A model generated the notes under the pieces. The model had not been told where the DNA came from. It saw nothing but the letters and a program-made list of their open reading frames with translations, and did no database searches. From Candidatus Rifleibacteriota bacterium (GTDB taxonomy: Bacteria; Riflebacteria; Ozemobacteria; Ozemobacterales; Ozemobacteraceae), in contig JAKJFO010000021.1 of NCBI GenBank assembly GCA_022704885.1, positions 1 through 36,560 of the forward strand: a DNA stretch of 36,560 nucleotides, read 5' to 3'. How positions within the stretch are numbered: position 1 is the first letter of the stretch; the number at the start of each line of letters is the position of its first letter. Positions 1 to 36,560 of the stretch are shown here, in pieces. The position numbers were made by a program, and so were the translations under genes.

Positions 1-74
1 AGAGCTTTATGCATTTCCTGCGTCAGATGAGAGTTGATATTCCAGACCAGCTACGCAGACCAGCGGCAAAATAA
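1..74 (+). CDS. C-terminal tail of an unidentified upstream gene (partial)
   Basis: Codons read in frame from base 3 give 23 residues (from SFMHFLRQM to RRPAAK) and end in TAA at 72-74. The stop overlaps the ATG of the next gene in a TAATG junction, the same coupling seen at 8536-8540 in this window, which argues that this short open stretch is real coding sequence and co-transcribed with the sigma-54 activator. The fragment is too short to assign to a family. Confidence 0.5.
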   Translation, partial: SFMHFLRQMRVDIPDQLRRPAAK

Positions 75-1513
75 TGAATAAGACAGATCAACTGCGTGGG
101 CTGGCGGGTGAATTTCTTGCCAGGTTTTCGCCCGATATGCTCAAGCAGGTAGATTACCTGTTTGAGCATCTCAAATCAGACACGGCCAGCAAGCTCGAAG
201 TCAATTTCGGTCTCGCCATGCCGCCTGAAATGAGACAACGGGTGCTCTACAGCATCGGCATCGAAGATGCCGCCGCCCCCCCGGTTGCCGACCGCTATGT
301 TCCTTATCTGTTGATCCTGAAAAAACTGCTCGACCAGGTTGGCGATAACCTCCAGGCCATCCGCCAGGAAGAAATCGCCGGCCTGATCTGGCAGGAAGGC
401 CGACGCATGCGGCTTTTTGAATATGAGATACAACAGCTCATCGATATTTTTCCTGCCTGGCTGGCTGGCATATCACGTAAATACGTCGTTGAGATTTCAC
501 CAGCCAGCATCTGCAAAGTCGATGCTGGCGAAAGTGAAAGCGACGATGGCAGCGAAATCGCTTTCAACGGCATTGTTGGGCAATCTGAAACCATGCGTTC
601 GATGTTCGCCTGTCTCAAAAAAATCAGCGCCAGCAATCTGTCGATCCTGATTCAGGGCGAAAGCGGTACCGGCAAAGAACTTGTTGCACATGCGATTCAT
701 TCGCTGTCAGATCGCGCCTCACACAGCTTCATTCCAGTTAACTGCGGCGCCCTGCCAGACAGCATCATCGAAAGCGAATTGTTTGGTTATGAAAAGGGTG
801 CTTTTACCGGCGCCGAGAACCAGAAAAAAGGCTATTTTGAAATCGCCGACCAGGGAACTATTTTTCTCGATGAAATCACCGAAACTTCACTGCCGACACA
901 GGTTAAGCTGCTGCGCGTACTGCAGGAAAAGCAGTTCTACCGGGTTGGCGGCACGAAACCAGTCTCAGCGAACTGCCGCATCATAGCTGCTACCAATCGT
1001 GACATTCTCGAAATGGCCAAAGACGGAAGCTTTCGTCACGATCTCTATTACCGCGTAAATGAAATGACTATCGCCCTGCCTCCGCTGCGCGAACGCAAAG
1101 AAGACCTGCAGCTTCTGGTGAAACATTTCCTGAAAAAATTTGCCGAGCAGAATAATTGCCCGACACCGGAAGTTACAAAAGAGTCATGGCAGTTGATCAA
1201 AAACTACAGCTGGCCCGGCAACATTCGCGAACTCGAGAACGCTCTCAAACGAGCGGTAGTTCTGGCTGACGAACAGATACTGCCCGAACACTTCCCGCCA
1301 GTCATGCTCGACCAGGCCGGCAGAAATGCGACATTACAGGCCGCCACCGGCGAGGGAACCTATGAATCGCTTATGGAGTCGGCTGAACGAGAAATACTGA
1401 TCGGCCAGCTGAAAAAGCACGGCAACAACGTGTCAAAAACCGCCGACGCGCTCGCGATATCACGCCGCACTCTGCAACGCCGCCTTAAACATCTCGGCAT
1501 CGAAAAAGACTAG
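74..1513 (+). CDS. Sigma-54-dependent transcriptional activator (bEBP) with no receiver domain
   Basis: A 479-residue activator that would open RNA polymerase-sigma-54 complexes using ATP. The AAA+ domain starts near residue 164 (FNGIVGQSETMR). It shows Walker A GESGTGKE (195-202), the sigma-54 contact loop GAFTGA (242-247), Walker B GTIFLDEI (261-268) and an arginine-finger segment FRHDLYYR. A Fis-type helix-turn-helix lies at the C-terminus (NVSKTADALAISRRTLQRR). The first ~160 residues are predicted mostly helical and are neither a receiver nor an obvious GAF/PAS domain, so the input signal is unknown. The start overlaps the upstream stop (TAATG), suggesting translational coupling. Its stop overlaps that of the convergent next gene through a CTAG. 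I saw no clear -24/-12 promoter in the window, so its targets may lie elsewhere. Confidence 0.93.
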   Translation: MNKTDQLRGLAGEFLARFSPDMLKQVDYLFEHLKSDTASKLEVNFGLAMPPEMRQRVLYSIGIEDAAAPPVADRYVPYLLILKKLLDQVGDNLQAIRQEEIAGLIWQEGRRMRLFEYEIQQLIDIFPAWLAGISRKYVVEISPASICKVDAGESESDDGSEIAFNGIVGQSETMRSMFACLKKISASNLSILIQGESGTGKELVAHAIHSLSDRASHSFIPVNCGALPDSIIESELFGYEKGAFTGAENQKKGYFEIADQGTIFLDEITETSLPTQVKLLRVLQEKQFYRVGGTKPVSANCRIIAATNRDILEMAKDGSFRHDLYYRVNEMTIALPPLRERKEDLQLLVKHFLKKFAEQNNCPTPEVTKESWQLIKNYSWPGNIRELENALKRAVVLADEQILPEHFPPVMLDQAGRNATLQAATGEGTYESLMESAEREILIGQLKKHGNNVSKTADALAISRRTLQRRLKHLGIEKD

Positions 1514-2325
1514 AACTTAGCTTCGACCAGGGTTGAACAGCCGTAGACCAGATTTAAAACTTCTTTCATATTGCGGCAGGTAAATTCGAAGCTTGTGCTG
1601 TCGACACGCTTACAGCCAGGAATCCATTCGATCCGCGACGAAAGGCACACATCGAGAACCTTTACTCCGAGCTGAATAGCGCCAGAGATCTGCGCCGGCT
1701 CGATACTGTCGACAAGCTTCATTGCACGCTTCATCTCATCGCGCAGCAGTTCGCAGACGCGGTCGGGGTGCATGCAAAGAGCCCCTTCCGTGCCGATCGA
1801 ATATTTGGTTATGACGCCTGGGGTCGATGGCAGGCTGGTTCCAGCCTGTTCAAGAGACTTTGAGTCCCCGCTGATCAATATGACAGGCACCTTTTTCTCA
1901 CCGGCAACCAGCGAAAGAATATCGAATTCGCCAACCGGCTGCCCGAAAATCTCGAACATGAGTTTACTTGAATAGGTGTGAGGAATCACACTGCCATTGC
2001 TGCCGGTTTTGGCATGAATACCCAGCAGAACCAGACCAGCAAAAGTTTCGTCTAATAAATCATAACCCGAAGTAGGCCTGAAGCCACCCTTTATTACCAT
2101 TACTTCACGAGGCAGCGTGTCGGCCATCAGATTGAGGCCATTGCCATGAAAATCGTTTACGTATATTTCTTCGGCGCCAGCATTTATTGCAGCTTCACAC
2201 ACAGCCTTGATCTCACGGGTATACTGAACGCGGGCGGCCTCATACAACCATGACTCTCCACCAGTCTGAGAGGGGCTGACCACTCCGCCAATGCCTTCCA
2301 TATCTGCTATGACATAAATTTTCAT
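1510..2325 (-). CDS. M55-family D-aminopeptidase (DppA-like)
   Basis: A 271-residue cytoplasmic zinc peptidase that removes N-terminal D-amino acids from peptides, probably in turnover of cell-wall or D-amino-acid peptides. The metal ligands known from Bacillus subtilis DppA are all at matching positions: Asp8 and Glu10 (ADMEG), His60 (DFHG), His104 (GIHA) and Glu133 (GE). His116 (IPHTYS) fits the catalytic histidine. The open frame runs on to 2634, but the extra ~100 residues are antisense to uvrB and look unlike the family. The ATG at 2325 gives the canonical MKIYVIADMEG start and has an AGGCAGGT stretch upstream. A TATAAT on this strand at 2377-2372 would give a leader of about 40 nt. The gene converges with the sigma-54 activator and diverges from uvrB. 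Confidence 0.9.
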   Translation of the reverse strand: MKIYVIADMEGIGGVVSPSQTGGESWLYEAARVQYTREIKAVCEAAINAGAEEIYVNDFHGNGLNLMADTLPREVMVIKGGFRPTSGYDLLDETFAGLVLLGIHAKTGSNGSVIPHTYSSKLMFEIFGQPVGEFDILSLVAGEKKVPVILISGDSKSLEQAGTSLPSTPGVITKYSIGTEGALCMHPDRVCELLRDEMKRAMKLVDSIEPAQISGAIQLGVKVLDVCLSSRIEWIPGCKRVDSTSFEFTCRNMKEVLNLVYGCSTLVEAKF

Positions 2326-2370
2326 ATTTACCTGCCTGAAAAAAATTCGCTGTTTACGTATCAACTGCAA

Positions 2371-2377
2371 TATTATA
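2371..2377. promoter_or_regulatory. Divergent -10 element between the M55 peptidase and uvrB
   Basis: The 64-bp divergent gap contains TATTATA, which reads TATTAT toward uvrB and TATAAT toward the peptidase. Neither direction has a good -35 box, so this is tentative. For uvrB it would place transcription start only a few bases before the ATG. Confidence 0.35.
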
Positions 2378-2389
2378 CCATGCTGGTGC

Positions 2390-4438
2390 ATGAAGATGAA
2401 AGACAACCAGTATTTTAAGCTGCAGAGCCCCTTTAAACTGCGTGGCGACCAGCCTGAAGCCGTTAAAAAACTCAGCCGCTGGGTCGAGCAGGGCAACGAG
2501 CGCATGACACTGCTCGGCGTCACCGGCTCAGGCAAAACTTTCACCATGGCCAGCATCATCGAACGCGTGCAGAAACCAGTTCTGCTGATCACCCACAACA
2601 AAACGCTGGCAGCCCAGCTATATAGCGAATTCAAGGAGTTTTTTCCGGAAAACGCCGTCGAATATTTTGTCAGCTATTACGATTACTATCAGCCAGAAGC
2701 CTATATTCCATCGACCGACAGTTATATCGAAAAAGACTCGGCAATCAACGAACAGATCGACCGTTTCAGACACTCGGCAACGACATCACTGTTTTCGCGG
2801 CGAGACGTACTCGTGGTTGCATCGGTGAGCTGCATCTTCGGCCTGGGTTCACCGGCTGACTATGCCGACCTGAGAGTATCGCTCAAGGTTAACCAGGAAA
2901 TGCCGCGCCAGAAACTGGTTAAAGATCTCATCGATATTCAATATTCACGCAACGACATGGACTTTCACCGCTCGCGCTTTCGTGCGCGTGGCGAAACCAT
3001 CGATATTTTCCCCGCTTCGAGCGAACTGGCGCTGCGAGTCAAATTTTTCGGCGACGAAATCGACAAGATCGAGCAGTTCGACCCGCTCACCGGTGAAGTT
3101 ACCCAGAAACTCGATGCTGTCGAGATTTTCCCGGCCCAGCATTTCGTCACTACCAGTGAAAAAATGGAAAAAGCTCTAGAAGCCATCGAAGCCGAAATGA
3201 AAGAGCGGGTTAAATACTTCGAAGAGAATCATAAAATGATCGAAGCACAGCGCATTTACGAGCGCTGCCGCTACGATATGGAAATGCTGCGCGAAACCGG
3301 ATTCTGCAAAGGCATCGAGAACTATTCGCGGTTGTTTACCGGACGCAAGCCAGGCGAACCGCCTGACACTCTTGTCGATTACGTTCCCAAAGACTGCCTG
3401 ATCATTCTCGATGAATCACACATGACGGTGCCGCAGTTGCGCGGAATGGCGCATGGCGACCGCAGTCGCAAACAGACGCTCGTCGATTACGGCTTTCGCC
3501 TTCCTTCTGCGCTCGACAACCGCTGTCTGACTTTCGAAGAGTTTCTCGCACGCAAGCGCCCGCTGCTCTTCGTTTCAGCCACACCCGGCCCCTATGAGCT
3601 CGAAACTTCTCAGGATCGCGTTGCAGAGCAGCTGATCAGACCGACCGGTCTGCTAGACCCCAGGATTACACTGCGTAAAACTGCCGGCCAGATCGACTAT
3701 CTGATCGACCAGATAAACCTGCGCATCGAACGCAACGAGCGTGTGCTGGTAACGACTCTGACAAAAAAAATGGCTCAGGAATTGTCAGGCTATCTCTCTG
3801 ACCTCAATATTCCATCGAGCTACCTGCACGACGAAATCGATACCCTTGAACGCATCGAAATCCTCAGAGATCTGCGCGCAGGCGACATCAAGGTGCTGGT
3901 AGGCATCAATCTGTTGCGCGAAGGTCTGGATCTACCTGAAGTTTCCCTGGTAGCCATTCTCGACGCAGACAAGGAAGGCTTTCTGCGTTCTGCCTGGTCA
4001 CTGATGCAGATTTGCGGCCGTGCCGCCCGCAACGCCAACGGCGAGGTAATTCTTTTCGGCGACCGTGTCAGTCCGGCAATGAAATACTGCATCGACGAAA
4101 CCGCCCGCCGCCGCGCCATCCAGGAAAAATACAACATCGACAATGGCATAGTGCCACAGACGATAGTCAAACAGCTGCCGGCACTGTTTCTGCCAGGCGA
4201 TGCCAGAGAAGTTCGTGAGCACAAAGACATCGACGAAGCAAAGCTCACCGAGCTGCTTAACGCCCTGAAAAACGAAATGAACGCGGCAGCCGGTCGCATG
4301 GAATTCGAAAAAGCCGCGATGATTCGCGACGAGATCATTGCTCTTCAGGAAGAGCATCTTGAGCTTGGCGTTCTCAGCCAGCTCGGCCAAGCCCTGAAAA
4401 CCGGCAAAGAAAAAGGTGCCGCCCGCCGCCGTAGCTAA
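2390..4438 (+). CDS. uvrB: UvrABC excision nuclease subunit B
   Basis: The 682-residue damage-verifying helicase of nucleotide excision repair. It is loaded by UvrA and then recruits UvrC for incision. Walker A is GVTGSGKT (43-50). The beta-hairpin region that clamps DNA is clear around 93-112 (YYDYYQPEAYIP). The helicase DESH box is at 341-344, motif VI follows (QICGRAARN), and a C-terminal UVR domain (GRMEFEKAAMIRDEI) provides the UvrC contact. Length is normal for the family. The ATG at 2390 has no good ribosome-binding site; ATG 2396, two codons on, is an alternative. No other uvr gene is adjacent. Confidence 0.98.
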   Translation: MKMKDNQYFKLQSPFKLRGDQPEAVKKLSRWVEQGNERMTLLGVTGSGKTFTMASIIERVQKPVLLITHNKTLAAQLYSEFKEFFPENAVEYFVSYYDYYQPEAYIPSTDSYIEKDSAINEQIDRFRHSATTSLFSRRDVLVVASVSCIFGLGSPADYADLRVSLKVNQEMPRQKLVKDLIDIQYSRNDMDFHRSRFRARGETIDIFPASSELALRVKFFGDEIDKIEQFDPLTGEVTQKLDAVEIFPAQHFVTTSEKMEKALEAIEAEMKERVKYFEENHKMIEAQRIYERCRYDMEMLRETGFCKGIENYSRLFTGRKPGEPPDTLVDYVPKDCLIILDESHMTVPQLRGMAHGDRSRKQTLVDYGFRLPSALDNRCLTFEEFLARKRPLLFVSATPGPYELETSQDRVAEQLIRPTGLLDPRITLRKTAGQIDYLIDQINLRIERNERVLVTTLTKKMAQELSGYLSDLNIPSSYLHDEIDTLERIEILRDLRAGDIKVLVGINLLREGLDLPEVSLVAILDADKEGFLRSAWSLMQICGRAARNANGEVILFGDRVSPAMKYCIDETARRRAIQEKYNIDNGIVPQTIVKQLPALFLPGDAREVREHKDIDEAKLTELLNALKNEMNAAAGRMEFEKAAMIRDEIIALQEEHLELGVLSQLGQALKTGKEKGAARRRS

Positions 4439-4683
4439 GTACCCCTATATTTGTTATTTTCAAGGTATAAGCTATTTGACAATTTTTCCCTGCGTTGTGC
4501 GTGATGGTGCAGGTCAAATTGAGCCGACACCTGTATCTGAAAGGGAATCTGTCTCTGTTTATCTCTGAGAAACACTTACGAGCGGATTAAACGCCGCTAC
4601 GAAGTCCTCGATGATTAAACAGGCGGACAACCGTGCTGTTTCAGTGGGTTCAATTTCTCCTTTACACGGCAATTGCGGGGTTC

Positions 4684-4711
4684 AAAAAACCGCCCTCACG
4701 GGCGGTTTTTT
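4684..4711. terminator. Rho-independent terminator, bidirectional
   Basis: Six A's, then CCGCCC (4690-4695), loop TCAC and GGGCGG (4700-4705), then six T's. The A and T runs flank a 6-bp GC stem, so it can work in both directions. It ends uvrB or a small upstream transcript and insulates the BMC operon. Confidence 0.9.
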
Positions 4712-4723
4712 ATTTGCGTTGTC

Positions 4724-4751
4724 GTAGGGGCAGGTCGCGACCTGCCCCTAC
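4724..4751. repeat. 28-nt perfect palindrome, copy 1
   Basis: The arm GTAGGGGCAGGTCG (4724-4737) is followed at once by its exact reverse complement (4738-4751). Outer arms GTAGGGG/CCCCTAC are shared with the copy at 10893-10920, while the inner bases differ but still pair. It lies 60 bp upstream of the BMC operon. It resembles dispersed REP-like palindromes, as an inference from form only. Confidence 0.85.
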
Positions 4752-4776
4752 TTTTGTTTTAAAAACATTCTTTCTG

Positions 4777-4805
4777 TTGATTTTGGCTGAAAGTGCGTTT
4801 ATCAT
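4777..4805 (+). promoter_or_regulatory. Candidate sigma-70 promoter of the BMC operon
   Basis: TTGATT (4777-4782), a 17-bp spacer and TATCAT (4800-4805). Transcription would start at about 4812, the A of the first ATG, which would make the first message leaderless. The -35 box and spacing match the deoB promoter candidate at 10946. Confidence 0.5.
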
Positions 4806-4811
4806 GGGCGC

Positions 4812-5882
4812 ATGAGCAGAAACCAGATTCTTGTCATTACTGATGATCGCAAGGCCCTGCAAGAGCGGATGTCAACAGCAGCTCTCGGAAAATGCCGGAT
4901 TACCGGCATCGAATCTTTGCGTTATATCGGCTTCGCGGACCTGAGTGCTGTCGTCATCGATTCAAAAAGCATAGACAAAACGCTGCGAAAAGTCAGCCTT
5001 GGCATTCGCGACGATGACGCCTCGGATGCTCTCTGGCAACTGCTGGCACAGCCAAAAAGCGCACGCGTTTTTTTTCTCGTCGATAAAATGACGAGACCGG
5101 GCAGCGACATGCTCGCCCTCGGTATCGACTACCTGCTCTACGAGAACCTTGAGCAACTGATCGCAGACACTTATACAAGTTCTCCCAGCCATGCCTTCGA
5201 CCAGGATACCAGCAGTCAGACCCGGCTGATTACCGCTGATGACATCCGTCATCTTCATAAGCAGAATATAAGGAAAATTCCGGCCGGCAGCCGTCTTACC
5301 GCATGGGCCGCTGAAGTTGCCGAGTCACTGAATTTCAGTGAGACTGGAGTCGCTTTGCAGCTTATCTGGCCGGTTGCAGCAACGTCTGCAACTGTTCTAA
5401 AAAAGGCACACGAAGAGCTTTTCGACCTCAACGCAAAATACCCCGATCTTCTGTTCATGGTAAATCCAGCCTATCTGCCGATATTTAACGATCTATATCC
5501 GTCACTCAAGGGCAAAACCGTTTCTCCGGTCATTCACTGGGCCAGCCATGGTGCCTACACCGGCGAAACCTCGGCCGCCATGCTTGCTGACCTTCGCTGT
5601 GCCGGAGCGGTAGTGCCGGCCCGCATGCCATATACCGAGCCCAAACATATCGCAAACCTGCTTGAACAGGCAAATAAACATGGGCTGACTCTTTTTTCGA
5701 CTTTTACACTTGCGTCTTCGGGCGTCTGTGATATAATTGCCCCTGAAAGTTCGCAACGGGCAACACTGACTCCACTGTACAGCGCTGACATGATTGGTGC
5801 AGGCGAACTGCCAGACGGCCCGGCAGCAATTGTGCTGAATAGCGAACTGTTAAAGCGAATCCCTTCAAGGAAAGGATACTGA
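4812..5882 (+). CDS. BMC-associated fusion: flavoprotein-like N-half and triosephosphate-isomerase-like C-half
   Basis: A 356-residue protein, first gene of the BMC operon; its function is not established. Residues 1-120 look like an alpha/beta flavoprotein-type domain known from other BMC loci (LGIRDDDAS, then a hydrophobic strand). A linker at 139-175 (LITADDIRHL, KIPAGSRLTAWAAEVAESL) resembles the conserved BMC-protein linker. Residues ~180-356 look like a TIM barrel. GAYTGETSAAMLADL (247-261) closely matches the TPI signature around its loop 3, but the expected catalytic GHSERR that follows is replaced by PARMPYTEP, and no clear N-terminal NxK lysine is seen. The barrel is also short. It is thus probably not an active TPI, and could be a sugar-phosphate-binding or new enzyme. 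The ATG lacks a clear ribosome-binding site. pduL follows after 6 nt. Confidence 0.65.
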   Translation: MSRNQILVITDDRKALQERMSTAALGKCRITGIESLRYIGFADLSAVVIDSKSIDKTLRKVSLGIRDDDASDALWQLLAQPKSARVFFLVDKMTRPGSDMLALGIDYLLYENLEQLIADTYTSSPSHAFDQDTSSQTRLITADDIRHLHKQNIRKIPAGSRLTAWAAEVAESLNFSETGVALQLIWPVAATSATVLKKAHEELFDLNAKYPDLLFMVNPAYLPIFNDLYPSLKGKTVSPVIHWASHGAYTGETSAAMLADLRCAGAVVPARMPYTEPKHIANLLEQANKHGLTLFSTFTLASSGVCDIIAPESSQRATLTPLYSADMIGAGELPDGPAAIVLNSELLKRIPSRKGY

Positions 5883-5888
5883 ACCGGA

Positions 5889-6431
5889 ATGATGGACGAA
5901 AAACAGGTAAAGACCATTGTCGCAGAAGTCCTCAAACACATTGACCTGCACGGCAGAATCAAATCGGGCTCGATTCCCTGTGGAGTCAGCAACCGCCATC
6001 TGCATGTATCGCAGGCCGATCTCGAAACCCTTTTTGGCAAAGGCTATCAGCTCAAACAGATGAAGCCTCTGTCACAGCCCGGTCAGTACGCCGCCGAAGA
6101 AACCGTTCTGCTGGTCGGCCCCAAAGGCTCGATCGAAAAGTGCCGCATTCTCGGCCCGGTCCGCCCCGCGACTCAGGTCGAAGTATCTACTACAGACTGC
6201 TTCAAACTCGTCGCTGCCCGCCACATGCATATAAGTGCCGTAGAAGCAGATAAATTCGGTCTCAAAGACATGGACAGGATTTCTATCAAGTCTACCGGCG
6301 TCAAGTCGGTCATTTTCAACAACGTTCTGGTTCGCGTCAGCGACAAGTTCGCTCTCGATTTCCATCTCGATACGGATGAAGCCAACGCCGCCGGCATCAA
6401 GAACGGCGACATGGTCGAAATAGTAGCATAA
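5889..6431 (+). CDS. pduL: PduL-type phosphate acyltransferase
   Basis: A 180-residue BMC phosphotransacylase that swaps CoA for phosphate on acyl-CoA, recycling CoA in the lumen and giving acyl-phosphate for ATP. Two PduL beta-barrel halves are visible: PCGVSNRHLHVS near residues 30-41 and AARHMHIS in the second half, whose histidines are the family's zinc ligands, then LDFHLDTDEANAAG near the end. The first ~18 residues (DEKQVKTIVAEVLKHI) form an amphipathic helix like an encapsulation peptide, matching that of the aldehyde dehydrogenase below. ATG 5889 or 5892 (MMDEK) may be used. It sits 6 nt after the fusion gene, in one operon. Confidence 0.93.
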   Translation: MMDEKQVKTIVAEVLKHIDLHGRIKSGSIPCGVSNRHLHVSQADLETLFGKGYQLKQMKPLSQPGQYAAEETVLLVGPKGSIEKCRILGPVRPATQVEVSTTDCFKLVAARHMHISAVEADKFGLKDMDRISIKSTGVKSVIFNNVLVRVSDKFALDFHLDTDEANAAGIKNGDMVEIVA

Positions 6432-6467
6432 TCACTTTATTCTCAAGAAAATTTTCAGGAGGTCGTC

Positions 6468-6761
6468 ATGCAGGAAGCCCTGGGTATGATTGAAACACGT
6501 GGATTAACATCTCTCATCGATGCCAGCGATGCTATGGTCAAAGCCGCCAACGTTAAACTGGTCGGCTGGGAAAAAATCGGTTCTGGTTATTGCACCGCTT
6601 TCGTAAGAGGCGATGTAGCCGCAGTTAAAGCCGCCACCGACGCCGGTGCCGCTGCTGCCAAGAAGCTTGGTGAGCTGATTGCCGTTCACGTAATTCCTCG
6701 CCCCCATTCTAACCTTGACGAAATTTTCCCGATCCGCGAAGTAACTGGCTCCAAAAAGTAA
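6468..6761 (+). CDS. BMC-H shell protein (PduA/CcmK-like hexamer)
   Basis: A 97-residue single-BMC-domain protein that tiles the shell facets as hexamers. It shows the standard fold pattern: [23 protein letters not shown], the pore loop KIGSGYC, then [15 protein letters not shown] and VIPRPHSNL. The small polar GSG pore is like that of PduA and suits passage of small polar metabolites. It is preceded by an excellent AGGAGG (6457-6462), the strongest ribosome-binding site in the operon, as expected for the most abundant shell part. It is the only BMC-H gene in the window. Confidence 0.97.
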
Positions 6762-6770
6762 GCATCTATA

Positions 6771-6804
6771 CTGCCGCTCGATTCACGGATGAAGGCAGCG
6801 GCAG
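6771..6804 (+). promoter_or_regulatory. Intercistronic hairpin between BMC-H and BMC-P
   Basis: CTGCCGCT (6771-6778) pairs perfectly with AGCGGCAG (6797-6804) across an 18-nt loop. It ends a few bases before the weak AGGA-type ribosome-binding site of the BMC-P gene. It has no T-run, so it is not a standard terminator. It may protect the BMC-H message or lower BMC-P translation; this is inference. Confidence 0.5.
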
Positions 6805-6819
6805 GAACAGGATTTTACC

Positions 6820-7101
6820 ATGATACTTGGCCGCGTATGTGGTACGGTTGTCTGTACCCGCAAAGATGAAAGCCTTGTCGGTCTCAAGCTGCTTGTGGTC
6901 GAGGAATTAACCCTCGATGGCGCGAAGCCGACCGGAAATCACGTCGTTGCCGCTGACGCGGTTGGAGCCGGCGCCTCAGAGAAAGTTCTGGTCGTTGCCG
7001 GCAGCTCGGCACGTCTGACCGAGCGCACGCTCAAAAAACCAGTCGATGCCGCAGTATGTGCGATAGTCGATCAGGTGGTCTTCGATTCAGAACGTTCCTG
7101 A
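6820..7101 (+). CDS. BMC-P shell vertex protein (EutN/CcmL family)
   Basis: A 93-residue pentamer-forming protein that caps the vertices of the BMC. The family start is clear (MILGRVCGTVVCTRKDESL), followed by LKLLVVEEL, the AADAVGAGASEKVLVVAGSS core and the C-terminal DAAVCAIVDQV strand. Length is normal. It is the single BMC-P gene here. The gene follows BMC-H after 58 nt that contain a hairpin, and its ribosome-binding site (CAGGA, 8 nt from ATG) is weaker than that of BMC-H, which fits the low number of pentamers needed. Confidence 0.96.
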   Translation: MILGRVCGTVVCTRKDESLVGLKLLVVEELTLDGAKPTGNHVVAADAVGAGASEKVLVVAGSSARLTERTLKKPVDAAVCAIVDQVVFDSERS

Positions 7102-7106
7102 GGCGG

Positions 7107-7128
7107 CCGGGCCCTTCATTGAACCCGG
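7107..7128 (+). promoter_or_regulatory. Small hairpin overlapping the aldehyde dehydrogenase ribosome-binding site
   Basis: CCGGG (7107-7111) can pair with CCCGG (7124-7128), and the latter overlaps the GGAG (7127-7130) that precedes the ATG at 7138. The 5-bp stem could partly mask the site. Low confidence as a functional element. Confidence 0.25.
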
Positions 7129-7137
7129 AGTATTAAG

Positions 7138-8538
7138 ATGAGCGTTTCAAGGGAAGATTTGCAACTCATAGTGTCGGAAGTGCTCAAAAAAATCGGCACA
7201 GGCACGCTCCCGACGCCATCTGTCGCCAGTGGCAGAGGCAGAGGAATTTTTGACTCGGTTGATGACGCGGTAGCTGCTGCTGCCCACGCCCAGAAACAGC
7301 TGATAGACCTGCCGCTGAAGGCCCGGGCAGCCATTATTGCCAATATGCGTAAGCGCGCCCTCGAAAAGGTCGAAGAGCTGGCAAAATTTGCCAATCAGGA
7401 AACCGGCTACGGCAGGGTCGATGACAAGATTCAAAAAAACAAGCTCGTCATCGAAAAAACGCCGGGAGTCGAAGACCTTGTTCCCGAGGCCTGCAGCGGC
7501 GATCACGGCCTGACCCTGACCGAGCGTGCTCCTTATGGCGTCATCGGGGCTATCACTCCGTCTACGAACCCGACGGCAACTGTCATAAACAATTCGATCA
7601 GCATGGTTTCGGCCGGCAATTCGGTTGTCTTTGCGCCACATCCGGCGGCGGCAAAATGCAGTCAGTTTGCGATGAGCCTTCTCAATGACGCCATTGTCGA
7701 AGCTGGCGGCCCGGAGAATGTTCTGGTAACAGTTGCCAGCGCCAGCATCGAAAACGCCCAGAAAATCATGACTCATCCTGGAATCAGACTTCTGGCCGTT
7801 ACCGGTGGCCCGGCCGTCGTCGAAGCCGCGTCGAAATCACGCAAAAAATATGTCGCCGCCGGCCCCGGCAACCCGCCGGCCGTCGTCGATGAAACCGCCG
7901 ATCTCAAAAAAGCGGCGCGTGACATAGTTTCTGGTGCAAGCCTCGACAACAATGTGCTTTGCATTGCCGAAAAAGAAATCATCGTCGTCGAGTCGGTCGC
8001 TGACGAGCTCAAGAAGCACCTGCGCAACAGCGGCGCCTACGAAGCTTCACCTCGCGAAATAGCCCAGCTCGAAAAAGTCTGCCTCGATGCCAAGGGAATG
8101 CCCAATCGCAAGCTGGTCGGGCGCAACGCCTCGGTCATCATGCAGGAAATCGGCGTCAACATTCCACCCGAAACCCGCATTGTACTCTGCGAAACAGCTC
8201 CCGATCATCCTTTTGTTGTAGAAGAGCTGCTGATGCCCGTTATTCCACTGGTCAGAGTGCGCGACGTTCACGCCGACCTCGCGGTCAAGGTTGAGCACGG
8301 TAACCGCCACACAGCTACCATGCACAGCAAGAACATCGACAATCTGCACAAGATGGCACGCATGTGTGACTGCAGTATCTTCGTCAAGAACGGGCCCAGC
8401 TACGCCGGACTCGGTCTCGGTGGCGAAGGCACCACAACCATGACCATAGCCTCGCCAACCGGCGAAGGCATCACAACCGCGCGCTCATTCACCCGTCTGC
8501 GCCGGTGTGTAATCGTAGATTCGTTCCGGATTGTATAA
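7138..8538 (+). CDS. pduP: CoA-acylating aldehyde dehydrogenase of a BMC (PduP/EutE-like)
   Basis: A 466-residue enzyme converting an aldehyde, probably acetaldehyde, with NAD+ and CoA to acyl-CoA inside the shell. The catalytic cysteine is Cys275 in DNNVLCIAEKE. The NAD-binding segment GAITPSTNPTATVINNS and the VTGGPAVV glycine motif are present. No alternative aldehyde dehydrogenase type fits better. The N-terminus (REDLQLIVSEVLKKIG, then a glycine-rich linker) is a textbook encapsulation peptide and resembles that of PduL in the same operon. The start has GGAG 7 nt upstream. The stop overlaps the next start as TAATG (8536-8540), so the PduS-like partner is translationally coupled. Confidence 0.95.
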   Translation: MSVSREDLQLIVSEVLKKIGTGTLPTPSVASGRGRGIFDSVDDAVAAAAHAQKQLIDLPLKARAAIIANMRKRALEKVEELAKFANQETGYGRVDDKIQKNKLVIEKTPGVEDLVPEACSGDHGLTLTERAPYGVIGAITPSTNPTATVINNSISMVSAGNSVVFAPHPAAAKCSQFAMSLLNDAIVEAGGPENVLVTVASASIENAQKIMTHPGIRLLAVTGGPAVVEAASKSRKKYVAAGPGNPPAVVDETADLKKAARDIVSGASLDNNVLCIAEKEIIVVESVADELKKHLRNSGAYEASPREIAQLEKVCLDAKGMPNRKLVGRNASVIMQEIGVNIPPETRIVLCETAPDHPFVVEELLMPVIPLVRVRDVHADLAVKVEHGNRHTATMHSKNIDNLHKMARMCDCSIFVKNGPSYAGLGLGGEGTTTMTIASPTGEGITTARSFTRLRRCVIVDSFRIV

Positions 8539-9851
8539 TGGTAAATGTTGATTTTTCACAACTGGGCCTGACCGGATGCGGCGGTGCCGGGTTTCCGACA
8601 CATATCAAGCTGGCCGCCCGCAACGTCGAAGCGGTTATCGTCAATGCCGCCGAATGCGAGCCTCTGCTTCATAAAGATAAAGAGATCATGCGCCATTGCA
8701 GCGAAGATTTCTTCAAAGGCCTGATCAGAGTTCTCGATGAAACCGGCGCTAAAACCGGTTACATCGGCATGAAAAAGAAGTATGCCGACCTGCTCGCCTG
8801 GCTCTCGAAAAATCTGCCTGACCCGCGCATCAAAATGCTGCCGCTCGGCGACTTTTACCCGGCCGGCGATGAATACGAACTGGTCTACGAAGCCACCGGC
8901 CGGCTGATTCCGCATGGCGGCATACCGCTCAACATCGGTTGTGTCGTCATGAACGTCGAAACTCTGCTCAACATCGGCCGCAACAAGCCTTTCATCAGTA
9001 AGTTTCTCACTCTTGCCGGCAAAGTGCCCCACCCCTGTACCATCGAAGTGCCCATTGGCATCACTGTGCGCGAGGCTCTCGAGCTGGGCGGACTCAAAAA
9101 AATCGACGGGCTGAAAGTAATTGACGGCGGCCCGATGATGGGCAAGCTCATCGCCAGCCCTGAAACCGCAATTGTCAGCAAAACCTGTGGCGGCCTGATT
9201 GCATTGCCCGCCGACCACGTTCTGATCAGAAAGATGTCGAACAGCGACAAAAAAAATTCGCAGATCGCCCGTTCAGCCTGCGACCAGTGCACTGACTGCT
9301 CAGAACTCTGCCCACGCGCCCTGCTCGGCTATCCGATACGGCCGCACAAAGCGATGCGCACTGCGCAGTTCGCGCCCTACGCCGAAAGCAATTACGCGAT
9401 CGATTCGATATTCTGCAGCGAATGTGGCCTGTGCTCACTGTTTTCATGCCCCGAAGACCTGCCTCCCCGCGAGATGTGCATGCTTTCGAAAAAGTATCAT
9501 CTCGGCAAAGGCGTAAAACTCGCAGAATTTCCGGGTGAGCCAACAATTCACCCAATGCGTTCGGTTCGCCGCGTCAGCATCGAACGCCTGATCAAGAAGC
9601 TCGCTCTGCTCGACTACGATCACAAAGCGCCATTGCAGCAGGTTAGCAAGAATTTCGACAAGGTAACCCTGCCGCTCAAGATGCACATCGGTGCTCCTTC
9701 AGTGCCGGTTGTCAAAGCTGGCGACAGGGTTGGTGCCGGTCAACTCATCGCAGTGATACCTGAGGGCAAACTCGGTGCGGTGCTGCATGCGTCGATCAGC
9801 GGCAAAGTAGCTTCGGTCAGCGACCAGGCAATTGTCATAGTCAGAGAATGA
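8538..9851 (+). CDS. pduS: PduS-like iron-sulfur flavoprotein (RnfC-like electron carrier)
   Basis: A 437-residue electron-transfer protein related to PduS and RnfC. The N-terminal GCGGAGFPTHIK motif belongs to the flavin/NADH-binding domain. Two [4Fe-4S] motifs follow: Cys248, 251, 254, 258 (CxxCxxCxxxCP) and Cys293, 296, 299, 304 (CxxCxxCx4CP). A C-terminal barrel-sandwich domain lies at ~370-437. The open frame extends 11 codons upstream, but ATG 8538 is preferred because it overlaps the stop of the dehydrogenase (TAATG) and gives the standard start. PduS in known systems reduces cobalamin. No B12 enzyme is seen here, so it more likely reoxidises NADH in the lumen and passes electrons through the PduT-like shell protein that follows 10 nt later. 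Confidence 0.9.
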   Translation: MVNVDFSQLGLTGCGGAGFPTHIKLAARNVEAVIVNAAECEPLLHKDKEIMRHCSEDFFKGLIRVLDETGAKTGYIGMKKKYADLLAWLSKNLPDPRIKMLPLGDFYPAGDEYELVYEATGRLIPHGGIPLNIGCVVMNVETLLNIGRNKPFISKFLTLAGKVPHPCTIEVPIGITVREALELGGLKKIDGLKVIDGGPMMGKLIASPETAIVSKTCGGLIALPADHVLIRKMSNSDKKNSQIARSACDQCTDCSELCPRALLGYPIRPHKAMRTAQFAPYAESNYAIDSIFCSECGLCSLFSCPEDLPPREMCMLSKKYHLGKGVKLAEFPGEPTIHPMRSVRRVSIERLIKKLALLDYDHKAPLQQVSKNFDKVTLPLKMHIGAPSVPVVKAGDRVGAGQLIAVIPEGKLGAVLHASISGKVASVSDQAIVIVRE

Positions 9852-9861
9852 GGTAAGATAA

Positions 9862-10419
9862 ATGAATATCCACGGAAATGCCATCGGCCTGATCGAACTT
9901 TCCAGCATTTCTACCGGCTATCTGGTGACCGATGCCATGCTCAAGACCGCTTCGGTCGAGCTGGTTCTCTCGCGCACCGTCTGCCCGGGCAAATTCATCT
10001 GCCTCGTCTGGGGCGATGTCGCAGCCGTCGAAGCCAGCGTTGCCGCCGGCATTCAACTCGGTCAGGGCTATCTTGTCAACGATCTCGTCATTCCGAACCT
10101 GCATCCGCAGATTTACCCGGCAATTACTGCCACCAATCAGATTACCGAAACCGGTGCGCTTGGTGTTATTGAGACTTTTGACATAGTTTCGACGATTCTT
10201 GCTGCTGACGCTTCGGTCAAAGCGGCTGACGTAACGCTTTGTGAACTGCGCATCGCCATGGCCATCGGCGGAAAAGCCTTTTACACGATGACTGGCGACG
10301 TTGCCGCAGTCGAAGCTGCGGTCAAAGCCGGCCTAGAATCACTCGAAGGCAAGGGTCTCGTCGTTCATCATGTCGTCATTCCAAGGCCGCGGCCTGAGCT
10401 GTTCAGGGAGTTCATCTGA
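9862..10419 (+). CDS. pduT: BMC-T shell protein with two BMC domains and a pore cysteine (PduT-like)
   Basis: A 185-residue tandem-domain trimer-forming shell protein. Domain 1 (about 6-90) reads AIGLIELSSISTGYLVTDAM to VIPNLHPQI, and domain 2 (about 98-185) reads ALGVIETFDIVSTILAADA to VIPRPRPEL. Cys41, in VCPGKF, aligns with the cysteine of PduT that holds a [4Fe-4S] cluster in the central pore. This suggests electron transfer across the shell, in agreement with the PduS-like neighbour upstream. The ribosome-binding site GAGGTAA precedes the ATG. Its stop overlaps the start of the RpiB-like gene as TGATG. Confidence 0.94.
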   Translation: MNIHGNAIGLIELSSISTGYLVTDAMLKTASVELVLSRTVCPGKFICLVWGDVAAVEASVAAGIQLGQGYLVNDLVIPNLHPQIYPAITATNQITETGALGVIETFDIVSTILAADASVKAADVTLCELRIAMAIGGKAFYTMTGDVAAVEAAVKAGLESLEGKGLVVHHVVIPRPRPELFREFI

Positions 10420-10868
10420 TGCCAAGAATCTACCTCGGTGCCGATCACGGCGGTTTTCCACACAAAGAAGAACTCAAAAAGTATCTCATCGAAAAAGGGC
10501 ACGTAATCGAAGACATGGGTGCCTATTCGACTTCACCTGTTGATTACCCTGATATAGCCTATCTGGTAGCGGCTTCGGTCGCCAAAAATCCGCACAGTCT
10601 CGGCATTGTCATCGATGGCGCCGGAATCGGCTCATGCATGGCTGCCAACAAGGTTCCCGGCATTCGCGCCGCCTGCTGTAACGATCTTTATACTGCCCGC
10701 AACAGCCGTGAACACAATCACGCCAATATTTTAACTCTTGGCAGCATGGTAATCGGCACCGGCTACATGAAGCAGATCGTCGATCTCTGGCTGGCAACTG
10801 CTCCGGCCCCCGGCCGCCACGCCGACCGCGTCGCCAAGATCATGCAGCTCGAACGCCTGACCGGCTGA
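10419..10868 (+). CDS. rpiB: RpiB-like sugar-phosphate isomerase, catalytic Cys replaced by Asp
   Basis: A 149-residue member of the RpiB/LacAB family, which interconverts ribose-5-phosphate and ribulose-5-phosphate. Family motifs are clear: LGADHGGF at the start, GAGIGSCMAANKVPGIRAA, and the NDLYTARNSREHNHANILTLGS block with its histidines. The catalytic cysteine that normally begins the CGTGIG motif is Asp66 here (VIDGAGIGSC), with a nearby Cys73. Activity or substrate may therefore differ from standard RpiB. It is the last gene of the BMC operon, overlapping the BMC-T stop (TGATG), with GGGAG as the ribosome-binding site. A palindromic repeat lies 24 bp downstream. Confidence 0.93.
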   Translation: MPRIYLGADHGGFPHKEELKKYLIEKGHVIEDMGAYSTSPVDYPDIAYLVAASVAKNPHSLGIVIDGAGIGSCMAANKVPGIRAACCNDLYTARNSREHNHANILTLGSMVIGTGYMKQIVDLWLATAPAPGRHADRVAKIMQLERLTG

Positions 10869-10892
10869 CATTCATTTTGTAATTCATCTTGC

Positions 10893-10920
10893 GTAGGGGT
10901 TCACCATGTTGAACCCCTGT
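10893..10920. repeat. 28-nt palindrome, copy 2
   Basis: AGGGGTTCA (10895-10903) pairs with TGAACCCCT (10910-10918), with GU pairs extending the stem to 10893-10920. It shares the length and the GTAGGGG/CCCCT outer arms with copy 1 at 4724-4751, while the inner bases differ and still pair. There is no T-run, so it is not a standard terminator, though it may act at the 3' end of the BMC message. Confidence 0.75.
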
Positions 10921-10945
10921 CTCTTCTACCATGATGCAATTGTAT

Positions 10946-10974
10946 TTGATTATCATACCGCGAAATTGTATATT
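10946..10974 (+). promoter_or_regulatory. Candidate sigma-70 promoter of deoB
   Basis: TTGATT (10946-10951), a 17-bp spacer and TATATT (10969-10974). Transcription would start near 10981, giving a 39-nt leader before the deoB ATG at 11020, with AAAAGGAAAG as ribosome-binding site. deoB can thus be expressed apart from the BMC operon. Confidence 0.55.
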
Positions 10975-11019
10975 TTTTTAGAATCATTTAACTCACACTA
11001 AGCAAAAGGAAAGAAAAAT

Positions 11020-12165
11020 ATGAGAGCAATATGCATAGTACTCGACAGCGCCGGCATTGCGCCGATGCCTGATCAGCACGAATACGGCGATATCGGCGCC
11101 GCAACAATCCCGAATATCGCAAAAGCCACTGGCGGCATCGACCTGCCAACCATGCAGAACATGGGACTCGGGAATATAACCGAAATCGAAGGAGTGCCAC
11201 CGGCAGACGCCCCGACGGCATCTTACGGCATGATGTACGAACTGTCGCCAGGAAAAGACACCACTACCGGCCACTGGGAAATGATGGGAATGAAGCTCGA
11301 TTTCGCGTTTCCGGTTTTTCCGGAAGGCTTTCCGAAAGACTTCATCGAAAAGTATGAAGCTGCTATCGGCCGCCAGACTCTCGCCAACTATCCGGCTTCC
11401 GGCACCGAGATCATCAACCAGCTTGGCGACGAGCATGTTAAAACCGGCAAGCCCATTGTCTATACCTCAGCTGACTCGGTGTTTCAGGTGGCCGCGCACG
11501 AGGAAGTAATTCCGGTTCCTGAACTGTATCGCATCTGCCAGATTGCCCGCGACATGCTGCAACCGCCAGAACTCGGTGCAGCCCGCGTCATTGCGCGCCC
11601 GTTTCTTGGTTCTTCCGGTAATTACACTCGCACCCCTAACCGCCACGACTTCAGTTTGACACCTTCAGAAACAGTTCTAGATGTGCTTAAAGCCAAAGGG
11701 ATTCCTACCTACGGCATCGGCAAAATCTACGATATTTTCGCCGGTCAAGGTGTTGAACCGCATGTAACGACCAAAAGCAACGAAGACGGCATGCAGAAAA
11801 CGCTCGAAGCACTCGACAAAATCAAGTCAGGCCTTATTTTTACCAATCTCGTCGATACCGACATGAAATACGGTCATCGCCGTGACGTTCATGGTTATCG
11901 TGCCTCTCTAATGGAATTCGACACCTGGCTGGCCGAATTCATCAACAAACTCGAAGATGATGACGTGCTGATCATCACTGCCGACCACGGCTGCGACCCG
12001 ACCTACAAAGGTTCCGATCATACCCGCGAAGCAGTGCCGCTGCTGGTCTACCAGAAGGGCAAAACCGGCAAAGACCTTGGTATTCGCCAGGGATTCTGGG
12101 ATGTAGCCGCTACCATCGCCGCCCATCTTGGCGTCGATTACAAAAACGGCACCTCTGCGTTGTAA
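11020..12165 (+). CDS. deoB: Phosphopentomutase
   Basis: A 381-residue metal-dependent enzyme that interconverts (deoxy)ribose-1-phosphate and the 5-phosphate in nucleoside salvage. Alkaline-phosphatase-superfamily metal residues are visible: Asp9 (VLDSAG), the phosphorylated threonine in DTTTGHWE (80-87), then VDTDMKYGHRRD and TADHGCDPTYKGSDHTRE near the C-terminus. Length is close to the family norm. It has its own promoter but lies directly downstream of the BMC operon, and its deoxyribose-5-phosphate product is the usual feed for a sugar-phosphate BMC through an aldolase not present here. Confidence 0.97.
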   Translation: MRAICIVLDSAGIAPMPDQHEYGDIGAATIPNIAKATGGIDLPTMQNMGLGNITEIEGVPPADAPTASYGMMYELSPGKDTTTGHWEMMGMKLDFAFPVFPEGFPKDFIEKYEAAIGRQTLANYPASGTEIINQLGDEHVKTGKPIVYTSADSVFQVAAHEEVIPVPELYRICQIARDMLQPPELGAARVIARPFLGSSGNYTRTPNRHDFSLTPSETVLDVLKAKGIPTYGIGKIYDIFAGQGVEPHVTTKSNEDGMQKTLEALDKIKSGLIFTNLVDTDMKYGHRRDVHGYRASLMEFDTWLAEFINKLEDDDVLIITADHGCDPTYKGSDHTREAVPLLVYQKGKTGKDLGIRQGFWDVAATIAAHLGVDYKNGTSAL

Positions 12166-12193
12166 ATAGCACAGATCTTCCAGCCTGAATGAA

Positions 12194-12225
12194 AATCGGC
12201 CGGGGACCAAGGTCCCCGGCCGATT
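12194..12225. terminator. Long perfect hairpin between convergent deoB and lipoprotein gene
   Basis: AATCGGCCGGGGACC (12194-12208) and its exact complement (12211-12225) form a 15-bp stem. No T-run follows on either strand. Its position between two convergent genes suggests a shared transcript end, but it is not a classical intrinsic terminator. Confidence 0.6.
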
Positions 12226-12255
12226 CGTGTTTATAACCTGGAGAGAGGTTTTCTT

Positions 12256-13746
12256 CTAAGGTCTGTCTGCAAGAACGCTGATGGTATAGAGCGAAGGTGA
12301 AGTCGATTCAGGAACTGGAATGGCTTCTTCATCAGGTGTGTTGATATAGTAAGATGCAGAAGCACCCGGAACTGGATTCGGCTCGATTACGATCTGATGT
12401 GCAAAACCATAACCGGTAGCGACATGAAATTTGATCAATGCTTCGCCGGTAACGCCTGCCTGAATGGACGGGGTGATCTGTGTGTTGTCCCACAGAGTAA
12501 TGGGATTGTTATTCTTTACCTCAAAGCTGTCGTAAGGCAGAGAAATATTGGCAGTCACCCGGTCACCATTCGCCAGGTCAGGACCTGCGACATGAAACAC
12601 CACATCACGATAGATGATGTTGTCATACATGCCAGCCTTGCTGTCAGCAGCAACCGCAGGATTATAATCGAATGCCGTTGTGTTGTTGTCAAAGGTAAAA
12701 TCGACGTCGATACGGTAATTGCCTTCCGCACCGCCAAACGCAGTGAGCGAAGAGCCGATCCTGACGACTTCGTCCTGATAGCCAACCATCTGAATTCTGA
12801 GATTAACCGGGAGATTGATGGCAGCAACTTCAAAAACATTTGGCAGGGCGTCATTGGAGACAATAAGATTGCTTGTCGTCAACACATGCGCCGGAGATGT
12901 ATTCGTTTCGACCAGAACATTAGCCTGAGCGTTGTTTAGATAACTCGGAGCGTTAACCCAGCGCAGCTGCAATTTATAGGTAACCGGCGTGAGAGATATC
13001 TTCACGTAGTATTCGCTTCCGAGCAGAGTGACGCCCTCTATTGTAGATGGCATGTAGAGAGGCTGATCGGCGGCATGACGAATGGCGATATCCATCGACT
13101 GAGCTGAAGATCTCTCAACGCCAGCACGCAGATCACCGGCAGTCAATTTAGTATTGCCGAGGCTGTCCTTCAAAGGTTCGCCATTGATGGTGACATAAAA
13201 TTCTTCAAGATCCTGTACTTTCACTGCTGACTGAGCATCGAGACTATAGGTGCTGTATAAATCGATCTTGATTGTGGCGGTTGGAGGCAGGCTGGTAGCT
13301 GACTCGATGAGCGGCAGGGCACCAAGGCTAACGACATCGCCGCTTTTAACATAGATAGCTTCTAGCTTTGCAGACTCGGCCGCATCGCCTGTTTCTGTTT
13401 CAGTAGTGGTTTTAGTGCTTGGGTAAGTCGCCTTGTTCTGACCCTTCTGATACTCGATCAGAACGTTGTCGGGAATGACGTTATCGAACACGAAATAACC
13501 GTTGGCGTCGGTGACAGTGGTCAAAAAGTTTTTGCCCTGTTTGAGCTCAGAAGTTCCCTGGGCTTCTTTCGACATGACTCTTACCGTTGCCCCTGAAATA
13601 CCGACAGTGTCATTATCTGCCTTGACGATACGACCGGTGATCATCGCCGGTTTGACGCCAAGAGCGCCTTTTTCGCAACCCATGCTCAGCATAATGACCA
13701 GTCCGGCAATCGCCAGAAACCAGCCGCCCCAGAATCTCAGCTGCAT
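12256..13746 (-). CDS. GCEKG-family lipoprotein A with carboxypeptidase-regulatory-like domain
   Basis: A 496-residue predicted lipoprotein of unknown function. The signal peptide ends at a lipobox LSMGC with Cys24 as lipidation site; residue +2 is Glu, so there is no Asp inner-membrane retention signal. It then has EKGALGVKPAMITGRIVKA, the start of a beta-sandwich (carboxypeptidase-regulatory/Cna-B-like: ITGRIV, later GYFVFDNVIPDNVLIEY). The rest is beta-rich. Start: the open frame goes to 13788, but ATG 13746 has GGGAGG nine bases before it and gives a normal signal peptide; 13788 has a weaker AGGTG. It lies downstream of paralogue B in one transcript and shares its N-terminal pattern with B and C. 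Confidence 0.85.
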   Translation of the reverse strand: MQLRFWGGWFLAIAGLVIMLSMGCEKGALGVKPAMITGRIVKADNDTVGISGATVRVMSKEAQGTSELKQGKNFLTTVTDANGYFVFDNVIPDNVLIEYQKGQNKATYPSTKTTTETETGDAAESAKLEAIYVKSGDVVSLGALPLIESATSLPPTATIKIDLYSTYSLDAQSAVKVQDLEEFYVTINGEPLKDSLGNTKLTAGDLRAGVERSSAQSMDIAIRHAADQPLYMPSTIEGVTLLGSEYYVKISLTPVTYKLQLRWVNAPSYLNNAQANVLVETNTSPAHVLTTSNLIVSNDALPNVFEVAAINLPVNLRIQMVGYQDEVVRIGSSLTAFGGAEGNYRIDVDFTFDNNTTAFDYNPAVAADSKAGMYDNIIYRDVVFHVAGPDLANGDRVTANISLPYDSFEVKNNNPITLWDNTQITPSIQAGVTGEALIKFHVATGYGFAHQIVIEPNPVPGASASYYINTPDEEAIPVPESTSPSLYTISVLADRP

Positions 13747-13789
13747 AGTGCTAAACCTCCCGAACGCTTGAGAAGAATTATTATTCATA

Positions 13790-15037
13790 TCAGTTCACCT
13801 GTATTGTTACGACCTGAGCTTCAGCTCCGTCGTCGTCCACACGTTTGGTCTCGGTATTCGATTTGCCATCGCCGACGATATAGCCGACAAAATTCAACTC
13901 GTATCCGGTTGGAACCTGATTGGTGCCAAGATCGATTACACGTGGCGTGCCGATTGTCCAGCCCGGCGGGTTGGTAACTATAGTTTGAGCCCACTGAGTG
14001 CCGGTTTCCTGGCAGAATGCACCGACAAAGTCGTTGGTTCTGATGCTTTCTCCCATGATGATTATGCGAACATCACGCATGATCGGTGAGAAATTGTTTT
14101 TCAGCGAGAATGTCTGGTATATGGTTCCCTGGAAGTCGCCGGAAGGATAGACCACAATTGGTCCGTTCATACGATAACCTTTGATCTCTGCTTCAATCGA
14201 CACCGAAACGCCTCTGGGAATACCCGAAATGGTAAAGGTCTGTTCGTTGATGGTTGCGGTAGCAGTGGCGACAGCCCGGTTCCCGGCATAGGCAAAGATA
14301 TTAGCAGTAGGATTTGCCTGGAATACCCAGCCTGGCACATCCTGCCAGCGCCCAACGATCGAATAGGTCTCGGGCTGCAGCAGAATCGTTCCGATGCTGC
14401 GGTCTGAAAGAAGACCTGCATCAAATGTATAGGTGAAACGTTCGTACCCGGTCACTGTGATAATAAGCCTGATCGGTTCTGCAGACGCAGGAACTCTGAA
14501 TCCGGTTGTCAGTTCAGTAGGAAGACGATTGTTGAAAGTCTGCTGGCCGAACACGAACTGTGCATTGCCATAGGTGATGAGCGTTCCATTAACGGCATCC
14601 TTAAGAGTGCCAGAAACGGTTACATACTGGTTTTCGTAGATCTGTTGCATGCGAACCGAAGGCACATGCGAAGTATCGTTATTGGTAACAACAACATTGA
14701 CAGCTGCCGAAGCCGAATCACCCAGCGGCACGTAGCCCACCTTGTCAAAGCTTAGATTCCATTCGTCAGCGCGCATATTGCTGAAATAATAGTTTCCGTT
14801 GCTGTCGCTGGTGGTGAACTTGGTAGCACGACCATCTTCGCCCTCTTCGCCGGTAGCAGCAGTGATGCTGACTCCGGCAATTCCGACAAGAGTGCGACTG
14901 TCGAGCACGCTTCCCGAAATACCACCGCCTTTGAGCCCGAGGGTGCCTTTCTCGCACCCGGCCAGGCTTACAATCAGCACAATGAACAGTGCTGCCAGGA
15001 TCCCGAACGGCTTCGGGTTCCGCCTTTCTCTAATCAT
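13790..15037 (-). CDS. GCEKG-family lipoprotein B
   Basis: A 415-residue predicted lipoprotein, paralogue of A and C. The signal peptide has a hydrophobic core (ILAALFIVLIVSLAGC) with Cys28 as lipidation site. The mature protein opens EKGTLGLKGGGISGSVLDS, then a Cna-B-like repeat (SDSNGNYYFSNMRADEWNLSF) and further beta-rich sequence. GGAGG sits 7 nt before the ATG, so the start is secure. The stop lies 43 bp before the preferred start of A, so the two are probably co-transcribed. The cargo or ligand is unknown; surface or outer-membrane display is inferred. Confidence 0.87.
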   Translation of the reverse strand: MIRERRNPKPFGILAALFIVLIVSLAGCEKGTLGLKGGGISGSVLDSRTLVGIAGVSITAATGEEGEDGRATKFTTSDSNGNYYFSNMRADEWNLSFDKVGYVPLGDSASAAVNVVVTNNDTSHVPSVRMQQIYENQYVTVSGTLKDAVNGTLITYGNAQFVFGQQTFNNRLPTELTTGFRVPASAEPIRLIITVTGYERFTYTFDAGLLSDRSIGTILLQPETYSIVGRWQDVPGWVFQANPTANIFAYAGNRAVATATATINEQTFTISGIPRGVSVSIEAEIKGYRMNGPIVVYPSGDFQGTIYQTFSLKNNFSPIMRDVRIIIMGESIRTNDFVGAFCQETGTQWAQTIVTNPPGWTIGTPRVIDLGTNQVPTGYELNFVGYIVGDGKSNTETKRVDDDGAEAQVVTIQVN

Positions 15038-15503
15038 GTTAACGCCTCCAGCAGAAATCTTAAAAGAGTCGGCTTCACTACTTAATCGGCTAAGGCTGAC
15101 GAAAACTTAACCAAAAAAAATCTTTCACAGGTTTCAGAACAAACAGAAAACATCAGCAGATTACTCAGATTTCACAGATTGAGCAGACAAGGCCGTATAA
15201 AGAACGGCCGAACCGGCTGTAGTTTTCTGACAATATGGAGCCACCAATCGCATCATGGTGAGCCTCTGAAACCTCAGCCTTAAACAGGAAACCAGACCTC
15301 AGGTTACTCTCAAACTGCGGCTATCTGCGAAATCTGCGGATATTCTCATTCTTCTTCTCTTCTTTGTGCCTCCGTGCCTTAGTGCGGCCTTTCTTCAATT
15401 TTCCGGCATTCGCAAAAAAAAAGATGAAAAAACTCTTCAATTTGTCAGCAAGACAGCCGATAAGGTTTCAGAGATATTTTCGAGATTTTTCATGGAGGCA
15501 ACC
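15038..15503. other. Divergent intergenic region between lipoproteins B and C
   Basis: A 466-bp stretch with no gene. It holds an inverted pair, AGATTTCACAGAT at 15167-15179 and ATCTGCGAAATCT at 15323-15335 (12 of 13 complementary), then a pyrimidine-rich run (15340-15400) and an A-rich run near 15412-15430. No clear -35/-10 pair stands out for either gene. An open frame from 15366 runs into gene C but starts far before its ribosome-binding site. Confidence 0.5.
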
Positions 15504-16841
15504 ATGGTAAGACAACAATCGACCGCAAAAGGACGTTGGCTGCTGCTGATAGTTCTTTCGCTTGCCAGTATCGTTTTTACTGGCTGCGAGAAGGGCTCGC
15601 TTGGCATCAAGAGTGGCACGATCACAGGATATGTCATTAATGCCAACAACAACCAGCCCATACCGGATGTTCTGGTGCGAGGCACCAGCGACACGCACGA
15701 GAACAAGAGCACCTATACCGGTGGCGATGGCAGCTTCGTCATGGCCGACCTGACCAAAGGAGCCTGGAGTCTCTATGTAGAGAAATATGGGCACGCTCTG
15801 GTGCATCCGGACGCAACCGGCAGTCAGACCGCCAATGTCATTGCTGCTACAGTCAATGTAGCTAACGGCGAAACGGTAAGTGCGCAGGTCATCAAGATGA
15901 CCAAAACACCGGAACTGGTAAAGGGCGTGCTCAAAGGCTACCCGATCGATTCGATCACCGGACGACCGTTAACCAATTTCACGGTAACTCAGACCTACCC
16001 ATATACTCAGCGCAAGTCAAAACTGTTCGAGACCGCAGCTGATTTCAGGGATATTGGCTGGAGCGGCCTGGAAGGTGGCGACCATCATTACACCATTAAC
16101 GCCAACAATTATGTTGAATACAATACTGCCGGAGCCGGCGGAGAAAACGCCGATGCTGCATATATATCCATCGGAGCTTCAGCGGTGAATCTCGGTACGA
16201 TCAAAGTGACGCCTCTTACCGTAAGTATTGCCGGCACACTGCGCAATCTGCCGGGTTACGTGCTCGAAACCCAGAACAGGGATCTGGTAATCTGGGCGGA
16301 AGCAGCCGGCAAAGTGGTCGCGACCTTTACCGATACAAATGTCGAAGGCGCTTACAAAGGCTCGATAACCTACAAGCTCAATGATATTCCGGTAACCGCC
16401 GGAAGTGTCTCAGTAAAATGCAAGCTCAGAGGCTACGACCTGCAAACAATCAACCAGGCTGTCAGTCTTGCCAGCAATATGCCGGGTGGCACAATTGCCG
16501 GAGTCGACATTGACTTCGCCAATGTCGAGCCGATCCGCCGCGATCTTCGCGTAGTGGTAATCAGCACTGAGCCAAAAGATGGAACGCCGGCATCCTTCAA
16601 GCCCGGACAGACGGCGCGCGTATTCCTGCGCCAGGGTGGCAAAGACATCGTGCCTTACATCGACGTGGTCAGCGTAAATTATCGCGCCGAAGCATACTTC
16701 TCAGGCGTAGTAACAGGTTACGAACTCAATATTTACGCCGTTAACATGAGTGAAGGTTACTACCAGGTTCTGTCTGATCCCTTCAAGGTTCAGGAAGACG
16801 GCAATTCGGCCTTCACTTACAACGTGCAGCTGAAACCCTAG
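15504..16841 (+). CDS. GCEKG-family lipoprotein C
   Basis: A 445-residue predicted lipoprotein, third member of the local family. The signal peptide ends ASIVFTGC with Cys28 as lipid site, followed by EKGSLGIKSGTITGYVINA and a Cna-B-like repeat (YTGGDGSFVMADLTKGAWSLYV). The frame is open from 15366, but ATG 15504 has GGAGG six bases upstream, inside the codons of the alternative start, and gives a normal signal peptide. It is transcribed away from A and B, and is followed by a strong terminator. Function unknown; probably a surface protein. Confidence 0.88.
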   Translation: MVRQQSTAKGRWLLLIVLSLASIVFTGCEKGSLGIKSGTITGYVINANNNQPIPDVLVRGTSDTHENKSTYTGGDGSFVMADLTKGAWSLYVEKYGHALVHPDATGSQTANVIAATVNVANGETVSAQVIKMTKTPELVKGVLKGYPIDSITGRPLTNFTVTQTYPYTQRKSKLFETAADFRDIGWSGLEGGDHHYTINANNYVEYNTAGAGGENADAAYISIGASAVNLGTIKVTPLTVSIAGTLRNLPGYVLETQNRDLVIWAEAAGKVVATFTDTNVEGAYKGSITYKLNDIPVTAGSVSVKCKLRGYDLQTINQAVSLASNMPGGTIAGVDIDFANVEPIRRDLRVVVISTEPKDGTPASFKPGQTARVFLRQGGKDIVPYIDVVSVNYRAEAYFSGVVTGYELNIYAVNMSEGYYQVLSDPFKVQEDGNSAFTYNVQLKP

Positions 16842-16853
16842 AAAAATCTCGAC

Positions 16854-16887
16854 AAAAAGGCCTGGTATGCCGCCAGGCCTTTTTTTA
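16854..16887. terminator. Rho-independent terminator after lipoprotein C
   Basis: AAAAAGGCCTGG (16854-16865), a 7-nt loop and CCAGGCCTTTTT (16873-16884), followed by more T's. The A run on the other side means it can also stop minus-strand transcription. Confidence 0.93.
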
Positions 16888-16894
16888 TTGCCAC

Positions 16895-16938
16895 AAAAAA
16901 GCCGGCCGACAGGAGAAATCCATGCAGCCGGCTTCTTT
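16895..16938 (-). terminator. Terminator of the minus-strand obg-to-TPR operon
   Basis: On the minus strand AAAGAAGCCGGC pairs with GCCGGCTTTTTT across a 20-nt loop. It starts 18 bp after the TPR gene stop and ends in T's, as expected for an intrinsic terminator. Confidence 0.8.
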
Positions 16939-16956
16939 CAACATGCCGGGTGTCGT

Positions 16957-17502
16957 TCAGATCAACAGCTTTCTGGCATAAAGTGCGGCATCGGTCTCGG
17001 CATACTGTGTCATGATGATTTCAACGTGACGCTTGCAGCCGTCTTTATCGCCGCGTTTCTTGCAGATGGCGGCCAGCTGATAATGTGCATTGTCAACGTA
17101 TTCACACCCGGGATACTGTTCGATCAGCCGGTTAAATTCAGCAACAGCCTCGTCGAGCTTGCCTTTCTCCATCAGCTTGCGCCCGTTGAAGTAGCATTCG
17201 TCGGCAATCTCGGCCGGCCCTTTCCCCATGGTGCGGCAAAGTTCGACGTATTCGTCCTTGCCAAAATAGGCCGCATCGGTATCAGGGTAATTGTCGAGCA
17301 GGTATTCATACCAGCTCAGCGCGCGCTGCTGCTGCCCCTTGCTCAGAGCAATCTTCGCCAGATTGTAACAGGCGTTGTCTGCCAGATCGCTGCCGGGAAA
17401 ATCCTTGATGAAGGCGCGAAAGATGTCTTCGGCCTTATCGACTTCGCCAGCTCTGAACGCAGCAATTCCAGAATCCATGATTTTCTTTTCTTCAGAGGCC
17501 AT
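16957..17502 (-). CDS. Tetratricopeptide-repeat protein, cytoplasmic
   Basis: A 181-residue protein with no signal peptide or membrane segment. About four TPR-like helical pairs are visible (GIAAFRAGEVDKAEDIFRAF; ACYNLAKIALSKGQQQRAL; GRKLMEKGKLDEAVAEFNRL; AHYQLAAICKKRGDKDG), similar in style to YbgF/BamD repeats. It is probably a protein-protein scaffold; the partner is unknown. The ATG follows the tgt stop directly (TGAATG) and has a strong AAGGAG, so it is the last gene of the operon. A terminator follows. Confidence 0.85.
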   Translation of the reverse strand: MASEEKKIMDSGIAAFRAGEVDKAEDIFRAFIKDFPGSDLADNACYNLAKIALSKGQQQRALSWYEYLLDNYPDTDAAYFGKDEYVELCRTMGKGPAEIADECYFNGRKLMEKGKLDEAVAEFNRLIEQYPGCEYVDNAHYQLAAICKKRGDKDGCKRHVEIIMTQYAETDAALYARKLLI

Positions 17503-18636
17503 TCAGATCTCCTTGCTGAGATAATTTGCCAGAAAGGCGTCACGAAACGCCACAAAACGACCGTCGAGCAGAGCCTGACGGATTTCACCCATAAGATTAA
17601 CCATAAATGTCACATTATGCAAACTCGCCATACGCAGCCCGAGAATTTCGCGGGCCTTGAACAGATGGCGCAGATACCCACGCGAAAAGGTACGGCAGGC
17701 GTAACAGCTGCAGCCTTCATCGATCGGCTGGTCGGAAAGCTGCCAGCGGGCGTTGAGCAGACTGATGCGGCCGTTGCGGGTAAAGACAGTCGCATGCCGG
17801 GCGATGCGGGTCGGATGCACGCAGTCGAACATGTCGATGCCGCGTTCGACCCCGATCAGCAGGTCTTCTGGCGTGCCGACACCCATCAGATAACGTGGCA
17901 GCTGTTCGGGCATATGAGGCATCATGCCATCGAGAATCTCGATCATCAGAGGCTTTGGCTCGCCGACCGACAGACCGCCTATCGCCAGTCCTTCAAAACC
18001 GATTTCAGCAGTGCGCTCGATCGATTCCAGGCGCTGCGGCAGATACATCGAGCCCTGCACTATACCGAACAGTGCCTGACCGTTGCGCATTGGCGGGTGA
18101 TCGACGCGGCAGCGCTTCGCCCAGACAACGGAACGTTCCATGGCCTTGCGCGCAACACTCTCTTCTGCCGGGTAAGGACAGCATTCATCGAAAACCATGA
18201 TGATTTCAGAACCGATCGAACGCTGTATGCGCATTGATTCTTCTGGTGTCAGCCAGTGTTTTGAACCGTCGATATGCGACGAGAACTCGACGCCTTCATC
18301 AGTTATCTTGTTGAGCTTCTTCAGCGAGAAAACCTGAAACCCGCCAGAATCAGTCAGCATCGGGCGGTCCCAGCCCATCATGTTGTGCAGGCCGCCAAAA
18401 TGGTCGAGCACCTTTGTGCCCGGCCGCAGCATGAGATGGTAGGTGTTGCCAAGAATGATACTGGCACCGGCGGCTCTCAGTTCCTCAGGGCATAGGGTTT
18501 TGACGGTGCCGGCGGTGCCGACTGGCATAAAAACAGGGGTTTTGATCTGTCCGCGACGGGTGCTGATCACGCCGGCGCGACCGAGGCATTCATTCGATCT
18601 GTGTTCGAGGGTAAAGGTAAATTCTGCTTTGTTCAT
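17503..18636 (-). CDS. tgt: tRNA-guanine transglycosylase
   Basis: A 377-residue TIM-barrel enzyme that exchanges guanine 34 of GUN-anticodon tRNAs for the queuosine precursor preQ1. Asp96 (TDSGGFQ) and the nucleophile Asp271 (DMFDCVHPTR) are present. The zinc site is Cys309, Cys311, Cys314 and His340. Val224 in GGLSVGE fits bacterial preQ1 specificity. Its ATG overlaps the queA stop by 4 nt (ATGA), and the next pathway step, QueA, is encoded just upstream, so the two are translationally coupled. Confidence 0.98.
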   Translation of the reverse strand: MNKAEFTFTLEHRSNECLGRAGVISTRRGQIKTPVFMPVGTAGTVKTLCPEELRAAGASIILGNTYHLMLRPGTKVLDHFGGLHNMMGWDRPMLTDSGGFQVFSLKKLNKITDEGVEFSSHIDGSKHWLTPEESMRIQRSIGSEIIMVFDECCPYPAEESVARKAMERSVVWAKRCRVDHPPMRNGQALFGIVQGSMYLPQRLESIERTAEIGFEGLAIGGLSVGEPKPLMIEILDGMMPHMPEQLPRYLMGVGTPEDLLIGVERGIDMFDCVHPTRIARHATVFTRNGRISLLNARWQLSDQPIDEGCSCYACRTFSRGYLRHLFKAREILGLRMASLHNVTFMVNLMGEIRQALLDGRFVAFRDAFLANYLSKEI

Positions 18637-19658
18637 AGTAGTAACATCGAGTCACCGAAACTGTAGAATCGGTATTCCTTTGCTATGGCTTCCTGGTATA
18701 GTTCAAGAACTTTTTCGCGGCCGCAAAAAGCGGCAACCAGAACGATCAGGGTCGAGCGCGGCAGATGAAAGTTGGTAATAAAGCAGTCTACCGCGCGAAA
18801 CTGATAGCCGGGTGTAATAAAACAATCGGTCGACTGCCAGCCAGTTTTGAGTTCGCCCGTCGCAGTTATCGCCGATTCGAGCGTGCGCACGCTGGTGGTG
18901 CCGCAGGCCCAGATGCGCCCTCCGCTCTGCCTGGTCTGTCTGAACAGTTCGGCAGTCTTATCCGAGATGTAAAAAACCTCTTCATGCATGCGATGCTCGG
19001 CGATACTGTCGGCCTCGATCGGCTTGAAAGTTCCCAGGCCAACATGCAGAACTACTTCGGCCACCTGCACCTGTTTCGTCGCCAGTGCCGAAAAAACCTG
19101 GTCGTCAAAATGCAGACCGGCAGTCGGCGCGGCAATCGAACCCTCGATCGATGAATACACGGTCTGATAACGATCGGGTGTGCTTTCGCGCGAAGTGATG
19201 TATGGCGGCAGCGGCATCTCGCCAAACTCGCGAAAAACCGGCAGAATGTCTTCGCCATCTGACGCCCGCAGCACTCGCAAGCCTGAATCAAGAATCTCGA
19301 CAGTCTCGATCATCCTCCCGCCGGGCAGTTGATGACGGCGACCTGGCCTAAACTTGCGACCAGGACGCACCATGGCTGCAAAACTGTGGTTTTCGAGTTG
19401 CCTGACGAAGAGAATCTCGTAGCCACCACCGCCATACTCTCCGGCGACAGTAAAAATGCGGGCCGGAATAACTCGCGAACTGTTGAGAATCAGCAGATCG
19501 CCAGGCGCAAAATATTCTACGATATCGGCAAACTGGCGATGTTCGACCCGGCCACTGCTGCGGTTATAAACAAGCAGACGCGAAGCCGATCGTCTTTCGG
19601 CAGGCGTCTGAGCGATCAGGCGTTCGGGCAAAACAAAATCGAACAGGTCAGTTTTCAT
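18633..19658 (-). CDS. queA: S-adenosylmethionine:tRNA ribosyltransferase-isomerase
   Basis: A 341-residue enzyme that transfers the ribosyl part of S-adenosylmethionine to preQ1 in tRNA, making epoxyqueuosine. Typical QueA blocks are LPERLIAQTPAERR, GDLLILNSSRVIPARI, the SIAAPTAGLHF motif, VLHVGLGTFKPI and TNFHLPRSTLIVLVAAF. Length is normal. It overlaps the end of the LCP gene by 11 nt and the start of tgt by 4 nt. The epoxyqueuosine reductase (queG/queH) is not in the window. Confidence 0.97.
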   Translation of the reverse strand: MKTDLFDFVLPERLIAQTPAERRSASRLLVYNRSSGRVEHRQFADIVEYFAPGDLLILNSSRVIPARIFTVAGEYGGGGYEILFVRQLENHSFAAMVRPGRKFRPGRRHQLPGGRMIETVEILDSGLRVLRASDGEDILPVFREFGEMPLPPYITSRESTPDRYQTVYSSIEGSIAAPTAGLHFDDQVFSALATKQVQVAEVVLHVGLGTFKPIEADSIAEHRMHEEVFYISDKTAELFRQTRQSGGRIWACGTTSVRTLESAITATGELKTGWQSTDCFITPGYQFRAVDCFITNFHLPRSTLIVLVAAFCGREKVLELYQEAIAKEYRFYSFGDSMLLL

Positions 19659-20664
19659 TGGCTGGTTCCGAGGTCGATGCGATATCTGGCTCTACCGGTG
19701 TCGTAAAGCTCGCGACCAGCTCTACCGCCGCCAGATCTGAAAAATGGCTGGCGCCGATTTCCATGGCCTTGTCGCGATATGGCAGAAAAAAGCTGATTTT
19801 ATCAATATAGCGGGCCTCGCCTGGCAGTGAAGTGTTCTGAAACTTGACCTGATAACTCTCAAAGCCTTTTACCAGAGTGAAAAGTTCTGCCAGTGAAAAA
19901 TCGGTCTTAACATGATCGAAAGCTTCGCTGATGATCTGAGGAAGTTTAACAACTGTCGCAGGCTGCATGAGCTTCTCGACCAGAGACTTGATAAACTGCT
20001 GCTGCCGCTTGATCCTGCCAAGATCGGCAGCCGCGTCGGCACGAAAACGCACGTAATTCAGAGCCTGACGGCCGTCAAGTCTATGTCTGCCCGGATCGAA
20101 ATGAATGTGTACTTTGCCCCAGTTATCATCGTAGTGCATCGGCTTTTCGATATCGATTTCGACACCGTCGACTGCATCGATCACGTTTATGAAGCCCTGA
20201 AAATCAACTTCGACATAGCGGCTGATCTGTATATTGAGAAGATCTTCGAGCAACGAGCGCAACACATTCTGCCCGTAGCGCGGCAGAATCTCGTTGATCT
20301 TGCGGGCGCGACCGCTGATAAGCACTCGGGTATCGCGCGGAATCGACAGCATGCTGACCCGGGCCTTGGCCGGGTTGATGCCGAGCACGAACATGGTATC
20401 GGCCCGATGCGTGCCGTCAACTGAATCGACGCCGAGCACCAGCACGTTGATATTGCCAATTCTCCGGTAACTGCCACCTTCCAGCTGAACTTCGGTCCAG
20501 TTGGCACCGGCCGGTGCCGAAATGCTGCTGAACAGCCACTTGTTGATGACCCCCGCGAAGAACACCAGCGACAGCAGAACAAACGTCAGTTCGAACAGAA
20601 GCGCGCCATTTCGCATCAGGCGACGGTGACTCAAGCTGCTATGTTTTCTACAGAGAAGTTTCAT
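19648..20664 (-). CDS. LytR-CpsA-Psr (LCP) family glycopolymer transferase
   Basis: A 338-residue membrane-anchored protein. One transmembrane segment lies at about 22-42 (LLFELTFVLLSLVFFAGVI), after a basic N-terminus. The LCP domain follows: NVLVLGVDSVDGTHRADTMFV, SMLSIPRDTRVL, KINE, and YVRFRADAAADLGRIKRQQQF with the arginines that bind the polyprenyl-phosphate head group. LCP proteins attach glycopolymers to the cell wall. In a double-membraned cell the acceptor is uncertain. It is 45 nt downstream of nadD-yqeK, in the same order as obg-nadD-yqeK-LCP in many genomes, but no rsfS follows. ATG 20664 has a poor ribosome-binding site; Met17 is an alternative. Confidence 0.92.
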   Translation of the reverse strand: MKLLCRKHSSLSHRRLMRNGALLFELTFVLLSLVFFAGVINKWLFSSISAPAGANWTEVQLEGGSYRRIGNINVLVLGVDSVDGTHRADTMFVLGINPAKARVSMLSIPRDTRVLISGRARKINEILPRYGQNVLRSLLEDLLNIQISRYVEVDFQGFINVIDAVDGVEIDIEKPMHYDDNWGKVHIHFDPGRHRLDGRQALNYVRFRADAAADLGRIKRQQQFIKSLVEKLMQPATVVKLPQIISEAFDHVKTDFSLAELFTLVKGFESYQVKFQNTSLPGEARYIDKISFFLPYRDKAMEIGASHFSDLAAVELVASFTTPVEPDIASTSEPANEN

Positions 20665-20709
20665 GACAGTGCTATCTTATCAAAGGCCAGCAGCAAACTC
20701 CAGCATTAA

Positions 20710-21801
20710 TTAGTGGCCGCCGGCGGATTTGCGTTTGAGCCCAAGAACCTGCCTGAAGCGCTCATCCAGAGGCATCTCTATCTGACGCAGAACATCACGT
20801 TCGACAATACCGCGCGAAGGCTCGAGCGTGTCGGCCAGCACCAGAACTCTGGTCAACAATGGTGCATCATCAGCCGGAAAAGTATGCCAGCGCACTGCGT
20901 TAACAATGTCAGGATTTATCGCAGGAATCTTCGAGCGCAGATAACCGGCGGCAGCGGCGCCATGTGCCAGCATCGGCATTTTGCGCTCAAAGCTGCTGAG
21001 CGAAGTGCCGCATTTCTCGGCAAACGCAAATACCTGAGTGGCATCCGCACCTCTGAACAGATCGTGCGCCAGCCCGGCCAGCATGCAGATGCGCGGGTCA
21101 AGGCCGGCTTCTATGCCGTATTTGACTGCAAGCCCGGCTACTGCCATTGTGTGATCGATCAGGCCTTCAGGCAAATGACGCAGCTGCGCGGAAATCGTTT
21201 CGAGCCAGCTGCCGTATGGTTCGCCAAGGCTGCCGTAATAGTCATTGAGCAATATTGCAAAAAGCACTTCCGGCGACAGATGCAAAGCCGAAAAATCATG
21301 TCTGCTCAACTTTTCGCGAACTTCAGAAGCCGAAACCGCCGAAACCTCACACTCAGCCCAATGCACTCTTGCAGTCGGCACCTGTGAAGATTTTCGATTT
21401 CCCGGCCGTTCGATCACGATGAACTCAGTCATTTCGGCGATTTGTGCGATTTCCCGCCAGGTATGCAGCTCGGCCAGCGAATCGCCGCCGATCACCAGAA
21501 AGAATTCGCGGCCACGATAACGCTGCTGCAATTCTGTCAGCGTTCTGACCGTGTAGGAGGCTCCACCAAGCTCCTGCTCGATATCGCACACCCGCAACCC
21601 GCTTCTGCCCTTGATTGCAGCCTGCAAAAGCTCACGGCGGGCGTCGTAGCCGAGAAGAGTATCACCGGGCTTATGAACCGGCTGAAACACCGGCACAAAC
21701 CAGACTTCTTCGAGCTCGAACTGCTTCTTCGCCGCCAGTGCCATCTGAACATGCTGGTCATGCACCGGGTTGAAGCTGCCTCCGAGAATGCCGGTTCTCA
21801 A
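20710..21801 (-). CDS. nadD: Fusion of NadD (nicotinate-mononucleotide adenylyltransferase) and YqeK HD-domain Ap4A hydrolase
   Basis: A 363-residue two-domain protein. Residues 1-~190 are NadD, which makes NaAD from NaMN and ATP: GGSFNPVHDQH (7-17) is the nucleotidyltransferase motif and VSASEVREKL (157-166) the second one. Residues ~205-363 are a YqeK-type HD domain with His217, His246-Asp247, His280, His306 and Asp324, the metal-site pattern of Ap4A hydrolases. In most genomes these are separate neighbouring genes. I see no stop or frameshift at the join. The start is TTG at 21801, overlapping the obg stop (TTGA), with GGGAG upstream. Fusion could link NAD synthesis to removal of dinucleoside polyphosphates. 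Confidence 0.93.
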   Translation of the reverse strand: MRTGILGGSFNPVHDQHVQMALAAKKQFELEEVWFVPVFQPVHKPGDTLLGYDARRELLQAAIKGRSGLRVCDIEQELGGASYTVRTLTELQQRYRGREFFLVIGGDSLAELHTWREIAQIAEMTEFIVIERPGNRKSSQVPTARVHWAECEVSAVSASEVREKLSRHDFSALHLSPEVLFAILLNDYYGSLGEPYGSWLETISAQLRHLPEGLIDHTMAVAGLAVKYGIEAGLDPRICMLAGLAHDLFRGADATQVFAFAEKCGTSLSSFERKMPMLAHGAAAAGYLRSKIPAINPDIVNAVRWHTFPADDAPLLTRVLVLADTLEPSRGIVERDVLRQIEMPLDERFRQVLGLKRKSAGGH

Positions 21802-23081
21802 ATAAAGAACTCCCGATAGGCGAACTCCATTTCGCCTATCGAAAAGACATCATCATCGCCGGCCTCAAGCTGCGCCAGATCATCGATAAAACCAAGCTTT
21901 TTGAGCTTGCGACGAAAAACGGCAATAGCCTCATCGCTGGTAAAATCAGTCATGGCAACCAGACGCTCGATTTCAGGGCCGCTGACCAGCCACTGACCTT
22001 CAGAAACCATTTCGATCTGGTAGGCCTCGAGGTATTCGTAAAGTTTTTCTTCTTCATTTGCTGCGATCTGTACTGGTTCTCGCAAGCCCTGCAGCTGCTG
22101 ACAGATATAGCGCAACAGTTCGTCAACACCTTCACGGGTCGCCCCTGAAACCGCGAACACCTTGACACCACGCTTTTCCAGCTCATCTTTGAATTCAGGA
22201 TAAAGCTCACGCGAGTCTGGCAGGTCCATTTTGTTGGCAGCGACAATAACCGGCTTTTCTGCGAGTTCTTCAGAAAACTCGCGTAATTCTGACATAATGA
22301 CGTCATAATTACCTGTTATGTTGGCCATATCGAGCTGACTGACATCGACCAGATGCAGAAGCAGCCTGGTGCGTTCAATATGCTTGAGAAACTGCATGCC
22401 GAGCCCGGCGCCCTCATGAGCGCCTTCGATGAGACCAGGTATATCGGCCATGCAGAATGAAGGCAGACCCTCGGGTTTAACGATACCCAGACTGGGATGC
22501 AGCGTTGTAAAAGGGTAATCAGCCACTTTTGGCCGGGCATTGCTTACTGCCCGCAGAAATGTCGATTTGCCGGCGTTCGGCAGCCCGACCAGCCCAACGT
22601 CAGCCAGCAATTTTAGTTCGAGTCGCAGATTCAGAGTTTTGCCGGGCTCGCCCTTTTCGGCAATACGCGGCGTTCGCCTTACTGAAGAGGCAAAGCGGGC
22701 ATTACCGAGACCACCACGGCCACCATGGGCAATGATAACCTGCTGTCCCTTGTGATCGAGGTCACACAGAAGTTGCCCGTTCTCCTGGTCGTACACCAGA
22801 GTTCCTACTGGCACTTTGATCGTCAGATTTTTGCCGTTGGCGCCAATCATGTCACGCGGTCGGCCATGTTCGCCGTTTTCGGCTTTGTAAATGCGCACAA
22901 AACTGAGTTCGTAAAGAGTGGTCAGGTCGTCGGTAGCCTCAAGAATCAGGTCGCCGCCGCGGCCGCCGTCACCGCCAGAAGGGCCGCCCATCGGCACGAA
23001 CTTTTCGCGTCGAAAAGCCACGACGCCGTTGCCACCGCTACCAGAAGACACCTGAATTGTAATTTCATCAACAAATTTCAT
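21798..23081 (-). CDS. obg: Obg family GTPase
   Basis: A 427-residue GTPase acting in large ribosomal subunit maturation. The glycine-rich Obg fold fills residues 1-157. The G domain shows G1 GLPNAGKS (166-173), G3 DIPG (213-216) and G4 NKMD (283-286). An OCT domain lies at the C-terminus (~345-427). It is the first gene of a minus-strand operon reaching the TPR gene. A perfect extended -10 (TGGTATAAT) ends 8 nt before the ATG, and no ribosome-binding site is visible, so its message may be leaderless. Confidence 0.97.
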   Translation of the reverse strand: MKFVDEITIQVSSGSGGNGVVAFRREKFVPMGGPSGGDGGRGGDLILEATDDLTTLYELSFVRIYKAENGEHGRPRDMIGANGKNLTIKVPVGTLVYDQENGQLLCDLDHKGQQVIIAHGGRGGLGNARFASSVRRTPRIAEKGEPGKTLNLRLELKLLADVGLVGLPNAGKSTFLRAVSNARPKVADYPFTTLHPSLGIVKPEGLPSFCMADIPGLIEGAHEGAGLGMQFLKHIERTRLLLHLVDVSQLDMANITGNYDVIMSELREFSEELAEKPVIVAANKMDLPDSRELYPEFKDELEKRGVKVFAVSGATREGVDELLRYICQQLQGLREPVQIAANEEEKLYEYLEAYQIEMVSEGQWLVSGPEIERLVAMTDFTSDEAIAVFRRKLKKLGFIDDLAQLEAGDDDVFSIGEMEFAYREFFI

Positions 23082-23089
23082 AGACGGCG

Positions 23090-23098
23090 ATTATACCA
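23090..23098 (-). promoter_or_regulatory. Extended -10 promoter of obg
   Basis: On the minus strand the sequence reads TGGTATAAT, a TG-extended perfect -10. A weak -35 (TGGATT, 23118-23113) is 17 bp upstream. The -10 ends 8 nt from the obg ATG, which places transcription start at or next to the start codon. Confidence 0.6.
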
Positions 23099-23141
23099 TT
23101 AACAACGCCAACAATCCACCGAAACAAATCTGCAAAATTAT

Positions 23142-23170
23142 TTGACTCGGGTGCTCTGTAGTGCTAATCT
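23142..23170 (+). promoter_or_regulatory. Promoter of the DegT-family aminotransferase
   Basis: TTGACT (23142-23147), a 17-bp spacer and TAATCT (23165-23170). The leader would be about 46 nt, ending in a good GGAGG. Confidence 0.6.
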
Positions 23171-23222
23171 CTGCAGTGTTATTTATTTCACAAATTCTAT
23201 CGCTGCAACGCGGAGGCATTCA

Positions 23223-24329
23223 ATGAAGGTTCCTCTTCTCGATCTTAAACCCCAGTATGCTCAAATCAAAGACAAAGTTATTCCTGAACTTCTTGATATC
23301 ATAGAAAACCAGACATTCATACTCGGGCCCCGCGTCGAAAAACTCGAGAAGGAGATTTCTCAATACATCGGCACGAAGCACGCACTTGGCTGTTCATCTG
23401 GCACCGACGCGCTGCTGCTCGCACTTATGGCGCTTGACATCGGCCGTGGTGATGAAGTCATCACCACTCCTTACACGTTCTTCGCCACCGCCGGCTCTAT
23501 TGCCAGAGTCGGCGCCATTGCCCGTTTTGTCGACATCGAACCCGACACTTATCTGATGCGGGTCGATCAGATTGAAAAAGCGATCACTCCTAAAACCAAA
23601 GCGATCATGCCGGTTCATCTTTTTGGTCAGTGCGTAGATATGAAGCCTCTTATGGAAATCGCAAAAAAGCACAATCTCAAGGTTATCGAAGACGCCTGTC
23701 AAGCTATCGGTTCAAAATATGATGGCGTTCAGGCCGGCGCTTTCGGCGAAGTTGGCTGTTTCAGCTTCTTTCCGAGCAAAAATCTCGGCTGTTTCGGTGA
23801 CGGGGGACTGTGCACTACCAGCGACAGTGCGCTGCAGGAGCGTCTCAAAGGGCTGCGCGTGCATGGCGGTCAGGTGCAGTACCAACATCAGGAAGTCGGG
23901 CTCAATGCCAGAATCGACACGCTTCAGGCTGCAGTGATCTCAGTAAAATTGCCTCTGCTGGCCGGCTGGACTGAGGGGCGCCGCCGCAACGCCAGCCTCT
24001 ACAACAAGCTGTTCTCCGGCAACAAAAAAGTTGTTACACCGGTCGAAAAAACCGGCCGCTATCATATCTACAATCAGTATGTGATTCGCGTCGAGAACCG
24101 CGATGCACTAAAAGCACATCTTGGCGAAAAGGGTATCGGCTGTTCGGTATATTACCCGCTCTCTCTGCATCAGCAGAAGTGTTTCGCCAGCCTCGGCTAC
24201 CATCAGGGCGATTTCCCCGAATCTGAACGTGCAGCTGAAACTACTATCGCGCTGCCGATATATCCTGAACTCAGCGAAGAACAGATTCGCTACGTTGCCG
24301 AAACCATCAACGCTTTCACTCAGGCCTGA
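23223..24329 (+). CDS. DegT/DnrJ/EryC1/StrS-family sugar aminotransferase
   Basis: A 368-residue PLP enzyme that transfers an amino group to a keto-sugar nucleotide, for making amino sugars of surface polysaccharides. The PLP lysine is Lys186 (SFFPSKNLGCFGDGG). The phosphate-binding region CSSGTDALLLAL and EDACQAIGS, with the cofactor-stacking aspartate, are present. The open frame begins at 23142, but ATG 23223 has GGAGG upstream and starts the standard MKVPLLDLKPQ. The exact sugar substrate cannot be told. The next gene, a polysaccharide chain-length/kinase-like protein, fits a capsule or O-antigen role. Confidence 0.93.
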   Translation: MKVPLLDLKPQYAQIKDKVIPELLDIIENQTFILGPRVEKLEKEISQYIGTKHALGCSSGTDALLLALMALDIGRGDEVITTPYTFFATAGSIARVGAIARFVDIEPDTYLMRVDQIEKAITPKTKAIMPVHLFGQCVDMKPLMEIAKKHNLKVIEDACQAIGSKYDGVQAGAFGEVGCFSFFPSKNLGCFGDGGLCTTSDSALQERLKGLRVHGGQVQYQHQEVGLNARIDTLQAAVISVKLPLLAGWTEGRRRNASLYNKLFSGNKKVVTPVEKTGRYHIYNQYVIRVENRDALKAHLGEKGIGCSVYYPLSLHQQKCFASLGYHQGDFPESERAAETTIALPIYPELSEEQIRYVAETINAFTQA

Positions 24330-24378
24330 TCTGAAAACCAGATTCTGCTAAGCTATCACCTGTAAGCTGCCGATGAGT

Positions 24379-24397
24379 TGAGAAGACAAGATTCTCA
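24379..24397 (+). promoter_or_regulatory. Small inverted repeat before the Wzz/BY-kinase-like gene
   Basis: TGAGAA (24379-24384) and TTCTCA (24392-24397) pair around a 7-nt loop, 28 nt before the ATG at 24425. It could be an operator or a leader hairpin. No promoter pair was clear in this 95-bp gap. Confidence 0.25.
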
Positions 24398-24424
24398 CAG
24401 ACAGTTTTTCAGGAGGCGGCAGCA

Positions 24425-26389
24425 ATGGTTCAGGAGAGCCTGATTGAAGGCATTGTCAGAAGTTTTCGTAAAAATGCAGGTTGGGCAACCGTAATTATTG
24501 GGCTGTCAGTTGTTTTTGCGGTTTTTTTGAACCGCTATATTCCGACCGTTTACCAGAGCGAATCTCTGCTGCGGGTAATGACGACAGAAGCAGGACGGGA
24601 TGTCAGCATTGCGGCATCGATGCATGGCCTGCTTGCGCAGAAATCGGTTATTGCTCAGATAGCTGAGAAAAGCGGCCTGAACGAGACCGAGATCAGACGC
24701 GAAGACGTCATTTCGCTGGTCGACCATGGCCCCGGTCTGGTCATGCTGACCGTTCGCCATGAAAACCCGGTTCTGCTCAAGGAACTTGGTAATGCCATAA
24801 TCGACGTTCTTTCAGAACATTTCCTCGGTTATAATTCTGAAGCCCAGGAATTCGAGATCAAGGCACTCAAGAAGAAGCTGTCTCACCTCGAGACCAGCAT
24901 CGATGAAATAAAGCAGGAAGTCGCCAGCAAAGCAACGATCACCACCGCCAAGGTCGACGACAGTACGCTGTTACTCGAGAATCTCGCGCACCAGCTCGAA
25001 GAAAAAATCGACATCAATGGCCGCAGATTACAGACGGTTCCGAAAGAAGTTTTCTATTACCAGGAAGAAGAAACTTCTGAATACAAACGGCTGAATAACC
25101 AGCTTCGATCCGAACGCAACGAACTGGCTGAGCTTTTCAAAAGTTACAAGGAAAAGCACCCAAAAGTCATTGCCTGTCAGAACAGAATAAAAGAAATCGA
25201 GGGAAACCTCAAAAAGTCCCGTACGAGAGTGCAGAAAAGCAGATCAAATTCAGAACATGTCGCTCTTTCTGCTGAGATTGCCAGCGACCGTGAAAAGCTG
25301 GAGCAGGTAAAAGAAGAGCTGAAAAAGCATTATGCCAGCAGAATCGACAACAGCACCGGCGAAGAAAGCTCGGCTGAGACCCTTGCTCTGCGTGTAAAAA
25401 CATTGGAAGAGCTTCATCGCAAAACCCTGATGGAGCTTGAAGAAACCAGAATCGCTCACAGCACCTCTGCCGGTCGCATCAATGTTCTCAAAAAAGATGC
25501 CAGACCGCCACAGGCAGTTGGCTTTACCTCACTGCAGCGCGACGCCATCGCTCTTGCGTCTGGCGTGTTGCTTGCTGTCTTTCTGCTTTATTCCCCGGCT
25601 CCAGTGAGAGCCGAACTGGTGAGTGTTTCCGGCAATATTCTGGCCGGTGCAGTGAATACCGACAACCGTCCGGCTCTACTCGCCGAACCGGCAGAAATCA
25701 TTCTCGAGGTTCCATCGCTGATCTCAGAGCCGCTGGCGTTACCCTGCCCCAGCTCTGCCGACATTTGCGAAACCGTTTTTGATGAGCGTCTGATCGCTCT
25801 CAACGATCCCGAGTCATCAAAACTCAAGCCGTTCAAAAGCCTGGTATCGAACCTGCAGATCAGCATTTCAGAGTCGCAGACGAGAATCGTCCTGGTTGGC
25901 TCATCGCGTTCGGGCGCGGGACGCACGACTTTGCTGGCCAATACTGCAATATTGCTTGCGCAGACCGGCTATTCGGTTCTGATGGTCGATGCCAACTTCC
26001 GAAAACCAGAACTGCACAGACTTTTCGACCTGACCAATGAAAGAGGTCTGTCTGAAGCACTGCGTGGTACCGACCCACGTCTGCTGATCAAAGAAACCTC
26101 AGTTGAGCGTCTTTCGCTGCTGACCGCCGGTATCGTTCCGGCTAACCCGGCCGAGGCGCTGGGTTCACAGGAAATGATCGAACTGCTGGGCAATCTGAGA
26201 AGACGCGTCGAGATCATTCTGATCGACACCCCTGCCCTGCTTGAATACCCGGAAGCAGGCATAATGGCCGGTCATACCGGTGCCATGGTATTTCTGCATC
26301 GCGAAGGTGAACCCGAAGACGATCTGCACGCATCGCGCAAGCTGCTCAAGAATGTGCGGGCGCGGGTATTCGGTTACGTTAAAATCTGA
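24425..26389 (+). CDS. Wzz-domain polysaccharide co-polymerase with BY-kinase-like ATPase domain
   Basis: A 654-residue inner-membrane protein. A transmembrane segment lies at ~18-36, then a Wzz-like periplasmic part with long coiled coils (~140-340), a second transmembrane segment near 375-393 (ALASGVLLAVFLLY), and a cytoplasmic ATPase domain from ~485. It resembles ExoP/Wzc proteins that control polysaccharide chain length. The kinase motifs deviate: Walker A reads GSSRSGAGRTT (492-502) with Arg500 instead of Lys, Walker A' reads VDANFRKP with Asn524 instead of the second Asp, and Walker B is LIDTPAL. The usual C-terminal tyrosine cluster is missing; only one Tyr lies near the end. AGGAGG precedes the ATG. 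Activity as a kinase is doubtful. Confidence 0.88.
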   Translation: MVQESLIEGIVRSFRKNAGWATVIIGLSVVFAVFLNRYIPTVYQSESLLRVMTTEAGRDVSIAASMHGLLAQKSVIAQIAEKSGLNETEIRREDVISLVDHGPGLVMLTVRHENPVLLKELGNAIIDVLSEHFLGYNSEAQEFEIKALKKKLSHLETSIDEIKQEVASKATITTAKVDDSTLLLENLAHQLEEKIDINGRRLQTVPKEVFYYQEEETSEYKRLNNQLRSERNELAELFKSYKEKHPKVIACQNRIKEIEGNLKKSRTRVQKSRSNSEHVALSAEIASDREKLEQVKEELKKHYASRIDNSTGEESSAETLALRVKTLEELHRKTLMELEETRIAHSTSAGRINVLKKDARPPQAVGFTSLQRDAIALASGVLLAVFLLYSPAPVRAELVSVSGNILAGAVNTDNRPALLAEPAEIILEVPSLISEPLALPCPSSADICETVFDERLIALNDPESSKLKPFKSLVSNLQISISESQTRIVLVGSSRSGAGRTTLLANTAILLAQTGYSVLMVDANFRKPELHRLFDLTNERGLSEALRGTDPRLLIKETSVERLSLLTAGIVPANPAEALGSQEMIELLGNLRRRVEIILIDTPALLEYPEAGIMAGHTGAMVFLHREGEPEDDLHASRKLLKNVRARVFGYVKI

Positions 26390-26391
26390 GG

Positions 26392-26420
26392 TTGCAAAGC
26401 TGGCGACAGCAGGCTAGAAT
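26392..26420 (+). promoter_or_regulatory. Promoter of the prepilin peptidase gene
   Basis: TTGCAA (26392-26397), a 17-bp spacer and TAGAAT (26415-26420), giving a leader of about 27 nt before ATG 26454. Confidence 0.5.
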
Positions 26421-26453
26421 TACCTCGAATTATAAAAACGAGGCCACTGAGCG

Positions 26454-26999
26454 ATGCAGCTTGATTTTACTACACATGCTCCTCTGATACTGGCTACTGC
26501 GGTAGCCAGTATCGCTGTTATTACCGATCTGCGTGACGGGCGCGTCTACAACTGGCTGACATTTCCGGCCATACTGCTCGGTTGGCTGCTCAACCTTTAT
26601 CTACACGGGCTTTCCGGCCTTGGCTACAGCGTAGTTGCAACTCTGCTCGGGATTATTCTATACATGCCCGGCGGATTATTTGGATTGATCGGCATGGGCG
26701 ACGTAAAACTACTTGGTGCGCTTGGTGCCATCGGTGGTTCCAACTATGTAGCAAACATTTTCCTGTATTCATCTGCTCTCGGAATTCCGCACGCAGTGCT
26801 GGTTCAACTGCTGAATTACGGCAAAGACGCGCTCTGGATGATTTACACGAGTTTCAGCACCGGCGTCGTGCTCCAGAAAACAATTCACAAAGAGAACAAC
26901 GACCTGCTAAAAGCAGGCAGATATAGATTCCTCATGGGCATAGACATTTTCATTGCCTGTATTATAAGCTGGTTTCACGTCTTCAACATCAGCTGGTAG
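26454..26999 (+). CDS. cpaA: Type IV leader (prepilin) peptidase, CpaA/TadV type
   Basis: A 181-residue integral membrane aspartyl protease that cleaves leader peptides of Flp pilins and pseudopilins. The two catalytic aspartates are in AVITDLRDGRVYN and in the signature GMGDVKLLGALGAIGG. Several hydrophobic helices span the protein, and it lacks the extra N-terminal methylase domain of PilD, as is normal for the Tad type. It opens the tad cluster from its own promoter and is followed by a terminator. Confidence 0.94.
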   Translation: MQLDFTTHAPLILATAVASIAVITDLRDGRVYNWLTFPAILLGWLLNLYLHGLSGLGYSVVATLLGIILYMPGGLFGLIGMGDVKLLGALGAIGGSNYVANIFLYSSALGIPHAVLVQLLNYGKDALWMIYTSFSTGVVLQKTIHKENNDLLKAGRYRFLMGIDIFIACIISWFHVFNISW

Positions 27000-27088
27000 C
27001 GATCTGTAAAAAGTCCTGGCAAAGTCGCAATTACCCTGCCTTTTTATAAAAATTTCACTTGCAAATTGTACATTTGACTTCCTGTAAT

Positions 27089-27118
27089 AAAAAATCTGCC
27101 ATCAGGCCGATTTTTTTT
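27089..27118 (+). terminator. Rho-independent terminator after the prepilin peptidase gene
   Basis: AAAAAATC (27089-27096) pairs with GATTTTTT (27109-27116), with an inner GCC/GGC stem, one T-C mismatch and an ATCA loop, followed by T's. It separates the peptidase gene from the cpaB transcript. The rest of the 188-bp gap is AT-rich. Confidence 0.75.
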
Positions 27119-27122
27119 GCCG

Positions 27123-27151
27123 TTGCCTGGAGCGTTAACCTGTGGTATATT
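27123..27151 (+). promoter_or_regulatory. Promoter of the main tad operon
   Basis: TTGCCT (27123-27128), a 17-bp spacer and TATATT (27146-27151), directly after the terminator. The leader is about 30 nt and holds AGGAGG (27173-27178) before the GTG start at 27188. Confidence 0.6.
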
Positions 27152-27187
27152 GCGGATTAAAATCAGTGTCGAGGAGGATCCTCACAA

Positions 27188-28207
27188 GTGAACAGAAGAG
27201 CGATCGTCGTAGCATTGCTGGCCAGTCTGGCCATATCGATGCTTCTCTGGAGCAGGCTACAGAAGGGCCCAGCCGGCCCGGTAGTAGCACCCGTTGTACA
27301 ACAACCGACTATAATAAAAAAAGCGGTTATTGTCAGTAAAAAGGCTGTTGCCGCGCGCACCAGACTTGAACCGGCCATCATCAAGGACTCATTCGAGGTC
27401 AAAGAACTCATCGCCTCGGCTGTTCCTGAGCTGGCTATCACAGATATAGCGTCACTGACCGGGCGCTACACCTCTGTAACTATCCTTCAGGGTGATATCA
27501 TGACCGAAAGACGCCTGATGGATGCGAATCAGATACCCAATCTGGCGCGAGCGGTTCCTCCCGGCAAACGCGCTGTATCCATAGCAGTTTCAAAGGTTAC
27601 TTCAGTCGGCGGCTTTGTACAGCAGGGCGACTTCGTCGATGTCATCGCGACCTTCAAGCCTCGCGGCAGTGAACCAGTTACCAAAATCGTGCTTCAGGAC
27701 ATTCAGGTTCTGGCGGTAGGTGGTTCTTATCAGTTTGCCGGCGGTATTCCGACAATGACCCCCGCAATATCTGCAGCCAAAGTTGATCTGATCACACTTG
27801 CGGTCACACCTGAAGAACTTGAAAAAATGATTCAGCTCGATGACAGCACCACTTTCAAATTCGTGCTCAAAAACCCGAATGATAAAGACAAACGCGTAGT
27901 CACCAAGGGTGCGACCCAGCGTTCGGTTCTGCAGGAAATCGGACACCCCGACTATATTCAGGTAACGACTCCGACGAGCGATGATGCTACTGGCGCCAAG
28001 GTAGTAGTTACCGCCCCCATCGATGACGGCAAGGTCGAAATAATGTACGGTGCCATCAAGAAAAGAGAAGTCTATAAATACGGCGGCCCGGCTGCTGCAA
28101 AATTCCAGCAGTTGCCCGACAAAGTGCCATCTTACACACCGGCAGGCATGGAAAGCGCTGAAAGCACATCTTCCGGTTATCAATCCCCGGCCGAGTCAGG
28201 AGAATAG
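27188..28207 (+). CDS. cpaB: Flp pilus assembly protein CpaB/RcpC
   Basis: A 339-residue periplasmic protein that helps assemble the secretin channel of the Tad pilus. It has an N-terminal hydrophobic anchor (IVVALLASLAISMLLW), then a SAF domain (VVSKKAVAARTRLEPAII) and the RcpC domain with RAVPPGKRAVSIAV and GGFVQQGDFVDVIATF. It starts with GTG at 27188, behind AGGAGG; no nearby ATG fits. The secretin gene follows after 2 nt. Confidence 0.94.
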   Translation: MNRRAIVVALLASLAISMLLWSRLQKGPAGPVVAPVVQQPTIIKKAVIVSKKAVAARTRLEPAIIKDSFEVKELIASAVPELAITDIASLTGRYTSVTILQGDIMTERRLMDANQIPNLARAVPPGKRAVSIAVSKVTSVGGFVQQGDFVDVIATFKPRGSEPVTKIVLQDIQVLAVGGSYQFAGGIPTMTPAISAAKVDLITLAVTPEELEKMIQLDDSTTFKFVLKNPNDKDKRVVTKGATQRSVLQEIGHPDYIQVTTPTSDDATGAKVVVTAPIDDGKVEIMYGAIKKREVYKYGGPAAAKFQQLPDKVPSYTPAGMESAESTSSGYQSPAESGE

Positions 28208-28209
28208 TC

Positions 28210-29877
28210 ATGATCAAGCGAGCATTATTCAACCGAACCAGTCTTTTCGTGCTGCTTCTCCTTGTGATCACCGGTGTTGTTCAGTCTCAGCTCGACGCCT
28301 CAGAAAAACTGATGATTCCACTTGGCAAATCAGTAGCGATACCCGCGCACGGCGTTAAAAAAATTCTTGCTGTCAAAGAAGGCATCGTTGACGTTCTCAA
28401 CGTATCAGAAGAAGAAATCATCCTGGCCGGCCTTGGCGAAGCCCCGGCCGCGACCCAGCTTATCCTCTGGGATATGACCGGCCGCCGTGTTTATGATGTC
28501 GAGACATATTCAGAGCAGGGCGTCATTACGGCAAAGTTTGCCTCGATCGTTGGCAATCAGAATATTCAACTGGTAATGTTCCCTGATTCTGTCTATCTCA
28601 AAGGGCAGGTAAGCAGCGAAGAAGAGAAAAAACGTGCTGAAACCGTGGCATCAAGCCTGATCCAGGATCGCAAGATCGTAAACCTGATCGAATTTGAAGT
28701 TACGGCACCATCACTTCAACAGCGAATCGAAGCCGCCATCAAGCTTCCGACCGTCAAGGTTACAGTTCTTTCGCCTGATTATGACGCCACAAACCAGAAC
28801 TCCACGGGCAATGCCTCAGCCTCTACAAATATTCGCGTAATGCTTCAGGGCACCGTTAAAGATCAAAATGATTACATTCATCTGACCGAAACGGTATTGG
28901 GTTTTGTTCCAAATGAAGACAGCATAAGCAACCTCGTCATCATCGAAGACCCGATTCAGGTTGTCTTCCAGGCCTACATTCTGCAGGTCAGCAAAAACAA
29001 CACCCGCGACCTCGGCATTGAATGGGGCGGCGACGGCAGCGGCCTCGGCTCACTCAAATATCTGGAAAATGCCAGCAACGACTTTCTTGGCACGGCAGCT
29101 GGTGGCGGCGCGCCAGTTCCCAAATACATGAATCCGTTCTATATGAACAACATCAACCGTTTCGAGCGCATCGCCGCAATGGTCAGAGCCTGGGAAACCA
29201 GCGGTAAGGCCAAGGTCATCGCCAATCCGAAACTCCTCGTTTATGCCAATGCCACCAAGCAGAAGGTTGCAGCATCCGGCTGGTTCGAAGAAAAAGATTC
29301 ATCTGAAAGCGATACTTCTCTGGAAAAGGATGCGGGTCTCGCTTATGTCAATGTAGGTCAGACAGTCCAGTATCCGGCCAGCATCGATGCCGCCGGCAAC
29401 CCCGTCTATCAGTCTCTCGAAGCATCTCTCAAGCTTGCCATCAGAGATATGTACATTCACAATGGTGAACTCAAGTTCTCGGTTTTTGCCAAACAGGAAG
29501 AGCCAAGCTATCTCCGGGGTAACGAAGGCCCGCCTGACGTTCTGAAAAGAAGCATCATGACCACGGTCAAGATCAAAGATCAGGAAACTATCGTTCTCGG
29601 TGGCCTGATTAACCGAACACAGGGCGTCTCCTGGAAAGGTGTCCCGCTTCTCAGCAAGATACCCTATCTTGGTCGTCTCTTCAAAAGCAAATCAACAACC
29701 AACAGCGAAAACGAACTTGTCATTCTGCTCACCCCCAAGATCACCAACCGCGACAAAGATCTGGCGGGCAAAAGCAGGTTCGAAGAAGTGCCGGTTCCCA
29801 GGCGCTCTGACCGACTTGAAAAACTGCACAACATGTTTCAGGAAATCAAGTCAAGCCATGTTCCCTTGAAAGAATAA
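28210..29877 (+). CDS. cpaC: Tad pilus secretin CpaC/RcpA
   Basis: A 555-residue outer-membrane pore for the Flp pilus. A signal peptide (SLFVLLLLVITGVVQSQLDA) is followed by the RcpA N-terminal domain (LGKSVAIPAHGVKKILAVKEGIVDVLNV), a BON-like segment (VYLKGQVSSEEEKKRAETVASSL) and the secretin domain. The C-terminal part shows KTTVKIKDQETIVLGGLIN-type sequence and VPLLSKIPYLGRLF, typical for type II/III secretins. Its presence indicates an outer membrane. A 67-nt gap with a 12-bp hairpin separates it from tadZ. Confidence 0.95.
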   Translation: MIKRALFNRTSLFVLLLLVITGVVQSQLDASEKLMIPLGKSVAIPAHGVKKILAVKEGIVDVLNVSEEEIILAGLGEAPAATQLILWDMTGRRVYDVETYSEQGVITAKFASIVGNQNIQLVMFPDSVYLKGQVSSEEEKKRAETVASSLIQDRKIVNLIEFEVTAPSLQQRIEAAIKLPTVKVTVLSPDYDATNQNSTGNASASTNIRVMLQGTVKDQNDYIHLTETVLGFVPNEDSISNLVIIEDPIQVVFQAYILQVSKNNTRDLGIEWGGDGSGLGSLKYLENASNDFLGTAAGGGAPVPKYMNPFYMNNINRFERIAAMVRAWETSGKAKVIANPKLLVYANATKQKVAASGWFEEKDSSESDTSLEKDAGLAYVNVGQTVQYPASIDAAGNPVYQSLEASLKLAIRDMYIHNGELKFSVFAKQEEPSYLRGNEGPPDVLKRSIMTTVKIKDQETIVLGGLINRTQGVSWKGVPLLSKIPYLGRLFKSKSTTNSENELVILLTPKITNRDKDLAGKSRFEEVPVPRRSDRLEKLHNMFQEIKSSHVPLKE

Positions 29878-29886
29878 TGATCTCAG

Positions 29887-29921
29887 GTGCCTCGAAGCGG
29901 GGTTAGGAAGCTTCGAGGCAC
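29887..29921 (+). promoter_or_regulatory. 12-bp stem-loop between cpaC and tadZ
   Basis: GTGCCTCGAAGC (29887-29898) and GCTTCGAGGCAC (29910-29921) form a perfect stem with an 11-nt loop. No T-run follows, so it is not an ordinary terminator. It starts 10 nt after the secretin stop in an otherwise tightly packed operon, and may be an RNA-processing or message-stabilising element that sets protein ratios. Confidence 0.65.
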
Positions 29922-29944
29922 TTAACCAAATCTGGAAGTCCAAA

Positions 29945-31150
29945 TTGTCGACAACACCTAGAATAAAACTGCTCATAGCAGACGACATGGACGAGTTGCG
30001 CTCGAACGTAAGAAGAATGTTAAATAACCAGGACAACATCAGGATCGTCGGAGAGGCACGCAATGGGCGTGAAGCTTTGGATCTGGTTAAAGAGCTGCAA
30101 CCGCACGTCGTGCTGATGGACATCAACATGCCCGAAATCGACGGGCTGAAAGCAGCTGAAATGCTGGCGAAAGACTTCCCCAACGTTCAGACCGTCATCA
30201 TGTCCATTCAGGGCGAGCAGGAGTATTTCCGCCGCGCGATGAAGGCCGGCGCCAAAGACTTCCTGATCAAGCCGTTCTCGACCAACGATCTGATCGATAC
30301 CATTCAGAATGTCTTCAACAAATGGGTAAAAGATCGTCCAGAGCTGTTCGCCAATGAACCCAGAGCCGACATTCTCACCTTCTTCGCCACCAAGGGCGGA
30401 GTCGGCCGCACGACGCTTGCGGTCAATCTGGCCGCCGGACTGGCAAGCAAAGGCAAGAAAGTTCTGCTGATCGATGCTTCCTTGCAGTTCGGCGACGTCG
30501 CGATAACCCTCAATCAACCGGCCAAACGCACCATTTACAACCTTGTCGAAACCGGCGAAGAAATCACGCTCGGCGAAATTGAAAAGAACATAATTAAACA
30601 CGAATCTGGCATAGATCTGCTGCTGGCGCCAAAAGAGCCTGCATTTGCCGATGCGGTAAAAAGCGAACACTTTCTCAAGATTATCGAAAATGTCGAGACC
30701 CTGTATAACTACATTATCTTCGACATGCCCCCCAGCATTACCGAAAAAGAGCTTGCCATACTCGACCGCAGCAACATGGTTCTGCTGGTTGCTACTCTCG
30801 AAATCAGTTCGCTGAAAAATACCAAGATCTGCCTCAAAACTTTCAGCGACATCAATTTTGATCTTTCCAAGATCAAGCTGATCCTGAACAAGGATATCCC
30901 GAACGTCGGTTTCGGCAAAGAAGACCTCGAGGCCGGTCTGTCGATTCCGGTTTATGCTACCGTACCCATGGAATCCGAGATAGCTCAGCGCTCTCTCAAC
31001 CATGGCGAGGCTTTTGTTCTCAAGTCACCGGCCAGCGCGATCGCCCGCTCGATTCTCGGAATGGTGGATCGGCTGGTAGGCACTGATTCCGGCCCTGCGA
31101 CCGGCAAGAGTGCTATATTCAAAATAAAAGACCTGATTTTTGGTTCTTAA
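29945..31150 (+). CDS. tadZ: TadZ/CpaE: receiver domain plus ParA/MinD-like ATPase
   Basis: A 401-residue cytoplasmic protein that places the Tad pilus machine at the pole. Residues 1-~120 form a receiver with all key residues (Asp13/Asp14, Asp59 in VLMDINMP, Ser87, Lys109 in LIKPF), so it looks phosphorylatable. Residues ~135-380 form the ATPase with a deviant Walker A, TKGGVGRTTLAVNLAA, then LIDASLQFGD and FDMPPSIT. The start is TTG at 29945, supported by GGAAG six bases upstream; the next Met would delete the receiver's acidic pair. Confidence 0.93.
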   Translation: MSTTPRIKLLIADDMDELRSNVRRMLNNQDNIRIVGEARNGREALDLVKELQPHVVLMDINMPEIDGLKAAEMLAKDFPNVQTVIMSIQGEQEYFRRAMKAGAKDFLIKPFSTNDLIDTIQNVFNKWVKDRPELFANEPRADILTFFATKGGVGRTTLAVNLAAGLASKGKKVLLIDASLQFGDVAITLNQPAKRTIYNLVETGEEITLGEIEKNIIKHESGIDLLLAPKEPAFADAVKSEHFLKIIENVETLYNYIIFDMPPSITEKELAILDRSNMVLLVATLEISSLKNTKICLKTFSDINFDLSKIKLILNKDIPNVGFGKEDLEAGLSIPVYATVPMESEIAQRSLNHGEAFVLKSPASAIARSILGMVDRLVGTDSGPATGKSAIFKIKDLIFGS

Positions 31151-31168
31151 TCTGGAGGTAAACAGATA

Positions 31169-32539
31169 ATGGGTGGTCTGCTTTCACGTCTCAACGAAGA
31201 AAAGAAAACTACTGACAAATCGGGGATTCTCGATGCCGCTTCAACCCGCGAAATAACCGGTTTTGAGCGCCTCAAGGACCGTGTCCACACCAAGCTTATC
31301 GATGATATGCCTGCGGCCATCATGGCCGAACAAAATATGGACAAGAAGCGCAACATGTTGCGCGAACGCATTCTGGCCGTAGTCGCTGAAGAAAGCCCAA
31401 AAGCCAACGTCACGCTGGCACAGCGCGAGATTGAAGCCCTGTCGGCTACTCTGCTCGACGACATGATCGGTTTCGGCCCGATACAGCCTCTGCTCGATGA
31501 AGAAGACATCTCTGAAGTCATGGTCAATGGCCCGTTTCAGATCTATTACGAAAAGAAGGGCAAGCTGATCCTGTCTGACATCAAATTCAAAGACAACGAC
31601 CATGTAATGCGCATTATCGAACGCATCGTCGCCCCGATCGGCCGCCGTATCGACGAGTCGGTGCCTTATGTCGATGCCCGTCTGCCAGATGGCTCGCGCG
31701 TTAACGCGATTATTCCGCCGCTGGCGCTCAATGGTCCGACCATTACCATCCGAAAATTCAAAAAAGAAGCTCTCGGCATCGCCGACCTGGTGAAATTCGG
31801 AACTCTCACTCAGGAAATGGCTGAATTCATCGAGGCCTGCATCAAGGTTCGCCTCAATATCGTCGTCTCTGGTGGTACCGGTTCTGGTAAAACGACGACC
31901 CTGAACATTCTCAGCTCGTTCATTCCTGAAGATGAACGCATCATCACCTGCGAAGACGCGGCTGAACTTCAGCTGCGCCAGCCTCACGTAGTGCGCCTCG
32001 AAACCCGACCAGCCAACATTGAAGGCAAAGGTGAAGTTGCAATGCGAGAACTGATCAAAAATACGCTGCGCATGCGCCCTGAGCGGGTAATCGTCGGTGA
32101 ATGCCGCGGTGGCGAAGCTCTCGACATGCTTCAGGCCATGAACACCGGTCACGATGGCTCATTGACCACGGGCCACGCCAACACTCCGCGCGACATGCTG
32201 GCCCGTCTCGAAACCATGGTTCTGATGGCCGGTATGGATCTTCCGGTTCGCGCCATTCGCGAACAGATAAGCTCGGCCGTTCATCTGATCATTCAGCAGT
32301 CCCGCCTCAAGGACGGTTCACGTAAAATCACCTTCATCACAGAGATCCAGGGAATGGAAGGCGACAAGATCGTCACTCAGGATATTTTCAAATTCGAACA
32401 GACAGGTGTCGATGAGAAGGGTAAAATCCTGGGCAGACTGAAGCCAACCGGAATCAGACCAAAGTTTGCCTCCAAGTTCCAGGAATCTGGAATAAAGCTG
32501 CCACAAAACATATTCACCGATACCTCGAGAGGATGGTAA
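31169..32539 (+). CDS. tadA: Tad pilus secretion ATPase TadA/CpaF
   Basis: A 456-residue type II/IV secretion ATPase that powers Flp pilus extension. It has the N-terminal region with [24 protein letters not shown], Walker [16 protein letters not shown], Asp box [20 protein letters not shown], Walker [20 protein letters not shown] and the His box [18 protein letters not shown]. All motifs look intact. GGAGG precedes the ATG at 31169, 18 nt after tadZ. Confidence 0.97.
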
Positions 32540-32543
32540 TAAC

Positions 32544-33590
32544 TTGTTACAGATAATCTTCATAATATTCTCGGCGATCGCAACACTGTTTTTCGTGCTG
32601 CTGCTGTTCTCGCTGCTGGGTAAACCGCCGGGCGAAGAAGTCCGCGCCCGCATGGAACAGTATCTGGTCGAAACCGAGATGGCGGCCTCAGATTATCACG
32701 ACCCTGATGAAGAAGCCACGCCTCGTGAAGACATCGAGAATACCGACGACGACTGGGTAAAAGAAAACCGCGGCGGGCAGGGCGGCATAAAAAAGATCGT
32801 CGCCAATGTCGGCACGATAATTACGCCGCGCGGCATGGCGATGAGAATAGCTGCAGAACTTGCCAAGGCCGACGTTCCGCTAAAAGCGAACGAATATGTT
32901 GCCATCCAGTTTCTGGCGGTAACACTGTCGCTGTCTTTCGGCATGATCATCTTCAAGAACATAGCGGTTGCAGTCGGTCTGGCTGTGCTCGGCTACTTTA
33001 CGCCAGTAGTCTGGGTAAAAATCAAAAAAATGCAGCGCGTGCGTGAATTCAACGAACAGATTCTCGACACGCTGATAATGCTGGCAAATGGTCTCAAGGC
33101 CGGCTACTCGTTTCTCCAGGCAATGGAGATGGTCTCTCGCGAAGCTCCGCCTCCCATGGGCAAAGAACTCAAGCGCGTCCTCAAAGAAAACAGCCTTGGC
33201 GTAAATCTTGAAGACACTCTTCTGGCACTCAACGATCGCGTCGAAAGCGAAGACTGGGATCTGGTAACCACAGTCGTTCTAATTCAGAGACAGGTTGGTG
33301 GTAACCTCGCCGAGATTCTCGACAAAATCGGTTTCGTCATCAGGCAGCGCATGAAAATTAAGGGGGATATTCAGACCAAGACGGCACAGGCAAAGATATC
33401 CGGCTTACTGGTCGGCACTCTACCGCTTGGCATAGGCTTTATGATTTATCTGATCAACCCCAAATTTATTATGAAACTTTTCACCTTTAAAAGTGGCGCT
33501 TTTAGAGGTTGGTATGTGGTACTTTTCGGGATTTTCTGGGAAGTCCTGGGCATGTACATCATTATGAAAATCGTCGATATCGAAGTGTGA
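32544..33590 (+). CDS. tadB: Tad pilus inner-membrane platform protein TadB
   Basis: A 348-residue T2SSF-type membrane protein forming the assembly platform with TadC. An N-terminal hydrophobic helix (IIFIIFSAIATLFFVLLLFSLL) is followed by an acidic cytoplasmic stretch, central helices and the T2SSF domain (MLANGLKAGYSFLQAMEMVSRE; TVVLIQRQVGGNLAEILDKI). It starts with TTG at 32544, with GAGGAT of the tadA end as ribosome-binding site. It ends 10 nt before tadC. Confidence 0.93.
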   Translation: MLQIIFIIFSAIATLFFVLLLFSLLGKPPGEEVRARMEQYLVETEMAASDYHDPDEEATPREDIENTDDDWVKENRGGQGGIKKIVANVGTIITPRGMAMRIAAELAKADVPLKANEYVAIQFLAVTLSLSFGMIIFKNIAVAVGLAVLGYFTPVVWVKIKKMQRVREFNEQILDTLIMLANGLKAGYSFLQAMEMVSREAPPPMGKELKRVLKENSLGVNLEDTLLALNDRVESEDWDLVTTVVLIQRQVGGNLAEILDKIGFVIRQRMKIKGDIQTKTAQAKISGLLVGTLPLGIGFMIYLINPKFIMKLFTFKSGAFRGWYVVLFGIFWEVLGMYIIMKIVDIEV

Positions 33591-33600
33591 GGAAGTATAA

Positions 33601-34551
33601 ATGAATCTGTTATTTATCATAGTCGGCGGATTTATAGTATTTCTGGTAATCTTGCTGCTGTTTCCATCTGGCGGCAAAAGCGATATTCAGAACCGACTGG
33701 CAGCCTTCGACGAAGGCATGCCTGCCGACTCGGTTGCAACCGTTCAGGAAGCGGAGCTCAACAAGCCATTTGTAGATCGGGTAATCAGGCCGTTTCTGGC
33801 AAGAATGGCCGGGAAACGCGACCCCAAAGACCTCAAGAAGGTTCAAAAAAGTTCGCTAAAAAAGGAACTGGCTCAGGCAGGGTATCCAGGCGGACTCACC
33901 GTCACCGAATTCGCTGTTTTGCAAAATCTTTTCAGAGTAATATTTCCCGCTACCATAGCAGCCATGTGCCTGGTTTTTCTTCCTGGATTGCTGGTATTGG
34001 GGACGGCTGTCGGAGCAATCCTTGGCTTTCTCGGGCCCAGACTATTTATCCAGCGAAGAATTGCCGATCGCCTGCACAAAATTCAGCGCCAACTGCCTGA
34101 CGTTCTTGACCTGCTTACCGTCGCGGTAGAAGCCGGCCTTGGTTTTGACGCGGCCTGCGACAAAGTTGTCGAAAAAATGCGCGGTCCGATCCCTGAGGAA
34201 TTCAGCCTAACTCTGCGCCATATGCGCATGGGTCAAGCGCGACGTGATGCTTTCAAAGGCATGGCCGAACGCGTAGATCACCCAGATCTCAACGGCTTTG
34301 TTTCAGCAATTATCCAGGCTGACCAGCTAGGTGTTTCGATCGGCCAGGTTCTGCGCATCCAGTCAGAGCAATTGCGCGACAAGCGCCGGCAACGTGCAGA
34401 AGAAGAAGCAGCCAAGGCTCCGGTTAAAATGATGATTCCGCTGGTTTTCTTTATTTTTCCCAACGTCGGTATCGTTATCGGCGCTCCAGCTGCATTCCAG
34501 ATCGTCGATGAAATGAGCAAAACCAAAATGGCTGGTGGCGAAGGGCAGTGA
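33601..34551 (+). CDS. tadC: Tad pilus inner-membrane platform protein TadC
   Basis: A 316-residue T2SSF-type protein, partner of TadB. Hydrophobic segments lie at the N-terminus (LLFIIVGGFIVFLVILLLF), in the middle (VIFPATIAAMCLVFLPGLLVLG) and near the C-terminus (VFFIFPNVGIVIGAPAAF). The conserved LPDVLDLLTVAVEAGLGFDAA and VSAIIQADQLGVSIGQVL blocks are typical of TadC. GAGGAAG precedes the ATG. The stop overlaps the start of the DUF192 gene. Confidence 0.94.
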   Translation: MNLLFIIVGGFIVFLVILLLFPSGGKSDIQNRLAAFDEGMPADSVATVQEAELNKPFVDRVIRPFLARMAGKRDPKDLKKVQKSSLKKELAQAGYPGGLTVTEFAVLQNLFRVIFPATIAAMCLVFLPGLLVLGTAVGAILGFLGPRLFIQRRIADRLHKIQRQLPDVLDLLTVAVEAGLGFDAACDKVVEKMRGPIPEEFSLTLRHMRMGQARRDAFKGMAERVDHPDLNGFVSAIIQADQLGVSIGQVLRIQSEQLRDKRRQRAEEEAAKAPVKMMIPLVFFIFPNVGIVIGAPAAFQIVDEMSKTKMAGGEGQ

Positions 34552-34916
34552 TGACAACATTGCGAGTAACCAATACCAGGGGCGAGAGCCTGGTCGCCGA
34601 CCGGGTAAAAGTTGCTGACAGCTTCTGGCAGCGCTTTCGCGGCATGATGCTGACGCCGGAACCTTCCGACGGTGAGGGTCTGCTGTTGTCGCCCTGCAAT
34701 TCGATACACATGATGTTCATGCTCTACCCGATCGACGCGATTTTTCTCGATGCCGGTCTCAAAATCAGGGCACTCTACGAAAAATTGCCGCCCTGGATCG
34801 GCTTTTCAAGTATTCATAAAGACGTGAATTCTGTTCTTGAACTAAAATCAGGAACTATCAACAAAACAGGCGTCAGGATCGATGATATCCTGAGAATGGA
34901 GAGGACAGAGTGTTGA
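34551..34916 (+). CDS. DUF192 protein
   Basis: A 121-residue protein of the DUF192 (COG1430) family, whose function is not settled. The signature is clear: VADSFWQRFRGMML, GLLLSPCNSIHMMFMLYPIDAIFLD, and a closing VLELKSGTI. Many homologues carry a signal peptide; this one does not. ATG 34551 overlaps the tadC stop as TGATG; GTG 34548, one codon earlier, is an alternative. DUF192 genes often sit at the end of tad or type II secretion clusters, and its tight coupling here suggests a shared role, by inference. Confidence 0.88.
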   Translation: MTTLRVTNTRGESLVADRVKVADSFWQRFRGMMLTPEPSDGEGLLLSPCNSIHMMFMLYPIDAIFLDAGLKIRALYEKLPPWIGFSSIHKDVNSVLELKSGTINKTGVRIDDILRMERTEC

Positions 34917-34957
34917 ATAATATTGGTAAATCTAGTGCCCTCAAAGGAGACCGAGGC

Positions 34958-36127
34958 ATGAAGGAAAAATATTCTATGTTCAGATTCGTTTTCGCCTCAC
35001 TGGCATGCTGCCTGCTGGCAGCTGCATTGATAACCGGCTGCGGCGGCGGCAACAACCCGTCCGGCCCAACCAGTTCGACAACAGCAGCCGCTGCCTACGA
35101 CAACTTCCCTTCAAATGCGACAGGAAGTGTTACTTTGAACGGCCTGCTCATCGATCTGACTACCCAGAACCTTATCAATTCTACAGCTGCAGATATCTAT
35201 ATCACAGTAGAATATATTGGCACTTCATACAAAAAGACCATAGCTGCTGTTGATAATCGTGCATTTACCTTCTTTGAACTTCCTGAAGGTCAGTATATGA
35301 TTACAGTAGAAGACAAAGGTGGCGTCTACGATCCTTCTAATCCTCTGATTCAGGAATTATCAGCGGGAAAGGTCAATATATCCATACCTTTGTCGCCAAA
35401 AACAGGTACTGCAACGACGTCTTCATTGAATTTCTTTGCCACTGTCCTCGACGGATCTCTTAAGAACCCGATAATGTTTGCAACTGTTGATGTGACTATT
35501 GAAAATGTCGCGAACCTGACATTCCAGGCCACAACTCTGCAAACAGGTGAATTTTCTCTTCTTGGACTGGCATCCGGGACTTATACAGTCAAAATATCTA
35601 AAGACGGATATGTCGAGGTATCAAAAACACTTATCATCAGCGACAAAATTATGTTTGGCAACCAGGAAATCGTTGCCGCAGATATAGATACCTTCAAAGA
35701 CGGTGGTGGTACTAACAGAACAGGTTATTATCTCGGGGAACTCCTCATGTCACCCAAGTTTACCAATACTGGCGGACTTGCCGGAATTCTGCTTGATGCC
35801 AATAAAAACCCGATTCCCTCAACAACCAAACTCGATCTGATTTATCTCAAGACCCCTAAAGACCCGGTAGGCCCGGGAACTATCATTCCTAATGTCAAGC
35901 CTAATGTTCTTGGTTATGTTTCGTTCAAGAATCTGCCGGCAGGTGAATATGTTCTGGCTGAAGCAAACGACTACGTAACCCCAACCATAAACTGGACAGC
36001 CTCTGCAACCTATGATGCAGATGGCAACATCTCGGGTTGGTCCTTTACCCCCGCCAGCAAGCTGGTAACTCGCATCTGGCTCGGCGTTACTCCTGGCCTT
36101 GTAACTCCGATACCTGAACAGGAATAG
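34958..36127 (+). CDS. Lipoprotein with Cna-B/carboxypeptidase-regulatory-like repeats in the tad operon
   Basis: A 389-residue predicted lipoprotein. The signal peptide ends AAALITGC with Cys28 as lipid site, followed by a GGGNNPSGP linker. Three beta-sandwich segments are visible: VTLNGLLIDL to ELPEGQYMITVEDKGG, FFATVLDGSL to GLASGTYTVKISKDGY, and GLAGILLDAN to NLPAGEYVLAEAND. The open frame starts at 34910, but ATG 34958 has AAGGAGA seven bases upstream and gives a normal signal peptide. It lacks the CEKG motif of lipoproteins A-C. It may serve the outer-membrane side of the pilus or adhesion. A strong terminator follows. Confidence 0.87.
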   Translation: MKEKYSMFRFVFASLACCLLAAALITGCGGGNNPSGPTSSTTAAAAYDNFPSNATGSVTLNGLLIDLTTQNLINSTAADIYITVEYIGTSYKKTIAAVDNRAFTFFELPEGQYMITVEDKGGVYDPSNPLIQELSAGKVNISIPLSPKTGTATTSSLNFFATVLDGSLKNPIMFATVDVTIENVANLTFQATTLQTGEFSLLGLASGTYTVKISKDGYVEVSKTLIISDKIMFGNQEIVAADIDTFKDGGGTNRTGYYLGELLMSPKFTNTGGLAGILLDANKNPIPSTTKLDLIYLKTPKDPVGPGTIIPNVKPNVLGYVSFKNLPAGEYVLAEANDYVTPTINWTASATYDADGNISGWSFTPASKLVTRIWLGVTPGLVTPIPEQE

Positions 36128-36140
36128 TAGAAATCTCTGG

Positions 36141-36179
36141 AATGAACCTGTCCAACAGACAGGTTCATTCTTTTTTTTT
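36141..36179 (+). terminator. Rho-independent terminator of the tad operon
   Basis: AATGAACCTGTC (36141-36152), a CAACA loop and GACAGGTTCATT (36158-36169) form a 12-bp stem, followed by C and nine T's. Confidence 0.95.
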
Positions 36180-36201
36180 GTAACCCGAAATAGAGGATTT
36201 T

Positions 36202-36219
36202 CTGAAACAAAAATTTCAG
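36202..36219. promoter_or_regulatory. Inverted repeat beside the -35 of the last promoter
   Basis: CTGAAA (36202-36207) and TTTCAG (36214-36219) are separated by 6 nt and end 6 bp before the -35 box. It could be a regulator-binding site; low confidence. Confidence 0.25.
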
Positions 36220-36225
36220 GTTTGT

Positions 36226-36254
36226 TTGAGCATGATTTTTGCTTATATTATATT
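36226..36254 (+). promoter_or_regulatory. Promoter of the TadE/G-like gene
   Basis: TTGAGC (36226-36231), a 17-bp spacer and TATATT (36249-36254). The leader would be about 26 nt and includes AAGGGGG before the ATG at 36287. Confidence 0.6.
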
Positions 36255-36286
36255 AGAGAATGTTTTTGCCATAAGGGGGCAACTCC

Positions 36287-36560
36287 ATGTTTAAGAAAAA
36301 TTTGTTGAATGTGCGACGGGGTGGCGCACTTGTGATGACCGGTCTGGCCGCTATTTTCATGTTGGGCATGACCGCTCTGGTAACCGACATTGGCTATCTT
36401 TATTACAGCCAGTCGCATCTACAGACAGCAGTGAACGCTGGCTGGAAGGCTGGCTATGACAGAATGCTCGAAATAGTTCAAGGAGCTTACGCTCCTGCTC
36501 CCGGCAGTACCCAGGATCAGGCGATAAGAGCGCATATTCTCGATGTGATGGCACAGAATG
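36287..36560 (+). CDS. TadE/TadG-like pilus-associated protein (N-terminal part)
   Basis: Ninety-one codons are present and the gene runs off the window. A short basic N-terminus (MFKKNLLNVRRGGALV) leads into a hydrophobic helix (MTGLAAIFMLGMTALVTDIG), then YLYYSQSHLQTAVNAGWKAGYD, the usual pattern of TadG/TadE-type minor pilins in which the helix is followed by a Q/A-rich segment. It has its own promoter and ribosome-binding site after the operon terminator, so it begins a second tad transcript. Confidence 0.85.
   Translation, partial: MFKKNLLNVRRGGALVMTGLAAIFMLGMTALVTDIGYLYYSQSHLQTAVNAGWKAGYDRMLEIVQGAYAPAPGSTQDQAIRAHILDVMAQN

Follow-up and report, generated by a model that had tools for sequence, protein, structure and literature searches.

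According to the accessible part of a study on Salmonella, EutQ is essential for joining the shell and the cargo of the microcompartment (BMC), and from deletions its authors assign contact with the shell to the H1/H2 region (residues 9-41) and contact with the encapsulation peptides of the cargo to H3/H4 (PMC12487888). For SPU BMCs, the available text of PMC8217296 names RpiB (pfam02502) as one of the two enzymes that they have in common. One Atribacteria SPU locus has been reported, in a source available in part, with a triosephosphate isomerase (TPI) sharing 44% identity with a known TPI. The subunits of TPI exchange loop 3, which touches loop 1 of the neighbouring subunit (PMC5138414).

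Here we describe a protein with the working name TPIx, encoded by a real open reading frame (356 aa) that is the first gene of a BMC operon in the window, as we call the whole 36,560-nucleotide stretch of DNA analysed (Table 1). TPIx is a doubly degenerate fusion, nevertheless under purifying selection, that carries a module resembling EutQ H1/H2, and the BMC-H of its operon is of the EutM type. Its reading frame and translation were confirmed as given in a preliminary description of the sequence; the module segment, from which the likely role of TPIx stems, was absent from that description. With moderate confidence, we propose that TPIx has no catalytic role and serves as an adaptor anchored to the shell of a split SPU-type (deoxyribose-phosphate) microcompartment; it would probably act inside the organelle as an adaptor and not as its enzyme. 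A literature search, with subscription journals and preprints outside its scope, gave no account of the TPIx protein.

The TPIx operon and its distribution

The first homologue search yielded 48 proteins with E <= 0.001 among 6,638 candidates, and an organism was named for seven of them, six from Riflebacteria/Rifleibacteriota and one from Erysipelotrichia; the window itself appears to come from Candidatus Riflebacteria. A scan of genome contigs gave 12 TPIx loci; some were labelled otherwise, e.g. Erysipelotrichia (L003) and Methylomirabilis (L005), both of these genomes nevertheless lying inside the same phylum set. At a threshold of E <= 1e-50, TPIx was present in 17 of 39 genomes searched from the Candidatus Riflebacteria phylum. 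Matches below this threshold (1.2e-7 in strength or weaker) lay in other frames, mostly of 250-310 residues with one of 619, and those whose sequences were inspected were canonical TPIs. No TPIx matches were found in 72,556 plasmid records.

The next recognised gene after TPIx was pduL in all 17 genomes, and shell genes followed in 16; in the remaining genome the 3.4 kb contig runs out past pduL. Thus the placement of the fusion in BMC loci, as first described, holds wherever the context is visible; the remaining proteins of the first homologue search come without gene context. As shell genes were found in 34 of the 39 phylum genomes, many BMC-bearing members are without TPIx, these absences being soft because the completeness of the genomes is not given, and perhaps in some cases due to contig ends. 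In G021, for instance, an operon of this type breaks off at the aldehyde dehydrogenase. The dN/dS of TPIx was 0.15 between the window and its closest relative (L001), 0.13 to L002 and 0.11 between L002 and L006, in comparison to 0.02 for the aldehyde dehydrogenase; these ratios indicate that TPIx is under purifying selection, though freer than the aldehyde dehydrogenase. In one genome (L012:9896-10768) TPIx has only 291 residues and ends near barrel helix 4, by either a frameshift or a natural truncation.

The pduL gene of the window lacks 102 bp (34 aa, in frame) compared with L001, with the junction near 6207, and in 12 of 12 related loci the pduL match was 639-642 bp, i.e. the longer form. 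This shortening is a real deletion or an assembly error, and the product is probably impaired. A gene for a sigma-54-dependent regulator lies upstream of uvrB with one gene in between (window 74-1513), is placed likewise in L001-L006, L119 and L120, and is a candidate regulator of the BMC operon. Downstream of deoB, three carboxypeptidase-regulatory-like-domain proteins are encoded (window 12256-16841), which were at least partly found downstream in L001-L007 too.

Table 1. Features of the TPIx operon in the window, in gene order (TPIx, pduL, BMC-H, BMC-P, acylating aldehyde dehydrogenase, pduS, BMC-T, rpiB, deoB).
Feature	Position	Strand	Remarks
TPIx (flavoprotein-like domain, EutQ-type module, degenerate TPI barrel)	4812..5882	+	dN/dS 0.15 vs L001
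Degenerate BMC flavoprotein-like alpha/beta domain, residues 1-122	4812..5177	+	SxN[ST] lost
Module homologous to EutQ 3-45 (H1/H2), residues 139-176	5226..5339	+	HMM, alignment
Shortened TPI (TIM) barrel without catalytic motifs, residues 177-353	5340..5870	+	
TPI loop 3 (dimerisation loop), retained, with the beginning of helix 3, residues 247-263	5550..5600	+	GAYTGETSAAMLADLRC
pduL-type phosphate acyltransferase	5889..6431	+	34 aa short vs orthologues
BMC-H shell protein, EutM type	6468..6761	+	149.9 bits vs cut-off 133 (NCBIfam)
BMC-P vertex protein (EutN/CcmL)	6820..7101	+	
Acylating aldehyde dehydrogenase (EutE/PduP type)	7138..8538	+	
PduS/RnfC-like electron-transfer protein	8505..9851	+	
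BMC-T shell protein, two BMC domains, PduT-like	9862..10419	+	under cut-off of PduT model
RpiB-type sugar-phosphate isomerase	10419..10868	+	pfam02502
DeoB phosphopentomutase	11020..12165	+	

The EutQ-type module

The HMM of the TPIx module matched E. coli K-12 EutQ over residues 3-45 with 26.4 bits (E 2.5e-9 in a search of 13 proteins from that region) and, weakly, EutT (8.6 bits); as a control, the best of 2,600 shuffled copies reached 5.7 bits. In the reverse search with EutQ 1-60 against the 5,891 ORFs of the fetched loci, a set in which some genes were included more than once, TPIx genes took the top ranks, with E 0.0012 for the best TPIx, 0.11 for the window copy and 0.21 for the first non-TPIx ORF. 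Single-sequence matches between TPIx and EutQ were weak or modest, and a word search with the module region gave six hits among 50 candidates, all of them TPIx proteins. Conservation in residues 139-176 is among the highest in TPIx: T141, T163, W165, A166, A170 and L173 are invariant (39/39), and one amino-acid change in the 38 residues separates the window from L001. By these profile matches the module is homologous to the H1/H2 shell-binding region of EutQ, and binding to the shell is predicted.

The Pfam model for EutQ (PF06249) covers residues 85-232 only, and a match that begins at residue 85 would explain why the module was left without annotation. The cupin acetate-kinase domain PF06249 had no match in TPIx, which is therefore not a EutQ. 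No counterpart of EutQ H3/H4 (62-99) was noticed in TPIx by eye, the profile query having been EutQ 1-60 only.

The degenerate TPI barrel

A degenerate TPI barrel had been proposed for the C-terminal half, and both HMM and fold evidence bear this out. TPIx scored above the gathering score of Pfam PF00121, hhalign of the C-terminal domain against TPIs gave P 96 and E 4.9e-9, and the fold search for residues 179-353, proposed earlier as a refuting test, returned TPI and so did not refute the TIM barrel; a chance motif match is thereby rejected as the origin of the TPI likeness. The barrel is ~70 residues shorter than triosephosphate isomerase. UDP-GlcNAc epimerase rows in the Foldseek output were dismissed (TM 0.13-0.15), and the model of the full-length structure had a pTM of 0.48.

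The active-site motifs were lost in the whole family. NWKM, GHSERR, of which the loss from the window copy had been pointed out earlier, and YEPVWAIGTG were each found in 0 of 39 TPIx proteins, and so were the phosphate-site loops (loop 6 GTG; loop 7 YGGS, YGGSV). We take NWKM and GHSERR to be loops 1 and 4 of TPI. As the catalytic motifs are missing, TPIx was not filed as a TPI. NWKM, GHSERR, YEPVWAIGTG, YGGSV and the loop-3 motif GA[FY]TGE were all present in each of 12 canonical TPIs from TPIx genomes; the loop-8 pattern was uninformative, matching 0 of these 12. Since hhalign aligned loop 3 well but not the later known motifs, we located the catalytic positions by motif and by counting onwards from loop 3 without gaps, and an H was found at the catalytic-histidine position in 1/39 and a K near the lysine position in 2/39.

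Loop 3 (GA[FY]TGE) was retained in all 39 members. In the loop-3 segment (residues 247-263), 133 of 204 positions were identical to the TPI of the same genome, as compared to 20/144 and 18/168 in the flanks, and its mean information of 3.14 bits was the highest of the 12 segments compared. From the window to L001 there is one change in the 43 residues of strand3-loop3-strand4 and 15 in the 180 of the whole barrel. Judged by these alignments, this region and the module are the best kept parts of TPIx.

Other barrel residues are newly conserved, C306 and D307 (37/39 each) and Y274 (35/39), and W243 and H242 are kept at 87% and 84% by weight. Conservation of Y274, C306 and D307 could mark a new site, which would argue against an adaptor, and TPIx might then be an enzyme with an active site rebuilt from these residues and H242/W243, acting on a sugar phosphate or an aldehyde in the BMC; its dN/dS of 0.11-0.15 is also in line with this. 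We regard such an enzyme as rather improbable, given that the catalytic and phosphate-loop motifs of TPI are gone in 39/39, that some divergent members break the newly conserved residues (e.g. Y at 306 in one), that TPIx evolves faster than the aldehyde dehydrogenase (0.15 vs 0.02) and that related genomes already have an enzyme for the aldolase step.

The N-terminal domain

The flavoprotein-like nature of the N-terminal half, as first suggested, found moderate support. By sequence profile, residues 1-178 of TPIx align end to end, and in identical domain order, with flavoprotein-module proteins; however, Pfam Flavoprotein (PF02441) had no match in residues 1-177 and the SxN[ST] motif was present in 0 of 39 family members. 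PF02441 was above cut-off in 2 of 4 flavoprotein-module relatives scanned, and SxN[ST] was kept in 5/5 standalone relatives and in 11/11 domains fused to deoxyribose-phosphate aldolase (DERA). This motif is presumably the flavin-binding motif of PASANT type. Residues 1-122 thus resemble, with moderate confidence from the alignment, the BMC flavoprotein domain. The fold rows pointed to a receiver domain at the N-terminus, a reading that may still hold but was set aside since the flavoprotein-module family aligns end to end. Direct homology to the middle domain of the DERA fusions was unsupported (hhalign P 0.06 and 0.18). The last position of strand 3, D50, holds D in 32/39 and H in 7/39, and between the window and L001 there are 17 amino-acid changes in the 122 residues of the N domain.

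The Foldseek list for the N domain included, at rank 21 with E 0.026, a UbiX-like decarboxylase structure, which we assume to be a flavin protein. Together with the PduS in the operon and the alignment of residues 1-178 to proteins of which some match Pfam Flavoprotein, this would fit a flavin-dependent BMC redox protein that partners PduS. Such a role is very unlikely for TPIx, as every member lacks the SxN[ST] that the standalone and DERA-fused domains keep.

The DERA satellite locus

Each of the 12 TPIx genomes examined had exactly one DeoC match, on a contig other than that of the main operon, and the other five TPIx genomes had one DeoC match each. DERA was preceded by two BMC-P genes in 11 of the 12, the contig ending first in the twelfth, and in L053 both of these genes matched Pfam EutN_CcmL. 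The locus (L053:6238-8357 and equivalents in L054-L064) consists of the two BMC-P genes and a DERA of ~500 aa. The start of DERA was visible in 11/12, cut by the contig end in the twelfth, and showed by eye an amphipathic, encapsulation-peptide-like helix (MESIVEQIAKEVMLKLK and variants). A flavoprotein-like middle domain was found in 11/12 DERAs, not in G007, and matched the flavoprotein-module family with P 84 and E 7.2e-6 over 44 columns. Ahead of the aldolase domain, the DERAs of L053-L064 carry CxxC pairs in a stretch rich in cysteine, where a metal or an iron-sulphur cluster might bind.

RpiB in the operon and DERA in a BMC-P satellite therefore make this BMC a split SPU-type (deoxyribose-phosphate) organelle. 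Both marks of SPU BMCs, a DeoC-type aldolase (pfam01791) and RpiB (pfam02502) together with a BMC, were found, the aldolase via related genomes; the window organism would have its own DERA as its relatives do, of which L001 is the nearest. From the pathway, DeoB would feed the deoxyribose-phosphate organelle.

The preliminary description had offered TPIx as a sugar-phosphate sensor or carrier, or as the signature enzyme of an aldolase-free BMC, roles with which its place at the operon head and the sugar-phosphate isomerase and phosphopentomutase in the operon agree. However, the aldolase is encoded elsewhere in 12/12 genomes, in 11 of them after two BMC-P genes in a satellite BMC locus, which does not favour a signature enzyme. 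The absence of the catalytic and phosphate-loop motifs, loops 6 and 7 included, in 39/39 is evidence against sensing or carrying a sugar phosphate at the TPI site. Hence we now hold this set of roles to be highly improbable.

The C-terminal KGY that the TPIx of the window has in common with DERA was dismissed as coincidence, as many TPIx end in KGN; the C-terminal tyrosine is presumably part of the active site of DERA. Lone BMC-domain genes off the main operon were seen in ten genomes as weak matches (E 2.6e-10 to 6e-5), including G001:C3:404059-404241 (L065), G002:C17 (L067), G003:C105 (L066) and G017:C202 (L135).

Other carriers of the module

A module search of the 39 genomes, with an alignment that included EutQ, recovered all 17 TPIx. 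Flavoprotein-module proteins were found in six genomes (per-genome E 4.7e-4 to ~0.7), and five were fetched (L149:5431-6159, L150:2806-3504, L151:5205-5930, L152:4852-5577 and L156:4470-5321): flavoprotein-like proteins of ~240 residues with the EutQ-like module at the C-terminus, encoded outside the main BMC operon. Three genomes with shell genes and without TPIx (G037, G038 and G039) encode a TPI with an N-terminal EutQ-like module (E 0.002-0.02; L153:2988-3956, L154:5380-6324 and L155:2-517). The two full-length module-TPIs keep every tested TPI motif, and the third is cut by a contig end. With the TPIx-only module HMM, the eight other carriers had E 0.003-0.9 (~5,900 ORFs), and each of them outscored the best shuffle (5.1 bits). 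EutQ 1-60 matched the three module-TPIs with E 0.006-0.02; among the flavoprotein-module proteins only L149 beat the best shuffle (13.3 vs 8.8 bits). A word search of the protein database with the N-terminus of the module-TPI gave six proteins, and Pfam TIM matched all of them; some may be duplicates of one organism's protein.

No BMC or eut genes were found in the 4-11 kb fetched around these eight genes, and two of the module-TPI genes adjoin genes that resemble, by eye, aminoacyl-tRNA synthetases. Next to the module-TPI, G038 and G039 also encode a canonical one. In G037 no other TPI was found, and with no BMC gene nearby its module-TPI may therefore be the general TPI of that cell. Descent of the TPIx barrel from the module-TPIs was rejected, as the TPIx barrel HMM did not match them at E 1e-3. 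Since the TPIx barrel is not especially close to theirs, two separate fusions of module and TPI seem likely. The three genomes with module-TPI are a second instance of module plus TPI and back the adaptor reading.

Two further sequences resembled the module. A 101-residue ORF (L134:17286-17588) combines an encapsulation-peptide-like helix with a EutQ-like module of weak score (E 1.5); it lies ~8 kb away from BMC genes, and its genome has no TPIx. The C-terminal extension of RpiB in L121 looked similar by eye and was rejected, as the module HMM did not match it.

Discussion

With both enzyme domains decayed and the module and loop 3 kept by selection, an adaptor is the simplest reading of TPIx. 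As an adaptor, TPIx would be kept at the inner face of the shell by its module, a function carried over from EutQ by homology, and the rest of the protein would hold something or oligomerise. A further step, for which we have less confidence and which we put forward as tentative, is that TPIx uses its retained loop 3 to dock on the housekeeping TPI, just as one TPI subunit docks on the other through this loop. The docked TPI would then sit where DERA releases glyceraldehyde 3-phosphate, and the reversible aldolase reaction would be pulled forward. Docking fits with the loss of the homodimer sockets, with the one canonical TPI that all 17 TPIx genomes also encode, with glyceraldehyde 3-phosphate being a product of DERA and with the module being found three times on a motif-intact TPI. 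In its fullest form, which is doubtful, TPIx would be a localisation prozyme, i.e. a dead TPI half-site that heterodimerises via loop 3 with the only functional TPI of the cell and moors it inside a DNA-sugar microcompartment via the EutQ-type module, other members of the phylum having fused the module to a live TPI.

Against docking, loop 3 could serve self-association or be structural. Points against the adaptor reading are the loss of the loop-1 and loop-4 motifs, the lack of any H3/H4 counterpart noticed by eye, the low pTM of the full-length model, the weak single-sequence matches to EutQ and the lack of BMC genes in the stretches fetched around the module-TPI and flavoprotein-module genes. 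The TPI homodimer is tight, so a heterodimer of TPIx and TPI must compete with it. TPIx may instead be purely structural, a shell anchor with decayed domains as filler or self-associating scaffold, without a TPI partner and with loop 3 for self-association. We see this as quite plausible, if short of even, and the weight given to it overlaps with that of the adaptor because the anchor is common to both. The homology of the module and the double decay agree with it, and by analogy so does the dimerisation of EutQ via its C-terminal domain, as given in the available portion of the source (PMC12487888). However, loop 3 of TPI touches loop 1 of the adjoining subunit (PMC5138414), and NWKM and GHSERR are lost in TPIx, so that a TPI-like homodimer would be without its sockets.

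Under the preferred adaptor reading, our results suggest that the shell-binding region of EutQ is a portable module outside ethanolamine organelles, found within one phylum on a dead TPI and, with weaker sequence support, on a live TPI and a flavoprotein. With such a module, the anchoring of cargo in SPU microcompartments, which are widespread, would become open to direct tests. If loop-3 docking is true, the organelle borrows a central metabolic enzyme without a targeting peptide on it, which would be a new loading handle for engineers. The results also indicate that the Riflebacteria organelles are not aldolase-free.

Comparison with known systems

Compared with EutQ, TPIx has a homologous module of ~40 residues and a EutM-type BMC-H in its operon, whereas it has no cupin domain, H3/H4 cargo-binding helices were not noticed and its module is internal, between two decayed domains. 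Its barrel is homologous to triosephosphate isomerase (PF00121) and keeps loop 3, but is ~70 residues shorter and lacks the catalytic and phosphate-loop motifs in 39/39. The BMC flavoprotein-module proteins align end to end with TPIx 1-178 in identical domain order, whereas TPIx is without SxN[ST] and is fused to a barrel.

As far as the accessible parts of PMC4207490 and PMC8217296 describe them, SPU BMCs resemble the Riflebacteria system in RpiB, DERA, acylating aldehyde dehydrogenase and PduL, and type I HO BMCs in a satellite locus with two BMC-P genes and an aldolase. In contrast to the SPU and HO BMCs as described there, the DERA of Riflebacteria is split off to a satellite locus and TPIx stands in the main operon. 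The trypanosomal AdoMetDC prozyme, as presented in the available sections of PMC6221367, resembles the proposed logic, a dead paralogue with a live enzyme; the pairing of TPIx, itself a proposal, would differ in that it serves localisation.
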